Shown in pieces: positions 1-60,057 of a stretch of DNA of 60,057 nt (the first letter of the stretch is position 1; every line of letters begins with the position of its first letter). This DNA comes from Parvularculaceae bacterium (lineage in GTDB: Bacteria > Pseudomonadota > Alphaproteobacteria > Caulobacterales > Parvularculaceae), in assembly GCA_021776475.1 (NCBI GenBank), contig JAJFFV010000003.1, positions 1-60,057 on the forward strand, written 5' to 3'. The position numbers were made by a program, and so were the translations under genes. A model generated the notes under the pieces. The model saw only the letters and a program-made list of their open reading frames with translations, had not been told where the DNA came from and made no database searches.

Positions 1-380
1 GCGCTCCCGGGTCCACTCTTCAAGCGCCAGGCGATAGGCTGCGACCGCCTCCTGCAGTCGTGCCGTGTCGCTTTCGCGTTCCCCCAGGTTCCAAAGGACA
101 GTGCCGAGATTGTTTTGGGTCATCGCCCAGTCGAGAGGCACGCGCTCCCGGGTCCACTCTTCAAGTGCCAGGTGATAGGCTGAGATCGCCTCCTGCAGTC
201 GTGCCGTGCCGCTCTCGCGTTCCCCCAGGGTCCTAAGGACAGCGCCGAGATTGTTCTGGGTCATCGCCCAGTCGAGAGGCACGCGCTCCCGGGTCCTCTC
301 TTCAAGTGCTAGGCGATAGGCAACGACCGCCGCCTCCAGCCGTGCCGTGCCGCTTTCGCGTTCCCCCAGGGTCGAAAGCG
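1..380 (-). repeat. 141-bp in-frame tandem repeats encoding TPRs
   Basis: Units start at 1, 142 and 283, each 141 bp (47 codons), beginning with gcgctcccgg. The first two are nearly identical; the third diverges near its end. The array continues beyond the window edge. High DNA identity implies recent unit duplication or homogenisation. Confidence 0.9.
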
Positions 381-1419
381 AATTTGCATAAGACTGACGA
401 ACGCTGCCCCGAACCTCGGGAGGCAAATTTTCTGGCAGAGAGTTGTTTAAAGGCGCCAGAGCCGCCACGATCGGCTCCAGGACATCGCCAACATAACTCC
501 CCGCATTCAGAAACTCATCTACGGACGCCGCGATATCAGCCGCCAGCACTCCGCCGAAATCTTCGGTAAAGTCTGTGGGCAGATAAACCTTCTCGGTCAG
601 GTTATATCGCGTACCCGCCGCGTCGCCAGCACTCAGAACACTCAGTTCAAGGGTCTGATCCTGACGGATAACGCGTCCGTGAACGAGCACCTGCGCATTT
701 TGTTGGGAGAGCCAGTCGCGTGCCGCCGTACGCGTAGCGCCTGCATTATCGTCCCAATCCCCCATGAACGCCTTGAGAAGTGATATGGGTGCCTGACGCA
801 ACTCAATTGCAACAGGCTGATCAGGATCGAGTCCAAACAGTTCTGCTAGGCTCGCGGTGACATGAGAGGTTTGCGGAAATTCGACATTGTCGGTCGGTTC
901 GTCGTCAACGAGTGGAACGACCACCACACAGATCCGATCACCTGTGCAGGCCTCCGGAAGGTCTTTGCCAAACGGGTCTGAGTAGAGAGTCGTCGCGGTT
1001 CTGATCAGACCTTTGTCTTCAGTTCCCGTCGCGGCCTGCGCAGCGGCGATCCCTCCGAAAACGACACACCCTGCCAGTGAAACGACAAGAGGCACCGTAC
1101 ACACCTGGCATCCTTTCAATCGGAAGAAGACGATGCCTGAGAATATCAGCGTTGAGATAAACGCAATAACAAAGACCATTTGCGGCACAGCGCCCTGAAG
1201 GCTGGATAGATCGGCGGCGACACCAAGGGTAACAAGAAGAATGGTGACAATCCCCCAAGGCCGCGTCAAAACTGCTTTTGCACCTTCTTTCTGAAACATT
1301 TTGACGAGAAAACGTGTCAGCCAAGTTCGGTAATGAATGTTGCGTTTTTTAGTGGCGATAACCTCCTCCCGATTGCTGCTTATGCCTTCTGGCGATGCCT
1401 TTACTTCGGAATCCGTCAT
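1..1419 (-). CDS. Membrane-anchored TPR protein, 3' end cut by window
   Basis: The reading frame is open from the ATG at 1419 to the window edge (473 codons, no stop), so the C-terminus is missing. The start follows a GGGGAG ribosome site. The N-terminal ~130 residues hold about three hydrophobic segments; a ~200-residue soluble region follows, with a FEDFGGVL-like stretch before the repeats. The visible end is tetratricopeptide repeats of 47 residues of the type VPLDWAMTQNNLG...LGERE, common in alphaproteobacterial and cyanobacterial proteins. TPRs mediate protein-protein contact; the partner is unknown. It is probably an inner-membrane protein with a cytoplasmic or periplasmic TPR tail. The TPR and membrane calls are firm, the role is not known. 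Confidence 0.85.
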   Translation of the reverse strand, partial: MTDSEVKASPEGISSNREEVIATKKRNIHYRTWLTRFLVKMFQKEGAKAVLTRPWGIVTILLVTLGVAADLSSLQGAVPQMVFVIAFISTLIFSGIVFFRLKGCQVCTVPLVVSLAGCVVFGGIAAAQAATGTEDKGLIRTATTLYSDPFGKDLPEACTGDRICVVVVPLVDDEPTDNVEFPQTSHVTASLAELFGLDPDQPVAIELRQAPISLLKAFMGDWDDNAGATRTAARDWLSQQNAQVLVHGRVIRQDQTLELSVLSAGDAAGTRYNLTEKVYLPTDFTEDFGGVLAADIAASVDEFLNAGSYVGDVLEPIVAALAPLNNSLPENLPPEVRGSVRQSYANSLSTLGERESGTARLEAAVVAYRLALEERTRERVPLDWAMTQNNLGAVLRTLGERESGTARLQEAISAYHLALEEWTRERVPLDWAMTQNNLGTVLWNLGERESDTARLQEAVAAYRLALEEWTRER

Positions 1420-2074
1420 CACGCTCCCCATCGGAATTAACCATAACAGTTTTAACGGGGCCGGAATCTAAAAGAAAGGGTCCGACATACTATTTTCTTA
1501 TCGGGACGACGAATATTCATACCCTGAAATTCGATGATTCCTTTTCGCTCATACTTGAATTTTTTTTGAGCAGGAACGAGGCGCACAATTAGGATTGTCG
1601 CTTACTCATCAGTATATTAACTTACTAAATAGCGCAAATTTTGATCTGCGATAAACAGTTTAAGCACCTCGAAAACTCGAGCGAAAGACTTCGGCCGTCG
1701 AGACAATTACGCGGCAGGAAACTGATCCTGCCGCTTTTGCGCGCAACGCAAGCATGAGCGAAGTGCAAATGGCTTCCTAGCGAACAAGAAGCTGTACGGA
1801 TAATCAAAAGCCTGTCCGGTCCGGAATATGCGTTGCTGAAACAAAATTTGGAACTGCTGCGCGCGGCACTGGGCCTATTGTAAATAAGCGGTTTCCACTT
1901 AGAGCTGCTGGATTCACATCACCAGCTCTGCCCGTATGATTTTTGGGTAACAGCAACATTCACCAAAACATGCCATTTGGTTGATTTCACCGGGAAGCAT
2001 TTTTAGCAAAATAAATCTTGAGTATCGTCTCGCGGTCGCGTCCTCCGACGGCAACGAACAAGTGGTTTTCGAAA
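1420..2074. other. Intergenic region with a possible gene remnant
   Basis: No intact gene is supported over these 655 bp. The part next to 1419 should hold the promoter of the TPR gene. A degraded coding stretch is described separately at 1664-1883. The remainder shows no RNA gene or repeat that I recognise. Confidence 0.5.
1664..1883 (+). pseudogene. Possible frameshifted gene remnant
   Basis: Two short frames join into one plausible coding stretch. From 1664 the frame reads to a TAG near 1770 and includes ...TRQETDPAAFARNASMSEV. The next frame then reads LPSEQEAVRIIKSLSG and a leucine-rich amphipathic helix before TAA at 1881-1883. Amino-acid composition looks protein-like, but I recognise no family and there is no start codon or ribosome site. 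It could be chance. Confidence 0.2.
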
Positions 2075-4192
2075 TTAAAAATCCGCCACAGCGGAAACCG
2101 AGAATTTACGCTCGGTAAATCCTGCTGGGCTCGGATAGGCTTCGGAGAGAAATTCCTGCCGGCGAATGTCTGCGAGGTTCTCGGCCCGCAGTGTTAGTCT
2201 GACTTTCTGTGAAAGCTGAAACCCGACCCTGACATCCATATCGGCGTAGCTATCGACATCGCTTTGCGCCAGTCCGCCAACATGACGCAGCCAGACCGAG
2301 GCTGAAACGCCCGGCACCGGGTCAAAATTTGAGAGAGCTGAGACTTGGTATTCAGGTGACTCGCCGAGGCCCTGTCGATTGAAATCGAATGATTGCCCGA
2401 CAACCTGAATGACCTCTAGTTGGTTCACAACATCATCCAGTTTCTTAACGTCACCGGCCAGTTTAATTTTCCACCAGTCAGCGGGTTGAAACTGCAGGGA
2501 CGCCTCAAGGCCATAGACAACGCCGGAGATGGCATTGGCAGTGTTCACTTTCTCGTCCCGCGCGACCACAACTTCCGTACCGCCCGGACCTATGTCCTCT
2601 GTATCCACATCAAACCCTCCTTTAACAAGAGCGATAAGGTCATCGTACTGGTTATGATATGCGGCAACGTCAAGGCTAATCTTGCCCGGCCAGGCTTTGC
2701 GAAAACCGAACTCAACAGCCAGCAAATCTTCTGCCTTAAGGTCGGGATCTCCCTCTTGCGACAGGTCGATGACCTCAAGGAACGGGAATTGCGCAAGCAG
2801 CGGATCAGGATCCAGTTCGCCCAGCGTCACGTCTTGCGAGGTTTCGAAGCGTGAGGGTGTGCGCACAGCCCGCGACACCGCGGCCCACAGGCTCCAGTCT
2901 TCATCAATCCAGATGGCTCGAGCACCCGGTTGAATTTCAAAACCGGTGAAATCATTTTGCTCGAATTTTGAGCCGACAGAAACGCGCAACCGATCGTCAA
3001 AAAATGAAGAATCCTGCTGGACAAAAAGGTTGTAAAGGTCGGCATTGAAGCTGGTAACGTCGAAATCGATGAGATCTCCGCCGATGACCTCGTCTTTTGC
3101 AGAACGGTATCCGACACCCCAGATCGTCTCAAACCGCTCGCCCCATGAGAACCGATGCGAGAAGTCGATGTCAAACGTGTCGATGGTGAATTGGCCAGCG
3201 AGGCTTTCCGGCGGGTCCTGCAGAACATTGATCGGGATCGCTGTGCTAAAATCTGTACGATTCACATGGTCAAAATAAACCTGCAGCGTCATCATATTGG
3301 CTTCAGTCCAACTGCGCGACCAGCGCCCGAGGAAATTATATCCTTCCGCTTCATTGGCCGTTGTTTGGGGTGGCACACCGGCTGTTAAACCCGGCGTCAG
3401 ACTGATATCGAAATCAAGTGTCTGGTAATCCCCTTGAAGCGTGAAGGTGTCGCGTTGGTTTGGTTCCCAGTCAGCACGAAAACCGGTTTGCAGGGATCTA
3501 GTACCATCGTTAAACGGGTCACCACCGGCATCGACCAATGATGGGTCCTCCTGCACAGTCACATAAAGCCGCGCTGCACCATTGTCACCGAGATGGAAGC
3601 CTTGCCGGACAAAAAGCCGAGTACTGCTTTGCCGCGCTCCTGATGAAACGCCAGCGTTAACCGACGCGATTCCACCCAATGTATCGCCGGTTTTTTTTGT
3701 AACGATGTTGATGACGCCGTTGACCGCATTTGCACCATAGAGGGTAGCGCCCGGCCCCCTGATAATCTCTATACGGTCAATATCTTCAACCGGTACCATC
3801 TGCTGATCCCACAATACACCGGAGAATACGCCCTGATAAACGGCCCGGCCATCGACCAGAACAAGCAGCTTGTTTGCGAAACGGGAATTAAAACCGCGGA
3901 CAGAAACGGCGGTGACGCTGGAATCTATGGTGGCGACATCAAGACCGGGTGCGAGACGAAAAAGTTCAGGGATTGTTGTCGCCCCGGATTTGCGAATATC
4001 GTCTCGGGTGATAACAAAAAGAGCAGCCGCAGCTTCATTTGCAGATTGCGGTTTCTTGGAAACGGACGTCACTTCCATCGACATCAGGTCTTCGAATGAC
4101 ATTTCAAAGATTTCGTCAGATGCTTGTGCCTGCGCGAACATCGACGAACAGAAAACAGCCGCTATCGGCGCGCTCCACCTTTGATGTTTCAC
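2075..4192 (-). CDS. TonB-dependent outer-membrane receptor
   Basis: This 705-residue protein has a signal peptide ending near QAQA, a plug domain (residues ~45-170, with FEDLMSMEVTSVSKK, ALFVITRDDIRKSG, LLVLVDGRAVY and IEIIRGPGATLYGANAVNG) and a 22-strand-type barrel ending in an aromatic residue (VADF). It starts at a GTG preceded by GGAG. Such receptors import chelated metals, vitamins or other large solutes using TonB energy; the substrate is not readable here. It is the last gene of an operon after a hybrid kinase and a YfiR-like protein, 92 bp downstream of the kinase stop. This linkage of receptor, kinase and DUF4154 protein suggests substrate-linked signalling. Confidence 0.92.
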   Translation of the reverse strand: MKHQRWSAPIAAVFCSSMFAQAQASDEIFEMSFEDLMSMEVTSVSKKPQSANEAAAALFVITRDDIRKSGATTIPELFRLAPGLDVATIDSSVTAVSVRGFNSRFANKLLVLVDGRAVYQGVFSGVLWDQQMVPVEDIDRIEIIRGPGATLYGANAVNGVINIVTKKTGDTLGGIASVNAGVSSGARQSSTRLFVRQGFHLGDNGAARLYVTVQEDPSLVDAGGDPFNDGTRSLQTGFRADWEPNQRDTFTLQGDYQTLDFDISLTPGLTAGVPPQTTANEAEGYNFLGRWSRSWTEANMMTLQVYFDHVNRTDFSTAIPINVLQDPPESLAGQFTIDTFDIDFSHRFSWGERFETIWGVGYRSAKDEVIGGDLIDFDVTSFNADLYNLFVQQDSSFFDDRLRVSVGSKFEQNDFTGFEIQPGARAIWIDEDWSLWAAVSRAVRTPSRFETSQDVTLGELDPDPLLAQFPFLEVIDLSQEGDPDLKAEDLLAVEFGFRKAWPGKISLDVAAYHNQYDDLIALVKGGFDVDTEDIGPGGTEVVVARDEKVNTANAISGVVYGLEASLQFQPADWWKIKLAGDVKKLDDVVNQLEVIQVVGQSFDFNRQGLGESPEYQVSALSNFDPVPGVSASVWLRHVGGLAQSDVDSYADMDVRVGFQLSQKVRLTLRAENLADIRRQEFLSEAYPSPAGFTERKFSVSAVADF

Positions 4193-4284
4193 CGGTGCTC
4201 TCCGTGTGTTCTTTCATGGTTGTAACTCAGGGTAGAGTTGCCTTTGGTCCCTTAATAAACCGTTAACCATATTCAACGCCCGGC

Positions 4285-6699
4285 TCAGGCCCTCAGAGAT
4301 GTGGGAGATTTTTGACCATCGGTATTGGTGCCGGTTCCATCATCTGCAGCGGTGTATTTGTTGATTTTGTCAATGATCTGCTGTTTGCGGAAGGGTTTTG
4401 AGATGTAGTCATCCATATCCGCGTCGCGGCATTTTTCCCGGGCTTCCTTCAACACATGGGCCGTTGCGGCGATAATCGGTGTACGTGACAGTCCCTCTTG
4501 CTTTTCGATTTTTCTGATTGCCTTGGTTGCTTCGATGCCATCAATATCCGGCATGGAAATATCCATGATTATCAGGTCCGGTTTTGTATCAACGAACATC
4601 TCGATCGCGACCCGCCCATTCTCGGCAACATCAATCATGTAGTTTTGATCAATGAGCATGTTTTTAAATACGAGCTGATTTACAACATTGTCTTCAGCAA
4701 TCAGTATACGGATGTTGTTGGCAGCATTTTTGATCAAGCTTCCGTTGTTCCCGACAGCCTGTTTCAACTCTCCGGCGATGTCCTTGAGTCGTTTTGTGCC
4801 CTCTTCTGTAACAGCTTCTATCAGCGCCTCCTGCAGCAGCAAGCTGCGCGCGGGTTTGACTAGCCAGGCGGCAATTTTGCATTTGTCCTGCGTCTCTAGT
4901 GACTGGGCCTCAACTGCAGATGACAGTATGATCACCGGAATATCACGCCACTCTTCATTTTTCTGAATCTCAATTGCGAGATCTTCTCCGGTCATACCAG
5001 GCATCTGAAAATCGCTGACGATTGTGTCTGGCAGTTTCCCGGTCGCGCTGTTGAGATAAATTAGCGCCTCGGTACCGGAATTAACGGTGGTGACGTCTCC
5101 TCCCCAATCCGTGATCTGCTCATTCAGGATACCGCGATTGACGGCGTTTTCGTCTACCACAAGAATGCGCTGACCTTGTATGGTCGCCTGCTGTGCCGGC
5201 GTTGATTCCTGTTTCTCGGTATCGACAAGCAAACTGATTGTGACACAAAATGTCGACCCGCTGTCTTCTTCGCTCACCACATTGATAGTGCCGTCCATCA
5301 GCTCGACAATTCGTTTCGAAATGGCGAGGCCGAGACCAGTGCCGCCATACTGCCGCGATGTCGACGTGTCTGCCTGTTCGAACTTGCCGAAGATGTCATC
5401 AAGTTTCGACGCCGGGATGCCGATGCCGGTGTCTTCGACCTTGATACGGAGATCGTAGGACGATCCTTTTTGTTCACCTGTAACTTCCACCAAGACATGA
5501 CCGCTGTCGGTGAATTTCACCGCGTTGCCAGCAAGATTGGTAATCACCTGACGCAATCGCCCGCCGTCGCCGATGAAATATTTTGGCAGATCCGGCGCAT
5601 ACCGAACCATGACTTCTAAATCTTTTTCCGTTACGCGACCCGAAACGAGCGTCACAACATCCTCAACCGCCGTTCTCAGATCGAAGGTCACCGTGTTCAG
5701 GCTCAACTTGCCGGATTCAATTTTTGAGAAATCCAGTATATCGTTGATGATCATCAGAAGGCTTTCGCCCGACGACATGATGATACTGGACAATTCTCGT
5801 TGGTTGGAATCCAGATCCGTCGCGAGGAGAATTTCCGCCATTCCCAAAACACCGTTCATCGGCGTTCTGATTTCGTGACTCATGTTTGCTAGAAAATCCG
5901 ATTTAGCACGATTTGCAGCTTGTGCTCTGGCCATGGATTCCTGCAATTCTTTTGTTCGCTGCCGAACTGTTTCTTCGAGATTGGTGTCTCTCAGGCGAAT
6001 TTCACTGAGCATGGCATTGAAACCATCCGCGAGGGTGCCAAGCTCGTCTTCATTCACCACTTCAACTTTGTGCGTGTAGTCTTTCGAACCGCGCACGTGA
6101 TCCATGGCGCTAGCCAGCGCATTTATCGGGCGAACAATGACACCCGTTGCAACATAAGATAATATGTACGACAGCGTGATCGACAGCAGGAACACAATCC
6201 CGGCGATCTGGATATTGTGGACAAGCGTTTCTTGCAGCCGATCAAATCCGGTTTCAATACTTATTGTGCCAACCACTTCGCGTTCAACCATTACCGGCGC
6301 CTGGATGACTACGCTATCTTTCGTGATGACCTGATGCAGGTCGGCAATTGGCTGCAGAACAGTCGGCGCTTCGCCTTCGAATTTGTGATAGACGCCAAGT
6401 TTGAATCCGTCTGACGCCCATACTTGCGCGGATCTTACATCTGGCAACTGCCTGAAAGCTGATAAATACTCTTCAACTGTCGCTTCGTCACTAAAAACAA
6501 CGGCGGCAGAGATGTTTGACGCAGTGACTTGAGTAAGCTCTGTCCGATCTCGGATGATATTGTCTTTACCCGTCGCGAGTTGGTCGAGTGCAAACCCGGC
6601 ATAGGCAACCGTGAGTACGATTGAACTCGTCCCCATTATGATGGCGATGACCTTTTGACGAACCGACAACCGGCCAAATAATTTTCGCACCATGTTCAT
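4285..6699 (-). CDS. Hybrid sensor histidine kinase, CHASE8-HAMP-HisKA-HATPase-REC-REC
   Basis: This is an 804-residue inner-membrane kinase. Transmembrane helices at ~18-40 and ~162-185 bracket a periplasmic sensor resembling CHASE8 ([20 protein letters not shown]). Next come HAMP (~186-240), HisKA with phospho-accepting His275 in SHEIRTP, an HATPase with the [18 protein letters not shown] box, a first receiver ([10 protein letters not shown], aspartate in VSDFQMPG) and a second (IAEDNVVNQ, aspartate in IIMDISMPD, lysine in YISKPF). No output domain is fused, so the phosphate probably moves to a separate phosphotransfer protein or regulator. It overlaps the upstream YfiR-like gene by 4 bp, so the two are translationally coupled. 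Confidence 0.93.
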
Positions 6700-7214
6700 T
6701 TGATCACCTCGCGCGCCAATTCCAGCACTTTGGAGCTTGGTGTGATACCTGCGGCCGAGGCGTTGTTGATGTTTATTGCAAAACTGGGCTTTCGGCCAAC
6801 GAGGGAGATTTCGACGACGCCCTGGCTGCTCGCAAAGCCTGTTTTGCCACTGACCGTCAGTACATGCTGATTAAGGAGGTCTGCGGCGATTTCTTCATCA
6901 CCCGCCTCACCTGGAAAATATACGACGTGACAACCTTCAAACGAATCCTCATTGCTCAGAACAATCCGTACACTGATTATTCTATCAGCAATCATCCTTC
7001 CGTTGAGACTTTGAAACGCGGGGATCATCCGGTTTTTCTCTGTTATGCAGAAGTTAAAGGTACTTGTCGCTTCATATGCATTTGGTGGCCAGGTGCTGAA
7101 CCGGGCGACATTGTACGCAACAGCGACAATGACCAGATCTTCACGTGCTGGTTCAGCGATGGCCGTCGGCATGAAGCCGATGAAAGCCGCGATAATTGTC
7201 AGTATTCTCGCCAC
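6696..7214 (-). CDS. YfiR-like periplasmic protein (DUF4154)
   Basis: The frame is open back to a TTG at 7358, but that start lacks a ribosome site and would bury the signal sequence. I choose the GTG at 7214, preceded by AGGGG and followed by a signal peptide ([19 protein letters not shown]), giving ~172 residues. Family hallmarks of DUF4154/YfiR are visible: NVARFSTWP near the mature N-terminus, a central [27 protein letters not shown] and [13 protein letters not shown]. YfiR is a periplasmic inhibitor of a membrane diguanylate cyclase in Pseudomonas. Here its partner is more likely the downstream kinase, with which it overlaps (ATGA). Confidence 0.85.
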
Positions 7215-7666
7215 GAAAAACCCCTGCGCGACAACGCCTTCCTCTGAGTGCCGAGAACTCTGTTTCTCAGGAATTTCGGGCAATCGCGCCTTCTCGGAAC
7301 CCGCAAAGGGTACTTGATTATGGTTAATCAATGGTGTTCTAGCCCTTTCTTCAATCAAGGGCTGAAGCAGAAGTCACAGTGAGTATCGTAGGGACGAACC
7401 ATCAAGCGTTTTATTAACATCTGCCGTTTGACGAGTGTGTAACCCACAAATACCCTCTAACTGGGTGTCACGCGATTGTAAATTTGAACTTGCCTGATCA
7501 AATATCATAGCACCCGTTATACATGCATGCTTTTTTGGTTATTCGCCTATCGGGCATGTCATATGACTATTGTTCGGTTGGTAGCCGGATATTCTGTGAA
7601 ACCGTTTGAACCTAATCCGGCAGACAGCGGATTTCCACGGCCCGAAGCTCGTCCTCTGGTGACACG
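7215..7666. other. Divergent intergenic region
   Basis: These 452 bp separate the yfiR-like operon from the GT39 gene on the opposite strand. They should hold both promoters. The stretch 7215-7358 is the open extension of the yfiR frame and is probably leader. I see no Fnr-type box or strong hairpin. Confidence 0.5.
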
Positions 7667-9271
7667 ATGACACACAGGTTGAAACACCATTTATCTCAAT
7701 CGGAAATTAGTCAGGTTTTGGAGGTTCAGCCACCACGACAATTTCGACCGGTCGAACATCGGCTGGGGTGGGTTATCCAGACTGTCGCCGATCCGGTTTT
7801 CATTGTCATCGGATGCTTTTTTCTGCTTCGGTTAGTCATCGCCGCGATCCTTCCGTTGTCAATAGATGAGTCCTATGCGGTCGTGGTGTCACGAAGCCAC
7901 TCACTGTCATATTTCGATCATCCGCCGCTTGGGTTCTCTCTTGCACGGTGGATGGCGGATTTCACCGGCAGCGAACACCGATTGATCGTGCGTCTTCCCT
8001 ATGTTTTGATGACCACATTTTCTGCATGGTTACTGTTTGACATCACCCGGAGCGCGTTCGGAAGAGCAGCAGGGTTTTGGGCCCTGGCATCTTTCTCGGT
8101 CGCGCCGTTCTTTCTGTTGTCGACGGGCGTTTTTGTGGTGCCAGACGGCCCCCTGAACTTCTTCCTTCTTTTGTCGGTGTGGATCATCTTGCCGATTTTC
8201 CTGAAAGATCACACCCACAATGCAACTCTACGCTGGGCTCTCTCCGGGTTCGCTCTCGGATTGGCCTTGCTTTGCAAATATCAAGGGCTGGTCTTTGCGT
8301 TGACTGCCTTTATGATTCTGATCTCGACCCCGAAGGGTCGGTTGTCATTGCTCGATCCTGGACCTGGGCTTGCGGGCATCATCGCAGCAATCTGTTTTAT
8401 ACCGGTGCTGGTATGGAACGCCGGGAACGGCTGGGAATCGTTCACATTTCAGTTTTCGCGCGCCGGAAGTGCCGACGGCGTTTTTATTCATCTCGATAAC
8501 TTTGCAACCGTGATAGCGGGTCAGTTGGTGTATGTCCTTCCTGGTACATTTGTCGTGACACTGATAATGCTCAAAAACTCCTTTCTGAGACCTGATACCA
8601 GTGCGCACACCTTTTTTGCCTGGCTGGCTGCTGTGCCGATCATGATATTCGTTACCGTCGCGTTGATCAGCAAGAATTCGTTGCCACACTGGTCAATGAG
8701 TGGTTTTTTATTTGCCCTGCCGTTGGTCGGGGACTGGTGTGCCCGGCAGCTCGGGCGTATAAAAAGCCTGATCCGTGTTGGTTTTGTCGTTTCTGCGTCT
8801 GCGGTTCCGGCCGTGTTGCTCGCGGTCTCAATACACGCCCAAAACGGATTTCTTGTTCGCTCCTTTTATGAAAAAGCACCCGAAGCCGATCTCGGTTGGC
8901 CGTTGCTTGGTTGGTCTGTATTGCCACCATTTGTGCAGAAAGAGGCAGATGGCGAGGGCATTTTTATTGTTTCGGTGAACTGGACCCAAGCAGCAAAGAT
9001 TGGTTATGCGCTGGGCCCGGATTATCCCGTATCAGTTTTATCAATGGACAAGCGTCATTTTAGTTACATGGACGATGCCCAGGTTAATGACCAGGGTCGG
9101 GGGCTGGCCATGGCGGCGTTGCCGGCTGACCGGCGAGACAACTATACCAGCGAATTCCTTTCTATGGTGTCAATCGAGTACGTGGTCACCGATGAAATCC
9201 AGATATTGACTCAAGATCGCGCAGGATTCGCATCGTTCGATATCGTTGCTGTGCCAATACGGCGACGCTGA
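7667..9271 (+). CDS. GT39-family membrane glycosyltransferase
   Basis: The product has 534 residues with a ~45-residue cytoplasmic N-terminus and about ten membrane segments. The first periplasmic loop has the acidic pair of the GT-C fold (LPLSIDESYAVVV) followed by YFDHPPLGF, the signature of the PMT/ArnT-like glycosyltransferase family. These enzymes transfer a sugar from a polyprenyl-phosphate donor to lipid, polysaccharide or protein on the periplasmic face. A second GT39 and a polyprenyl-phosphate sugar synthase-like gene lie close by on the other strand, so a donor supply is local. The ATG at 7667 has only a weak ribosome site. The acceptor cannot be inferred. Confidence 0.88.
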   Translation: MTHRLKHHLSQSEISQVLEVQPPRQFRPVEHRLGWVIQTVADPVFIVIGCFFLLRLVIAAILPLSIDESYAVVVSRSHSLSYFDHPPLGFSLARWMADFTGSEHRLIVRLPYVLMTTFSAWLLFDITRSAFGRAAGFWALASFSVAPFFLLSTGVFVVPDGPLNFFLLLSVWIILPIFLKDHTHNATLRWALSGFALGLALLCKYQGLVFALTAFMILISTPKGRLSLLDPGPGLAGIIAAICFIPVLVWNAGNGWESFTFQFSRAGSADGVFIHLDNFATVIAGQLVYVLPGTFVVTLIMLKNSFLRPDTSAHTFFAWLAAVPIMIFVTVALISKNSLPHWSMSGFLFALPLVGDWCARQLGRIKSLIRVGFVVSASAVPAVLLAVSIHAQNGFLVRSFYEKAPEADLGWPLLGWSVLPPFVQKEADGEGIFIVSVNWTQAAKIGYALGPDYPVSVLSMDKRHFSYMDDAQVNDQGRGLAMAALPADRRDNYTSEFLSMVSIEYVVTDEIQILTQDRAGFASFDIVAVPIRRR

Positions 9272-9301
9272 GTGCAGTGCAGAATTGACTTTACGTTTGA
9301 C

Positions 9302-9844
9302 TTAACCATTCTCGTTTTTCGGCGGACCTTCGTCTGACACCGGCATAAACAGATCTTCCAGAAAATAAGCTGACAGTTCTGCCCGGCCTGCGAGATTGGA
9401 TTTCTTGTAAACCGATACCGCTTGCTGGCGGATTGTCGCCTCGGATGTATTCCGCAAGCGCGCAATATGTTTCAGAGAAAGCCCCTTTAGCATAAAACCT
9501 GCGATGTCTTTTTCGGCTTCGGTCAGGGCCCATTCGTCGAACTGTTGCTGGATCGCCTTCGATAACCCTTCAAGATGTGCCCGTGAGCGGTCCCGCCATT
9601 CGTTTCCCATTGCGACCGCTTTCACCAGCTCAGTGCGAAGCACTTCCTGCTCGCGCCGAAACTCTTTAATCTCCAGCACCATCCATGCAACCACCATCAT
9701 TGTACCAACAAAAACAACGTTCTCAGCCGTGTCCAGAGCAAAATCATCCCACAGGAGAGGCTCTTCATCGACGTGATAGGACAACAACGTCAGCCCTGAC
9801 ATCAAGGCCAACGCAATAAACCCCAGTAAACCTACCCGTAGCAT
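9302..9844 (-). CDS. Membrane-anchored LuxR-type transcriptional regulator
   Basis: The 180-residue product begins with two hydrophobic helices (residues ~3-22 and ~42-60), then a charged coiled linker (EIKEFRREQEVLRTELVKAV), and ends with a LuxR/GerE helix-turn-helix (WALTEAEKDIAGFMLKGLS through ATIRQQAVSVYKKS). There is no receiver domain, so signal input is probably through the membrane part. The ATG at 9844 follows AGAGG. It lies between the two GT39 genes and is convergent with the first, 30 bp apart. Its target is unknown; the neighbouring glycosylation genes are candidates. The fold assignment is solid. Confidence 0.85.
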   Translation of the reverse strand: MLRVGLLGFIALALMSGLTLLSYHVDEEPLLWDDFALDTAENVVFVGTMMVVAWMVLEIKEFRREQEVLRTELVKAVAMGNEWRDRSRAHLEGLSKAIQQQFDEWALTEAEKDIAGFMLKGLSLKHIARLRNTSEATIRQQAVSVYKKSNLAGRAELSAYFLEDLFMPVSDEGPPKNENG

Positions 9845-9956
9845 CTATACCTCTTATGTGTTTCCATGACTGCCCGACATTAGCCGGCTTCGGTATGAAT
9901 TGCCAGATTCCGGCCAAGAAAAACGAGGCGTGGATTTTGATACGATTCATACAGAA

Positions 9957-11459
9957 TTATCTTCTTGATGGTGGCCGCCCATTCCAGCAACCGTTTGACA
10001 GCACCTGGTCGTTCAAGGGCACCCTCACCTCGTAGACAGCGTAGGCCGTTGTACCCCGGTAAATACTGGCATGCTGGTTCACTGTTTCAAAACACAGTTC
10101 CAGGTCACTGCGGTAGATCCGCCGGTTAAGATCAATGACCAGCCCTGGCTGATTAACATCGGCACCCCAGGAATTATCCGTTTGCGGATAGCGCTCCCGC
10201 TCAAACAGCTGAACCACCGGGATTGTTAACGACGGTTGATTAGCGAGTTGAGCCTTCGTGCCATAACTCATTGTCCCGATCCATTTGGCATCGTCCGTCC
10301 TGGCATGTTCGTCAATGTCGGATGCAAACCGTTGCCAACCACGTAAGGAGTGAGCCGGATCGAACGGCGCTCCGAACTGAGGCAGAATCCCGATGCCAGT
10401 CAAAATCGCAAAAATAATGACCGCGAGCGGCACTATGGACCTGGTAGCTGCTGTACTGACTACTGACGGCCGAATCTCACTGGCAAATAATACCGCGAGT
10501 ACCGTCAGACCAGGATACAGCGGGGCGGTCCAGTGAGCCTGAACCGAGCTGTGCAACGAGTGAAAGAGCAAATAGGCAACAAATGGCAGGGTCGTGAACA
10601 CCAGCAAGGATGTATCCATTGTTCTTCTCTCAAAACGACCGCCTAGACCTTTGGTCAAACCACAGACCGCAAGGGCAAAAATTACCGGGCTCACTAAAAC
10701 AAACTGGGAAAAGACAAATTCAAGAGTATTGATCGGGTCAAAAGTGTCTGGCGTTGCCCTGCCGAATTGCTTGATGAACGTCACCCATTCGTGCGTCATA
10801 TTCCAATGGATGTTCAGGGCAAAAATTACGCCTGCCAAAAGTGCCGCTATCCAGGGGCCTGGTGTTTGAAGAAGCTGGCGACGTCGGGGGTCAAAAACCA
10901 TCCACAAAAAAATACCGGGCAGCAGAAACAGCGCGGAGTATTTGGAAAGAATTGCCATCCCTGCCGCTACGCCAGCGAGCATCCACCAGTTTAGAGACTG
11001 TGTCCGCCCGGCACGGATAACAAACAACAGGGTTAGCGCCCAGAAAAACGTTGCAGGTGCATCCGGGGTTGCCACGAACCCCGCCACCACAAACAGAATA
11101 GTCGCCTGGTACCAAATCGCGCCGCGCCGCGCGACGAACCGGGATGCACCAAGATCCAAAAGCACTTGGTAGACGATCAGGCTTGTCAGCGCGGTTGAGA
11201 TGACAGGAATGATCCGGACACCCAGTGCCGATGAACCGAGGAGGCTTTCGCCCAGCCATATCCACCAGGCAATCATTGGCGGATGATCATAATATCCGAA
11301 TTGGAGATGCGCGGCCCAAATTCTATAATAGGCCTCGTCCTCGGTCAGCGGCATCGCCGCTGCAAGCCAGCACTTGGCTGCACTGACGGCGATCAGTGCA
11401 ATGATCAGTGGTTGTATGGCACTCCCGCGTCGCGCGTCGATGGCAGTTGAGATCACCAC
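9957..11459 (-). CDS. GT39-family membrane glycosyltransferase
   Basis: The frame extends to an ATG at 11528, but that would overlap the upstream gene by 76 bp. Tandem GTG codons at 11459/11456 overlap the upstream stop and follow AAGGG, so I start there (~500 residues). The GT-C motif pair is present: LTEDEAYYRIW and YYDHPPMIAWW. Around ten membrane helices follow, then a soluble C-terminal domain. The acceptor is unknown. Tight coupling to the GT2-GtrA gene just upstream suggests that the upstream enzyme makes the polyprenyl-phosphate sugar this protein uses. Confidence 0.9.
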   Translation of the reverse strand: MVISTAIDARRGSAIQPLIIALIAVSAAKCWLAAAMPLTEDEAYYRIWAAHLQFGYYDHPPMIAWWIWLGESLLGSSALGVRIIPVISTALTSLIVYQVLLDLGASRFVARRGAIWYQATILFVVAGFVATPDAPATFFWALTLLFVIRAGRTQSLNWWMLAGVAAGMAILSKYSALFLLPGIFLWMVFDPRRRQLLQTPGPWIAALLAGVIFALNIHWNMTHEWVTFIKQFGRATPDTFDPINTLEFVFSQFVLVSPVIFALAVCGLTKGLGGRFERRTMDTSLLVFTTLPFVAYLLFHSLHSSVQAHWTAPLYPGLTVLAVLFASEIRPSVVSTAATRSIVPLAVIIFAILTGIGILPQFGAPFDPAHSLRGWQRFASDIDEHARTDDAKWIGTMSYGTKAQLANQPSLTIPVVQLFERERYPQTDNSWGADVNQPGLVIDLNRRIYRSDLELCFETVNQHASIYRGTTAYAVYEVRVPLNDQVLSNGCWNGRPPSRR

Positions 11460-12667
11460 ACGGCCCTTGATGCTGTGGTGTAATTCCAAACGCCTGCCAT
11501 CAACGCACCTGTCATGCCCGCGAGCCACCAGTCTATACCGAGGTTAAAGAGCGATGTCGCAACTGCCATGTTGACGACAAGTCCCAAGGTGCAAACGGCA
11601 CAAAACCTGGCATAACCGGTCAGGAACGCAATGCCTGATTTGCGGCGATCACGGTACGTCACAATATTGTTGATGATGTAGTTGGAGGTCATCGCGGCGA
11701 TCGCAGCCGCCAAATTGGCGGCGACAAACCCGGCCACCATAAACAGTTTCAGAAAAGCCAGATGCACCAGCATCCCGCTGACGCCGACCAGACTAAAGAG
11801 CAGGAACCTCGGGGAAAGAAGACCGTCTGATCGCCGGGACACAATAAGGCCTAAAAAATCGAGCGCTACTTTAAGGTCGAGTTTGCTTTCTCCAGCGCCG
11901 CGGGGCGCAAACTCAAACGGCAGTTCTGCGATCCTTAACGGGGCTGGCGACGCGGTGATCAAATCGAGAAGGACTTTGAAGCCTTCATCCGACAGTTTGG
12001 CAGACACGGCATCGAATTGCTCGCGCTTCACCATGAAGAAACCACTCATGGGATCACTCAACGATGTTCCAAGAAGTTTGTTGGCGAAGCGGTTGGCAAA
12101 TCGGCTTATCTTTTTTCGCATCGGCGACAGGCCGTCAGCCTGTCCGTTGTTCAGAAACCGGCTTGCCACAACGAGATCCGCCTCGCCTGAACGCATTACC
12201 TCGAGCATCCGGGTTAGTAATCGCTCGTCGTGCTGCAGATCTGCATCCATCACCGCGACATATGGCGCCGCACTGGCGAGGACTCCCTCGGTTACCGCGC
12301 CGGCCAAACCGCGCCGATTGACGCGCCGGATACACTGGATCTCGGGGCAGATCGCCGCAACCGATTTTATAGTCTGGGCCGTACCGTCAGGCGAGTTGTC
12401 ATCGACAAAAATAACATTCCATCTGATCCCGGCCAGTAAAGTGCGCAGGCGCCTGATGAGTTTGGGGGCGTTATCACATTCGTTATATGTGGGAACGATG
12501 ACTGTGAGTTCGTAGCCGCAGGCCGCTGCACCATTGAATTGCGGTGCTAGAGGCAGTTCGGGCACAGACCCGAAGCCGGATTCAACATTTTGGTACATGC
12601 CACACAGCCGTTTCCACTGATACTCCCCAAAAGGTACGAGTGGTACCTCCAGCGGCCAATCATCCAC
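11453..12667 (-). CDS. DPM1-like GT2 polyprenyl-phosphate glycosyltransferase fused to GtrA
   Basis: In this 404-residue protein, residues ~52-280 are a GT2 domain of the dolichyl-phosphate mannosyltransferase type: LTVIVPTYNECDNAPKLI, VIFVDDNSPDGT, the DXD-type VAVMDADLQHD, DPMSGFFMVKRE, and a C-terminal amphipathic stretch. Residues ~285-404 are a four-helix GtrA domain (FLLFSLVGVSGMLVHLAF, SNYIINNIVTYRDRRKSG). The GT2 part charges polyprenyl phosphate with a sugar in the cytoplasm; GtrA is thought to help flip the lipid-linked sugar. An internal ATG at residue 24 is an alternative start. It forms an operon with the downstream GT39. Confidence 0.9.
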   Translation of the reverse strand: MDDWPLEVPLVPFGEYQWKRLCGMYQNVESGFGSVPELPLAPQFNGAAACGYELTVIVPTYNECDNAPKLIRRLRTLLAGIRWNVIFVDDNSPDGTAQTIKSVAAICPEIQCIRRVNRRGLAGAVTEGVLASAAPYVAVMDADLQHDERLLTRMLEVMRSGEADLVVASRFLNNGQADGLSPMRKKISRFANRFANKLLGTSLSDPMSGFFMVKREQFDAVSAKLSDEGFKVLLDLITASPAPLRIAELPFEFAPRGAGESKLDLKVALDFLGLIVSRRSDGLLSPRFLLFSLVGVSGMLVHLAFLKLFMVAGFVAANLAAAIAAMTSNYIINNIVTYRDRRKSGIAFLTGYARFCAVCTLGLVVNMAVATSLFNLGIDWWLAGMTGALMAGVWNYTTASRAVW

Positions 12668-12919
12668 ATGTCGGAGAGTGGTCCCACGCCATTAGACGTA
12701 TGTTTGGGAGATGCGAGAAAAGCAGGCTTATGATTGCAATGGCGGCGTCAGATTCACTCTTTGCGAAACAAGGCCTCGTCGTTACCGATAAACCAGCCTG
12801 AATAGCGGCATATGGCACCGTTCATAAGGAGTGATGTGACAGGTTAGCCCTGCGGTAAGCGATGATCCCATTAAGAAGAAACTCACACGGGATCATACTA
12901 GGTTTTTCATTCAGAATTT

Positions 12920-13696
12920 TTATAGTTCGATTCCTTTTTCTATGGAGGTCCTGTTACCTGTCTCTTCAATAACCTGTAACTCGGCTTTCGCATTAATGTT
13001 GGCTGAACCGATGTCGGCGAGAAACTCTGACGGGACGCGGAAACTGGTTGCGCCCGGCGCTAATTCTGCCGTAGCGGATCTGGATTTGCCTGTTTTTGAA
13101 TCGCTCAATTCAACCACAACCAAAACGCTTTTCACCGTTAGCGGTCGGTCCTGTGAACAAACGTCAGTATCCGGGTCATAAACACCGGGCTGCAGTCGCC
13201 ATTTGATAACAAGGTCATCACCATCGACATTTGTGGGCAATACCATGAACGGTGGACATGGCAGATTCGATGTCAGTTCCGTTGCTATACGCAACTTCTC
13301 ATCTGCATTTGTCTCGATTTCGATTTCATAAGGACCGGCCGGGAATATTTTTAAGAGATCGGCGAATGATCGATTGTCAATCGGTGGTTCATTGCTCTCG
13401 AAGAACAGTTCGGTCAGGCCAAAATCCGAAGAGCCGGAATTGGATTGAACAGTAATTGCATCGAAATCACCGTCAGATCTCGAAATCCTGATGGCCTCCC
13501 AGGAGGCAGCATCAAAAAAACCATGAAGACCGACGTCACGGTCCGTCGCATTCAATTCAAAATAGAGTTCGGCCTCGCTACTTGGTTCCGCGCCCACTAT
13601 CGGTGAGACCGACAAGCACATGCCGCCGATCACGACGCTGCCTGTTATCGCCGCATTTTTAAGGATTCGATTGAGTCTACGCGTTGAATTGATCAC
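12920..13696 (-). CDS. Secreted protein of unknown function
   Basis: This 258-residue protein starts at GTG 13696 with GGAG seven bases upstream. A signal peptide covers residues ~1-36 (GSVVIGGMCLSVSPIVGA). The mature part is acidic and looks like two beta-sandwich modules. One early segment reads LYFELNATDRDVGLHGFFDA; the later half reads like a fibronectin-type fold, ending before a conserved-looking IEKGIEL tail. Two cysteines (PCPPF and DVCSQD) could pair. I do not recognise the family. It stands alone, with no operon partner. Confidence 0.7.
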   Translation of the reverse strand: MINSTRRLNRILKNAAITGSVVIGGMCLSVSPIVGAEPSSEAELYFELNATDRDVGLHGFFDAASWEAIRISRSDGDFDAITVQSNSGSSDFGLTELFFESNEPPIDNRSFADLLKIFPAGPYEIEIETNADEKLRIATELTSNLPCPPFMVLPTNVDGDDLVIKWRLQPGVYDPDTDVCSQDRPLTVKSVLVVVELSDSKTGKSRSATAELAPGATSFRVPSEFLADIGSANINAKAELQVIEETGNRTSIEKGIEL

Positions 13697-14035
13697 TTCA
13701 GTACTCCGTTTGGGCGTGTTTCTATCTCAGCGCGCATCACCGACAGCGCACTGCTCTTACAGCTGAGATGACGCCATAAATATCATTTTAAAACCATCCG
13801 ACAGATGATGCGCGCGCTGTCTACTAAAAATACAGTAGTTCCCCAGTGCTATCCGACATCCGCTGCATCCGCATTCACCGGGAGGCCACTTGCGCGAGCT
13901 GACGGGCTGGGCCAATGCGGTCGCGGTTTCCCATGCCGCCGTAATTGGGAGGATTAAACATATGTCGGATACGCGGGCCTGCGAATTTCAGGCTACTGTC
14001 GAAAGTCTAGGCTTTATGAGCAACGTAGGCAGAAG
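13697..14035. other. Divergent intergenic region
   Basis: The 339 bp between the secreted protein and the DUF3108 gene should contain both promoters. I found no convincing gene, hairpin or Fnr-type box in it. Confidence 0.4.
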
Positions 14036-14968
14036 ATGTCCCCTAAATTTTTTACATCGCTTTTTTGCTTTCTCGTTGCACAGTTCAGCTGGTCAAGTTC
14101 CGGTGCCGAAGAGCGGCCACACCAAATAGCTGGTCAACGTCCTGAGAAACTGGCCGTTGTGGTCGCAGACCAACAGGCCACCAATATCCCGGACTACGAT
14201 TTTTCTGACGGGAGTTCCGTGGTTGTTGTATTCGATGGCTATCTGCTTGGGCTCAAAGTGGGTGAAATGCGCGTGGCCGGGCAGTTCACTGACACTAGAT
14301 ATTCTTTTGACTATGAGATGCACCAGGCGGGCATTGGCCGATGGTTTTCTCACCTTGAAACATCTTCAAAGTCTCTGGGGAAATTTGCACCCGGTAAACA
14401 ACCGATACTCGGGACTGAGCCTGTCTATTACAGATCGCAGGATAAGAAGAGGTGGCGTGGCACACAGATCGTTGAGATGGTGCGCAGCGCAGGTAGTGGT
14501 CGGTTCTCGCTCTACGCAAATCCGGCCATAAAATTTGACGCACCCGTGAGTGAAACTTCTGCGAAAGGAACTGTTGATCCTATCGCCAGCCTCATGTTGT
14601 TGGGATTCGTCAACGTATTGCCCGGTGAGAACCCGTGTGAACGCCTGATAAGCGTTTTTGACGGCAAAAGTCGATTCAATATGCGCTTACAGCCCCTCGG
14701 CGTTGTCAACCTTGAAGCAAAGACGCCCGGGCAGTATTCAGGGCCCGCGCACAAATGCCAGTTGTTCAGGGATCATGTAGACGGCCAAAATGACGTACAA
14801 ATGGTTTCGGCGACCAAGGGAAATCGGACGGCTTATGTGTATCTGGCCAACGTGCCAGAAGAATTTTCAAGCGAACAGCTTACGTTCATGCCGGTTGTGA
14901 TAGAGGCAAAAGGCGTGTTGGCGGTAAGGCTCAACGCGAATGAAGTAACATTCACTGGCAAACCTTAG
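14036..14968 (+). CDS. DUF3108 domain-containing secreted protein
   Basis: This 310-residue product has a signal peptide (FFTSLFCFLVAQFSWSSSGA). The mature part carries the DUF3108 pattern: a beta-rich start YLLGLKVGEMRVAG, later TVDPIASLMLLGF, then ERLISVFDGKSRFNMRLQ and CQLFRDHVDG. The family is periplasmic or outer-membrane associated, beta-rich, and of unknown function. It is not obviously in an operon; the next gene on this strand (AsmA-like) is 430 bp away. The ribosome site at the ATG is weak. The family call rests on motif order seen by eye. Confidence 0.75.
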   Translation: MSPKFFTSLFCFLVAQFSWSSSGAEERPHQIAGQRPEKLAVVVADQQATNIPDYDFSDGSSVVVVFDGYLLGLKVGEMRVAGQFTDTRYSFDYEMHQAGIGRWFSHLETSSKSLGKFAPGKQPILGTEPVYYRSQDKKRWRGTQIVEMVRSAGSGRFSLYANPAIKFDAPVSETSAKGTVDPIASLMLLGFVNVLPGENPCERLISVFDGKSRFNMRLQPLGVVNLEAKTPGQYSGPAHKCQLFRDHVDGQNDVQMVSATKGNRTAYVYLANVPEEFSSEQLTFMPVVIEAKGVLAVRLNANEVTFTGKP

Positions 14969-15398
14969 GTATCGCCTGCCGTACTGACTGAAAATCCAGA
15001 CTGGCAAGCTTGTCTTCATACCTATTTTATTACTGGGCCAATGAATACGCCGCCGCCCTGCCCATCGTTGTAGAACACATTGAGCATTTTAAATTGCTGG
15101 ATGGAACACCATACAATGAGCGCATGCGCAATCCCCATTCGGCTATGACATGATTTATCCGCAAAAGAATTCAACAGCTAGCTCTTTTTCAGAAAATTTG
15201 AGTACGATTGTCTGAACTCCCAACATAAGTGCGGATACTGCAACCGGTACCATAGTGTTGCCTTATTTTTGCCGTTCTCTTGCCTTGGTTGTTTACAGCG
15301 ATTTGGCATTAAATCATCAGACTATACACAATCGATGTGACCAGCCGTTGAGATGAATCAAACGGCGGATCAATAATAGCGCCGGTACAGGGGTTAGG
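14969..15398. other. Intergenic region upstream of asmA-like gene
   Basis: These 430 bp contain no gene that I can support. Their one clear element is the TTGA-N6-TCAA palindrome at 15348-15361, listed separately. Confidence 0.5.
15348..15361. promoter_or_regulatory. Fnr/FixK-type box (TTGAGATGAATCAA)
   Basis: The sequence matches TTGA-N6-TCAA exactly. It lies 37 bp upstream of the asmA-like ATG, close enough that binding could repress or set a very short leader. The inner positions (GATGAA) match the full TTGAT-N4-ATCAA consensus less well than the other boxes in the window. Confidence 0.4.
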
Positions 15399-17348
15399 AT
15401 GGGAAAGTTTTTATTCAGGGTCGCGGCTTGGGCAGCGATCATTTTCATGGTTGTAGCTCTTATTTTAGAACAAGCCGATATTGAAATCGACACTAACACC
15501 ATCGCCGTGCAAGCCTCTAAAGCGCTTGGCCGTGACATTACCTTTGACGATGGGGCAAAGGTCACATTTTATCCGACTCTCGGAATTGACGTGACCAATC
15601 TCAAAATCAGCAATGCCCCTGATATGACAGATGCCTATTTTCTGGAGGCAAAGCAGGCAACCATCGGTGTACGCCTGTTATCTCTGCTGAGCGGATCTCC
15701 CGAAATATCCGAATTTGTCCTGCAAAACCCCGATATTATTCTGGAACGCAACGCACAAGGAGAGGTGAACTGGACCCTGGGCACCAGTGACGATGAATCG
15801 GGCACTAAGGAAAAAGCGCGGGGCACTTTCACAGACAAGGTCAATGATCTCAAACTAGGCAATGTTCGGATCAGTGAAGGTCAAATCACCTATCGGCGAC
15901 CGGGTAAGTCAAGGATCACCCTTCGAGATGCCAACCTCACCTTGAGTATTTCGAGCCTCTATCAGCCCTCTTCAGCCAAAGGCAGTTTTGTCTATAATGA
16001 TGAGCCGGTCCAGCTTGACCTTGATATTTCCACACTGGCAAATTTGCGCGAGGGCGGGAACGCTTCTGTCGAGATCAGCGCAGTTTTTGTTGAGACTGAC
16101 ATCGTTGCGCAACTGCAAGTCTCCTCAAAAGACAAGTTGGCCTATAGCGGCCCTCTATCGCTTGATACCCCGTCTATTCGCCGGGTTCTGAACTGGCTGG
16201 GTCGCCCGATCTCATCTGAATATGGCATTGAGAATCTGAATCTCTCAGGCAATGCAACCGGGGATCACAATTCTATCAATTTTGAGCAAGCGAACCTGGC
16301 CTTTGACCAGATTAGCGGTCAAGGCTCCATCGGTGCGAATTGGGGCACAGCCCGCACCAAACTGTCAGGAGACTTGACCCTGGAACGACTTGATCTACGC
16401 CCCTATGTCACGGCGCCTGAACGCCTCGAAGGGGCCGGTGTGTCTCCCTGGAGCCGCGAGAAGCTGAATTTCTCCAATCTGCGCGCCTTCGATATGGACT
16501 TTTCTGTCACGACACAGAAGTTTTTGATTCGCGAGTTTGATATCGATAATACAGCAGTGGATTTCACCATAAAAAATGGCCTGCTCGATGCCAAGCTGAA
16601 CAGTATGGTGCTCTATGAAGGTACCGGCTCGGGCAACCTTACTCTTGATGCAACCCGTTCCACGCCGCGCCTCTCCGCCTCCTTCAGATTGACCAACATG
16701 ACCGCCAGACGGTTTTTGACCGATGCAATACGCCTCGACAGATTGGACGGGATTGGTGATCTCAGTTTCAACCTCACCTCACGCGGCGCAACCCAATATG
16801 ATTTGATGAAGGGATTGGACGGCGAAGGTACCTACAAAGTCCGCGACGGCTCGATCATCGGTTTTGATTTCTTAAAATTTGCCTACAAAATCGGTGTCTT
16901 TGCCACGGGTGGTTACAAGCCTTCTGAGGATGGTGTTGACCGCACCGCTTTTACCGCCTTTGAAGCTGACTTCAACGTACGAAACGGCGTGGTGACCACA
17001 GACGATATTTCGCTGCTAAGCCCGCTTTTCAGACTCTCGGGCAACGGGACTATCAATTTGCCACCACAAACCCTCGACATCAAATTGAATCCACGGCTTG
17101 TTGCATCCCTCAAAGGACAGGGAGGCGATCGAGACAAGCAAGGCCTCGGCATCCCTCTGAAATATTCAGGCACATTCGATAATGCGAGACTCGGTCTTGA
17201 TCCGGGGCAAGGCGCAAGAGATCGCGCCGAGCAGGAAGTCAAGGATCGCGCCCGTGATCTTCTTGGCGATGACAAGGGTGAGGATGGTGACGATACGCCG
17301 CTTGGTGCACTGGAAGGGATATTTGGCGGCCGGAAAAAAGGCGATTGA
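15399..17348 (+). CDS. AsmA family protein
   Basis: The 649-residue product has an N-terminal membrane anchor (VAAWAAIIFMVVALILEQ) followed by the AsmA start (ALGRDITFDDGAKVTFYPTLGIDVTNL). A long beta-rich groove region follows, then the conserved C-terminal part (VRNGVVTTDDISLLSPLFRL, GNGTINLPPQTLDIKLNPRL). AsmA-like proteins are bridge-type lipid transport or envelope-assembly factors spanning the periplasm. The highly charged tail (DRAEQEVKDRARDLLGDD) is typical of alphaproteobacterial members. The start ATG follows GGGG. It appears monocistronic and has an Fnr-type palindrome just upstream. Confidence 0.9.
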   Translation: MGKFLFRVAAWAAIIFMVVALILEQADIEIDTNTIAVQASKALGRDITFDDGAKVTFYPTLGIDVTNLKISNAPDMTDAYFLEAKQATIGVRLLSLLSGSPEISEFVLQNPDIILERNAQGEVNWTLGTSDDESGTKEKARGTFTDKVNDLKLGNVRISEGQITYRRPGKSRITLRDANLTLSISSLYQPSSAKGSFVYNDEPVQLDLDISTLANLREGGNASVEISAVFVETDIVAQLQVSSKDKLAYSGPLSLDTPSIRRVLNWLGRPISSEYGIENLNLSGNATGDHNSINFEQANLAFDQISGQGSIGANWGTARTKLSGDLTLERLDLRPYVTAPERLEGAGVSPWSREKLNFSNLRAFDMDFSVTTQKFLIREFDIDNTAVDFTIKNGLLDAKLNSMVLYEGTGSGNLTLDATRSTPRLSASFRLTNMTARRFLTDAIRLDRLDGIGDLSFNLTSRGATQYDLMKGLDGEGTYKVRDGSIIGFDFLKFAYKIGVFATGGYKPSEDGVDRTAFTAFEADFNVRNGVVTTDDISLLSPLFRLSGNGTINLPPQTLDIKLNPRLVASLKGQGGDRDKQGLGIPLKYSGTFDNARLGLDPGQGARDRAEQEVKDRARDLLGDDKGEDGDDTPLGALEGIFGGRKKGD

Positions 17349-17992
17349 AGTTTATTCCCTGTATGGCAATCGCCCCGGGGGGTACAACATCGTCGGCGCA
17401 ATTGAGGCGGCAAGCAGTGGTATAGAGGAATTTCCAGCGAACAGCAAAAAAAACCAAACCAAGATACCCGCGGGCCGTTCTGTCCCCAGACCCACGATGT
17501 AAACATAACCCTTGCTACCGCGATGCCTACGGTCGCAGCAGAGAGTGCAATCATTCCCTCACTTTGCATAGATCCTGATAACTTATGTTTACAGGCGCAG
17601 ATCAATTCATCAATATCTATCCAACCGCAAATGTCCGCACCTCAACTCCCTTCAACGCTGAAAACTCAGCGGCTCGGTAAACCGACGTGACAGCAAAACC
17701 GTGTGCTCCGGCGCTGTATCAATCCGAACTTTTTTGATTTTTAGCATGAACCCTACATATGTTTTTTATTGAGACAACTCTCTCTGAAGTGTCTGTCCAG
17801 CATCGGAATTCTGCTTCCAAATTTCTCTAGGGTCACTGTGCCGCCCTCTCGGTAATTTTTTGGATCCCTTTGCATTGCTCAATAATCTAAGAATAAGGAC
17901 CTGAGCACGTTCACTGTTTCTTTAGGCGAATAAATAATACATTCCGTGCGCTGAGTTGAAATACGATCCTGGGAAGAGCTGTCGGGTGCCCG
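17349..17992. other. Intergenic region without recognisable genes
   Basis: The 644 bp between the convergent asmA-like and 18 kb genes hold several overlapping short frames on both strands. None has a good start, ribosome site or recognisable protein. A minus-strand frame around 17420-17605 has a hydrophobic stretch (MIALSAATVGIAVARVMF) but runs antisense into asmA and looks accidental. Confidence 0.45.
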
Positions 17993-18445
17993 TTAAATCC
18001 TGTCACGTGGCAACACCAGATCATGCACCTCCACAGAATATGGGCTTTGATGCATCAAAATATGACAAACCGCAGGTTCATAAGTCTCATCGGGAATATT
18101 CACCCACAATGAAATGCTGCCCCTTTTTAGTCGCTGCGTCAGCAATACCGCATGTCGAACTGGCAATAGTTGCCTGAATATGTCCACCAAACTAATTTCT
18201 GGCGCCGCGCCAGCTTTCTGTAAGAAGTCAGCGAGTGGGCCTCGGCCAACAAATATCCGCTGCGCCTCAGTGGTTTGACCGATTTCAGAGCATCCGTTTG
18301 TATCCTTGTCAAAATTTGGGCGTTCACCCATTACGGCGAACTCAATACCCGCGATCTTCTCGATATCTCGCCAGGCCCGATTGAGAGCCTTGGTGTCGTC
18401 AAAAACGCCAACCGCTTGCCGCAATCGATGTCCATCGCAAGACAT
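17993..18445 (-). CDS. Small soluble protein, possible general-stress type
   Basis: The frame is open to 18571, but the ATG at 18445 has a good AGGGG ribosome site six bases upstream, giving 150 residues. The N-terminal half begins QAVGVFDDTKALNRAWRDI, which resembles the start of YflT/general-stress-17M domains (VGVF-D...A...I..L). A C-terminal section (VNIPDETYEPAVCHILMHQ, then HDLVLPRDRI) looks like a second small domain. No catalytic motif is visible. An Fnr-type box lies 110 bp upstream of the chosen start, which also favours the shorter start. The stress link is inferred from weak similarity. Confidence 0.65.
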   Translation of the reverse strand: MSCDGHRLRQAVGVFDDTKALNRAWRDIEKIAGIEFAVMGERPNFDKDTNGCSEIGQTTEAQRIFVGRGPLADFLQKAGAAPEISLVDIFRQLLPVRHAVLLTQRLKRGSISLWVNIPDETYEPAVCHILMHQSPYSVEVHDLVLPRDRI

Positions 18446-18554
18446 AAATATGCCCCTGGGATTGAAAGTTTGAGCACTAGAAACATGAACTGAAGGGTGT
18501 AACCCGAGCGCATATGACAATTTTTTGATTAAGGCACAATTCAAGCGATCCGCT

Positions 18555-18568
18555 TTGATCTCGGTCAA
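18555..18568. promoter_or_regulatory. Fnr/FixK-type box (TTGATCTCGGTCAA)
   Basis: An exact TTGA-N6-TCAA palindrome with a full left TTGAT half and a GTCAA right half. It lies 110 bp upstream of the 18445 start, between that gene and the stop of the CheB/CheR kinase gene, so the small protein is the likely target. Confidence 0.55.
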
Positions 18569-18631
18569 CAATCCATCATAACACGGCTGGATTTAGGTGG
18601 TGCCATCCTAAATTCGTTGGTTGGGGGCTCG

Positions 18632-21600
18632 CTAAGACCCAAGAACCTGTCGCAGCTTATGAGCCAAATCAACACTGGTATACGGCTTGCGCAACATGTA
18701 TTCGTCTTTTTCAAGATTGAGAGCCGCTTCTGCATAGCCGGACGTTAGGAGGACTTTTAATCCTGGGTTCTTTTTGACCGCCGCGAGAGCGAGGTCGCCC
18801 CCACCCATTCCGCCAGGCATCACCATATCCGTGAACAGGAGGTCGATCCCTGGGTCTTTTTCGATTGCCGACAAAGCAGCAGGGCCGTTTCCGGCTTGTT
18901 GAACTATGTAGCCCAGGGATTCCAACCGGCGGACCGTCACACGACGCACGCGTGCATCATCTTCCACCACAAGTATTTTCTCGCCAGCTCCAGCCGCGCC
19001 GAGATCGCGCGGTGGTGAAAACTTGGCTTTCGCTTGCCCGAACAGCCTGGGAAAGAACAGCGATATGGTCGAGCCCTTACCATGATCACTATAAATTGTT
19101 GCGTGGCCGCCGGATTGTTTGACGAAGCCGTAAATCATACTGAGACCGAGGCCTGTTCCTCTGCCAACTTCTTTGGTTGTGAAAAAAGGGTCGAACGCGC
19201 GCCTTTGTACGTCAGGCAGCATGCCTTCTCCCGTGTCCATCACCGATATTGCGACATAGTCGCCAGGCACGACGTCCTGATGCCGCTCTGCATAGTCTGC
19301 ATCTAACTTTATGTTTGACGTCTCGACAATCAACTTCCCCCCGTCAGGCATTGCGTCCTTGGCATTGAGCCCAAGGTTCAAAACCGCGTTTTGAAGCTGC
19401 GCTGCATCGACTTCAACAGAGCAAAGATCTTTTCCGAGAATTGTACTCACTTGGATTGTTTCAGGAAGAGTGCGTTTCAAAATTCCACTCATCTGCAAGA
19501 TGGTTTCATTAATGTCGATGATTTCGGGGCTGAGAGGAAGACGGCGCCCGAAAGCGAGAAGGCCGCGTGTCAAATCGCTGCCCAGTTTTACTGCTTCGCG
19601 CGCTTCGTTTAACAATTCACCGTGGTGATCGGAGTGTTTGCCTTGTTCGATCAGTTCCAGATTGCCAAGAATGACAGTCAAGAGATTATTGAAATCGTGC
19701 GCAACGCCGCCAGTCAATTGACCCATGGCTTCCATTTTCTGCGCCTGAAATAATTCCTGTTGGCGTTTCTTGTCGTTGGAAAGATCGCGCATGACGCCGC
19801 TGAACAACCGAGAATGATCATAATAGGCTTCGCCAATAGATAAATCGAGTGGGACAAGCGTCCCATCCTTACACCGGCCCGTCACTTCGCGGCCCAAACC
19901 GATGATTTTTTTCTCCCCGGTAGTAAGATAGGCAGCGATATAGCCGTCGTGGTGCGACCGGTCGGGCTCAGGCATCAATACATTGACGTTTTGTCCGATG
20001 ACTTCTTTTGCGCCGTAGCCGAACAGCTCTTCAGCGCCGGCGCCAAACGATTGAATGATGCCGGCTTCGTTAATGGTCACGATGGCGAGTTGCGCTGATC
20101 GCAAAATAGACTCAACGCGCGCGCTTTCTTGATCCAGTGCAGCGTCGGTAGTTTTTTGCTGAGTGATATCGTCGATTGCCAGCAGTATAAGATCGGCACG
20201 ATCATCACCACTCTCAAGCACGCGTGCATTGAGGAGCATCGTCCGTTCTCCAATATTGGGAAATTTACTGCTTACTTCATAACCATCAAGGACCGTTTTC
20301 TTCGAAAGAATTTCTGTTAACACCGTTCGGAGTTCTGGAATATCCCATTGGCCTTCGCCCAGCTCGTAAATCAGCTTGCCTTCAGTGTCGTTCTGGGTGG
20401 TTTTGAATTTTTCATAGAACGAGTGCCCAGCCGAAACGACAGTTAGTGACGCATCAAGAACAATAATCGGCTCTCTAATGGTATTAACAATCGCTTCGGC
20501 GTAATGTTGCGCGGATTGCGCCAGCGCCTCACCAGCTTTTTGCTGAGTGATATCATCCAGTGTGACGACGACGCCGTCGACCTTATTATCAAGTGTCCGA
20601 TAGGGCAGAACCCGGCGCAGTATCCAACGATCGCGACCGTTTGGCAGTTTTGCCGTGGCCTTAACCTCCAGATCGACAGGAATTAGCGATGCGAGCACCT
20701 CAGCACAATCACTAATCAAGTCGTCGTCTTCGAACTCGTACGTGATGTCGCTCAGCGGCCGGTCGATATCGGACGCAATAATATTAAACAGACCCTTCGC
20801 CGTTGGCGTAAATCGCTTTATACGTAATTCTTTGTCAAGAAACAACGTTGCTATTTTTGCGCTGTTGAGGAGATTGTTGAGATCATCGACCGCGCGACGA
20901 TGATCCTCCACATTCTCCTGCAGTTGACTGTTGAGGGTTGTTAGCTCTTCGTTCAGTGACTGAAGTTCTTCTTTGGACGTTTCAAGTTCCTCATTTGTCG
21001 ACTGAAACTCTTCGTTCATTGACATGGCTTCTTCGTTGGCGGCTTTTAACTCTTCGTGGGACACCTCTAGATTAGAGATCGTGAGCTTCAGCTCGCGGCG
21101 GGTCGAATCCAGCTCTTTTTTTATCCGGAGAACAGCCGACTGATCAGTATTCGTTCCTGGTGACGCAGCGTCGTTTCGACTTTCCGACTGTTCGGTAAAT
21201 GTCACGAGAAGAAGTTTACGGTCTTCATTTTCTACCGGTTCCACATTGATCGATACCAATTTGCGCACGTCATCGTGTTTTAACCAGACCCCCTCAGTTA
21301 CTACGGGCCCGTTGGTGTCGAGCGATTTCTTAACGGCTGCGCGCATTTCATTCCGTAATCCCTCGCGCACCATCGCCAGAAGGTCTTGCCCCGCTTCGCC
21401 AGCCGGCACTCTTAAAAACCGGTCGACCGGCCCTGTAAAATACAAGCCAAGTGCTTTGTTATTTATCAGAACAGCGGCTGGTGTGTGGCGCTCAAGCAAC
21501 AAACGACGCGTGAGCTCCTTTAGGTTAGAAGTCGCGTGCGTGAGGGCCGGCTTCTGCGATACTCTTAGAGAGTCGAATCTACGCGTCGAAGCGATTGGAT

Positions 21601-23140
21601 GGGCCTGGCGCACCCTGACATTCATGCGCCGGAAGAGCCGTAGCTTTCGGTCAATTGGATCAAAATACTCGCCTCCTGCGCTCACAGTTTCGGAAGTGCC
21701 CAGTATGAGAATACCATCTTTCTTGAGTGAAAAATGGAACAATCGGATGATCTGTGCCTGCACTTTCGTATCCAGGTAAATCAATACATTGCGGCAAGAA
21801 ACGAGGTCGAGCTTGGAAAATGGCGCGTCAGACAGTAGATTATGCGCTGCGAAGACGACAGTTTCGCGCAGTTCTGTTTTTACCGTGTAATGATGGTCTT
21901 CTTTATCAAAAAATCTGGCGAGGCGGGAGGCTGAAACATCGCCTTCAATGGTATCCGCATAAACACCGGCGCGAGCAATTTCGAGGTCGTCTGTGTCAAG
22001 GTCGGTCGCGAATATCTGGATCTTGAGGCGTCGGTTTTGAGCAGCGGCTTGTTCAATCAAGAGCATTGAGAAGGAATAAGCCTCTTCACCGCTGGCGCAG
22101 CCGGCGACCCAGATCCGAAATGGCTGGTCTTCGGAATGATTTTTTACGGCATCGGGCAGTATTTTTGTTTCAAGGTGTTCAAAGACCGCTTTGTCACGAA
22201 AGAACCCTGAAACATTAATCAAAAGATCCTTCGCCAGGAGATCGAGTTCGCTGACGTCGTTATTGATAAGCTTGAGATAATCCGCAGCGTCTATGACTTG
22301 GCGGACACCCATGCGCCGCTCAATTCGCCGCAATAGCGTACCTTCCTTATAGAGTGCAAAATCGATATTATTCAGTCGCTTTAAGTGGGCGATCACGTCG
22401 CCAAGGACAGCGCGCGCGCGATCGCCGAGGACGGGCACTCTTCCCTTGGCATCAACGCAAGGAGTATTTGCATAGCGTTGTAACGCATTTGGCATATCGA
22501 TGATCGCCAATACCTGGTTCGTGGCGTTATTTGCGATGGCGTTCCGCGGCATGCCGTCATGGGGGGCCTCTGATGGCTCCTGCGCTATGGCGTACCCACC
22601 GACTTGTTTGATGGCCTTTAAGCCGAGCATACCATCGCCGCCCGAACCCGAAAGAACGATACCAATTGCCCGATTACCCTTCTCCTCGGCGAGCGATCTA
22701 AAAAAAGCATCGATCGGTAAGCGATCGCCGTTGCGTTGCTGGGGCGCGGTCACGCGCAGCTTTCCGTCTTCTAAAAGCAAAGTGGCTTTGGGCGGGATGA
22801 CATAGACATGATTTGGCGCGACGCTGATGCCGTCCGAGGCAAGCGCAACGGACATCTTCGTGTGGCTTTCGAGGAGCTTCACCATGAGGCTCTTATGGTC
22901 GGGGTCAAGATGTTGGACGAGCACAAAGGCCATGCCGCTGTTCGCCGGTATCGCCTTCAGAAACTGTGTAAACACCTGCAAACCGCCTGCTGACGCTCCA
23001 AGACCGACAATTGGAAAACAACTGGTTTCAGGGCTCGCGCTGAGATTCGCGTCTCCACGCGCCGCCTTCTTCTTGGAATCGGTTCTGGCAGCCTTATGGA
23101 CAATTTTGGTCTTTTTGGATCTTTTGAGTGGGGACGGCAT
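18632..23140 (-). CDS. CheB-CheR-PAS-histidine kinase-receiver fusion
   Basis: A single 1502-residue chain. Its CheB methylesterase domain (~40-230) has the serine motif GLGASAGG, QHLDPDHKS and the aspartate in SGSGGDGML. CheR methyltransferase (~245-510) has the SAM motif WVAGCASGEEAYSFSML. A long coiled coil (~660-760, ISNLEVSHEELKAANEEA) precedes three PAS domains. HisKA carries the phospho-His at ~1150 in GGVAHDFNNLL; the HATPase has GRGTGLGLSMIYGFV; a C-terminal receiver (~1385-1500) has its aspartate in FTDMVMPG. No membrane segment is seen, so it is cytosolic. Such fusions couple a methylation-type sensor to phosphorelay outside classical chemotaxis. It follows an OmpR-type regulator on the same strand by 155 bp. 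Confidence 0.93.
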   Translation of the reverse strand: MPSPLKRSKKTKIVHKAARTDSKKKAARGDANLSASPETSCFPIVGLGASAGGLQVFTQFLKAIPANSGMAFVLVQHLDPDHKSLMVKLLESHTKMSVALASDGISVAPNHVYVIPPKATLLLEDGKLRVTAPQQRNGDRLPIDAFFRSLAEEKGNRAIGIVLSGSGGDGMLGLKAIKQVGGYAIAQEPSEAPHDGMPRNAIANNATNQVLAIIDMPNALQRYANTPCVDAKGRVPVLGDRARAVLGDVIAHLKRLNNIDFALYKEGTLLRRIERRMGVRQVIDAADYLKLINNDVSELDLLAKDLLINVSGFFRDKAVFEHLETKILPDAVKNHSEDQPFRIWVAGCASGEEAYSFSMLLIEQAAAQNRRLKIQIFATDLDTDDLEIARAGVYADTIEGDVSASRLARFFDKEDHHYTVKTELRETVVFAAHNLLSDAPFSKLDLVSCRNVLIYLDTKVQAQIIRLFHFSLKKDGILILGTSETVSAGGEYFDPIDRKLRLFRRMNVRVRQAHPIASTRRFDSLRVSQKPALTHATSNLKELTRRLLLERHTPAAVLINNKALGLYFTGPVDRFLRVPAGEAGQDLLAMVREGLRNEMRAAVKKSLDTNGPVVTEGVWLKHDDVRKLVSINVEPVENEDRKLLLVTFTEQSESRNDAASPGTNTDQSAVLRIKKELDSTRRELKLTISNLEVSHEELKAANEEAMSMNEEFQSTNEELETSKEELQSLNEELTTLNSQLQENVEDHRRAVDDLNNLLNSAKIATLFLDKELRIKRFTPTAKGLFNIIASDIDRPLSDITYEFEDDDLISDCAEVLASLIPVDLEVKATAKLPNGRDRWILRRVLPYRTLDNKVDGVVVTLDDITQQKAGEALAQSAQHYAEAIVNTIREPIIVLDASLTVVSAGHSFYEKFKTTQNDTEGKLIYELGEGQWDIPELRTVLTEILSKKTVLDGYEVSSKFPNIGERTMLLNARVLESGDDRADLILLAIDDITQQKTTDAALDQESARVESILRSAQLAIVTINEAGIIQSFGAGAEELFGYGAKEVIGQNVNVLMPEPDRSHHDGYIAAYLTTGEKKIIGLGREVTGRCKDGTLVPLDLSIGEAYYDHSRLFSGVMRDLSNDKKRQQELFQAQKMEAMGQLTGGVAHDFNNLLTVILGNLELIEQGKHSDHHGELLNEAREAVKLGSDLTRGLLAFGRRLPLSPEIIDINETILQMSGILKRTLPETIQVSTILGKDLCSVEVDAAQLQNAVLNLGLNAKDAMPDGGKLIVETSNIKLDADYAERHQDVVPGDYVAISVMDTGEGMLPDVQRRAFDPFFTTKEVGRGTGLGLSMIYGFVKQSGGHATIYSDHGKGSTISLFFPRLFGQAKAKFSPPRDLGAAGAGEKILVVEDDARVRRVTVRRLESLGYIVQQAGNGPAALSAIEKDPGIDLLFTDMVMPGGMGGGDLALAAVKKNPGLKVLLTSGYAEAALNLEKDEYMLRKPYTSVDLAHKLRQVLGS

Positions 23141-23295
23141 TGATTTGAGATCCCTCGCCTTGCATTGCTGTTAGACACACACAGACCGCGGCCTTGTCTA
23201 ACTTCTAAATAGGTGTCCGGATCCCACTTGGGTAAGCCCTCGCATAACATCCAGACTATAAGCGACACTTGAACAATCGCGCGATCGACTTGAAG

Positions 23296-24012
23296 CTAGC
23301 AAGGCTGCACGTCGCCAGTAAAAATATACCCCTCCCCGCGAACAGTCTTTATCAGTTGCGGCTGTGCAGGCGTTTTTTCAATTTTCAGCCGCAATCGCCG
23401 AATTTGGGTATCGATACTCCGGTCGTACGGCGTCCAGGAACGGCCAGCCACATGATCGAGTAGCTGGTCACGATTCATCACATGGTGGGGATTGCTGACA
23501 AACGCTGAGAGTAGCTTAAATTCTCCAGAAGTGAGATCGAGCGGTTTTTTATTTTTCGTAAGTACCTGACGCTTCGAAAAATCGACCTTGAAGTCAGCGA
23601 AACGAACGTTCTTCGTCGCAACAATTATATCCACAGGTTGGGGTTGGGTCGGGGGGACCCGTTTGAGCACGGATTTAATCCGTGCCAAGAGCTCACGGAG
23701 ATGGAACGGTTTTACCACGTAGTCATCCGCGCCTACTTCAAGACCTATCGCCTTGTCAACCGGATCATCTTTTCCAGTTAGAATGATGATTGGTACCTCT
23801 GATGCCTTTCTGATAACTCTCGTGATATCAAGTCCATCCTCACCTTGGAGTGACAGATCCATAAGGACTAAGTCAATCTTGTGGCCCTCGATTATGTCAT
23901 AGGCTTTGTTGCTGTCTGCGGCTCCAGAGACTGAAAATCCTTCAGCGCCCAAATAGCGGGTGAGCATACTGCGTATTTTCTGATCATCATCAACGATTAA
24001 GATATGCGGCAT
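23296..24012 (-). CDS. OmpR/PhoB-family response regulator
   Basis: The start is set at the ATG 24012 (AGGA upstream), giving 238 residues; upstream in-frame codons add ten residues unlike the family. The receiver (residues ~3-118) has the acidic pair in LIVDDDQK, the phospho-aspartate in LVLMDLSLQG, the switch threonine in IIILTGKDD and lysine in YVVKPFHLRELL. The winged helix (~140-235) has LTSGEFKLLSAFVSNP and RSIDTQIRRLRLKIE. It controls transcription as a phosphorylated dimer. It is the first gene ahead of the CheB/CheR-type kinase, its likely partner, and is divergent from the Crp/Fnr gene. Confidence 0.93.
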   Translation of the reverse strand: MPHILIVDDDQKIRSMLTRYLGAEGFSVSGAADSNKAYDIIEGHKIDLVLMDLSLQGEDGLDITRVIRKASEVPIIILTGKDDPVDKAIGLEVGADDYVVKPFHLRELLARIKSVLKRVPPTQPQPVDIIVATKNVRFADFKVDFSKRQVLTKNKKPLDLTSGEFKLLSAFVSNPHHVMNRDQLLDHVAGRSWTPYDRSIDTQIRRLRLKIEKTPAQPQLIKTVRGEGYIFTGDVQPC

Positions 24013-24099
24013 GATTTTATATCCTGTCACACATAGATTCAATTTGTAACACTTTCAGTTTCATTTTGACACCAAATACTGACACTGGTCGTCCTAACA

Positions 24100-24113
24100 T
24101 TGATCTTGATCAA
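24100..24113. promoter_or_regulatory. Fnr/FixK-type box (TTGATCTTGATCAA)
   Basis: A perfect TTGAT-N4-ATCAA palindrome, the full Fnr consensus. It lies 24 bp before the Crp/Fnr ATG (24138) and 88 bp before the divergent response-regulator ATG (24012). It could autoregulate the regulator (repression, given the short distance) and activate the two-component operon. Confidence 0.75.
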
Positions 24114-24137
24114 ATTCCAGAATACCGGAGACACCAA

Positions 24138-24854
24138 ATGTTGAATGTCACCGCGTCAAATGACCGGCCGCACACACTCTGTCAATATTGTTTTTTTCGT
24201 GAACCCGGTTGTTCAAAACTGTGCGGAAAGACTTCTTCGGACATGCACCAGCTAAAAAAGAAAGAAACGCTTTTTTATGAGGGAGACCGGTTCAAAGGCC
24301 TTATTCAAATTCTTAACGGCACAATCAAAGTGACAAAATACCTCGACGATGGCCGGCGTTTCATTGTCGGCTTTTACCATCGAGGTGACGTCATCTGGCT
24401 GACAACGGATGGACGGTACTCATATACTGCGGAAGCAATCACCGACATAAAATATACAGTATTTAGCCTTGACTGGTTGAGTCACGATCCGCACTCTTTG
24501 GACGCAGTAGTCGCCTCTCGGTTTCTATCCTTTATGTGCGGGGATCTCGAAGTATCCCACGATCATATGATGCTACTCGCCAGAAAGTCCTCGATCGAGA
24601 GATTATCGTCATTTTTGCTTCAGCATGCGGAGCGTATGAAAACACTCGATCGTGGAATGGTGTTGCTGCCAATGTCGCGTGGCGACATGGCGGACCATCT
24701 GGGTATGACCACCGAGACTGTCTGCCGAACATTGAAAAAGATGAAGCAACTGCGTGTCATCAACATCGATCACGTCAAAATAATTCGTTTCTTGAACATC
24801 GATGCGCTTCAAAGCTTTGCTGAGGGCAGAGATGAGTTGCTGCCAGCAGTCTGA
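24138..24854 (+). CDS. Crp/Fnr-family regulator with N-terminal cysteine cluster
   Basis: The ATG at 24138 follows CGGAG, so I prefer it to the TTG at 24066; 238 residues result. Four cysteines sit near the N-terminus: C15, C18, C25 and C29 (LCQYCFFREPGCSKLC). The cNMP-type beta-roll spans ~35-150 (LFYEGDRFKGLIQILNGTIK, GDVIWL). A dimer helix follows with RKSSIERLSSFLLQH. The helix-turn-helix is MADHLGMTTETVCRTLKKMK, whose E-T-V-C-R recognition helix suits TTGA half-sites. The cysteine spacing suggests an iron-sulphur oxygen or redox sensor, but the central cysteine of E. coli Fnr is absent. A perfect Fnr box lies just upstream. Confidence 0.9.
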   Translation: MLNVTASNDRPHTLCQYCFFREPGCSKLCGKTSSDMHQLKKKETLFYEGDRFKGLIQILNGTIKVTKYLDDGRRFIVGFYHRGDVIWLTTDGRYSYTAEAITDIKYTVFSLDWLSHDPHSLDAVVASRFLSFMCGDLEVSHDHMMLLARKSSIERLSSFLLQHAERMKTLDRGMVLLPMSRGDMADHLGMTTETVCRTLKKMKQLRVINIDHVKIIRFLNIDALQSFAEGRDELLPAV

Positions 24855-24920
24855 TCTGCGAGCAACTGATGAGACGCAGCGCCTCCTTGCCGAAAGTTCA
24901 TCAAATAATTGCACGAATCC

Positions 24921-25451
24921 TCAAAAGCCTGTCATAAGTGACTGAGGCAACAGGTGCATGTCCATAGTCATGGTTGAGCCTAGGGAAACCTGCTGCGCGT
25001 AATTTGAAATCAGCAGATTGAGCGAGATATCCTTTGCAATAGTCACATTGTCCAGAGTATTTTCCAGCACTGTAGTTGCGATACCTTGATCCATCGCTAG
25101 AAACATTTCCCTGGTGATCGGGAACTGGTGAGAAAACCCTTGAGCTTCAAGACCATCTATGAATGCGAGAGGGTCGCTAGCGACAGTAGCCAGTGTACCG
25201 TCATGCTGGGTAACGATCACTGCGAATTCAATATCGAAGCCACCGACAATGAAGCCGCCACGAGTGTTACGCAAATGCTGTTCGCTCAACACTGGATCTA
25301 CCGCAAACGGGTCATCCTGATACGTTTCAACATGCTCAGCCTGTACATCTTTTGTGAGCTCTCCGGCTGTCGCGACAGGCAGCAGTATGAGGCAGACGAG
25401 CAGGATGCCCGCGATCGTGAACAAGGACTTATGATGGTACCGGTATCGCAT
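24921..25451 (-). CDS. Secreted RGGF-motif protein of the amyloid-like locus
   Basis: This 176-residue protein has a signal peptide (LFTIAGILLVCLILLPVATA). After a short acidic stretch comes VLSEQHLRNTRGGF, then FIVGGFDIEFAVIVTQHDG. That pattern (hydrophobic, L, GG, then beta-rich start) is seen in small secreted alphaproteobacterial proteins near C39-like peptidases and recalls a double-glycine leader end. The remainder is predicted beta-rich with amide and threonine residues. It is the last gene of the minus-strand set and its start overlaps the stop of the C39 gene by 1 bp. Possible role: minor fibre component or accessory factor (inferred). A similar VLS..LR..GG motif recurs in the 26.2 kb protein. 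Confidence 0.75.
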   Translation of the reverse strand: MRYRYHHKSLFTIAGILLVCLILLPVATAGELTKDVQAEHVETYQDDPFAVDPVLSEQHLRNTRGGFIVGGFDIEFAVIVTQHDGTLATVASDPLAFIDGLEAQGFSHQFPITREMFLAMDQGIATTVLENTLDNVTIAKDISLNLLISNYAQQVSLGSTMTMDMHLLPQSLMTGF

Positions 25452-26167
25452 TAAAAACCCGTCCTGATGTTGAAACCGGAATCCAGCACGCGCGTTGTGT
25501 GCAGCGTTTCAACCTGCAAGCTTTGTTGATATCTGGATGCTGCGTAATCAGGACCGGGCAAAACAGCCCAATCGAGACTGTTATCGAAATTGCGTTTTCC
25601 TCGGTCAACGAAACTGCGAATGAAGAAAATCGTGCCGCCCCAGATGTCGTTAAATTCTGCATCGCTCTTGATCGTCATGCCAGATGATGGGTCGCCGATC
25701 AGCACGCCGCCATTGCGGGCCCCTTTGATAACCACAAAATGCTTATACCCTTTCACTTCGATAAGCGCGATTCCCGGCACCCCTATCTCCTTTATCCTTT
25801 CAAGGGTCATTTGAAAGCCATCGGCTTTAAGATTTTCTCTATAAAGATAGGACTGCATATCCAAAAGAGAAAACCCACGCTCACGGATGTTTTCCTGTTC
25901 ACCCGCCTCCCACATGGCCAGGAATACTTCGTCTTCCGTTCTAGCTAGATTATAATGGTAGGTAAGAAGGGTCGCCAAAGCCGCGGATCCGCAACTGAAA
26001 TCGTACTGCTGTTTTATGATTCGATTGAATCGGGTTTCCTTTATACTCTTGATTTGCAGGCGCGGGTTTGCTCCCGCGACTCCAAGATCAAAGGACCCGG
26101 CAAAAGACACGTTATGTGGAACAAGTGCCAGAAAAAACAAACCTATTGTTAAAAATGTGCGTTGCAT
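25451..26167 (-). CDS. C39-like peptidase, FapD-type
   Basis: The frame extends to a TTG at 26182; I start at the ATG 26167 (GAGG upstream), giving 238 residues. A signal peptide (FLTIGLFFLALVPHNVSFAG) sends it to the periplasm. The papain-fold C39 triad is visible: Cys59 in QQYDFSCGSAALATLL, His143 in GYKHFVVIKG and Asp159 in GVLIGDPSSG. Unlike bacteriocin exporters it has no ABC part. Free-standing C39 proteins of this size occur as FapD in the Pseudomonas functional-amyloid operon, where the peptidase is needed for fibre export. Its substrates may be the neighbouring proteins with L..GG motifs. Peptidase family is firm, role is inferred from the neighbours. Confidence 0.87.
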   Translation of the reverse strand: MQRTFLTIGLFFLALVPHNVSFAGSFDLGVAGANPRLQIKSIKETRFNRIIKQQYDFSCGSAALATLLTYHYNLARTEDEVFLAMWEAGEQENIRERGFSLLDMQSYLYRENLKADGFQMTLERIKEIGVPGIALIEVKGYKHFVVIKGARNGGVLIGDPSSGMTIKSDAEFNDIWGGTIFFIRSFVDRGKRNFDNSLDWAVLPGPDYAASRYQQSLQVETLHTTRVLDSGFNIRTGF

Positions 26168-26191
26168 CGCACGCCGCCTCAAAGTTGATCT

Positions 26192-26587
26192 TTATTCGGT
26201 TCCTGTGAAAATATTCAACTGAAGTGTATTTTGAAAAAGTACATTGTTGCCGCTGTTAATGAATACAGTCGTGAACCCGCTGTTTTGCCCAATCACATTA
26301 TCTGCAATTGTTCCGGTGACGGACCCATCTGCACTGTTGTTATCAACAATACCGGTCGTTGTACTGATATTGACGCCAAGGTTGTTCAGGTCGACACTTG
26401 TTTCTGTACCACCTGCATGGCTGCGCAGCGCCTCATCACTGAGAACAAGGTCAGCGGTAAATATATCGCCGATTGGTTCAGTTGTAGAGAGTTGCGATGT
26501 GGGTAATTCATGCTCAGCGGCGAGCGCGCCACTTGACGTTGTAAGCAGAGCGCTAGCAACATATATAACGAAATTGAGCCTTCGCAT
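26192..26587 (-). CDS. Small secreted protein, putative amyloid-locus subunit
   Basis: I start at the ATG 26587, with GGAGA eight bases upstream, rather than the longer frame to 26653, which crosses a hairpin. The 131-residue product has a signal peptide (NFVIYVASALLTTSSGALA). It contains FTADLVLSDEALRSHAGG, echoing the VLS..LR..GG motif of the 24.9 kb protein. The C-terminal half is rich in Asn, Gly, Thr and Ser with alternating hydrophobic residues and ends FQNTLQLNIFTGTE. This resembles nucleator or minor subunits of bacterial amyloids. It lies between the repeat protein and the C39 gene. Confidence 0.72.
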   Translation of the reverse strand: MRRLNFVIYVASALLTTSSGALAAEHELPTSQLSTTEPIGDIFTADLVLSDEALRSHAGGTETSVDLNNLGVNISTTTGIVDNNSADGSVTGTIADNVIGQNSGFTTVFINSGNNVLFQNTLQLNIFTGTE

Positions 26588-26621
26588 GCCTAGTCTCCAA
26601 TTCTGGTGCTCATCGCATGAA

Positions 26622-26652
26622 TGATCGGAGCAGGACGCACCTGCTCCGATCA
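26622..26652 (-). promoter_or_regulatory. 13-bp perfect stem-loop after the repeat-protein gene
   Basis: TGATCGGAGCAGG at 26622-26634 pairs perfectly with 26640-26652 across a five-base loop. It lies 8 bp after the stop of the repeat-protein gene and before the next start. There is no following T tract, so it is not a standard terminator. A stable hairpin here could protect the 3' end of the major subunit transcript or reduce downstream expression. Confidence 0.7.
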
Positions 26653-26660
26653 CACAACCC

Positions 26661-27707
26661 CTAATCGCTCACATTTGCATTGATGGAGGTGGAGTTATTG
26701 AAACTCCCAATTCCTGTGTTGTTGTTCACGTTGAACACACCTTGTGCACCACCAAAGTTCGACCCGTTGAGGTCACCCGTAACAATGCGCGCGGTTGGAT
26801 CATTGTTGTCATCCTGGGGTACACTCACGGAGAAGCCGACACCAGACAGGCTTGACGACAAAGATGTGTTGTTCAGCATGACATCGCGGATTTGAAGCTC
26901 AAATGTTGAGTTTCCTGAATCAGCAATACTGGTATTCCCCTGATTGCTGTTGTTGGAATTATCATTTCCGGAGTCGGCAACATTGGTGTTGCCCTGGTTG
27001 CTGTAATCATTACCTTGATTACTGTTGTCATTACCTGAGTCGGCAACATTGGTGTTACCTTGATTGCTATAGTCATTACCCTGGTTGCTGTTGTCGTTAC
27101 CCTGGTTGCTATAGTCGTTACCCTGATTGCTGTTGTCATTGCCAGAATCAGCCACGTTGGTATTGCCCTGGTTACTATTGTCGGAATTGTCGTTTCCTGA
27201 GTCAGCGATATTAGTATTGCTGCTTAGGTCATTGCCATTTCCAGAGTCAGCTACATTCACAACTGTATTGCCGGAGTCGGCGGTACTAGTGCTGTGGTCG
27301 TTGCCAGAGTCCGAGGTGCTGTTGTCGTTGCCAGAATCCGCAACATTTGTGTTACCTTGGTTGCTGTTATCGGAATTATCGTTTCCGGAATCAGCGGTGT
27401 TGGTATTACCCTGGTTACTGCTGTCAGAATTGTCGTTCCCGGAATCAGCGATGTTAGTGCTGAGGTTATTGCCATTTCCTGATTCAGCGATATTTGTATT
27501 GCCGTCATCACCATTGTTGGTTGATGCAGAACCGCCATCGTTCCCAACAACGCCGTCCCCCCCAACGACAACGGTATCATCAGTTGCGAGACTACCATTA
27601 TCAGCAGCAGAGTCTCCGCCTTCAACATCACCATCGTCGTCAGTCGCGTACGCTTGTCCCATCAGCAGCGCTGCTGCTGAAATTGATGCTAGTAGGTACT
27701 TTCTCAT
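26661..27707 (-). CDS. Asn/Gly/Asp/Ser-rich repeat protein, candidate amyloid fibre subunit
   Basis: This 348-residue protein starts at ATG 27707 with GAGAGA upstream and has a signal peptide (YLLASISAAALLMGQAYA). After an acidic, glycine-rich segment (~22-65), residues ~66-275 are repeats of GNTNVADSGNDNS separated by NQG or NQGNDYS spacers. There are almost no aromatics and no cysteines. The C-terminal ~75 residues differ: FELQIRDVMLNNTSLSSSLS, then a beta-like FNVNNNTGIGSFNNSTSINA. Low-complexity Asn/Gln/Gly/Ser repeats behind a signal peptide, beside a coiled-coil barrel and a C39 peptidase, match the FapB/FapC type of subunit by context, not by clear homology. A repeat adhesin is the main alternative. 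Confidence 0.8.
   Translation of the reverse strand: MRKYLLASISAAALLMGQAYATDDDGDVEGGDSAADNGSLATDDTVVVGGDGVVGNDGGSASTNNGDDGNTNIAESGNGNNLSTNIADSGNDNSDSSNQGNTNTADSGNDNSDNSNQGNTNVADSGNDNSTSDSGNDHSTSTADSGNTVVNVADSGNGNDLSSNTNIADSGNDNSDNSNQGNTNVADSGNDNSNQGNDYSNQGNDNSNQGNDYSNQGNTNVADSGNDNSNQGNDYSNQGNTNVADSGNDNSNNSNQGNTSIADSGNSTFELQIRDVMLNNTSLSSSLSGVGFSVSVPQDDNNDPTARIVTGDLNGSNFGGAQGVFNVNNNTGIGSFNNSTSINANVSD
26910..27510 (-). repeat. Degenerate in-frame DNA repeats within the repeat-protein gene
   Basis: Units encoding N-T-N-V-A-D-S-G-N-D-N-S with N-Q-G spacers recur about ten times, with spacer arrays (NQGNDYS) repeated tandemly near 26990-27140. Codon differences between units show purifying selection on the peptide as well as local duplication. 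They are coding repeats, not CRISPR. Confidence 0.85.
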
Positions 27708-28087
27708 TTGATCTCTCCATATCTGTTGATGTGTGCCCCAAGATAATCAGCCCCTCACACTTTACGCAGCACAATGGTGATTCGCGCCGATCTCAATCAA
27801 ACACAACTAATAGGACCAATTATACATACTATTGTCAATTTTTTTATTGTATTATTTCTGTCTTTATTGATCTACGTCAATTATATAAAATTTGTTATAC
27901 TTGTACGCTATTTGCTTTTTGCATCAACAAAACGGCAAATAAAGACAATAGACCAACCCCTCCGCAAATACGCCGAGTTGCCAGTGCATCTGAGATTTGA
28001 CTAATGCGAAGAGAACTCTATTCTCTCCGTATATTGATCATTTCACTACATTTTCCACAGTTCTCCCCATTGCGCCCAGCACTTTGG
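27708..28087. other. Promoter region of the repeat-protein gene
   Basis: These 380 bp separate the barrel gene (stop at 28088) from the repeat gene (start 27707). The region is clearly more AT-rich than its surroundings. It holds an exact Fnr-type box at 27867-27880 and a half-conserved copy at 27787-27800 (TTGATTGAGATCGG on the minus strand). The repeat gene therefore probably has its own promoter. Confidence 0.6.
27867..27880. promoter_or_regulatory. Fnr/FixK-type box (TTGATCTACGTCAA)
   Basis: Exact TTGA-N6-TCAA, 160 bp upstream of the repeat-protein start. A second, weaker site at 27787-27800 lies 80 bp upstream. Their spacing is compatible with one or two activator dimers acting on the same promoter. 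Confidence 0.6.
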
Positions 28088-29731
28088 TCACTCCAACAGG
28101 CGATACCGGGCTTTAAGACTGACCGTCGCATCGGGCGCTTCATCTGTCGCTCCGATGGTCGTATTCAAACTAATTCCGAGTTTTTCTACTGGATTATAGG
28201 AAATCCCGAACAGGAGGGATCCGATGGTCACGGCCTGGCCTTCGCTATCGAGAACAGGGCTTTCTTCGCTAATTTGCTCCTCTGCACTAATTTTTAATCG
28301 TGAGGAGAAGATGTAACTCTGGTCATAGCCAAAATTCAGCGATAAATCTTCGTTCAATGACAAGCCAATGCCAAAGCTGGTTCGAATGGCGTCACCCGGA
28401 TCAGACGTCCTGAAAAAGCTACGCGGTGTGTCTTCACCGCCAACGAAGCGGTTGATATTCTGCTTCATATTGTATTGATAACCGACATTGGCGAACAAAA
28501 CAGCCGGATCTGCCGGTTGAATGAATGTCATACTGGGCTCTATGGTCCAGTAACCGGACCCTGTAGGAGTTTCCGACGCCTGATCGATATCAAACGGCCC
28601 TTCACCCGACGGGGCCTTCACGCGCAAATTGGCAATTGTGTATGGAAATTTTTTCCCCTCATTCAATTGCAGATGCACCCCGGCGGTTACATCGCCGATG
28701 CCGGAATTGTTTAGGTTCTGGAGCGCGCTGTTCTGGCCATCTATCTGTACACCAGACACCCTATTTTCCTGGGCAACAAACGGCACACTCGCGTCCAGTT
28801 CTATCCGGTTGGTCATCCCATACCGAAAACCCTGAGAAAACGTAGCGGAAGTACGATCAGTGTCGGTTGCATTTATTATACCGATGAGTAGGCTATCAAC
28901 AATCTCAACGCCGTTAAAGAAAAAGCGATTGTCGGAAGAGGTCGACAAATTGATTTGTGGTTCCAGATAAAATGCACCTTTTGCGCTGAGAATGCCACCA
29001 ACGTCAGACAACAAGTTTACCGTAGGCTCCCTGTATTCCTCCGATGGCCGCTCTCCCACGACTTCGGGAACAGAAGACGATTGTTGACGCGGCGGTGCTT
29101 GAGCCAATACCTGTCGCGGCTGATCTGGAGCCGAGAGTTGGGTTTGTTGAATCTTAGATTGCAACGTTTGTATAGCGTCGGATTCTGCAACCGGAACCAC
29201 TGTGCCTCCACGGGGAATTACAAGGCGCTGGCCCTCAATGATCAGGTTAGCCGATTGTAGTTTGTTCGCTGATGACAGGGCATCGACTGTCACGCCGTAA
29301 TTGCTTGAAATCTCGGAGAGTGTCTCGCCACGTCGTACTATATGTCCAGTTTTGGTCAGATCTGGAATTGGCCCCACCAGTTGTGCCGGCAGATATTGTC
29401 GTGGTCCTTCCGCAAGTGAAGTGGTTAACCGTTCATCCAGTTCCTGAAGCTTATTTTCCTGAACTGATATTCTACTGTACAATGCTCCAACTTCCTCCAG
29501 CCGGAACAGCTTTTCTTCGACAAGTTCTTGTTCGAGTTTTTCGATTCTGGCCAGCATTTCTGCTTGGCTGATTTCCTCCTCAATGTCGCTGGATGGTTCT
29601 ATTGGCTTATCAAGCAACGCCAACCGCTTCGTCTCACCCGGAATTGAAGACACAGGTGTAACAGGCACGGTTGTCGCTATGTATGTACCAAACAAGAGCC
29701 AGACAAGGGCTTTGATATCCCCAGGAAACAA
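28088..29731 (-). CDS. Outer-membrane coiled-coil/LysM/beta-barrel protein, FapF-like secretion pore candidate
   Basis: This 547-residue protein appears to start at TTG 29731, with GGGGG upstream and no better start. The N-terminal hydrophobic stretch (IKALVWLLFGTYIATTVPV) is a likely signal sequence. Residues ~50-105 form a heptad-like coiled coil (AEMLARIEKLEQELVEEKLF). Residues ~130-174 are a LysM domain (HIVRRGETLSEISSNYGV), which binds peptidoglycan. The C-terminal ~290 residues alternate in barrel fashion and resemble the phenol-degradation/FapF-type porins. In Pseudomonas, FapF joins a trimeric coiled coil to a barrel that exports fibre subunits. The LysM insertion differs from FapF. 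The role is inferred; the domain order is visible. Confidence 0.82.
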   Translation of the reverse strand: MFPGDIKALVWLLFGTYIATTVPVTPVSSIPGETKRLALLDKPIEPSSDIEEEISQAEMLARIEKLEQELVEEKLFRLEEVGALYSRISVQENKLQELDERLTTSLAEGPRQYLPAQLVGPIPDLTKTGHIVRRGETLSEISSNYGVTVDALSSANKLQSANLIIEGQRLVIPRGGTVVPVAESDAIQTLQSKIQQTQLSAPDQPRQVLAQAPPRQQSSSVPEVVGERPSEEYREPTVNLLSDVGGILSAKGAFYLEPQINLSTSSDNRFFFNGVEIVDSLLIGIINATDTDRTSATFSQGFRYGMTNRIELDASVPFVAQENRVSGVQIDGQNSALQNLNNSGIGDVTAGVHLQLNEGKKFPYTIANLRVKAPSGEGPFDIDQASETPTGSGYWTIEPSMTFIQPADPAVLFANVGYQYNMKQNINRFVGGEDTPRSFFRTSDPGDAIRTSFGIGLSLNEDLSLNFGYDQSYIFSSRLKISAEEQISEESPVLDSEGQAVTIGSLLFGISYNPVEKLGISLNTTIGATDEAPDATVSLKARYRLLE

Positions 29732-29833
29732 ATTTTACCCCCACATGGATTGATACTTAGAATTCAACATCCCCCATCCCGTACTCATGTAGATGGTGTG
29801 TTCATCTTATTATCTACGTTTCGATTCCAATTC

Positions 29834-29847
29834 TTGATTCAAATCAA
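29834..29847. promoter_or_regulatory. Fnr/FixK-type box (TTGATTCAAATCAA)
   Basis: A full TTGAT-N4-ATCAA palindrome 103 bp upstream of the barrel gene start. Position fits activation of the barrel gene promoter on the minus strand. Confidence 0.7.
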
Positions 29848-30114
29848 GATGATTCAAAATACCTTGAACATGACTGCCAGGTTTCATCACTCTCCAATTA
29901 TGCGTTGGAGATATCAAAGCTCACAATTAGGGAAATTGTGATCAACGCACTGTTTGTTATTGATATGACTCTCGGTAAAGCACAAAGCACGAGTACTGGA
30001 ATCGCGGCCAGCGCCATACCGTGGTAACGACCAGATCTCTTGGCATTTGGCTAATGCCATTTTGAGGATATTTCGTTTTCGACTGTCCAGAGCAATAGCA
30101 GTTACGCCATCACT

Positions 30115-30128
30115 TTGATTTAGGTCAA
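30115..30128. promoter_or_regulatory. Fnr/FixK-type box (TTGATTTAGGTCAA)
   Basis: Exact TTGA-N6-TCAA, 56 bp upstream of the cytochrome c lipoprotein ATG (30185). The distance suits a class II activator position of about -41 with a short leader. Confidence 0.65.
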
Positions 30129-30184
30129 TAATCCTTTATCGGATAAGCATACGTTCAAATTGCACAACGCATGAGGAGACAGCT

Positions 30185-30661
30185 ATGCCGCGCCGTCCGA
30201 ATAGGCACACCATGATTATCAGTGTTGCCTGCCTTTCCCTGTTTACTCTTGCGGGTTGTGACATGAGAGCCCAATCCGGATATGGATTTACACTTCCTGA
30301 AGGCAATATCACCAAAGGTGAGCAGGCATTTGGTCGGTTCGCGTGCAACGATTGTCACGTAATAAACGACCGAGAAGATTTGCGCCTTGAAGAAAGTATC
30401 CCTGCCCTTATGGAAATTCCACTTGGAGGTGACACTACTCGAATTGAGACTTATGGCGAACTTGTCACCTCCATAATTAATCCGTCCCATGAGATTTCTC
30501 AAAAATATTCCGGTCAACCGGTCGAATACGCAGGAAAGTCGATGATGAGAAACTATAACGACGCCATGACCGTTTCAGAGTTGATTGATATAGTCGCATT
30601 CGTACAGGATCAGTATGAACTGCGACCGTATCCGCTGACGTCGTATGCTAATTTTGAGTAA
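30185..30661 (+). CDS. Monohaem cytochrome c lipoprotein
   Basis: The 158-residue product starts at ATG 30185 with GAGGAG six bases upstream. A lipobox LAGC (Cys25) predicts a lipid-anchored periplasmic protein. A single haem site CNDCH lies at 54-58, and a methionine ligand is likely in the KSMMRNYNDAMT segment, followed by the helix VSELIDIVAFVQDQY typical of class I cytochromes c. It should carry electrons on the periplasmic side. An Fnr-type box lies just upstream, so low-oxygen induction is likely. It stands alone ahead of the DUF1538 genes, 166 bp away. Confidence 0.88.
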   Translation: MPRRPNRHTMIISVACLSLFTLAGCDMRAQSGYGFTLPEGNITKGEQAFGRFACNDCHVINDREDLRLEESIPALMEIPLGGDTTRIETYGELVTSIINPSHEISQKYSGQPVEYAGKSMMRNYNDAMTVSELIDIVAFVQDQYELRPYPLTSYANFE

Positions 30662-30827
30662 AGTGTGCCGTGGTCCGGGTGGTGATCTATCACGTGCACT
30701 TTATGACTCAACTCAGAGAATTGTTTGATCCCTGCTCAAATCGACATCAGAGAATGATTTTCTCCACAAACGCGAAAAAAATGCCTACTTTCTTTTTGGT
30801 TCGACCGAAGCGTTGTAAAAGTCCCGG

Positions 30828-31619
30828 ATGATGAATAACGTCGCTCGATTGATCGAAAACCTGCCGCAAATACCTGACGGCATGCATGAGTTCGCACGCC
30901 TCCTGCGCGAAAGCTTACGCGACCTTGCGCCCATTATTGGCGTTGTCGGCTTCTTCCAGATTGTCGTCCTTCGGCAACCTTTTCCTGATTTTGCAAATGT
31001 AGTTTTTGGACTGGCGGCTGTGATCGTCGGTCTGGCTTTATTCATTCGAGGTCTGGAGATAGGTTTATTCCCAATCGGCGAATCGATGGCCGGCGCATTT
31101 GCAAAAAAGGGCAATGTTTGGTGGTTGATGGCGTTCGCTTTTGCGCTTGGCTTCGGCACGACAATTGCTGAGCCAGCGCTAATTGCCGTCACTGGAGAAG
31201 CTGCCGAAATTAAGCTTGCAGCCACACAGACAGACCCGACCAGCAATGTCTCCAATCAACAAGCAGAAGCTGCCTATGCGTTAGGACTTAGATTGACAGT
31301 TGCCATATCGGTGGGAGTTTCGTTGGTTATTGGTGTTCTGAGGATCATGCTAGGCTGGCCGATCCAGTGGTTTATTATTACTGGATACTTCCTGATCGTC
31401 GCCCTGACACAGTTTGCTCCGCGTGAAATCATCGGCATCGCCTACGATTCTGGTGGTGTCACCACATCCACGATCACGGTGCCGCTAGTGACAGCGCTTG
31501 GTATTGGCCTCTCGACGGTCATCAAGGGTCGAAATCCGCTGATCGATGGTTTTGGGCTGATCGCATTCGCCAGCCTTACGCCAATCCTGTTCGTTTTGGT
31601 CTACGGCATGGTGGTTTGA
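30828..31619 (+). CDS. DUF1538 membrane protein, first copy
   Basis: The product is a 263-residue multi-spanning membrane protein of the DUF1538 family. It has seven or so hydrophobic segments, a [13 protein letters not shown] motif after the third, and a C-terminal signature [20 protein letters not shown] followed by [18 protein letters not shown]. The same blocks recur in the next gene, so the pair probably forms a heteromeric transporter or channel. Nine bases separate it from its paralogue, and P-II-like and CBS-domain genes follow. The substrate is unknown. The start has a second ATG one codon later. Confidence 0.88.
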
Positions 31620-31628
31620 GAAAACACC

Positions 31629-32450
31629 ATGAGCGAATTGGCAAATATCTTAGGTGTGTTTTTGACGACCATCCGTGATGTGGCTCCCATCGCCATTGTG
31701 CTCGCTTTTTTCCAGATAGCTGTGCTGCGCCAACCGATCCCTCATCTAAAGCAAGTTCTGGTCGGATTTGTCTACGTCCTAAGTGGCCTTGCCCTTTTTT
31801 TAGTCGGCCTCGAGAAAGCACTCTTCCCCCTCGGTGAAACGATGGCTCAACAGTTGACCGACCCGGCATTTGTTTATGGAAATTCGGTGAATGAACTGGG
31901 CCCGGAACAAGTCGAATGGACTAGATACTACTGGGTCTATATTTTCGCTGCCGCAATTGGATTTTCGACGACCATCGCAGAACCGTCCTTGATAGCTGTT
32001 TCGCTCAAAGCAGACCAAGCCTCTGGTGGTGCAGTCAAAGCCTTCGATCTTAGAATCGCCGTCGCTATTGGCGTAGCGGCCAGCATCTCTCTCGGAGCAT
32101 TCCGGATCATCACTGGCACGCCCTTGCACATTTACATGATGGTCGGATACCTTATCGTGATTGTGCAAACAATGTTCGCCCCGAAGGAGATTATCCCCCT
32201 GGCTTATGATTCAGGCGGCGTAACAACATCAACGGTCACCGTTCCACTGGTAACGGCACTTGGACTTGGTCTCGCATCGACCGTACCCGGTCGAAGTCCC
32301 CTTCTCGATGGGTTCGGCCTGATTGCCCTCGCCAGCCTTTTCCCCATTATAACTGTTATGGGTTATGCTCAAGGGTCGCACGCTTGGTCAAAATGGCAAG
32401 ACTTCAATGCGAAGCGAAGATCGGGCAAACAAAACCACGGAAGACAGTAG
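31629..32450 (+). CDS. DUF1538 membrane protein, second copy
   Basis: A 273-residue paralogue of the preceding protein with the same membrane pattern, [33 protein letters not shown] and SPLLDGFGLIALASLFPI. The shared acidic AEP motif and SGGVTTST motif are good candidates for the transport path. Its tail ends in a basic cytoplasmic segment (FNAKRRSGKQNHGRQ) that could contact the P-II-like regulator encoded 27 bp downstream. Gene duplication within the operon is evident; each copy probably supplies half of the complex. Confidence 0.88.
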   Translation: MSELANILGVFLTTIRDVAPIAIVLAFFQIAVLRQPIPHLKQVLVGFVYVLSGLALFLVGLEKALFPLGETMAQQLTDPAFVYGNSVNELGPEQVEWTRYYWVYIFAAAIGFSTTIAEPSLIAVSLKADQASGGAVKAFDLRIAVAIGVAASISLGAFRIITGTPLHIYMMVGYLIVIVQTMFAPKEIIPLAYDSGGVTTSTVTVPLVTALGLGLASTVPGRSPLLDGFGLIALASLFPIITVMGYAQGSHAWSKWQDFNAKRRSGKQNHGRQ

Positions 32451-32477
32451 CCCTGATTTAGCCGAAGGAGACAGTAA

Positions 32478-32828
32478 GTGAAATTCAAATTAATTATCGC
32501 CCTGGTCACTGATGAGATGACGGAATCTGTAATTGAGGCAGGCCGCCAGGAAGGTGCCACAGGATCAACGACGATAACTGCGGCACGTGGTGAAGGGCTG
32601 AACCCCAAGAAAACATTCTTTGGACTGACGTTAGAGGGGCAGCGCGACGTCGTTTTGTTTCTTGTTGAAGAGCATTTGAGCCGGCGAATACTGGAAGCGA
32701 TCGCCCGCGCCGGGCAATTCGAGAAGGCCTCCGGCACAGGTGTAGCTTTCCAGATCGATATAGAAGATGCAGTCGGTCTAAAAACTCAGATCGAGAACAT
32801 TCAGCGAGAAATTGAGGATCAGATATGA
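32478..32828 (+). CDS. P-II-like signalling protein
   Basis: A 116-residue protein starting at GTG 32478 after AAGGAG. It has the ferredoxin-like beta-alpha-beta order of the GlnB fold: KLIIALVTDEMTESVIEAGR, a T-loop-sized stretch (ARGEGLNPKKTFFGL), DVVLFLVEEHLSRRILEAI and GTGVAFQIDIEDAVG. The uridylylated T-loop tyrosine of GlnB is not evident. P-II-like proteins trimerise and gate transporters in response to nucleotides. Position after the DUF1538 pair and a 4-bp overlap with the CBS gene make it the probable regulator of that transporter. Confidence 0.85.
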   Translation: MKFKLIIALVTDEMTESVIEAGRQEGATGSTTITAARGEGLNPKKTFFGLTLEGQRDVVLFLVEEHLSRRILEAIARAGQFEKASGTGVAFQIDIEDAVGLKTQIENIQREIEDQI

Positions 32829-33217
32829 GCCAGAAACCATATATCCCCGTACGTGATGTTATGACACCCAATCCTATTGTCATTGACGGCCTCGCAACTG
32901 TCGACCAGGCGGTGAATCTAATGCGGGACAAAGCGATCAGTTCAATTGTCATCGACAAGCGACATGAAGGCGACGAATATGGTATACTCGCGGTTCATGA
33001 CATAGCCGAACATATTGTAAGCAAAAATAAGGCACCGGAGCGCGTCAATGTCTACGAAATAATGTCGAAGCCTGCAGTCACGGTAGACACCGGCATGAAC
33101 ATTAAATACGCGGTGCGGCTTTTAATGCGCTTTCGACTAACCCGGGCGCTCGTTCTGGAAAGGGGTTCTGTGGTTGGCATCGTAACCTTGCGCGACTTGA
33201 CCATTAGATCGATATGA
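32825..33217 (+). CDS. Tandem CBS-domain protein
   Basis: A 130-residue protein made of two CBS motifs: VRDVMTPNPIVIDGLATVDQ with ISSIVIDK, and VYEIMSKPAVTVDTGMNIKY with VVGIVTLRDLTIRSI. CBS pairs bind adenine nucleotides such as AMP, ATP or SAM and act as energy sensors. It overlaps the P-II-like gene by 4 bp (ATGA), the last gene of the DUF1538 operon. It probably reports adenylate state to the transporter, alone or with the P-II-like protein. Confidence 0.9.
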   Translation: MSQKPYIPVRDVMTPNPIVIDGLATVDQAVNLMRDKAISSIVIDKRHEGDEYGILAVHDIAEHIVSKNKAPERVNVYEIMSKPAVTVDTGMNIKYAVRLLMRFRLTRALVLERGSVVGIVTLRDLTIRSI

Positions 33218-33290
33218 TCGACCGCCTGAGGCGTTGGTTGGGCTGTAAGCTGCTGCGCATCCGTTGCCGGAACACCAACTCTGTGGGTAA

Positions 33291-33977
33291 TTAGTAGAAC
33301 GCAATCCATCTTCCGGCCGCAGCGGTTGTCAGCCACATCACGATTGATGCTGCTGAGATCAGCTTGAGGCGTATGGAGGATCGCTCGGCAGCATTAATCG
33401 GATCGCGGCCAAACCAGGCGAATGCCCCAAGCGCAATCAGAAGAAGCAGAAGCGCAAATTGGGCCATCGTATTTGACAAAGCTGTGAAGGTACCAATCCA
33501 GAGCGTGAGCGAAATTCCAGCGAGCACCCATCCCATCTTGCCAAGTGTTGCATCGGTCTTGATGGCTCGGTTACGCACGCCGTAGGTGAACAAGATCGCA
33601 CCTGCAAGTGACCCCATTTTCATCCAATATGGCGGGCTGTAATAAAGCTTCATCAATTCGCCAAATGCCATCGTTGCGCCCGACAAGATCGCAAGAGCAA
33701 GGGCGGCAATAGTTATCGGGCGGACCACCTGATTGATTTGGTGCGGGGTTTGTGACCGGATGCCTGAGCCGAGCACTCGCATATCGACCATCAAAATGGC
33801 GCCGCCCAAAAGCGCTATCGACAACAAATGAATAACACCCGCCCACGGGACAATGAATAGGGAGTCTTTGATAAAATCGGCGATCGCCGACTGGTCGAAA
33901 TATTTGCAGGCTGGAAGAATATATTTTTCAGAAAATGAACACTCGTAAAGTTCACTGTCATATTCACAGGTCGCCAT
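33291..33977 (-). CDS. DUF6644-type membrane protein
   Basis: This 228-residue product has a cysteine-containing N-terminus (ATCEYDSELYECSF, LPACKYF) and about six membrane helices, starting FIVPWAGVIHLLSIALLGGA with MVDMRVLG, as in DUF6644 proteins. It ends AAGRWIAFY, matching the GRMIAYDW of its neighbour. Paired histidines in the helices could hold haem b, but this is not shown. It sits 6 bp downstream of the second DUF6644 gene and is the last gene of the oxidative operon on this strand. The start follows GGAG. Confidence 0.8.
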   Translation of the reverse strand: MATCEYDSELYECSFSEKYILPACKYFDQSAIADFIKDSLFIVPWAGVIHLLSIALLGGAILMVDMRVLGSGIRSQTPHQINQVVRPITIAALALAILSGATMAFGELMKLYYSPPYWMKMGSLAGAILFTYGVRNRAIKTDATLGKMGWVLAGISLTLWIGTFTALSNTMAQFALLLLLIALGAFAWFGRDPINAAERSSIRLKLISAASIVMWLTTAAAGRWIAFY

Positions 33978-33983
33978 ATAGCC

Positions 33984-34556
33984 TTACTCCGTCACCAGCA
34001 TAGAGATCTGGCTGTTTGGGCAACTGGCCAGTGAGTTCAATAGACCTCCTTGTTCGAGTTTTTCGCAATCGAACCAGTCATACGCGATCATGCGTCCTGC
34101 AACCACAATGAGGATCCAGGAACAAATCGAAATGACGGCCGAGGCGCGCGCAGATTTGGGGATGGCACTTGAGAGATCCCAACCGTTCACACCGCTCTGA
34201 ACGCGTTTGTGGAAGAACAAAATGTTACCCATCGCGACGATCAGGATAAGGAGCTTCAGCCTAAAAAACAGATTGTGGTAATAGACCAGTGGTTTGGCAT
34301 AGAACAACAGCAGCCCTGTAATCACCATCAGGCCAAACCCTGCGATCGTCCATGGCAATATCTTTGATGTTATCTCTGAAACCGCCACCTTGCGGAAGGC
34401 CAACCCCAATAACCGCAAGTCAACCATAAAGATCGTGCCGACAAACAGCATGATCGTCAGGACGTGCGTTGCCTCAATCAGCGGCCAAACGAAGAACGAC
34501 TCTCGGAGCGCAATGCTCCAAGGGGTTTCGTTCATCCAGGCAAGGAAATCTTGCAT
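33984..34556 (-). CDS. DUF6644-type membrane protein, shorter copy
   Basis: A 190-residue membrane protein with five helices: SFFVWPLIEATHVLTIMLFV, then FMVDLRLLGLAFRKV, YYHNLFFRLKLLILIVAMGN and IVVAGRMIAYDW. The E-x-x-H-V in helix 1 and H-N in helix 3 parallel the longer paralogue. The C-terminal tail has two cysteines (FDCEKLE, ASCPNSQ). GGAG lies nine bases before the ATG. Together with its neighbour it may be a membrane electron-transfer or heme-binding pair in the oxidative cluster; that role is inferred from position. Confidence 0.8.
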   Translation of the reverse strand: MQDFLAWMNETPWSIALRESFFVWPLIEATHVLTIMLFVGTIFMVDLRLLGLAFRKVAVSEITSKILPWTIAGFGLMVITGLLLFYAKPLVYYHNLFFRLKLLILIVAMGNILFFHKRVQSGVNGWDLSSAIPKSARASAVISICSWILIVVAGRMIAYDWFDCEKLEQGGLLNSLASCPNSQISMLVTE

Positions 34557-34561
34557 CGGCT

Positions 34562-35107
34562 CTACTCCGAGCCGACAGGCCGTCGATTGACGAATCCGTC
34601 CCGATATTCGACTGCTTCGTCGATGAATCCCGATGTTTCTAAAGTGAGAGTTACTGCCCGCGCTCCACGATTTTCCCAGAACCAGCCTTGCTCGCCGTCA
34701 AATGGAGCAACATAGGTGCCGCTTTTGCGGGCCGATGACCCGGCGTCAAAACTCTCCGCAAAGCCCTCCTCAGCCCCATCGGCTTCGCCATGAAAATCGA
34801 ATTCGACCGGTGCATCAGCCTGCCATGAAAACACCAGCCCTGCCCCCTCAACCAGCACATATTTATACTCGAGGGATTCAAACGGTTCCAGCGTAAAAGA
34901 AATTCGATCACTCGTGAATTGTTCTTCCCTCGCAGCCAACGCGCGTGGTGCAGGATTGGCCAGCTCCGTCAGACCCAAAACACGTCCGAGCCCTGTCAGG
35001 TCACGGCCGTACTCAGCTGGCAATACAAACAGGATCAAAATTACGAGCGCTATAGCAACTGCACCGGCGACCGGTTTCCACAGCGGATTGGTGGGCTGAT
35101 CGCTCAT
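34562..35107 (-). CDS. Membrane-anchored protein of the oxidative cluster
   Basis: The start is the ATG 35107, overlapping the stop of the HupE-like gene (ATGA); 181 residues. A single membrane helix (PVAGAVAIALVILILFVLPA) anchors a periplasmic beta-rich domain: FTLEPFESLEYKYVLVEGAG, FDFHGEADG, EQGWFWENRG and VTLTLETSGF. The W-x-W-x-N region before a TLE strand resembles a small jelly-roll or emp24-like fold seen in uncharacterised proteins next to HupE-like genes. No metal motif is conserved beyond the His in FDFHGE. Function unknown. Confidence 0.75.
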   Translation of the reverse strand: MSDQPTNPLWKPVAGAVAIALVILILFVLPAEYGRDLTGLGRVLGLTELANPAPRALAAREEQFTSDRISFTLEPFESLEYKYVLVEGAGLVFSWQADAPVEFDFHGEADGAEEGFAESFDAGSSARKSGTYVAPFDGEQGWFWENRGARAVTLTLETSGFIDEAVEYRDGFVNRRPVGSE

Positions 35108-35793
35108 CCTTGCCCCCATACCAGACCGAAAACATGCATGCCAATTAAGACAAATCCTCCTGTCATAAGAGCGGTGTTAGCCATATAAGCGTGATCAGGA
35201 AACCGTTTTATTTCGCGCCAAACATTAAGTAGCGACACGACGAATGCCAGGACGAGTACCTGTCCTATCTCAACGCCAATATTAAAGCTCAGTATATTTA
35301 TGATGAGCCCATCTGGCGATAGCGCCAACTCTTGTAATTTGCCGGCCAGGCCCAAGCCGTGAACCAACCCAAAGCAAAGAACCGCCCAACGCATGTTCAA
35401 AGAGTGTCCCAAAATTCGATCGAACCCACCGATATTCTCAAATGCTTTGTAGACGACTGACAATCCGATCACGGCGTCAACGACATACTGGTTGATCGAG
35501 ATGTCAGCGAGTACACCGAACAGAAGTGTTGTACTATGACCGATTGTAAATAAAGAAACATAAACAATAATGTCTCTCAGCTTACGGAGAAAAAATACAA
35601 CACCAATCAAGAAGAGCACATGATCATAGCCGGTCACCATGTGCTTGGCACCTAAGTACAAGAACGGAATGGGTGCCGGCCCGTTCACGGCCTGGACAAA
35701 TAGAGCATTGGAATCTGAAACTTCGTGAGCTGTCGCCTGTGTAATCAGGAAAAAAGGCACCAGAAAGACGGCATAGGTCAACCATGGACGCAT
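35104..35793 (-). CDS. HupE/UreJ-family membrane protein
   Basis: The start is the ATG 35793, overlapping the cytochrome gene's stop; 229 residues. A signal sequence ends at ATAHEVSD. Then come the HupE/UreJ hallmarks: FLYLGAKHMVTGYDHVLFLI, FTIGHSTTLLF and LCFGLVHGLGLA, histidine-rich helices that bind nickel or another metal in urease/hydrogenase members. No urease or hydrogenase gene is present here, so it may handle copper or another metal for the neighbouring redox enzymes. It is coupled on both sides by 4-bp overlaps. Confidence 0.88.
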   Translation of the reverse strand: MRPWLTYAVFLVPFFLITQATAHEVSDSNALFVQAVNGPAPIPFLYLGAKHMVTGYDHVLFLIGVVFFLRKLRDIIVYVSLFTIGHSTTLLFGVLADISINQYVVDAVIGLSVVYKAFENIGGFDRILGHSLNMRWAVLCFGLVHGLGLAGKLQELALSPDGLIINILSFNIGVEIGQVLVLAFVVSLLNVWREIKRFPDHAYMANTALMTGGFVLIGMHVFGLVWGQG

Positions 35794-36272
35794 CAAGAAG
35801 CATCCTCGGGAACTGTCACTTCGTGGTCTTCGGTCATATACCGTTGATGGCACGCGACACATACCCGATACAAATGTCCGCCTGCGTCAAACAGCTCCTG
35901 CTTGTCGCGGTCGGCGGCGGCCCGTTTTGCTCTATTGGCAGCGCCGATCAACCCATCGGCAATTTCATTCCAGTCGTCTTCGCTCGCAGCATAACGGGAG
36001 GTTTGCAATGCACGTGCGGCCTCCGCGACTTTTTCGGCGCTCTCGATTACCCGCTGCCAGCCCTCGTCGGTGGTTGGCCATAGTTCCTCCTCTCCTTCCT
36101 CGGTGACAATCCAACCTGCTGAATCCCAAATGCCTTCGACAGCAGGCTCCATTTTATCTGTCATCAGATCGTGGACCCGATCCAGGCGCGCCTGTTCGCT
36201 ACTCTGGCCGCAACCTGTAGCAAGGAGTGCTAGAATATGGATTAAACCTATGAAATTCAGGGGGCGTATCAT
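35793..36272 (-). CDS. Class II (c'-type) cytochrome c lipoprotein
   Basis: A TTG precedes the ATG at 36272, which I take as the start (159 residues). The lipobox is LATGC. The mature protein is a four-helix bundle: DRVHDLMTDKMEPAVEGIWD, WQRVIESAEKVAEAARAL, ADGLIGAANRAKRAAADRD and HLYRVCVACHQRYM, the last giving haem attachment CVACH near the C-terminus, typical of cytochrome c'. It is periplasmic and membrane-tethered. Sitting 16 bp after the PQQ dehydrogenase, it probably accepts its electrons. Confidence 0.87.
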   Translation of the reverse strand: MIRPLNFIGLIHILALLATGCGQSSEQARLDRVHDLMTDKMEPAVEGIWDSAGWIVTEEGEEELWPTTDEGWQRVIESAEKVAEAARALQTSRYAASEDDWNEIADGLIGAANRAKRAAADRDKQELFDAGGHLYRVCVACHQRYMTEDHEVTVPEDAS

Positions 36273-36288
36273 CAATACGGTCTCATTC

Positions 36289-38286
36289 TCATTTTGCTCC
36301 CTCAGCCGATTGAACTCTAAAGGCGACCAATGCGTTTCCAGGCATTTGGCCGAACATCGAATAGCCCGACTGCACGAACAACATATTTCCTGCTAGCTGG
36401 ATACCGGCATTGTCGATGGCTCCGCCATGCGCCGTAACGGCGTTCACTGTTTCAAACTCTCGCTTTGTTTCGACGATCCACAGGAGTTCACCCGTTCCGG
36501 TGTCAAAACCCCTTATTTTACCATCCAATGCCCCTATGAAAACGACGTCATCGGTAGAACTTGGCGCGGCGGAAAACCCAAAAAAGAAACTGCAATCCGG
36601 CCAGGGCTCCAAATCTGTCATTTGTGAGGTCCAATTGCTGTCGCAACCTCGCTCGACTTGATAGCTCCAGAGCATTTCTCCCGTATCCAGATCAAGTACA
36701 TAAAGGCCGGGCTTTGCTTCATAGTTCTCTAGCGGATAGGGCGGATCACTCGAAGGCGCAAACACGCGGCCATTAGAGACGGAAACGCCCCAATGAGTGC
36801 CACCGAGCGGTGATCCCGAGCTCACTTTTGTCGTCCAGACTTGTTCACCGGTTGCAGCGTCAACGGCATGAATTGCCCCTGACTTCTGCCCACCCACGAC
36901 AACTTCCCTGCCATCACTCATCACAGCAAATGTCACAGATCCGCCAAAATCATAGTCTGGTCCTGAAGGGTTAGGACAGTTTGGGCCAGACTCTTTCAAG
37001 GGGTGGCAGGCCATATTGAACATGTCTTGTTTGGTCGCTTGATAGACCCACAACCGTTTTCCAGTTGCCAGATCGAGGGCGATAATGGAATCGCTCGTAT
37101 CAGTAGCGGGCGCCGAGGTATTTTCTCCAGTACCAATATATATGCGACCATTTTGTACATCTATGGTCGGTGTTGTCCAAACCGGTGCGCCCGACGGCCC
37201 CCATAACTGGGTTCCTACGGAAGATTTAGACGTGGCAACTGCCTCTCCCATCATACGAGCCAGCCAAATGCGCTTGCCAGTTTTAACATCCAAAGCGACA
37301 ACAGCACCGTGACTCTTACAACACTCATGTTGAGGGTTCATGGCTGCAGCAACATCGAACGAAGAAAGTGGCACAATAAGTTTGTCTTCGTGCTGTACGA
37401 TACCCCCCGTACTCATCGATTCTGGAAAAATCCCGGTTCGTTGTTGCCAGATAATCGATCCGTCCTTTGCTTTCATGGCATACGCGGTCGTTGACGCGTC
37501 GGCGAAAAACAACACGGGCTCACCTTCGATTTTACCGAGGGTCAGCGGTGTTCTGATCGGTTTGGCAAGCTCCCTGTGCCACTTCACGCAGCCCGAAAAT
37601 CGGTCCAGAGCAAACATGTGCCCCGACGTTGTTGAAACAAAGAGTGTATCTTGAGTGATAACCGGCTGTGACCTTAACTCTGATGTGCCAGGTAGGCCAA
37701 ATGCCCAAGCGACGGTTAGTTGGCTGACATTCTCCTTTGTAATCTTGGTACGCGCGGGGGAATAATATCGACTGTTTTCGGGTTCGACTCCCCACTGAAC
37801 CAAATATTGCTCATCAAATAAGATTTCCTCACTCGCACATTTAGCAATCTCCGAGACGGAATAACCGCTGTGGCCATCGCCCGCTGCTAGGTAATCCATC
37901 AGCAGACCAATCTCGATCCGGTTGAGACTTTCAGCCTGCATTTTCATTTTTCCTGACTTCAGGGAAAATTGAATTTGTGCCGGATTCATGGCTTTTAGAC
38001 TGGGTAGACCAGGCACCCGCATTTGCTCAGGATTGTCGTGGCAGGCTGCGCAAGTTTCCGCATATATCTGTTCTCCTGGAGAAGAAAAGCCGGCGTCAGC
38101 TGCTTCCTTGATGCGCGTATCAAAATCTAGACTGAGTGCGGACCTATCGGGTGTTTGCGCTTCGCTCGATTCAGAGCTTGTGGTATTTTTCTCCGGCGCT
38201 TCAGAGTCTTTTTTGCGCACATCGCAAGATGCCATGCATCCAAGTCCAATCATGAGCGCAACAATCGTTAGGACATTAACATTCAT
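36289..38286 (-). CDS. PQQ-dependent dehydrogenase with N-terminal cytochrome c domain
   Basis: A 665-residue quinoprotein with a lipoprotein-type leader (MASC21) and a class I cytochrome c domain (CAACH at 79-83) before an eight-bladed propeller. Propeller blades show the tryptophan-docking pattern GSIIWQQ, GKRIWLARM, GKRLWVYQ, GEQVWTTK, GEMLWSYQ, GELLWIVE. Vicinal cysteines in QHECCKSHG match the PQQ-contacting disulphide of alcohol dehydrogenases. The layout, haem first and propeller second, resembles polyvinyl-alcohol dehydrogenase. It would oxidise an alcohol or similar substrate in the periplasm and pass electrons to its own haem. First gene of the minus-strand operon. Confidence 0.9.
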   Translation of the reverse strand: MNVNVLTIVALMIGLGCMASCDVRKKDSEAPEKNTTSSESSEAQTPDRSALSLDFDTRIKEAADAGFSSPGEQIYAETCAACHDNPEQMRVPGLPSLKAMNPAQIQFSLKSGKMKMQAESLNRIEIGLLMDYLAAGDGHSGYSVSEIAKCASEEILFDEQYLVQWGVEPENSRYYSPARTKITKENVSQLTVAWAFGLPGTSELRSQPVITQDTLFVSTTSGHMFALDRFSGCVKWHRELAKPIRTPLTLGKIEGEPVLFFADASTTAYAMKAKDGSIIWQQRTGIFPESMSTGGIVQHEDKLIVPLSSFDVAAAMNPQHECCKSHGAVVALDVKTGKRIWLARMMGEAVATSKSSVGTQLWGPSGAPVWTTPTIDVQNGRIYIGTGENTSAPATDTSDSIIALDLATGKRLWVYQATKQDMFNMACHPLKESGPNCPNPSGPDYDFGGSVTFAVMSDGREVVVGGQKSGAIHAVDAATGEQVWTTKVSSGSPLGGTHWGVSVSNGRVFAPSSDPPYPLENYEAKPGLYVLDLDTGEMLWSYQVERGCDSNWTSQMTDLEPWPDCSFFFGFSAAPSSTDDVVFIGALDGKIRGFDTGTGELLWIVETKREFETVNAVTAHGGAIDNAGIQLAGNMLFVQSGYSMFGQMPGNALVAFRVQSAEGAK

Positions 38287-38536
38287 CGACTGTACCCATT
38301 TGTAATTTCGCTTTCCTGACGTTGAAATGAGATCTTCATTTGCACAACTGGCTCACGCATAGACACCACAGCAGCCTGTCCGTTTAGTGTAAGCTGGGCA
38401 GCGGTATTTTGTCCAACAGACTTACCACCCGTGACGACACTGGACTGAAAGTTCGGATTGACTATGAACGGTGCTAGTCTCAAAACCACACCATATGCTG
38501 GTTTATCTGCCGACAGGACAGAGGGGTTTTTGGATT

Positions 38537-39370
38537 ATGCGACGACTTGGTGTTGCTATCATTTTGCTTACGATGCCTTTGTTCATGAACTCTTGTGGGG
38601 GAAAGGCGGACCCAATCAGCGAACCTGCAAATGCTCGCAACTTGACCGGCGTTTGGCAGGTTCTAAACAGCGCCAACTACGATTTGGAGGCCCATCACGC
38701 TCGTCACGCCATGCAGCTTGTCGAAGGCCCATGGGGGCCTCAACCAGACAAACGTGTCTTGGCCCTTGGTGCAGTTGGCGCGGTACCCGCCGGAGACAGT
38801 GTTGTTCAAGAGAGCGTAATTCCCTACACGGCTGAAGCGCTTGCGCAGCGAAACGAGAATCGAAAATATTGGATAGATCGGGATCCGGAAGTTAAATGCT
38901 ATTTACCCGGCGTGCCGCGAGCAACATATATGCCCTTTCCGTTTCAGATTCTTCAAAACGATGAAGCGGTTCTGTTTGTGTACGAATATGCCAACGCAGT
39001 ACGCAATATTTATACACAGGATCCTGGCGAAGCGCCCCTCGATTCTTGGATGGGACAATCTTATGGGTATTGGGATGGTGATACGTTTGTGGTCGAAGTA
39101 ACTGCACAAAATGGGCAGACTTGGCTTGATCGCTCAGGCAATTTTGCATCTTCTAATGTCAATGTCACAGAAAGGTATACCAAGATCGGTGCTAATCACA
39201 TTAGGTACGAAGCAACACTGGTGGACCCTGAAGTATATTCAAAACCGTGGACAATTGAGATGATCCTTTATCGGAAAATTGGCAACGAGGCACGGTTGCA
39301 GGAATTCAACTGTGTCGAGTTTGTTGAGGAATTGCTGTATGGAGACTTACGTAAGGAGCCGCTGAAATGA
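38537..39370 (+). CDS. Lipoprotein of unknown function in oxidative cluster
   Basis: The ATG at 38537 begins a lipoprotein signal (LGVAIILLTMPLFMNSC); the longer frame to 38471 is less likely. 277 residues. A motif GQSYGYWDGDTFVVEVTAQNG, followed by LDRSGN and VTERYTKIGANHIRYEATL, is shared with the next gene (GDSVGRWDGDTLVVNTTNFH, VEERFTRVADDTIFYQFAV). The two are divergent paralogues. The WDGDTLVV family is common near DUF6152 proteins and has no assigned function; its beta-rich pattern suggests a calycin-like ligand domain. It overlaps the next start by 4 bp. Transcription is divergent from the PQQ operon. Confidence 0.75.
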   Translation: MRRLGVAIILLTMPLFMNSCGGKADPISEPANARNLTGVWQVLNSANYDLEAHHARHAMQLVEGPWGPQPDKRVLALGAVGAVPAGDSVVQESVIPYTAEALAQRNENRKYWIDRDPEVKCYLPGVPRATYMPFPFQILQNDEAVLFVYEYANAVRNIYTQDPGEAPLDSWMGQSYGYWDGDTFVVEVTAQNGQTWLDRSGNFASSNVNVTERYTKIGANHIRYEATLVDPEVYSKPWTIEMILYRKIGNEARLQEFNCVEFVEELLYGDLRKEPLK

Positions 39371-40407
39371 AGGCGTTTATTGTCTCGTTTATTGTCTCGT
39401 CAGGTGTGGCGATTTACGCAACTTCACTGCCTGCCGTCGCATTTGATCCGTGGGACAATTATGACCCACCTCGGATGGCGGACGGCACGCCTGATATGCA
39501 AGGCATATGGACCAATGCGTCGATCACAGTACTGGAGCGGCTGGATGGTATTGACAAGTTGGTTCTTAATGAAGCCGAGGCTGCATTTCTCGTTCGAATG
39601 ACCATGAAGGAAGCCCTTATTGAAGAGGATGCCCTGCCAACGGATCCAGACGCACCCGCTCTTGAAGTGGGATCAGAGGACGGCGTTGGTGGGTACAACC
39701 GTTTCTGGGTTGACTTTGGGACGCAAGTAGCAACCGTAAAGGGCGAACTGCGAAGTTCCTGGATCGTTGATCCGGAGAATGGGAAACTGCCCTGGTCTGA
39801 ACAGGGTGCGGCGACGGCTAGAAAAGTGGGCCAGCGCATGCGTTCGAATTTTGATGACCCAGAGGTCCGCCCTCCAGCGGAGCGCTGCACGATCGGATTC
39901 GGCTCTACCGGGGGCCCCCCAATGATAAATGTTTTGTACAATAACCATTATCAGATTGTGCAGACACCCGAAACGGTCGCTATCTTGGTTGAAATGAATC
40001 ACAATACCAGATTGATCAGAATAAACGACGACCACCGCCGAGCCGAACAGCGTGGTTGGCTGGGCGATTCAGTCGGTCGATGGGATGGCGATACTCTGGT
40101 AGTCAACACCACAAACTTTCATCCGGACGCGGGGATGCGCGGTGCGATCCGCCACAGATTCTACCTATCAGCTGAAGCCATTGTCGAAGAACGGTTCACC
40201 CGGGTAGCTGATGATACCATTTTTTATCAATTCGCCGTCGATGATCCAGCTACTTATTCTCGGGTATGGCGCGCCGAAATGGTGTTGCGCAGGGCCGAAG
40301 GACCAATCTATGAATATGCTTGTCACGAGGCTAACTATTCTTTGCCTAATATTCTTGGCGGCGCTCGGCGTCAGGAAATCGAAGCTGCAGGCGCTGTCTC
40401 CAATTGA
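39367..40407 (+). CDS. Secreted WDGDTLVV-motif protein of unknown function
   Basis: A 346-residue product with a signal peptide (FIVSFIVSSGVAIYATSLPAVA). The mature start FDPWDNYDPPRMADGTPDMQ and GIWTN are conserved-looking. The middle reads RSSWIVDPENGKLPWSEQG and PPAERCTIGFGSTGGPPMIN. The C-terminal domain shares the WDGDTLVV block with the preceding lipoprotein. Proteins with this exact order are frequent beside DUF6152 and quinoprotein genes in Proteobacteria and Acidobacteria. The function is not known; periplasmic substrate binding or an uncharacterised enzyme are both possible. Confidence 0.78.
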   Translation: MKAFIVSFIVSSGVAIYATSLPAVAFDPWDNYDPPRMADGTPDMQGIWTNASITVLERLDGIDKLVLNEAEAAFLVRMTMKEALIEEDALPTDPDAPALEVGSEDGVGGYNRFWVDFGTQVATVKGELRSSWIVDPENGKLPWSEQGAATARKVGQRMRSNFDDPEVRPPAERCTIGFGSTGGPPMINVLYNNHYQIVQTPETVAILVEMNHNTRLIRINDDHRRAEQRGWLGDSVGRWDGDTLVVNTTNFHPDAGMRGAIRHRFYLSAEAIVEERFTRVADDTIFYQFAVDDPATYSRVWRAEMVLRRAEGPIYEYACHEANYSLPNILGGARRQEIEAAGAVSN

Positions 40408-40432
40408 TAAAACGTTCAGTTAGGATCCGAAG

Positions 40433-40903
40433 ATGAACAAACCGATCTTAGTCACGGCAATCGCGTCAATTGCATTAGTGGCAGCCTTGTATGCCAGCAC
40501 CTCATATGCGCATCACTCTTTTTCGGCGGAATTTGACGCAAAAGCCCCGGTGCTTTTAAAGGGCAAAGTGACAAAAGTAGAATGGGTTAACCCTCATGCT
40601 TGGGTTCACCTTGCTGCTAGAAACGAAGATGGGACCAGCACAACGCCGTGGATGGTAGAAGGCGGCACGCCGAACACCCTTTTACGTGCAGGCCTGAACA
40701 GGAAATCCCTGCAACCTGGAACGGAAATCATTGTGCGGGGATATCAGAGCAAGGATCGCCTTTGCGAACCAGCTTGCAAAGCCAATGGACGCGACATAAC
40801 TTTCTCCACTGGCGAAAAATTATTCATGGGCTCAAGTGGTATCGGCGCGCCGCGCGACGGCGCCGATCCCACCGAGAGTTCGAGAAAAAAGAAAATAGAA
40901 TAG
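40433..40903 (+). CDS. DUF6152 family secreted protein
   Basis: A 156-residue product with a signal peptide ending STSYA and mature start HHSFSAEFD, the hallmark of DUF6152. The core reads VLLKGKVTKVEWVNPHAWVH, then WMVEGGTPNTLLRAGLNRK, GTEIIVRGYQSKD and two cysteines in RLCEPACKANGRDITF. The fold looks like a small OB-type barrel. The paired histidines at the mature N-terminus and the H in NPHAWVH could bind copper. It is the last gene of the plus-strand trio, 25 bp after the WDGDTLVV gene, and converges with the redoxin fusion. Confidence 0.85.
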   Translation: MNKPILVTAIASIALVAALYASTSYAHHSFSAEFDAKAPVLLKGKVTKVEWVNPHAWVHLAARNEDGTSTTPWMVEGGTPNTLLRAGLNRKSLQPGTEIIVRGYQSKDRLCEPACKANGRDITFSTGEKLFMGSSGIGAPRDGADPTESSRKKKIE

Positions 40904-40929
40904 TCGGTTCACGGCATGGCAGACAAATC

Positions 40930-42981
40930 CTATTGTTGACCTCGTGCCCTTCCCCTTGCAGCCATGGCCGCCATGAATTCTTTTTGTGCAACAGCGCCGT
41001 CGCCATCAAAATCCATTCTGTCAAAGCTTGGTGCAAACTCTGCGCCAAGCGCACCTCTCAGCTCTTCCTTTTCGAGGACACCATTAATGTTGTCATCCAT
41101 GGCACCAAAATGCCGGCCTGCACGCAATAACCTGGAGTATTCATCCTTTCGATTGCTCGTTGTCTCGTCGTTCCAGCGATAGGTAAATGCAGTATAAAGC
41201 ATTTCTTCGTAGCTCTGCTCACCCCAAATAACTTGGCTGTCAGGATCCGGGTTCGCCGGATTGGCTGTTGAGTTGTCGTACACATAGTCGGCTATTAGCT
41301 TCGAGCCGGCAGGAATATTTATAGGCTCTTCAAATTCATACGTACGCTGCCAGTTAAAATCATATCTTGGCAAAGATAATAGCATCTTCTCCGTACCATC
41401 TGGATACCGCAGTCTTAAGTCAGAAGCGTATCCGCGATAATGTGCATGCGGAAAGGCATTTATCAGCGTGGCATCTGCCGGGAATTCAAGATAGGCTGTT
41501 TCCTTATGGCGGGGCTGATTTGGTTCGATGACGATTGACACATCTATCACCACGGAACTTCGGTTGATGAGTTCCGGCGTTTCATCATGGAAGTAAAATC
41601 CGATTTGGGTCTCATCGGTAACCTCTTTACCAACCGGCGTATAATGCATCTGAAAGCCGATGGCGCCACCAGCTGGCAAGGGTGCGCCCGACCCTTCGGG
41701 TTGAATATTCGATTCGGCCCCGACGGCATATCCTCCAGTTGACGATACCCACCTAGATGTCCGACCGATTCCGTCGGCAGGCACTTCTGGCATGTACCCA
41801 GACAATACATGGTGAACGGTTTCGCGTGAACCGACCTTAATTGTCGTCGCTTTCAGCCATTTGTCTTCTGTCAGAGGGTTCTCGATAATGGGATAGGTGT
41901 AGTCGACAACACCTGTTGCCGGAACTTTTTGAGCAGGTAGTGAGAGGATGAGATCCGGTTCACCCAGTGGCCATTCTGGAGCGCTGAAATTAGCTTCAGC
42001 CAAGAGGTCGGGTCCTTCTCCCCTTGGTGCACCTGCCTCTATCCAGTGTATCAGAGTTTTCACCTGTTCACCTGTCAGGCTCCTATCACCCTTAAACGTT
42101 CCAATATGCGAATCAGCATGCCATGGTGGCATTCTATCTGTACGCACCACTTCACGCATCATGGGCGCCCATCCTTCAATCATTTCATAATCGGTCATCG
42201 CCCAAGACCCAATGCCCCCCGGCTGATGGCATTCCACACAACGATCCATAAGTATGGGGGCAATATCTTTCGAATAGGATATAGTTGTGTGCGTCGCTTT
42301 TTGATCGCGCTCAGGAAAATTTATAAGACAGCCAGGGCTTAACGAAGGCGCTTCTGTTGTAACCGTACGGCCGGCAAGCATCGCGTCCAATACATCTGTT
42401 AGATAATTATTCTTAGCTTCGTCTCGTTGGCGCTCATAGGTCTGGCGGTCGTTAAGCGGACCGTGATAGATCAACTTATATCCCTGAGCTGGATCAATAA
42501 CATAGACTTCGGCCGTGCGCGATACGCCTAGAGATTCACCGATGATTTGATGTTCGTCCAGCAAAATGGGAATATCGATATTATATTCGCTTGCTTCAGC
42601 AGACACCGATTTCCGGGAATCCTGGAGATTGGAGTTGAGAAGAAAGAACTGAACGCCTTCGTTCTTATAGGTGTCCCGGATTTCACGGAACTCAGGCATG
42701 GCACCACGAACGATTGGGCAACCATTTCCATGGGTCATGACAACTATCGCGGATGCCGTGCCATGATAAAAAAGTTCGTGTCCCTTCCCGTTGTGGTCAA
42801 TCAAGCGGAAATTATCGACATAATCCGGCACATCCCATTGCTGGCCGAACTCTTTGGAATGATCCATACCGGCATGTAAATCATCACTCGTCCGGTGTGT
42901 GTCATGCGCCTCGTTCGAACATGAGAGAATAAAGAACGGCACGGCCGCGCCTAATAATCTTAATCGTGCACATAAGTTCAT
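40930..42981 (-). CDS. Redoxin, cytochrome c, copper-monooxygenase-like and EF-hand fusion lipoprotein
   Basis: A 683-residue lipoprotein (lipobox FILSC). A thioredoxin-fold redoxin (~50-215) has AIVVMTHGNGCPIVRGAMPE, with one cysteine of the usual pair. A haem c site CVECH lies near residue ~245 in IAPILMDRCVECHQPGG. Residues ~340-600 match the ascorbate-dependent copper monooxygenase (PHM/DBM) pattern: ETVHHVLSGYMPE, IGFQMHYTPVG, FPHAHYRGY and a DYVYDNS segment. Two calcium loops close the protein (DDNINGVLEKEEL and DFDGDGAVAQKEF). Start ATG 42981 follows GGGAG. It probably hydroxylates or oxidises an unknown substrate outside the membrane. It is convergent with the DUF6152 gene. Confidence 0.87.
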   Translation of the reverse strand: MNLCARLRLLGAAVPFFILSCSNEAHDTHRTSDDLHAGMDHSKEFGQQWDVPDYVDNFRLIDHNGKGHELFYHGTASAIVVMTHGNGCPIVRGAMPEFREIRDTYKNEGVQFFLLNSNLQDSRKSVSAEASEYNIDIPILLDEHQIIGESLGVSRTAEVYVIDPAQGYKLIYHGPLNDRQTYERQRDEAKNNYLTDVLDAMLAGRTVTTEAPSLSPGCLINFPERDQKATHTTISYSKDIAPILMDRCVECHQPGGIGSWAMTDYEMIEGWAPMMREVVRTDRMPPWHADSHIGTFKGDRSLTGEQVKTLIHWIEAGAPRGEGPDLLAEANFSAPEWPLGEPDLILSLPAQKVPATGVVDYTYPIIENPLTEDKWLKATTIKVGSRETVHHVLSGYMPEVPADGIGRTSRWVSSTGGYAVGAESNIQPEGSGAPLPAGGAIGFQMHYTPVGKEVTDETQIGFYFHDETPELINRSSVVIDVSIVIEPNQPRHKETAYLEFPADATLINAFPHAHYRGYASDLRLRYPDGTEKMLLSLPRYDFNWQRTYEFEEPINIPAGSKLIADYVYDNSTANPANPDPDSQVIWGEQSYEEMLYTAFTYRWNDETTSNRKDEYSRLLRAGRHFGAMDDNINGVLEKEELRGALGAEFAPSFDRMDFDGDGAVAQKEFMAAMAARGRARGQQ

Positions 42982-43333
42982 TCTGTTTTTCTCCCAAAGG
43001 CATGCTGTGACACTTACAATACATTGTTTATAGTAAATTGTCGCTTCAGAATAACACTAAGATGAACCCGGCCCGACGTGGATGCGATCAACGATTCTTC
43101 GAGATATTCCAGTGAACTTGTGTCGTCTGGCCCTTGAATTCGGCGTGTGCTGTTTAGACGCCGCCGCGTACCGCCAATAATGCCGCGCTCACCTTGATTA
43201 AGACCAATGTCTATTTCGGCATTTCACAAGATTAGGCGCGGTAGGTTTCATTGGCCGGTGGCTCAAAAAACAGTAGAAGTTGACACTTCGCGGAGCGGCG
43301 AATCATGATGCAAACAACAAAGGGAGTCCTGCC
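42982..43333. other. Divergent intergenic region
   Basis: The 352 bp between the redoxin fusion and the broken lipoprotein gene contain no gene. A degenerate Fnr-type site, TTGATTAAGACCAA at 43194-43207 (one mismatch to TTGA-N6-TCAA), is the only element worth noting. Confidence 0.4.
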
Positions 43334-43899
43334 ATGCGATCAATATTCGCGGTCGCGTTTTTGTCATCACTTTTTTTGCTAGGGTGTGTCACGCAAGACA
43401 TTGAAGTCAAAGCAGCAAAAGTACTAAGCAATATCGGTCCTCTCGGAATCATAAACGGTGAGTGGCGCGGTGAAGCGTCCGGATACAATCGTGACGGAAC
43501 TCCTTACACGATCCTTCAAACAGAACGAGTAGGCCCGATGCTCGACGGCGATGCGACTGTAATCGAAGGGCGTGGATATGCATCAGATGGATCCTTGGCG
43601 TTTAACGCGTTTGCTGTTGTTGGATTGAACGTCGCAACCGGGCAGATGGAAATGCGAAGTCACGCGATGGGACGTGTTGAAACGTTTCCAATAAGCATAA
43701 CTGGCGACGGATACTCTTGGAGTACGCCCGCAGGGCCAAACGCTCAGATGACCTATGATGCAACTATTTCAGACGGCGTTTTGACCGAAATTGGAACTTA
43801 TGTCCGTCGGTTGGCGAACCACGCGAAGTATTCAAAATGGTTCTTCAGCGCATTGGAGGCACAGACTGGCCATCAACAGGGATTGTGGGACCGCAATAA
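43334..43899 (+). pseudogene. DUF1579-like lipoprotein gene broken by a single-base frameshift
   Basis: The ATG 43334 follows GGGAG and begins a lipoprotein signal (SIFAVAFLSSLFLLGC). The body follows the DUF1579-like pattern: IINGEWRGEASGYNRDGTPY, LDGDATVIEGRGYASDG, GYSWSTPAGPN and VLTEIGTYV. At about 43795-43806 the frame breaks. The original frame runs into unrelated residues and stops at 43954. The alternative frame continues the family ending (VGEPREVFKMVLQRIGGTDW, then PSTGIVGPQ) to TAA at 43897-43899. Restoring one base would give an intact ~188-residue protein. This is either a recent mutation or a sequence error. Confidence 0.75.
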
Positions 43900-44323
43900 A
43901 CAGGACGGACAGTTTACCAATACTACCATTATTACCATACTGAATGAGTGTTAATCTCGAGGCTGTCAATTTCAAGAAGTTGCTATTCTCATTGTTCCAA
44001 GATCCATCAATTAGTGGCGATGACGCTGAGGGACTATGGCGAAAGTGCTTGCGTATCGCGAAACATTGATGTAATGTTATATTGTATCAATTGGTTTGCG
44101 GCGTTTATTGTGGGCCCATTGAAACACCAACTGCTCTTTCTCCTTTCCTCAGCAGTTGGCACGCAGTCTTATTGGGGCTGGTCTCGGCGCACGCTGAAGA
44201 TGGGTTTACCTTCAGCGGTGCGCCGGACAAATCAAAGTTTCATTATTTCAAAAATCGGTGCAGGTGTAGGTTAGATCAAAACCAGCGGGGATCGCGTCAT
44301 GATAATATCTTTTGCAAGCAGGC
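43900..44323. other. Region with small frames before the adenylate cyclase
   Basis: No gene here is certain. A 41-codon ORF at 43944-44069 is listed separately. Around 44145-44250 a plus-strand frame reads AVLLGLVSAHAEDGFTFSGA, resembling a signal peptide plus mature start, but it has no start codon in place and soon loses coding character, so it may be a fragment of a lost gene. Confidence 0.35.
43944..44069 (+). CDS. Possible small ORF, 41 codons
   Basis: ATG at 43944 to TGA at 44069 encodes 41 residues with an amphipathic, mixed-charge sequence (NFKKLLFSLFQDP, then GDDAEGLWRKCLRIAKH). There is no ribosome site, and it overlaps the tail of the frameshifted frame. It may be a fragment rather than a gene. 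Confidence 0.25.
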   Translation: MSVNLEAVNFKKLLFSLFQDPSISGDDAEGLWRKCLRIAKH

Positions 44324-47300
44324 ATGGCTGATATTCATCAAACAGGACTGCGAGTAATACGGCGAGTTGTTGGTATCAAGGATGCCACGGCGTTACTTCT
44401 GCTCATCTTGTTCACGTTGCTGATCGCGCCGATTTATATTCAGAACTATATTTCCGACACGCCGAAAGTTCAGAACGGCATTGTTGATTTTTCTGATTGG
44501 GATTTCGGCAGGAACACACCGACCCTTGAAGGAGACTGGCAATTTTTCTGGAAATCTTTAGCTGCTGACATCAACCCTGATAATGCGGTGTATGCCTATG
44601 TGCCAGGGCTATGGACAGATATGGAGCCGGCCTACCCCCTCAAGGGTTATGCATCCTACCGTTTGGAAATTCGCGGACTAGCGCCGGGAATTTATGAAGT
44701 GCATTTTCCCATGTTGTATACTGCGGCCACTGTCTGGTTGGATGGTAGACAGGTCTCCGTTACCGGACAAATTGGCACAACCGCAGATACGACGCGGACT
44801 GTATTTCAACCCCATTCCATTTTCATCACGTCAGACGGTGAACCGCATGAATTGGTCTTGGAACAATCTGTGTTTCACCATCGGGCGAACGGTATCGAAA
44901 TCGTGCCTGTTATCGGAACGATCAAAGGTGTTTCAGCCTACAAGCAACTTCTCAGCACCAAAGACATGCTTCTGCATGCGGCATTCGTGATCCTATCTCT
45001 TTATGGCTTCACCATTTTCGTGTTTCAGAGGGATGACAAATCGTCTCTCTATTTTGGGTTGTTTTGCGGGCTGGCCGGGGTCAGCATGCTGGTGATGGGC
45101 GTTAACGTCGTAGAATTAGCTATTCCGGATATTTCGTTACGACTGCTTCTGTTTATTCTGTATGTCCCGTTCGCTGCAGCCTACGCCTTTTTTGCTCTTT
45201 ATATCGGCGCGCTATATCCCGCTGAACGGTTGGCATGGGTAGACCGAATATTTGTCACCCTGTTTTTGTTAATGTCGGCAGCTCATGCCGTTCTGCTAGT
45301 GTTCGGGGAAACCTTGACCTCTTCCTACATCGTGCCGGTTCTGGGTGTCGTTGGTATTCCATTCTTCATATATATTCTCTCGATTATCACGCGCGCTGTT
45401 CTCAATGGAAGAGACGGGGCTGGCATCATGCTGTTGGGCACAGTAATTTTTGTCGGTTTCCTGAGCAATGACCTTTTGGTCGAGGCAAACGTCTTGCACC
45501 GCGACGAGGTTGTCCTGTTTGGAGTAGGTGAATTCGGCGTGGTGGTTTTTCTGCTCAGCCAGGTTATGATCCTTGCAGGGCGTTGGTCGGTCACCCTAAG
45601 CCGCTCTCAACGTCTCGCGACAGATCTCAGTCAGTTGATTGATATGTCCTCAGCCGTTGCCTCTGACGAGACATTGCCAAACCTGTTGGGCCGGATTGTT
45701 CATTCCGGTCGCCGGTTCCTCAATGCGGACCGCGGCACTTTGTTTTTGTATGATGAAGATACGGACGAATTATGGTCAATGGTCGCCGAAGGCGTCACCA
45801 ACAGGGAGATAAGAATTTCTGCGGACACTGGTCTCGCAGGCGCCTGTTTTCGTACTGGCGAGATAATCCGTGTTAATGATGCCTATGGAGATGAACGTTT
45901 CCTGAGTTCAGTTGACGAGCAAACCGGGTTTCAGACCCGCGAGATCCTCTCCGTGCCGGTTGAAACAAAGGCGGGTAAACGCATCGGTGTCATGCAGGTT
46001 TTAAACAAGGAAGGGAGTTTGCCGTTTGACGAGGCCGACAAATACAAGCTCGTCGCTTTCGCGTCTCAAGCAGCGATCTCACTGGAAAACGCAGACTTGT
46101 TTGGTAAAATTGTTCAAGCCAGAAAATATAATGAGAACATCCTCGCATCCATGTCGAATGGCGTGATCTCGATCAACCGAAATTACCAGGTCGAAAAAGT
46201 AAACCGCGCTGCTGTCGATATTTGGGGCGGTGTCGAAGACGCATATGTTGGCCAAAATGCCGCAGAGATATTGGCGCAGAATAACGAATGGCTCAAAAGT
46301 GAATTGCTCGCTGCTAGCGCAGACGGAGAGGCGCGCACTTATGTTGACATCGACATTCATAATTATGATGGCGACACCAAGTCTGTAAACCTCTCCATCG
46401 TACCGCTGGCCGACGAAGAAAGCGACATGGGGCTGCTCTTGTTATTGGAAGATATCACCCAGGAAAAACGCCTGAAAGGCACTATGTCTCGATTTATGAC
46501 CAAGGAAGTCGCAGACCGGATTATGGAAGAGGGCAGCGAGGCCCTGTCTGGAATAACTGTTAATGCGAGTGTCTTGTTTGCAGATATGCGTCGCTTTACA
46601 AGTCTGACCGAGGAATTGGGTGCACAGGAAACTGTCGCAATGCTGAATGAATTTTTCAGCAAGATGACAGACGTTATTTTCACTGCCCATGGCGTCCTCG
46701 ACAAGTTTATTGGCGACGCGATCATGGCAGTGTTCGGGACACCTCTGGAGTCAGACATAGACGCAGACAATGCCCTTGGCTGCGCGCTGGGCATGATGCA
46801 GGCACTTGGTCAACTGAACCAAGCGCGCCAGGCGAGAGGCGAAGGATCGATTGCAATCAGTATAGGCATCGCCACGGGAGAAGTCGTGGCGGGAACCATA
46901 GGTTCAGCAAAGAGAATGGAATACACAGTGGTCGGTGATAGTGTAAATCTGGCCTCACGCCTCGAAAATTTAACTCGTTATTACGGCGCCGATATAATTG
47001 TTAGTGAAGGGACTATGAATGCGGCATTGCAAGGTTGGACGAAGCGCGAATTGGACTTGATTCGGGTAAAGGGGCGCGATGAACCAGTTGTGATTTACCA
47101 TTTGCTTGCTGAAGACGCGCCAGAGATAACATTCCTTGATCAGTATGAGCGGGGGCTGGCACAGTTCCGGGCCCGTAATTGGATAGAGGTGATCCGAACA
47201 TTTGAGCAGGTGCTTAAAAATCATCCGCCTGACCGGCCGTCAGCAATTTATCTTGAGCGAGCAAAATTATTTGCTGCAAATCCACCCCCTAAAGACTGGG

Positions 47301-47332
47301 ACGGTGTATGGACCATGCAAGATAAATCCTGA
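44324..47332 (+). CDS. Class III adenylate/guanylate cyclase with 7TMR-DISM, GAF and PAS
   Basis: The frame begins at a TTG (44312), but the ATG at 44324 is a better start; 1002 residues. An N-terminal anchor leads into a periplasmic galactose-binding-like sensor (LEGDWQFFWKSL, YASYRLEIRGLAPGIYEV) and seven helices (7TMR-DISM type). A GAF domain (~445-600), PAS (~605-715) and cyclase (~740-920) follow. Cyclase motifs: metal aspartate in VLFADMRRFTSLTEELG, second in FIGDAIMAVFG, and the nucleotide-contact VGDSVNLASRLE. The C-terminal tail resembles TPR helices. It makes cAMP (or cGMP) in response to a sensed signal. A perfect CRP-like palindrome at 54.3 kb is consistent with cAMP signalling in this organism. 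Confidence 0.92.
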   Translation: MADIHQTGLRVIRRVVGIKDATALLLLILFTLLIAPIYIQNYISDTPKVQNGIVDFSDWDFGRNTPTLEGDWQFFWKSLAADINPDNAVYAYVPGLWTDMEPAYPLKGYASYRLEIRGLAPGIYEVHFPMLYTAATVWLDGRQVSVTGQIGTTADTTRTVFQPHSIFITSDGEPHELVLEQSVFHHRANGIEIVPVIGTIKGVSAYKQLLSTKDMLLHAAFVILSLYGFTIFVFQRDDKSSLYFGLFCGLAGVSMLVMGVNVVELAIPDISLRLLLFILYVPFAAAYAFFALYIGALYPAERLAWVDRIFVTLFLLMSAAHAVLLVFGETLTSSYIVPVLGVVGIPFFIYILSIITRAVLNGRDGAGIMLLGTVIFVGFLSNDLLVEANVLHRDEVVLFGVGEFGVVVFLLSQVMILAGRWSVTLSRSQRLATDLSQLIDMSSAVASDETLPNLLGRIVHSGRRFLNADRGTLFLYDEDTDELWSMVAEGVTNREIRISADTGLAGACFRTGEIIRVNDAYGDERFLSSVDEQTGFQTREILSVPVETKAGKRIGVMQVLNKEGSLPFDEADKYKLVAFASQAAISLENADLFGKIVQARKYNENILASMSNGVISINRNYQVEKVNRAAVDIWGGVEDAYVGQNAAEILAQNNEWLKSELLAASADGEARTYVDIDIHNYDGDTKSVNLSIVPLADEESDMGLLLLLEDITQEKRLKGTMSRFMTKEVADRIMEEGSEALSGITVNASVLFADMRRFTSLTEELGAQETVAMLNEFFSKMTDVIFTAHGVLDKFIGDAIMAVFGTPLESDIDADNALGCALGMMQALGQLNQARQARGEGSIAISIGIATGEVVAGTIGSAKRMEYTVVGDSVNLASRLENLTRYYGADIIVSEGTMNAALQGWTKRELDLIRVKGRDEPVVIYHLLAEDAPEITFLDQYERGLAQFRARNWIEVIRTFEQVLKNHPPDRPSAIYLERAKLFAANPPPKDWDGVWTMQDKS

Positions 47333-47352
47333 CACGGTGTTTTTGCTCTAAG

Positions 47353-48067
47353 CACCTGCCGCTTGCATGTATTGACGGGGAAGAAAGCGGTCTTTATTTG
47401 CTCGACCTTAAAACCGGCGCACGCACGGATATTCCAATGTTTAATAACGGCGAGGAGTTTTTTTCCTGACGGAAATAAACTCCTCAATATTTTACCTGCA
47501 GAAAACGGAAAAACAAATATCGTCGAATACGACTTGGAAACTCGCGAGATGACGTTTGTTGCACAACACAAAGCGTGGGAATGGCTCGCAAGTTACTCGT
47601 CGGATGGCGAAATTATCCTTTTCAATTCGTATCGTACAGGCGCATCGGATATTTATCGAAAATCTGATGGGGAGCTAAACCGATGGACCGAGTTCGACGG
47701 CTATAAAGCACACGCACAATTTTCTCCCGACGATTCCAAGATACTTTTTCACCGTCAAGAGAGCGAATACGATTTCAATTTGTATACTATTGACACGCAA
47801 ACCGGCGAAAGTTCGCAACTGACCGTCGGTGCAACAGAGGAGAGTTATGCAAGCTGGTCGCCAGATAGTAAAACAATTGTTTTTGCTTCGGATCGGAATC
47901 GAAACCCCGGCGACTCCGATATTTATTTGATGAAACCTAACGGTTAAGATGTTCGTAGAATAACCAATAATGCGGCGACAGACTACTACCCGTTCTTCTC
48001 GCCGGATGGGAAATATATCTACTTCCATTCACTTCGTGCACCTGCAGGGCTTTACCGATTAAAAATC
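47353..48067 (+). pseudogene. TolB-like beta-propeller gene, degraded
   Basis: WD40/PD40-type blades are spread over two frames. The first frame from 47353 reads GEESGLYLLDLKTGARTDIP. After a T7 run at 47458-47464 (six would keep the frame) the next frame continues: FPDGNKLLNILPAENGKTNI, AHAQFSPDDSKILFHRQE, YASWSPDSKTIVFASDRN, DSDIYLMKPNG. A TAA at 47945-47947 interrupts, then the same frame goes on with RRITNNAATDYYPFFSPDGK. There is no signal peptide or start, so the 5' end is lost. TolB-like propellers are periplasmic binding scaffolds. It starts only 20 bp after the cyclase stop. Confidence 0.75.
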
Positions 48068-48181
48068 GGCAACCTTGTTTGCGTAACAAGTGATAAAAGG
48101 ACAATACACGGGAAGGCTTGGCTTGCGAGCTGTTCGAACAACCACGGCAGCGACGCACCAGAAGACCTTTCTTGTGCACAA

Positions 48182-48904
48182 TCAGCTGAGTGTCTCTGCA
48201 AGCATTGAGCACATCAGCTGCCACGAGCGCTGACGGGCAACCTGATCAAAAGCGAACCCTTCCAAGCAGTATGAATCAATGCCGGGATTGGTGTAAGAAT
48301 GACCGACGCCACCAAATATGTGCATCTGCCAATCGATCCCTTTTGAGCTCATCTCTGAAGTAAATTGCGCCCTCACCGCCGGTGGGGAAACTGGATCTTG
48401 GTCTCCAATCATCATTAGCACTTTCGAGTTGAATGATCCGTCTAAACTTCCAACCGGGCGCATTAAACCTGGGTGAAAGCCGACGATAGAACGTAACGGC
48501 GCACCACTTCGCGCAAGTTCAAGCGTAGTAATGGCACCTTGGCAAAACCCGATAGCCGCGAGCCGATCCGCATCGACATTCGGATTTGCGCTCAAAACCT
48601 GCAAGCCAGCATTAGCGCGCTCTAAGAGGAGGCCAGGCGTTGCCATAAGTTCAGAACTTAATGCCCTGGCCTGTTCCATCGAGAGGTTTTCATTACCGTA
48701 TAGGTCTATTGCGAAAGCAACATATCCCAAAGTGGCTAAATCTTCGGTCCACTGCTTAATGTGATCATTGATCCCTGGCGCTTCATGCGCAACGAGAATA
48801 CCGGGCCGTTTGCCGGTTGCCTCGCTATCTGCCAGATAGCCGGTTAGCGCAAGGCCGTTTGACTGATAATGTATGGCTCTTAAGGTCATCGTCGTTTCAC
48901 TCAT
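48182..48904 (-). CDS. Dienelactone hydrolase family protein
   Basis: A 240-residue alpha/beta hydrolase. The nucleophile is cysteine in AAIGFCQGAITTLE, with the acid in MMIGDQDPVSPP and histidine in FGGVGHSYTNPG, the Cys-Asp-His triad of dienelactone hydrolases. The oxyanion region reads ILVAHEAPGINDHIKQWTED. It is cytosolic. Natural substrates range from dienelactones to other esters, so the specific reaction is uncertain. The stop region overlaps the tail of the degraded propeller frame on the other strand. The ribosome site is weak. Confidence 0.9.
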   Translation of the reverse strand: MSETTMTLRAIHYQSNGLALTGYLADSEATGKRPGILVAHEAPGINDHIKQWTEDLATLGYVAFAIDLYGNENLSMEQARALSSELMATPGLLLERANAGLQVLSANPNVDADRLAAIGFCQGAITTLELARSGAPLRSIVGFHPGLMRPVGSLDGSFNSKVLMMIGDQDPVSPPAVRAQFTSEMSSKGIDWQMHIFGGVGHSYTNPGIDSYCLEGFAFDQVARQRSWQLMCSMLAETLS

Positions 48905-49111
48905 CTAGGCCGTGGCTATTATCCACGAGTGGAATTATTGAGGTCTGGCGGTGTCGACACAGCACAAAAAAACCGCAAAGTTGTTCCGATGTAGAACCTT
49001 AAGGGCCAACTTAAGGGCGAAGGTCGATGCTTCACGAAATTGCTGATTAGCGTACAACGCGACAGAATGTTAGGCTAGTGGTCCCGTTCTGGAAATACGA
49101 GACATCCGATC

Positions 49112-50311
49112 ATGTTTGAGCAGCGTCCCCTTCGCCTCCTCTTCAGTTCCTATCACAGCCTTCTTGACCCATCGAGCGGAGCTGCCAATTCGCTACGCGA
49201 TCTTTTTCAGTTGATGACCAAGCGTGGCTTGGACTGCCAAGTTTTTTGTGGGGCCCAGCTCGATTGTGAGAATAGCGAATCCATCCCCGAAATGCTGCAC
49301 CATATCAAGCTCCCGTTTAAGCAGCGGAGCGGCAGCGCACACGGCATGGATTTTGTTCTCTATAATACTGTCATTGATGGGACCCCGACCGCCCTCTACG
49401 AGACGCCTTCCAGTCCTGCCACCCTAAATCTGACTGAACGTCAAGGCAAAGTGCATGTCGCCCTATTTGAAAAAGTGCTAGAGGAGTTTCAGCCCGATGT
49501 CATGCTCACTTATGGAGGGCATATTATGGCCCACCAATGCATGGCTTTGGCGCGGCAACGGGGCGTGAAAGTCGCGTTCTGGTTGCGGAACACTTTGTAT
49601 GATCAAGCAAAGTTTTTTGAGCATGCTTGTGGAGCGCTCGTGCCGTCGACCTTCTGCGCGGAATATTATCGGCGCACGATCGGGCTAAACTGTGCAGTGA
49701 TTCCCTCAGCGCTCGAGTGGGGGCGGTTGCAGTGTGAGCACATCGACCGTCGCTGCCTGACATTTGTCAATCCGAAGCCGTACAAAGGGGTCTACGTCTT
49801 TGCGGCGATTGTACGAGAACTCACCAAACGACGACCCGATATTCCCATGCTAGTGGTGGACAGTCACGGCGGTGTGAATTGGCTGGAAAAAGCCGGTGTG
49901 GAGCTTGAGAGTTCAAACGTCACACGCATGACAACCACACGAGATCCTCGCAAATTCTATTCCATAACGCGCGTCTTGCTTGCCCCATCCTTGTGGCAGG
50001 AAACCTTCGGAAGGGTGGCCGCAGAATCGATGATCAACGGCATCCCTGTTCTTGCCAGCAGGCGGGGGGGACTTGGCGAGGTGGTGGGCGAAGGCGGATA
50101 TCTGTTTGACCTGCCGGAGAAATACACCGCTCAAAGTCGTGTTGTTCCTAAGGCGGACGAAGTGAAAGAGATCATCGACACTATCATCCGACTCTGGGAT
50201 GACGATACTTTGTACGAGGAAGCATGTTTGCGCGCTCGCAACGAGGCTGAGAAATGGCAGCCAGAGCTACTGGCCGACCAATACGAAGCCTACTTTCGAA
50301 GCATCGTTTGA
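49112..50311 (+). CDS. Group 1 (GT4-like) glycosyltransferase
   Basis: A 399-residue GT-B protein. The N-terminal half begins RLLFSSYHSLLDPSSGAANS, with the glycine-rich acceptor loop, and has DVMLTYGGHIMAHQ. The C-terminal half has NPKPYKGVYVFAAIVREL, the donor-binding APSLWQETFGRVAAESMING and PVLASRRGGLGEVVGEGGYL, with the E-x7-E pattern of GT4. It transfers a sugar from a nucleotide donor to an unknown acceptor, probably a glycolipid or polysaccharide. It stands alone rather than in a polysaccharide cluster. Confidence 0.9.
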   Translation: MFEQRPLRLLFSSYHSLLDPSSGAANSLRDLFQLMTKRGLDCQVFCGAQLDCENSESIPEMLHHIKLPFKQRSGSAHGMDFVLYNTVIDGTPTALYETPSSPATLNLTERQGKVHVALFEKVLEEFQPDVMLTYGGHIMAHQCMALARQRGVKVAFWLRNTLYDQAKFFEHACGALVPSTFCAEYYRRTIGLNCAVIPSALEWGRLQCEHIDRRCLTFVNPKPYKGVYVFAAIVRELTKRRPDIPMLVVDSHGGVNWLEKAGVELESSNVTRMTTTRDPRKFYSITRVLLAPSLWQETFGRVAAESMINGIPVLASRRGGLGEVVGEGGYLFDLPEKYTAQSRVVPKADEVKEIIDTIIRLWDDDTLYEEACLRARNEAEKWQPELLADQYEAYFRSIV

Positions 50312-50422
50312 GAACACCTGACGACTACCATGATTGGTACATTTAGCCAAACACGATGAAGTCTTCTTCTCTCTTGCTGTTGGTATAAATACCTACAGCG
50401 CGGTGTACTAATTGCACATCGA

Positions 50423-50650
50423 CTAGCGAAGCTTGGTAAAATTGTCACGATAGAACTCGGCCGCACTTTTTGAATTCGAGGGATCTGGTTTTCGCGCAGG
50501 ATCTTCGAGCTCACGATCTTTTGTTTCAGTGGCCCTCCTAGATTTGCCTGATTGAACAGTGACGCTACTGAAATCAGCCCGACGTATGACCGTCCCAAGC
50601 AGGTAGCCCAATGAAATAAAGACGGTTGCAGTAAGCAATAGTTCCAGCAC
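50423..50650 (-). CDS. Small single-pass membrane protein
   Basis: GTG 50650 opens a 75-residue frame with GGAG about 13 bases upstream. One membrane helix (LELLLTATVFISLGYLLGTV) is followed by a positive-inside RRAD and a charged soluble tail (ETKDRELEDPARKPDP, ending FYRDNFTKLR). The charge pattern supports a real inner-membrane protein with a cytoplasmic tail. Alternative overlapping frames lack such structure. Family unknown. Confidence 0.5.
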   Translation of the reverse strand: MLELLLTATVFISLGYLLGTVIRRADFSSVTVQSGKSRRATETKDRELEDPARKPDPSNSKSAAEFYRDNFTKLR

Positions 50651-51161
50651 GAGCCCAATGGTCTCCGATCAAGTGCCTTCCACTATGTTATTCCCCGTCG
50701 ATGAGTAAACCATTAATCCGTAATGAAATCAACAGTGCGCTCCCGCAAAAAAATATTGGGTAACCTCCAAATCTTGAACGGGATTCCTAAATGATTGGAC
50801 GTTTTGCCTTATTTTTTGCCTTTGTTTTATTTGGCGCTGTATCATTAAATCTTCAGTTTGGTGTCTAAGATAAAATACTGCGCTCTCACTGCTCAGTTCA
50901 CGTCCAGAGCACGATAATAGCAGAGTTGCATCCCCTGCTTTCTCGCAAAAACAAGAAAGCAAGGGATGCTCGACGACCAGATGGGCTGTCATTTCTGGCC
51001 GTCAACGAGGATGCTGTGCCTGTTCAAGGCAACGTTTGGAATTCTCTCAAACGAACCCAGAAATGAACGGGATAGACCATCCTGTCCAAGCACTGGTTTT
51101 AATCGTCCGATGCAGCAGTGGAGACAGCGGTCAGAATTGTCTCTGACCGCTGCAGTATTGG
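50651..51161. other. Intergenic region with tiny hydrophobic ORF and hairpin
   Basis: No standard gene. On the plus strand, 50791-50868 encodes a 25-residue hydrophobic peptide (GRFALFFAFVLFGAVSLNL) with no clear ribosome site; it could be a small membrane peptide or chance. An 11-bp perfect hairpin at 51125-51152 follows the stop of the PG-binding gene. Confidence 0.4.
51125..51152 (-). terminator. Hairpin after the PG-binding lipoprotein gene
   Basis: CAGCGGTCAGA at 51125-51135 pairs exactly with 51142-51152 across a six-base loop, starting 10 bp after the minus-strand stop codon at 51162. It lacks a run of Ts on the minus strand, so it may be a factor-dependent terminator or a 3'-end stabiliser. 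Confidence 0.5.
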
Positions 51162-52289
51162 CTACATTACGCCAAGTTTTTTGACGGTCGCCATCGTCAG
51201 GCCACCCGTGCCGAGATTATTGCGCCGCTGATAGACATCGATTGCCCGAAGCGTATCTGGGCCAAGCACGCCATCAGACGAGACATTGAAGCCCTCGCGT
51301 TTGAGAGCGCTCTGAACACGTCGAACAACATCCGGCGTGGTGTTGGTGTCACACAAGACTTCTCGCCACAACATGCGCTCGTCAGCGACTTTAGTTTGCT
51401 TAGTCACCGTTTTATAGGTTGCAGGCACAGCGATCCGTTTTTCAGATGTTGGAGACACCTGTTTGCGCACACGAACCGTGTCGTATTTAGCCGGGATTGC
51501 CAGTTTGCGAGTGCTGGCTGGTGTCGCAACAATTCGGCGTGTTACTGTTTTAGTAACTGCCGGTACGGTCGACTTGGTTGTCCGGGCGGGCTCAACCAAA
51601 ACCTGCTTGGAAACAGTTCTGTATTCTGCCGGGACGTCGACGAGACACATGATTTCGCCGGTTGGTAGCTCACGCGTGTCGGTGATTTTGCCACCACTCA
51701 ACGAACCACCGATTGGGCCTTCACCCTTCTTCCAGGTTGTGTAGCCTTCTCTCACAAGTACGCGTTCCGTGACGGTTTTGTATTTAGCCGGTACGGTGCT
51801 CAGCACTTCACGAGCTGGTTCAACGATGACGGTCTCGGTCACAGTTTTGTAGGTTGCTGGAATAACTTCAAGCCGTTCAGATGCATCAGCGACAACGACA
51901 CGCTCTTCAACTGTCCGATACTGTGCAGGAATAATTTCCACGCGCTCAGAGCCTTCTATGTCGATCACTTTATCTGTAGCGGTTTCATATTTTGCTGGAA
52001 CAAGGATCCGGGCAAAACATTCGCCCGGCTTGGCCGGTGGAAGGTCAGCATCACCTTGTATGGATGCAGGCATTTTGGTTGCTGAAGAACGGGACGACTT
52101 CAGTTTCGAGTTTTCGTTCCTCAAAACTGTCAATTCTTTTTGCAAAACGGCTACTCTTTGCGCCTCTGCAGATGAGGTCGATGCGCTCGCTGTGCTTGCA
52201 TCGTTGGTGCGCCAATTGCCAAAGCCATTGCTTTCACAACCTGCCGCGAACAAGGCCAGAATGGCCAGGGGTGCTACTGTGTACTTCAT
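51162..52289 (-). CDS. Peptidoglycan-binding lipoprotein with YKTVT repeats
   Basis: A 375-residue lipoprotein (lipobox FAAGC18, AAGGAG before the ATG). A short coiled coil (VAVLQKELTVLRNENSKLK) is followed by about seven imperfect ~30-residue modules of the form VPAKYKTVTERVLVREG, often with EV/I-PA-x-Y-x-TV. The C-terminal ~65 residues form a PG_binding_1 domain (VQSALKREGFNVSSDGVLGP, LRAIDVYQRRN). It is anchored in the outer membrane and bound to the cell wall. It is the last gene of the envelope-stress set. Confidence 0.85.
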   Translation of the reverse strand: MKYTVAPLAILALFAAGCESNGFGNWRTNDASTASASTSSAEAQRVAVLQKELTVLRNENSKLKSSRSSATKMPASIQGDADLPPAKPGECFARILVPAKYETATDKVIDIEGSERVEIIPAQYRTVEERVVVADASERLEVIPATYKTVTETVIVEPAREVLSTVPAKYKTVTERVLVREGYTTWKKGEGPIGGSLSGGKITDTRELPTGEIMCLVDVPAEYRTVSKQVLVEPARTTKSTVPAVTKTVTRRIVATPASTRKLAIPAKYDTVRVRKQVSPTSEKRIAVPATYKTVTKQTKVADERMLWREVLCDTNTTPDVVRRVQSALKREGFNVSSDGVLGPDTLRAIDVYQRRNNLGTGGLTMATVKKLGVM

Positions 52290-52447
52290 GTTTTTACTCC
52301 TTATGTAGCGGTTTAATATTAGGGTGCCGGCGGAGCGAAAGTGCAGTGCACACGCCTAGAAAGGGGGAGAGCTGACGTATGCGCTTAGCCCCGCCGACTA
52401 GTGACCATCTGGAAGGCAGACCGATCACCATTTTTTGTTAGAGTGAC

Positions 52448-52858
52448 TTATCCCCTCGTTTTCAGTGCATCACGAATTTCTTCGAGCAGCACTTGTTCTC
52501 TTGGCGGCGCTACAGGCGCCGCTTCCTCAGGCGCTTCTTCAGCCTTCTTTTTCAGGTTATTGATACTCTTCACGAGCATGAACACTGCAAACGCCACAAC
52601 AACAAACGCGATCACATTGTTAAGAAACAACCCAATATTCATTGTCACAGCTTCTGTTTCACCAACGGCTTCTTTTAGTGTGATAACGATTTTCGAAAAG
52701 TCGACACCGCCCATGAGAAGACCGATCGGCGGCATAATGACATCACTCACCAACGATTTGACGATCGTACCAAAGGCGCCACCAATGATGATGCCAACGG
52801 CCATGTCGACAACGTTGCCCTTTACCGCGAAGTCTTGAAATTCTTTTACTATGCTCAT
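52448..52858 (-). CDS. mscL: Large-conductance mechanosensitive channel
   Basis: A 136-residue protein of usual MscL length. N-terminal [20 protein letters not shown] leads into TM1 with the pore-lining [19 protein letters not shown] and [12 protein letters not shown]2 is [20 protein letters not shown]. The cytoplasmic helix ([20 protein letters not shown]) is followed by EIRDALKTR. It opens on hypo-osmotic shock and releases solutes. The ribosome site AGGAAAA precedes the ATG. Its position in a row of envelope-stress genes fits osmotic protection. Confidence 0.96.
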
Positions 52859-52890
52859 TGTTTTTCCTTTTTTATATTCTGTATAGTGAA

Positions 52891-53298
52891 TTAATGAGAG
52901 ATCGTTGGGGTTAGCTCTTTTGCTTGCTCTATCCAGCTTGAAACGGTTTTCTCCGATGGGACCAATCTGGTGAGTTTTTTGACCTCATTGATTTCTTTCA
53001 TCTTGGCTGCAGTATTGGCTGCGTTGCGGTTGCGGAATTCCTTGATCGTATCGATGCCGGAAGCCTCAAGAAGTTCAGCATACTCACCGCCAATGCCCTT
53101 GATGCGCATCAAGTCGGCCATATTCGCCCATTTTAAAATCAGCGTTTTGCTGATGCCGGAGGCGTCTGAAAGATCGTCACGGCCTTTTGGCGTTGCTGCT
53201 TTTTCCAGGAGATCGCCTGTTGTCTTAACGCCGGCCGTCGCAAACTTTTCAGCAAATGCCGGACCAACGCCTTCGATTTCTTCAATTTTGTTAGACAT
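52891..53298 (-). CDS. DUF4332-type helix-hairpin-helix protein
   Basis: A 135-residue protein made of two helix-hairpin-helix units: [20 protein letters not shown] with [15 protein letters not shown], and [20 protein letters not shown] with [11 protein letters not shown]. Such HhH pairs bind DNA or serve as protein scaffolds; DUF4332 members often sit in envelope or stress operons. No catalytic residues are visible. AAGGA precedes the ATG. It lies between mscL and the Kbp-like gene, 21-32 bp from each. Confidence 0.87.
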
Positions 53299-53319
53299 GT
53301 CTTTTTCCTTAAGGTTCTA

Positions 53320-53748
53320 TCAGTTCAATGTTGGGATACGGAGTGTCTGACCTGGATAAATTTTATCCGGATCCGACAGCATGGGTTTGTTGGCGTCAAA
53401 AATTGCTAAGTATTTCGTGGGGTCCCCATAAAATTCCTGTGCAATTTTGGACAAAGAATCACCACTCACAACGGTGTAAAAAATTGCCGGCAGTGCCGGT
53501 TCTTCAATCTCGAGTTGTGATTCCACTTCGGCGATGCCAAGTGTATTTCCTGCGGAAATGATCGCTTTTTCCGCTTCTTCCTGGGTTTTCGCAGTTCCGT
53601 TCAGAATCACCCTGTCGTATTGTTCTTGCACTTCAAGGCCATCTATTTTGGTCCGATAACCAAGGATGCGCTCTTTAATGCCGACTGCGACTGATCCCGC
53701 TGAAGTCTGCAGTGCGTCACCTGCAGTTTTAGCGAACTTGAAAAACAT
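53320..53748 (-). CDS. kbp: Kbp/YgaU-like BON-LysM protein
   Basis: A 142-residue protein close to the 149 residues of E. coli Kbp (YgaU). Residues ~25-85 form a BON domain (IDGLEVQEQYDRVILNGTAK, ISAGNTLGIAEVESQLEI). Residues ~90-142 are LysM (FYTVVSGDSLSKIAQEFYGD, KPMLSDPDKIYPGQTLRIP). E. coli Kbp is a cytoplasmic potassium sensor induced by osmotic stress. No signal peptide is seen, in line with that. AGAGGA precedes the ATG. Neighbours mscL and yqaE support an osmotic-stress role. Confidence 0.9.
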   Translation of the reverse strand: MFFKFAKTAGDALQTSAGSVAVGIKERILGYRTKIDGLEVQEQYDRVILNGTAKTQEEAEKAIISAGNTLGIAEVESQLEIEEPALPAIFYTVVSGDSLSKIAQEFYGDPTKYLAIFDANKPMLSDPDKIYPGQTLRIPTLN

Positions 53749-53875
53749 TGTTTCTATTCCTCTTTAATTGTCAGTGTGATTGAGTTATCAGCGAGCCCTA
53801 AGAGAGAGAACACATACGCGCCAAAGGGAGAGAAAAGCTGGGCGACAGGTAAACTGATTGACGTAAAGCTGTGTG

Positions 53876-54001
53876 TCACCATTTTCTGTTCGAACAAGAC
53901 TGCACCACCCGCAGCGCGACACTGAACAAACCGGTGTAGATCGGCGCGAATGCTGCCAATCCGACATTTGTCCACCCCTGTTTTATCGTGGTACTGCTCA
54001 T
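53876..54001 (-). CDS. 41-residue small protein, strong ribosome site
   Basis: ATG 54001 to TGA at 53876 encodes 41 residues. GGAGGGG lies seven bases before the start, the best Shine-Dalgarno in this operon. The peptide has one hydrophobic helix (VGLAAFAPIYTGLFSVALRV) and a basic, cysteine-containing end (QSCSNRKW), so it is probably a small inner-membrane protein. It sits between the YqaE-like and Kbp-like genes on the same strand. Too short for common gene callers. An overlapping frame (53754-53883) lacks a ribosome site. Confidence 0.6.
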   Translation of the reverse strand: MSSTTIKQGWTNVGLAAFAPIYTGLFSVALRVVQSCSNRKW

Positions 54002-54048
54002 GGCGGTCCCCTCCGAGCTTTTTCGTATAAGTCTGTTGATAATTGTGT

Positions 54049-54261
54049 TCATGAAAAAATCTGCGAAACGTTCAGGTTTGGTATCGGTTCACTGAGCGTG
54101 CTTCCATCGGCTGACCTCTGCGAGGTGATCCACAGGGCGTGCATAATGCCGGGAACGACACCGAGAAGCGTGAGTGCGATGTTTGCGAGAAATGCTGCGC
54201 TGGCACCTTGTTCCTTAAAAACAGCGATCGGCGGCAGGAAGATTTTCATTGGTAGCTTCAT
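54049..54261 (-). CDS. YqaE/Pmp3-family membrane protein
   Basis: I start at the ATG 54261 (GAGG about ten bases upstream); the frame extends to an ATG at 54306 with a basic 15-residue addition. The 70-residue product has the Pmp3 pattern: MKIFLPPIAVFKEQG, then FLANIALTLLGVVPGIMHAL, two helices that hyperpolarise or stabilise the membrane. A polar tail (SADGSTLSEPIPNLNVSQIF) is longer than in standard members. It is the first gene of the stress set, with a CRP-type site upstream. Confidence 0.85.
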   Translation of the reverse strand: MKLPMKIFLPPIAVFKEQGASAAFLANIALTLLGVVPGIMHALWITSQRSADGSTLSEPIPNLNVSQIFS

Positions 54262-54360
54262 TTTTTTGAACCCTCGGTGTAACATTCTTTTCAGTACCTT
54301 AAACATACCATATGTTCGAATTAAGATTTTGATCCCTTATAGAGCAATCCCGGCTCGAAG

Positions 54361-54376
54361 TGTGATGTAGATCACA
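54361..54376. promoter_or_regulatory. CRP-type palindrome (TGTGATGTAGATCACA)
   Basis: A perfect TGTGA-N6-TCACA site upstream of the YqaE-headed minus-strand genes. A TATAAG -10-like hexamer lies at 54341-54336, placing a +1 near 54329 and the site centre at about -40, close to the class II position of -41.5. Confidence 0.7.
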
Positions 54377-55160
54377 CCCTATGATGGTTAATCGTGAAGT
54401 TTTCAAGGCAATTTACGCCACATTTCAGACACAATTTATCGATGTTTCATATTTTACACAATAATATCAATTATTTAGATATGATCCGGTTAACTTGTCA
54501 GGGCGCTGCAAAGACGGCTTCCCTATTTGTTCGAAAATCAAAATTTTGATCTAAGCTTGCATACTCTGGACGGTGTGCCATCGCTGAATGATTGAACTAG
54601 TAGTATGTATTAATGATCAGATGGCATTATTTGCGTTGATTAAATGTTGAAAACATCGGAACCAACGGCGTATGCCCAATCAATCCCGACCCATTGTCAC
54701 CGAAGACCCCTGCTCAGCGTTCGGAAAACCCGCCAACGCGGCCCACAAGCGCGGAGAAATTGTTCCAATATCTGCCCGTGGACAAACGGCTTGGTCACAT
54801 TATTAGTCTCAATCGAATTCGTGATGGCTTTTGTGGCGATGATCCGAAAAGGCAAACAGGACGGATCGGTTCGGGAAACTGATACTTCGATCACAGCTGA
54901 GGTTTTCTTAGAGCTTATCGATTTGAGTGCCGATTATGGCAACTGGCGGCCGGACGAAGGTTAAGTCGAGGCCGCTCCGAAATATTTTGAAGTGGTATTC
55001 TCCGGGTTGTCCCCAAATCCGTAGTGATGTGAATGCCGCTCCGATGCAATCTCGTTGCATTTCAAAACCAATCGTATGAACCAGTGTCCTGCGCTGCAAT
55101 TTCTGGGTCGGGGAGCGCGTTAACACCATCATATCCTAATGAGTTGCGCTCCGGTGATAC
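54377..55160. other. Intergenic region, no supported gene
   Basis: AT-rich to 54640. A 14-bp perfect palindrome ATCAAAATTTTGAT lies at 54537-54550. Frames between 54644 and 54964 change character midway: EKLFQYLPVDKRLGHIISLN in one, TDTSITAEVFLELIDLSADY in another. This could be a frameshifted small gene, but I cannot support it. Nothing else is recognisable up to the BLUF gene stop. Confidence 0.4.
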
Positions 55161-55796
55161 TCACGCTGACAGCGCACATTCCTCGTCTTGGGATGATATC
55201 TCTAAATAAAATTGCCGTATCAGCTTCTTAAGGTCGCGTGAGTTTGAACTTTTCGATAACTCCTGCTCCAGCAATGCTCTGGTGAGCCTGAAGAAGTCTT
55301 TTCGTTTCCATTTGGGCTTCAGTCGGCGGAAGCCCATCCGCCACGTCGTGAAGCTCCTGTTTTGGACATTTCTTCTATATATTTCGCGCACCTCTTGGTG
55401 TCGTTGGTCGATCCGAATTTGATTGAACAGCGCGATAACCGAGTCTGCGTTGCCTTCCAGAACTTGGAAAAAAGCGTCATCACCAAAAATCAACAGCCCG
55501 GTAATGCCAAGCTCACCATTTATTTTGCGGGCCTGGCGGAGTAGCGTTGTGAGGCTGTCTTCATCGAAATCGATCGTAGCGTGACTGGTATAGGCAAGCT
55601 GGATGATCGATCCGCTCGCAGGCTTCAGGTCCACAACATTATTTTCAGTATCTTGCATCGATTCAAGCTCGTGCCCCAATAGCGACTGTGCTTGTTTCAG
55701 CGACCTCTCAATTGCGGGAATATTGAACGCACGCGCCTTTTTTGACAGATCTCTAATCTGACCAAGGAACTGAACTAAATCGTCTCTGCGGGACAC
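55161..55796 (-). CDS. BLUF-domain blue-light sensor
   Basis: A 211-residue protein starting at GTG 55796 with AAGGAG eight bases upstream. An N-terminal helical extension (~1-60) precedes a BLUF domain (~62-155) with all flavin-site residues: Tyr69 (IIQLAYTSHA), Asn93 (RKINGELGITGLL), Gln111 (FFQVLEGNADSV) and Trp152/Met154 (FTTWRMGF). A basic C-terminal helix region (KPKWKRKDFFRLTRALLEQE) follows. There is no EAL or GGDEF output, so it is a short BLUF acting through partner proteins, as in PixD or BlrB. The FAD-binding call is firm, the partner is unknown. Confidence 0.93.
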   Translation of the reverse strand: MSRRDDLVQFLGQIRDLSKKARAFNIPAIERSLKQAQSLLGHELESMQDTENNVVDLKPASGSIIQLAYTSHATIDFDEDSLTTLLRQARKINGELGITGLLIFGDDAFFQVLEGNADSVIALFNQIRIDQRHQEVREIYRRNVQNRSFTTWRMGFRRLKPKWKRKDFFRLTRALLEQELSKSSNSRDLKKLIRQFYLEISSQDEECALSA

Positions 55797-55973
55797 GGTA
55801 TCACTCCTTGTTTAAGGAGCAGATCACCCGCCTCTCTCATTGCTGCCATTTGGCAGCCCCTTTGCGTATAGTTCTGCAGCTTATTACTTTTTAATTATTG
55901 CTCAACGCTAGCGGTATTCGATCAATTTAGTCTAGACACTTTTTGCCTGCAAGCCCCGAGGATGGATTTCTTA

Positions 55974-56276
55974 TCAATCCTTAAGACCAGTGTTTTCGCG
56001 GTCTTTATTTTCCAATTCCAAAATCATCCGCTTCATTTCCAGCAATATAGAGGCCTTGGCGGGCCAATTGTCTTCATCCCATGACAGGTCCAGGATCTCC
56101 TGCTCAAAGTCATCCACGAAGAGACTGTATTCCCTGATTAGCGTATCGCTTACTACTTGCAGCATTGCCTGGACGTCCCGCAATTCCAAATCCCGGGCAG
56201 TACACCTTGAGCGGGCCACTTCAACAAATACCTCAAATATCTGATCTTTGTTGGGCATAGTACATAATAGTCGCAT
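55974..56276 (-). CDS. Small acidic helical protein of unknown function
   Basis: A 100-residue frame from ATG 56276 (or ATG at residue 7). The sequence is strongly acidic and helical: KDQIFEVFVEVARSRCTARD, MLQVVSDTLIREYSLFVDDF, EILDLSWDEDNWPAKASILL and an end rich in E and K. It has no signal peptide or known motif. Codon pattern supports coding. It lies upstream of the BLUF gene by 177 bp and may belong with it, but no operon signal proves this. Confidence 0.55.
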   Translation of the reverse strand: MRLLCTMPNKDQIFEVFVEVARSRCTARDLELRDVQAMLQVVSDTLIREYSLFVDDFEQEILDLSWDEDNWPAKASILLEMKRMILELENKDRENTGLKD

Positions 56277-56744
56277 TTTTCAGAAATTGTAAGGACACAA
56301 GACACCTTCAAAATTCATCTCGCGACAGCCCGAAGCCTATTTGCTCCTGACACATATTAAACAATTCAGGGCCCCTTTACTCGGATCCTGATGGGTATAG
56401 TGCGAAATACGTAGGAGAGGACTTCCTCAACAAGGATAATCCACCGGCTGCCGGTCATCGTTTGGTGCAGGTGCGGTGAGCGGATTTTGATGGACAATAT
56501 TCTTCCACCACCAAGCTTCCCTTTGCATTATTATGCTGTCTGAGCCTCGTGGTATTTTCATCGCGCCTAGCCGGCCACGCCCTCATCTGAGGTGCGTCTG
56601 TAGACTACGTCATATTTTGCATTGTTTTGATATTATCTACTTCTATAATTTTTATTATTTGTTTAATTATTTATTTATTCATCTATTTTCATGGACAATA
56701 CTAGTACACTAATGCTAGAAGCCTGAAACTTTGGGCTGTTTTTC
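56277..56744. other. AT-rich intergenic region
   Basis: These 468 bp contain no gene. From 56610 to 56700 the sequence becomes very AT-rich (runs such as tttattatttgtttaatta), like an H-NS-type or UP-element promoter zone for the gene at 56745. No palindrome of note. Confidence 0.45.
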
Positions 56745-57146
56745 ATGAGCAAGGACTTAAATGAGCTGCGCGAAAGGTTGAGAAACATTGAATTCGAAAT
56801 TCGCGACCTCGAAACGGATCTCAAAAACCGTCGCAAAACGCGCGATGAAATCGTGGCGACTTTAAATAAAATCGAATTTCTCATTTCCGGAAAAATTGAG
56901 AAGAAAACTCAGCGTTCGCTGAATCCATCAACACCAAAACTTGACGAGAAAATTTTGTTGATTTTGAGCCGAGATCCAAAGACCGGTATGACGACGGATC
57001 ACCTGCATACTGAAATACAAAACGAATGGAATGAGCCAGCGGTCCTTTCTTCGGTGCGCACTTATCTTACAAATCTGAGAAAGGCTGGCAAAGTTGACCG
57101 TCACAACGAAAGGTGGCTGGTCGCGCCTAACGGTAAATTAGACTAA
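56745..57146 (+). CDS. Coiled-coil winged-helix-like protein
   Basis: A 133-residue protein. Residues ~1-50 form a charged coiled coil (ELRERLRNIEFEIRDLETDL) and residues ~65-130 a winged-helix-like domain (DEKILLILSRDPKTGMTTDH, LSSVRTYLTNLRKAGKVDRH, ending NERWLVAPNGKLD), where recognition helix and wing order fit a DNA-binding fold. It has no ribosome site that I can see. Its AT-rich promoter zone and isolated position suggest acquisition by transfer. A regulator for a dimer-forming DNA target is likely, but the family is unknown. Confidence 0.65.
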   Translation: MSKDLNELRERLRNIEFEIRDLETDLKNRRKTRDEIVATLNKIEFLISGKIEKKTQRSLNPSTPKLDEKILLILSRDPKTGMTTDHLHTEIQNEWNEPAVLSSVRTYLTNLRKAGKVDRHNERWLVAPNGKLD

Positions 57147-57401
57147 ATTCAGCAGGCGCACGCCTCCGCTCTTGAATTTGCCACTTCGACTCTTTCAGCC
57201 AGGAAACGTTTGTCGCGTTGATGGTGTTGGATTGAGGAAAAAGCAAGACTCTCGCTAACCAACGGAGCTCAAGACCCACAATGTAAATTGGATAAATGTG
57301 CAGCTGGAGGTAACAATAGGCCTGCTTAGCAACACTTGAACGTTGGGCTGAGGCATCAGCATTGGCGTTTTAGTCGGACCCGTTACTAGAGCTTGTAACT
57401 C

Positions 57402-59078
57402 TTAATTCGTGGCGGTTACATGGAATCGATGACGTGTGTGTCGGTCGTCGAGAGTAAATGGAGCGTCCGATAATGGATGAGCGGCTTCATACCCGACGAA
57501 CAACTTATCCCTTATAAATAGCCGCGTACCTATTCCAGCCGAGTACAGAGGGTGACCATCGACAGACAGTCCATCGCCATTATTCCATACAGCGCCAGCA
57601 TCTCCGAATAAATATATCTGCCAGTCTTTCACTGAGCCACCTGTTTTCCCATGCAGGCTGGCTTCGATGTATGCAGCGATACCCTTATCCCCGAGGATTT
57701 CCCCAAAATCGTATGCTCTCCCAAATGCTCCGCCACCGAATGAAAACTCTTCCAGGTACAATAAAGGGTCCTTCGTATATTGCATTTTTGCAGCTGCAGT
57801 AATGCTCAACCGGTTACTAAAATACTTTTTGACCGACCCTTGTGCAAACATTTTGATAAATTGTCCGTCGGCATCACTGCGCGAAGTCAACTGGCCAGGT
57901 GTTTTGCTGGCATCGAATGCAGCCACGCCCTGGGTCAGCTCGAAGAAGGCCTTGCTTGAGTTTCGTTGGCCAAATGTGTTCCGATAATTGCCGGAAAGAC
58001 GGATTAATCTGAACTTGTCTTTTGACAAGGCAGTCCTATTTTCTCGTTCGGTGGAATCGGTCCATTCGAGGCTTGCGGACGTAATGAGTTGTTGCTTTGT
58101 TTGAAGAGTAACAGGATGGCTTGCCCCTAGTGTGACGCTTTGCAGAATTCCCTGCAGGTCGCGCCCCGGAAGAGCACTTTCTGGTTTGCTATCCGAATGT
58201 GTAGCTTCTGCAAATATCAATGTGCCTTTCGAGCCGATAGGTGCGGTATATCTCCCAAACAGGTACGATAATTCACGCACTGCTCTTGGTTTGGTGAGGT
58301 AACCTAGCGTCACATTGTCCCCCATCTTGAAGACTGACTGTACGCTTGCGTTGACCAGTGCACGCAAGGGTTCTCCATCGCGCACGCCTTTGTCTACCAG
58401 GTCGAGGCGCAACCGTTTCTTTTGCGGCTCGATGTCAAATGAAATAACATAACCGTTGTCTGCATTTTCATCCCTGCTCACTTTTGGACTGACCAATGAA
58501 AGGCCGAGCCTCGCTCGCATGATATTTAATACTGCCTTGTAGCTGGTATATCTTGCTGGCTTCTCCAAGACTAAATCATCAAAGTATTTCCGCAACGTAT
58601 GGTCGCGGTTACCTTCAATTTCGATTGCCGAAACGAAGCCTTCACTGATGCGAACAATCAGCTCGCCGTTTTCAAACGATTGCGGCTCAACAAATGCCCG
58701 GGACAGAAAATATCCATCACGCTGGTATTCTTCTGTCAGTAGATCTGTGAGTTCCTGCATCTCGGCGAGACCCATAGCTGAGTCTTTATATGGTTCAACA
58801 ACTTGAGCCAGCCTGGCTGCAGCAATGCTTGCAGCGCCGACAATTGTTATTTTCTGGATCTGAACGCGCGATGCGCTGGTAGTGCTTTCGACATCGAGCA
58901 TGCCCTTTAGCAAAGGTCTGATCAGATCGGACCCTTGCCCCTCCTGCTGACGCCGGAGTGTTTCGTCAGCAAGCTCTTTGTTGTCTCGAAAGGTTTGCGC
59001 GCTCGCCACAGAAACCCACACCAAGGGTAACATGGTTAAAAGAATACCAAACCGATATGGTAATTTCGTACATGACAT
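57402..59078 (-). CDS. TpsB/FhaC-type two-partner secretion transporter
   Basis: A 558-residue outer-membrane protein. The signal peptide ends SVASA. A POTRA domain (~70-155) is visible: VQIQKITIVGAASIAAARLA, then LTEEYQRDGYFLSRAFVEPQ and LIVRISEGFVSAIEIEGNRD; a second POTRA-like segment leads to the barrel. The 16-strand barrel carries the FhaC signature in FSFGGGAFGRAYDFGEILGD and ends in RFHVTATN. It exports a large partner (adhesin or haemolysin-like) across the outer membrane. No TpsA partner lies in the window. The divergent FecR-type gene is 160 bp away. Confidence 0.92.
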   Translation of the reverse strand: MSCTKLPYRFGILLTMLPLVWVSVASAQTFRDNKELADETLRRQQEGQGSDLIRPLLKGMLDVESTTSASRVQIQKITIVGAASIAAARLAQVVEPYKDSAMGLAEMQELTDLLTEEYQRDGYFLSRAFVEPQSFENGELIVRISEGFVSAIEIEGNRDHTLRKYFDDLVLEKPARYTSYKAVLNIMRARLGLSLVSPKVSRDENADNGYVISFDIEPQKKRLRLDLVDKGVRDGEPLRALVNASVQSVFKMGDNVTLGYLTKPRAVRELSYLFGRYTAPIGSKGTLIFAEATHSDSKPESALPGRDLQGILQSVTLGASHPVTLQTKQQLITSASLEWTDSTERENRTALSKDKFRLIRLSGNYRNTFGQRNSSKAFFELTQGVAAFDASKTPGQLTSRSDADGQFIKMFAQGSVKKYFSNRLSITAAAKMQYTKDPLLYLEEFSFGGGAFGRAYDFGEILGDKGIAAYIEASLHGKTGGSVKDWQIYLFGDAGAVWNNGDGLSVDGHPLYSAGIGTRLFIRDKLFVGYEAAHPLSDAPFTLDDRHTRHRFHVTATN

Positions 59079-59238
59079 ATAGTGCTGTGATCAAATCCAC
59101 TTGTAATTTGAAGCAATATGTACCGAAACTATTAAGGATCACTCTATATTCTATTAATAGTCCGTTTACTCAATAAATTAATTTGAAATTTATTTAATTG
59201 TCACAGAGTTGATGCAACCGCCACAGGAGCGATCTTTT
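59079..59238. promoter_or_regulatory. Divergent promoter region of tpsB and fecR-like genes
   Basis: 160 bp, strongly AT-rich (for example ttaatttgaaatttatttaa near 59179-59198), with both genes starting outward. Shared regulation of transporter and repeat protein is plausible. No known operator was identified. Confidence 0.5.
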
Positions 59239-60057
59239 ATGTTGCGTACAATTTTGTCACTCGTGTTCTGCCTCGCCTGCACTTGCACAGCATATGCGTC
59301 GGAAAACTGGGTCGTTGAGAAAGCCGAAGGCAGAGTGCTCGTCAACGATGGCCTGGTGACTGCGGGACATGAATTATTGCCTGGTGACTGGATCACGACA
59401 GGTGATCGCTCTTTCGCAATGCTTTCACGGTCAGGTCAGCAAGTCCAACTCGGCGCAAACGCCAATTTGGTTCTGGACAGCAAGAGCAAGCGTAAAAAGA
59501 CACTCATTCACCAGAAAAGCGGCGTTGCGAGTTATAAAGTTGACCGTCAAAAAATGCCGCATTTTGAAGTTCGCTCGGACTATGTCGTCGCTGTTGTGAA
59601 GGGGACAAAGTTCACCGTTCATGCCGACGGGGCAATTCACTCAGTCTCTGTTGATCGCGGCCTTGTTGATGTCAGGTCCAGGAATACACGGGGACGTCTG
59701 ATGGTTGCAGCTGGTCAGAAAGCATCAGCTTCAAAGAAAATATTCCGTCTCGATGAAGTGAAGAGCTTTGAAGTCGCTTCAGCCGACGTAACAGTCGAAG
59801 ATCGCGCCGAGGAAGCAACCAGCGGCGAAGAAGCCACTGGCGGCGAAGAAGCGACCGGCGGCGAAGAAGCGACCAGCGGTGAAGAAGCCACAGGCGGCGA
59901 AGAAGCTACGGGCGGCGAAGAAGCTACGGGCGGCGAACAAGCTACGGGCGGTGAACAAGCGACCGGCGGCGAAGAAGCCACTGGCGGCGAAGAAGCGACA
60001 GGCGGCGAAGAAGCGACCGGCGGCGAAGAAGCCACAGGCGGCGAAGAAGCGACCGGC
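59239..60057 (+). CDS. FecR-domain secreted protein with hexapeptide repeat tail, 3' end cut
   Basis: I start at the ATG 59239, preceded by AGGAG; an in-frame ATG at 59212 is less likely. A signal peptide (RTILSLVFCLACTCTAYA) is followed by a FecR domain: WVVEKAEGRVLVNDGLVTAG, DWITTGDRSFAMLSRSGQQ, HFEVRSDYVVAVVKGTKFTV and VSVDRGLVDVRSR. From about residue 191 the protein becomes repeats of G-G-E-E-A-T and is still open at the window edge (273 codons seen). FecR domains bind or organise envelope partners, and FecR proteins beside TpsB or adhesins occur elsewhere. The tail is acidic and disordered. Confidence 0.85.
   Translation, partial: MLRTILSLVFCLACTCTAYASENWVVEKAEGRVLVNDGLVTAGHELLPGDWITTGDRSFAMLSRSGQQVQLGANANLVLDSKSKRKKTLIHQKSGVASYKVDRQKMPHFEVRSDYVVAVVKGTKFTVHADGAIHSVSVDRGLVDVRSRNTRGRLMVAAGQKASASKKIFRLDEVKSFEVASADVTVEDRAEEATSGEEATGGEEATGGEEATSGEEATGGEEATGGEEATGGEQATGGEQATGGEEATGGEEATGGEEATGGEEATGGEEATG
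59809..60057 (+). repeat. 18-bp tandem repeat encoding GGEEAT
   Basis: About fourteen copies of an 18-bp unit (ggcgaagaagcgaccggc type) run to the window edge without interruption. Variants swap Gly for Ser, Glu for Gln, and third codon positions, which keeps reading frame and charge. Confidence 0.9.

Follow-up and report, generated by a model that had tools for sequence, protein, structure and literature searches.

Secretion through the Fap system of Pseudomonas (fapABCDEF) requires FapD activity, and two papers describe its substrate as unclear or as yet to be determined (PMC5557850, PMC6173800); the corresponding passage of a December 2025 review states that FapD "is thought to" process FapE and FapF (PMC12822426). 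Both the pairing of FapD with FapF outside Fap and FapE as a suspected FapD target are already in print. C39 enzymes of the PCAT/ComA type, as outlined in PMC5557850, operate at the cytosolic face, within ABC transporters, and recognise a double-glycine motif, and the same outline describes Fap proteins as being without canonical C39 sequences. Among other features given for Fap, CXXC belongs to the FapC C terminus (PMC5135000), and fapA is often missing from true Fap loci (PMC3792158). A further system, Fil, is a putative pilus represented in NCBIfam by FilB and FilC.

Results

The window analyzed here is a 60,057-nucleotide stretch of contig JAJFFV010000003.1 from a Parvularculaceae bacterium, and our analysis confirms the five minus-strand genes that a first-pass annotation had placed in it (Table 1). 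An in-frame ATG at 29770, 13 codons upstream of the F start, is separated from the TTG by a TAA. The starts favored for the C39 and U genes are likely ones, set by eye from signal peptides; with them, the gaps in the row subunit-U-C39-E are 73, 24, and -1 nt, as against 7, 9, and -1 nt with the longest frames. Because 380 nt separate the end of the F gene from the start of the subunit gene, F may have its own transcript. The row subunit-U-C39-E is collinear with fapB/C-D-E, so the earlier statement that gene order differs from Fap applies to F, which is displaced, but not to the other four genes. A sigma-54 promoter (TGGCAC-N5-TTGC, at most two mismatches) is unsupported, with 66 sites found against a chance mean of 68.25, and sigma-70-like sites (8 against 7.5) are not in excess.

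Table 1. Predicted genes and sequence features of the locus (window positions)
Feature	Position	Strand	Remarks
F	28088..29731	-	FapF-like outer-membrane barrel; helix/coiled coil at the N terminus, then LysM; TTG start
LysM domain of F (aa 130-173)	29213..29344	-	Linker between coiled coil and barrel; PF01476, E 1.5e-12
FapF-like barrel of F (aa 231-547)	28091..29041	-	phmmer match to 5o67 spans aa 231-543
Main secreted repeat subunit	26661..27707	-	N/S/G/D-rich, 348 aa; counterparts in relatives
C-terminal motif of main subunit, GVFNVNNNTGIGSFNNSTSINANV	26670..26741	-	Common to small subunit; weakly to FapB terminal repeat
U, small secreted subunit	26192..26653	-	Profile family; probable start ATG 26587
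Double-glycine leader of U, LSDEALRSHAGG, predicted C39 site	26408..26443	-	GG leader in U of relatives
FapD-like C39 cysteine peptidase	25451..26182	-	PF03412, NF058616; probable start ATG 26167
E, secreted protein in FapE position	24921..25451	-	Profile family; final operon gene
Double-glycine leader of E, LSEQHLRNTRGG, followed by Phe; predicted C39 cleavage site	25254..25289	-	Leader comparison

By sequence comparison, F is a FapF homologue with an inserted LysM domain. It is the sole match to the FapF model in the source genome at E ≤ 0.001, it matches the FapF crystal chains 5o67, 5o65, and 5o68 at E 3.7e-28 to 3.9e-27, and it matches NCBIfam FapF (NF058560) at E 4.5e-38, with 131 bits against an equivalog cut-off of 700. 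The LysM domain reported in the pore by the first-pass annotation is real; it occurs in 8 of 20 F proteins scanned, and in the alignment its bearers are the F proteins of the window, of L019, and of six loci of the window's own family. AlphaFold models of U and F, each built from a two-row input (window and L019), failed, with mean pLDDT values of 32.3 and 32.5. The peptidase carries domain PF03412 (E 1.4e-20) and matches NCBIfam FapD (NF058616) at E 3.7e-39, with 134 bits against a cut-off of 330; searching with Fap profiles, a check proposed at the outset, thus returns both FapF and FapD, but at scores far below the NCBIfam cut-offs. Residues Q58, C64, H148, and D164 are retained in the window and invariant across 22 aligned sister C39 proteins. 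Looked at as candidate specificity positions, Y60, S66, and H76 differ between the sister and Fap enzymes (to T, A, and A/G, respectively). In a quick tree of 61 C39 peptidases (37 sister, 16 Fap, and 8 others), supported by SH-aLRT without bootstrap, the sister rows (support 96) and the Fap rows (97) each form one side of a branch, and the window enzyme falls outside the Fap clade. The sister and Fap labels, based on C39 scores and on the leader of E, predate the tree, which agreed with them.

Sister loci occur across the sampled phylum, and the five-gene set recurs in relatives. The FapF model found 41 places, of which 31 were read, and a C39 gene lay in the stretch in 30 of these 31. Altogether 68 loci were examined, 61 with C39 and seven (L021, L026-L030, and L090) without C39 in the stretch. 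In all 37 sister loci E adjoins the downstream end of C39 on the same strand, the best U hit adjoins C39 upstream in 32, and F is within the stretch in 35, the loci having originally been found through F or C39. E was identified in 54 loci (37 sister, 16 Fap, and L033) and not in the C39-bearing loci L091, L092, and L136-L140. The leader in L033 reads RGGF, and this locus lies outside both the sister and the Fap clades.

The double-glycine leaders of the two small proteins had been overlooked in the first-pass annotation. In E, a Sec signal (by eye) is followed by the leader L-S-x-x-E-L-x-x-x-R-G-G-F, which, judged from its sequence, is the expected form for a C39 substrate. Across the sister E proteins, L is found at -7 in 36/37, R at -3 in 36/37, G at -2 in 37/37, and G at -1 in 35/37, the exceptions being L128 (RGT) and L099 (VGR); RGG is also present in E of L144 and L145, later additions outside the tree. 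The FapE leader of Fap loci has L at -7 in 13/16 (M in 3), R at -3 in 14/16, G at -2 in 16/16, and R or K at -1 in 16/16. The two leader profiles align with a score of 38.9, whereas no score above 13.2 arose when the columns were shuffled 100 times, and in the comparison of the E and FapE profiles it is the leader that aligns (96.9%, E 1.6e-10). Mature E and mature FapE give no alignment (probability 1%), and the link between E and FapE therefore depends on leader and gene position. The E profile was seeded with 17 proteins picked for having the motif, which is also present in 19 of the 21 sister loci that supplied no seed. For U, the leader has GG in 18 of 32 C39-adjacent proteins and lacks it in 14. 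Out of 20000 shuffles, the strict pattern [LMIV][ST]xxx[LM]xxxxGG arises in 100 for one small protein and in 137 for the other. Among the 153 ORFs of at least 80 aa in the window, 3 have it, two of which are the two small genes; the other loci have it in 43 of 3840 ORFs, and E or U picks account for 20 of these. Because FapE and sister E have a common leader frame, the comparison suggests a predicted FapD cleavage site in FapE.

The main subunit contains 76 N, 54 S, 46 G, and 45 D residues, with ten copies each of NQGN and ADSGN and no Cys. It matches no Pfam or NCBIfam family at E ≤ 1, and neither small protein has a family in Pfam/NCBIfam. A profile of 25 subunit tails, of which at least one is a wrong pick (L032), gave three hits at E < 0.01 among 1183 ORFs of Fap loci (shuffled, 0), and all three are FapB tails by position and size. 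Against U proteins the same profile gives 14/35 at E < 0.01 as listed and 12/32 as a fair count, since L127 is a training row and the genes taken in L099, L126, and L127 are not the C39-adjacent ones. A strict Fap repeat model of 35 columns, built from 20 pattern-found Fap repeats, had no match at E < 1 among the 2878 ORFs of the 37 sister loci, which include the window. Homology of the subunits to the Fap imperfect repeats was set aside on this empty result; what is left is a weak tail match to FapB, which falls short of Fap family repeats. The earlier view that the subunits have no recognizable Fap sequence has to be qualified, since the E leader matches that of FapE and the subunit tail weakly matches FapB. 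Subunit make-up varies while the tail is kept, from G-/A-rich (L072, L086, L088, and L098) to N/D/S-rich (L019, L020, and L022-L025).

Discussion

Barrel, C39, small proteins, leaders, and repeat subunit together make it probable, on sequence comparison, that this locus encodes a secretion system that is sister to Fap. Weighing against this are the FapF and FapD scores below cut-off, the empty repeat search, the lack of Cys in the main subunit, the failure of mature E and FapE to align, the poor AlphaFold models, the two exceptional E leaders, the U proteins without GG, the choice of E seeds by motif, the relatives that have F but no C39, and the statement in PMC5557850 on canonical C39 sequences. 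The initial proposal of a Fap-like machinery has gained homology support from the FapF barrel, the FapD-type C39, the FapE-type leader in fapE position, and the collinear order, and in both systems subunit genes precede a periplasmic C39. Unlike in Fap, no FapB/C imperfect repeats were found in the sister loci, the window subunit has no CXXC, F is moved to the front and carries LysM, the leader ends in Gly rather than Arg/Lys at -1, and the C39 enzymes form a separate clade; no sixth gene fit for fapA was seen on inspection. The locus is not Fap by definition, with no Fap repeats found, no CXXC, and scores far below the NCBIfam cut-offs. Fil is alike in that the window C39 and barrel match its models (E 3.5e-32 and 6.1e-19), below the cut-offs (112 bits where 475 are required and 69 bits where 630 are required), and in that the gene preceding FilB has the same leader frame; it is unlike in having Gln at leader -1 (6/8 loci) and a separate long branch of two rows in the C39 tree.

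Whether such a Fap-like machinery delivers an amyloid is a different matter. The product might instead be a soluble or gel-like, non-amyloid hydrophilic matrix protein or adhesin, a reading that we place close to an even chance: N, S, G, and D dominate the main subunit, its make-up shifts among lineages under a constant tail, and the sister ORFs yielded no Fap repeats, but the tail is similar to the terminal repeat of FapB, and stacking of tandem units is conceivable. An amyloid nature of the product is a guess, and one that we hold with some doubt. A connection of the barrel with the other genes has itself been weighed against the view that F serves for uptake, as a porin of the Phenol_MetA_deg/COG4313 kind, and is a chance neighbor of an unrelated secreted repeat protein. 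PF13557 (Phenol_MetA_deg) does match F (E 3e-10), and lone F genes exist in L027 and L028, but FapF is by far the better match, and C39 and E accompany F in 35/37 sister loci (found via F or C39), which makes an uptake porin improbable. The PCAT/ComA C39 domains belong to the same family as the window enzyme, and solved domains (6mpz and others) match it at E 1.5e-4 or weaker. A locus for type I export of peptides or bacteriocins, which the canonical leader motif and the C39 family would fit, is scarcely credible, as the window C39 stands alone, bears a Sec-like signal (by eye), has FapD and FilB as its best model matches, and has no ABC exporter fused to it or beside it and no HlyD gene among the ORFs at 22-33 kb (by eye), and as the small proteins carry signals ahead of their leaders (by eye).

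For a sister of Fap, the following route can be proposed. Sec would export F, C39, E, U, and the main subunit, and the periplasmic C39 would remove the E and U leaders at the (R/A)GG motif, licensing E and U to act as gatekeeper, anchor, or nucleator. The main subunit, still unfolded, would then leave through the F barrel and assemble at the cell surface via its C-terminal motif into a surface fiber or matrix protein, and LysM may fix the pore to peptidoglycan in the window's family. A broader reading, which as a whole we regard as evenly poised, would treat Sec-exported C39 enzymes as one class that reads a Sec peptide plus a double-glycine-type leader, with L-12, L-7, and G-2 as the common frame and a clade-specific -1 residue (Gly in the sister loci, Arg/Lys in Fap, and Gln in Fil). 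It would follow that FapD cuts FapE at L-x-D-x-E-L/M-x-x-x-R-G-R/K-Y/F; cutting of E by C39 would open secretion, and, as some pores have a similar motif in the linker, LysM would have replaced it in the window's family, turning a cleavable linker into a peptidoglycan anchor. We did not find this leader frame in the literature. The sister family displays the motif undisguised and offers an exact candidate FapD site, and the loci exposed here would escape a published screen that is built around the FapB/C repeat, as its method is given in section 10 of PMC12822426.

The linker motif itself, RG-x, is found in some F proteins without LysM (L032, L083, L086, L088, L089, L098, L126, L128, L133, and L134) and in the Fap F proteins of L073 and L077, and is absent from the remaining non-LysM F proteins of the comparison. 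It is also present in the lone F of L027, L028, and L030, in whose genomes no C39 was found. As a possible C39 site, the linker RG-x stays a lead. Six F-bearing genomes of the order have no C39 next to F, and four of the six have none genome-wide (E ≤ 1e-15). The lone F genes of L027 and L028 are flanked by CoA-transferase-like genes (by eye) and by a lytic-transglycolase/SPOR-domain gene.

A sister system to Fap

The first-pass annotation had described five minus-strand genes encoding a pore with LysM and barrel, a repeat subunit, two small secreted proteins, and a C39-type peptidase, and this set was borne out as described. Domain searches found both the LysM and the barrel in the pore protein (F) and a C39 domain in the peptidase, and the subunit is an N/S/G/D-rich protein with tandem units; Pfam and NCBIfam at E<=1 gave no match for the subunit or for the two small proteins, U (directly upstream of the C39 gene) and E (the last gene, in the position of FapE). 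Signal peptides and start codons were assigned by eye. The start codon taken for F is a TTG preceded by a GGGGG stretch; an in-frame ATG farther upstream runs into a TAA immediately ahead of this TTG (window 29729-29770).

In NCBIfam, F matched FapF (E 4.5e-38) and the peptidase matched FapD (E 3.7e-39), both well under the equivalog cut-off, and the models of the putative pilus system Fil (FilC for F, FilB for the peptidase) matched more weakly. The solved FapF barrel aligns with amino acids 231-543 of F (E 3.7e-28); solved C39 domains of bacteriocin transporters matched the peptidase weakly (best E 1.5e-4). The window's genome holds one match to the FapF model and one C39 peptidase of this kind, the single further C39 match being weak (contig 5, E 1.3e-6). 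A LysM was present in the linker of 8 of the 20 F proteins scanned, which suggests that the pore is tethered to peptidoglycan in the window's clade.

Sixty-eight loci were examined, and the 61 with a C39 gene in the stretch make up the C39 tree, in which 37 rows are sister, 16 are Fap, and 8 are neither. A single branch splits off all sister rows (SH-aLRT 96) and another all Fap rows (SH-aLRT 97). In each of the 37 sister loci, E sits at the downstream end of C39, its reading frame in some of them starting too early and so overlapping C39; U is the best match adjoining C39 on the upstream side in 32, and F is within the stretch in 35. The full set is present in relatives L019, L020, and L022-L025. 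This picture is weakened by six F-bearing genomes of the order without C39 beside F. The C39 gene is on another contig in G149 and elsewhere in the genome in G117, and none was found at E<=1e-15 in the other four. In two of these four (loci L027 and L028), F stands alone, with neither a subunit gene nor C39 or E nearby, a possible second use of the barrel. The window locus is a sister system to Fap, outside Fap by definition, and probably works like it.

The predicted C39 leader in E, U, and FapE

Both small window proteins carry LSxxxLxxxxGG behind the signal peptide. Across the sister family, the E leader has the frame L-S-x-x-E-L-x-x-x-R-G-G-F, numbered back from the predicted C39 cut, with G-2 in 37/37, R-3 and L-7 each in 36/37, and G-1 in 35/37; positions -12 and -11 are less strict, with one of the hydrophobic residues L, V, M, or I in 33/37 and S in 15/37, respectively. 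The E profile was seeded with 17 proteins picked for having the motif; GG was found in 19 of the 21 non-seed sister loci and in both loci fetched afterwards (L144 and L145). U has a leader with GG in 18 of 32 cases.

In the Fap loci, the FapE leader has G-2 in 16/16, R or K at -1 in 16/16 (11 and 5, respectively), and then Y or F in 16/16. Iteration recruited FapE to the E profile, with 5 of the 15 listed Fap loci at E<1e-3 in round one and all 15 in round two, the sixteenth (L135) falling outside this list owing to its score band. Profile-profile comparison of E with FapE gave 95% for whole E, 96.9% for the leader, and no similarity (1%) for the mature part, and motif-registered leader windows scored 38.9, the best of 100 column shuffles reaching 13.2. 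In Fil, 6 of 8 loci show this leader frame, ending GQ, in the gene that precedes FilB (L091 and L148 denote one place); only unrelated matches, or none, came from loci L151 and L152 and from longer stretches of these genomes, L154 and L155.

Published Fap work suggests FapE as the target from GG and GA motifs, so that credit for the suspicion is prior and what is added here is the frame of the leader together with the RG-R/K site. It also describes peptides as absent within the first ~70 residues of FapE, in keeping with the 16 Fap loci sampled, where the leader ends at amino acids 40-118, counted on the longest reading frame (40-60 in 12 loci). GG is present in FapF according to PMC5135000. 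Searches of the text of open-licence PubMed Central papers yielded no description of the FapE leader frame or of LysM in a FapF relative. The sister system displays its predicted C39 leader openly and thereby reduces the FapD substrate question to a point-mutation experiment.

Subunits and proposed mechanism

The Fap imperfect-repeat model matched 0 of 2878 sister-locus ORFs at E<1. A model built from the tails of 25 sister main subunits matched 3 of 1183 Fap-locus ORFs at E<0.01, all FapB tails (shuffled, 0), as well as 12 of 32 U proteins beside C39 and 0 of 37 E proteins. Because this model matches both FapB tails and U proteins, a C-terminal unit may be common to the subunits and FapB; the long low-complexity part of the main subunit is lineage-specific. 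From these homologies, we infer a route in which Sec export would come first, the C39 peptidase would then trim E and U, and passage through F would precede assembly at the surface via the C-terminal unit.

Distribution and genomic context

Of 150 genomes searched in the order, 15 have the barrel; the window's genome is one of them, and none of the 3 other same-genus genomes listed is. Across the phylum, the FapF model matched 34 of 398 genomes at E<=1e-15, 7 of them above cut-off; across the class, C39 alignment gave 22 of 385 genomes at E<=1e-30, part of which are merely C39 kin outside the sister clade. Plasmid records included 18 with an F relative and 28 with a C39 relative, with carriers such as Croceicoccus, Polymorphobacter, Cupriavidus, Vibrio, and Indioceanicola (five records were read in detail). 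A sister system and a Fap-type locus occur together in three sampled genomes: G636 (L130/L135), G179 (L071/L072), and G233 (L074/L075).

The bare FapD-FapF pairing is already known, since PMC6173800 reports co-located fapD/fapF homologues in five additional phyla; the FapD and FapF models of the 2013 survey (PMC3792158) matched larger families, and the screen of PMC12822426 was anchored on the FapB/C repeat. The 2013 survey lists Fap solely in Beta-, Gamma-, and Deltaproteobacteria. Fap-type loci L073, L077, and L135 belong to genomes of the window's class.

In all five full-set relatives scanned, a sigma-54 activator gene adjoins F. The window has no such gene at that place; immediately downstream of its locus are genes for regulators of the CRP/FNR and OmpR types.

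Coordinates of neighbouring and related features
Feature	Location	Remarks
Stand-alone sigma-54 activator gene adjoining F	L019:1963-3174; L020:11141-12340; L022:6433-7617; L024:6244-7455; L025:10885-12048	PF00158, E 7.4e-57 or better
Lone F genes	L027:8886-10331; L028:8150-9547	RGAG motif in linker
CheB-CheR-PAS-histidine kinase-receiver hybrid, 1502 aa	window 18632-23140	adjoins OmpR-type regulator
Two DUF1538 genes, then P-II-like gene and CBS-domain gene	window 30828-33217	
Tandem repeats at both window ends	window 1-378 and 59804-60057	units 141 bp and 18 bp
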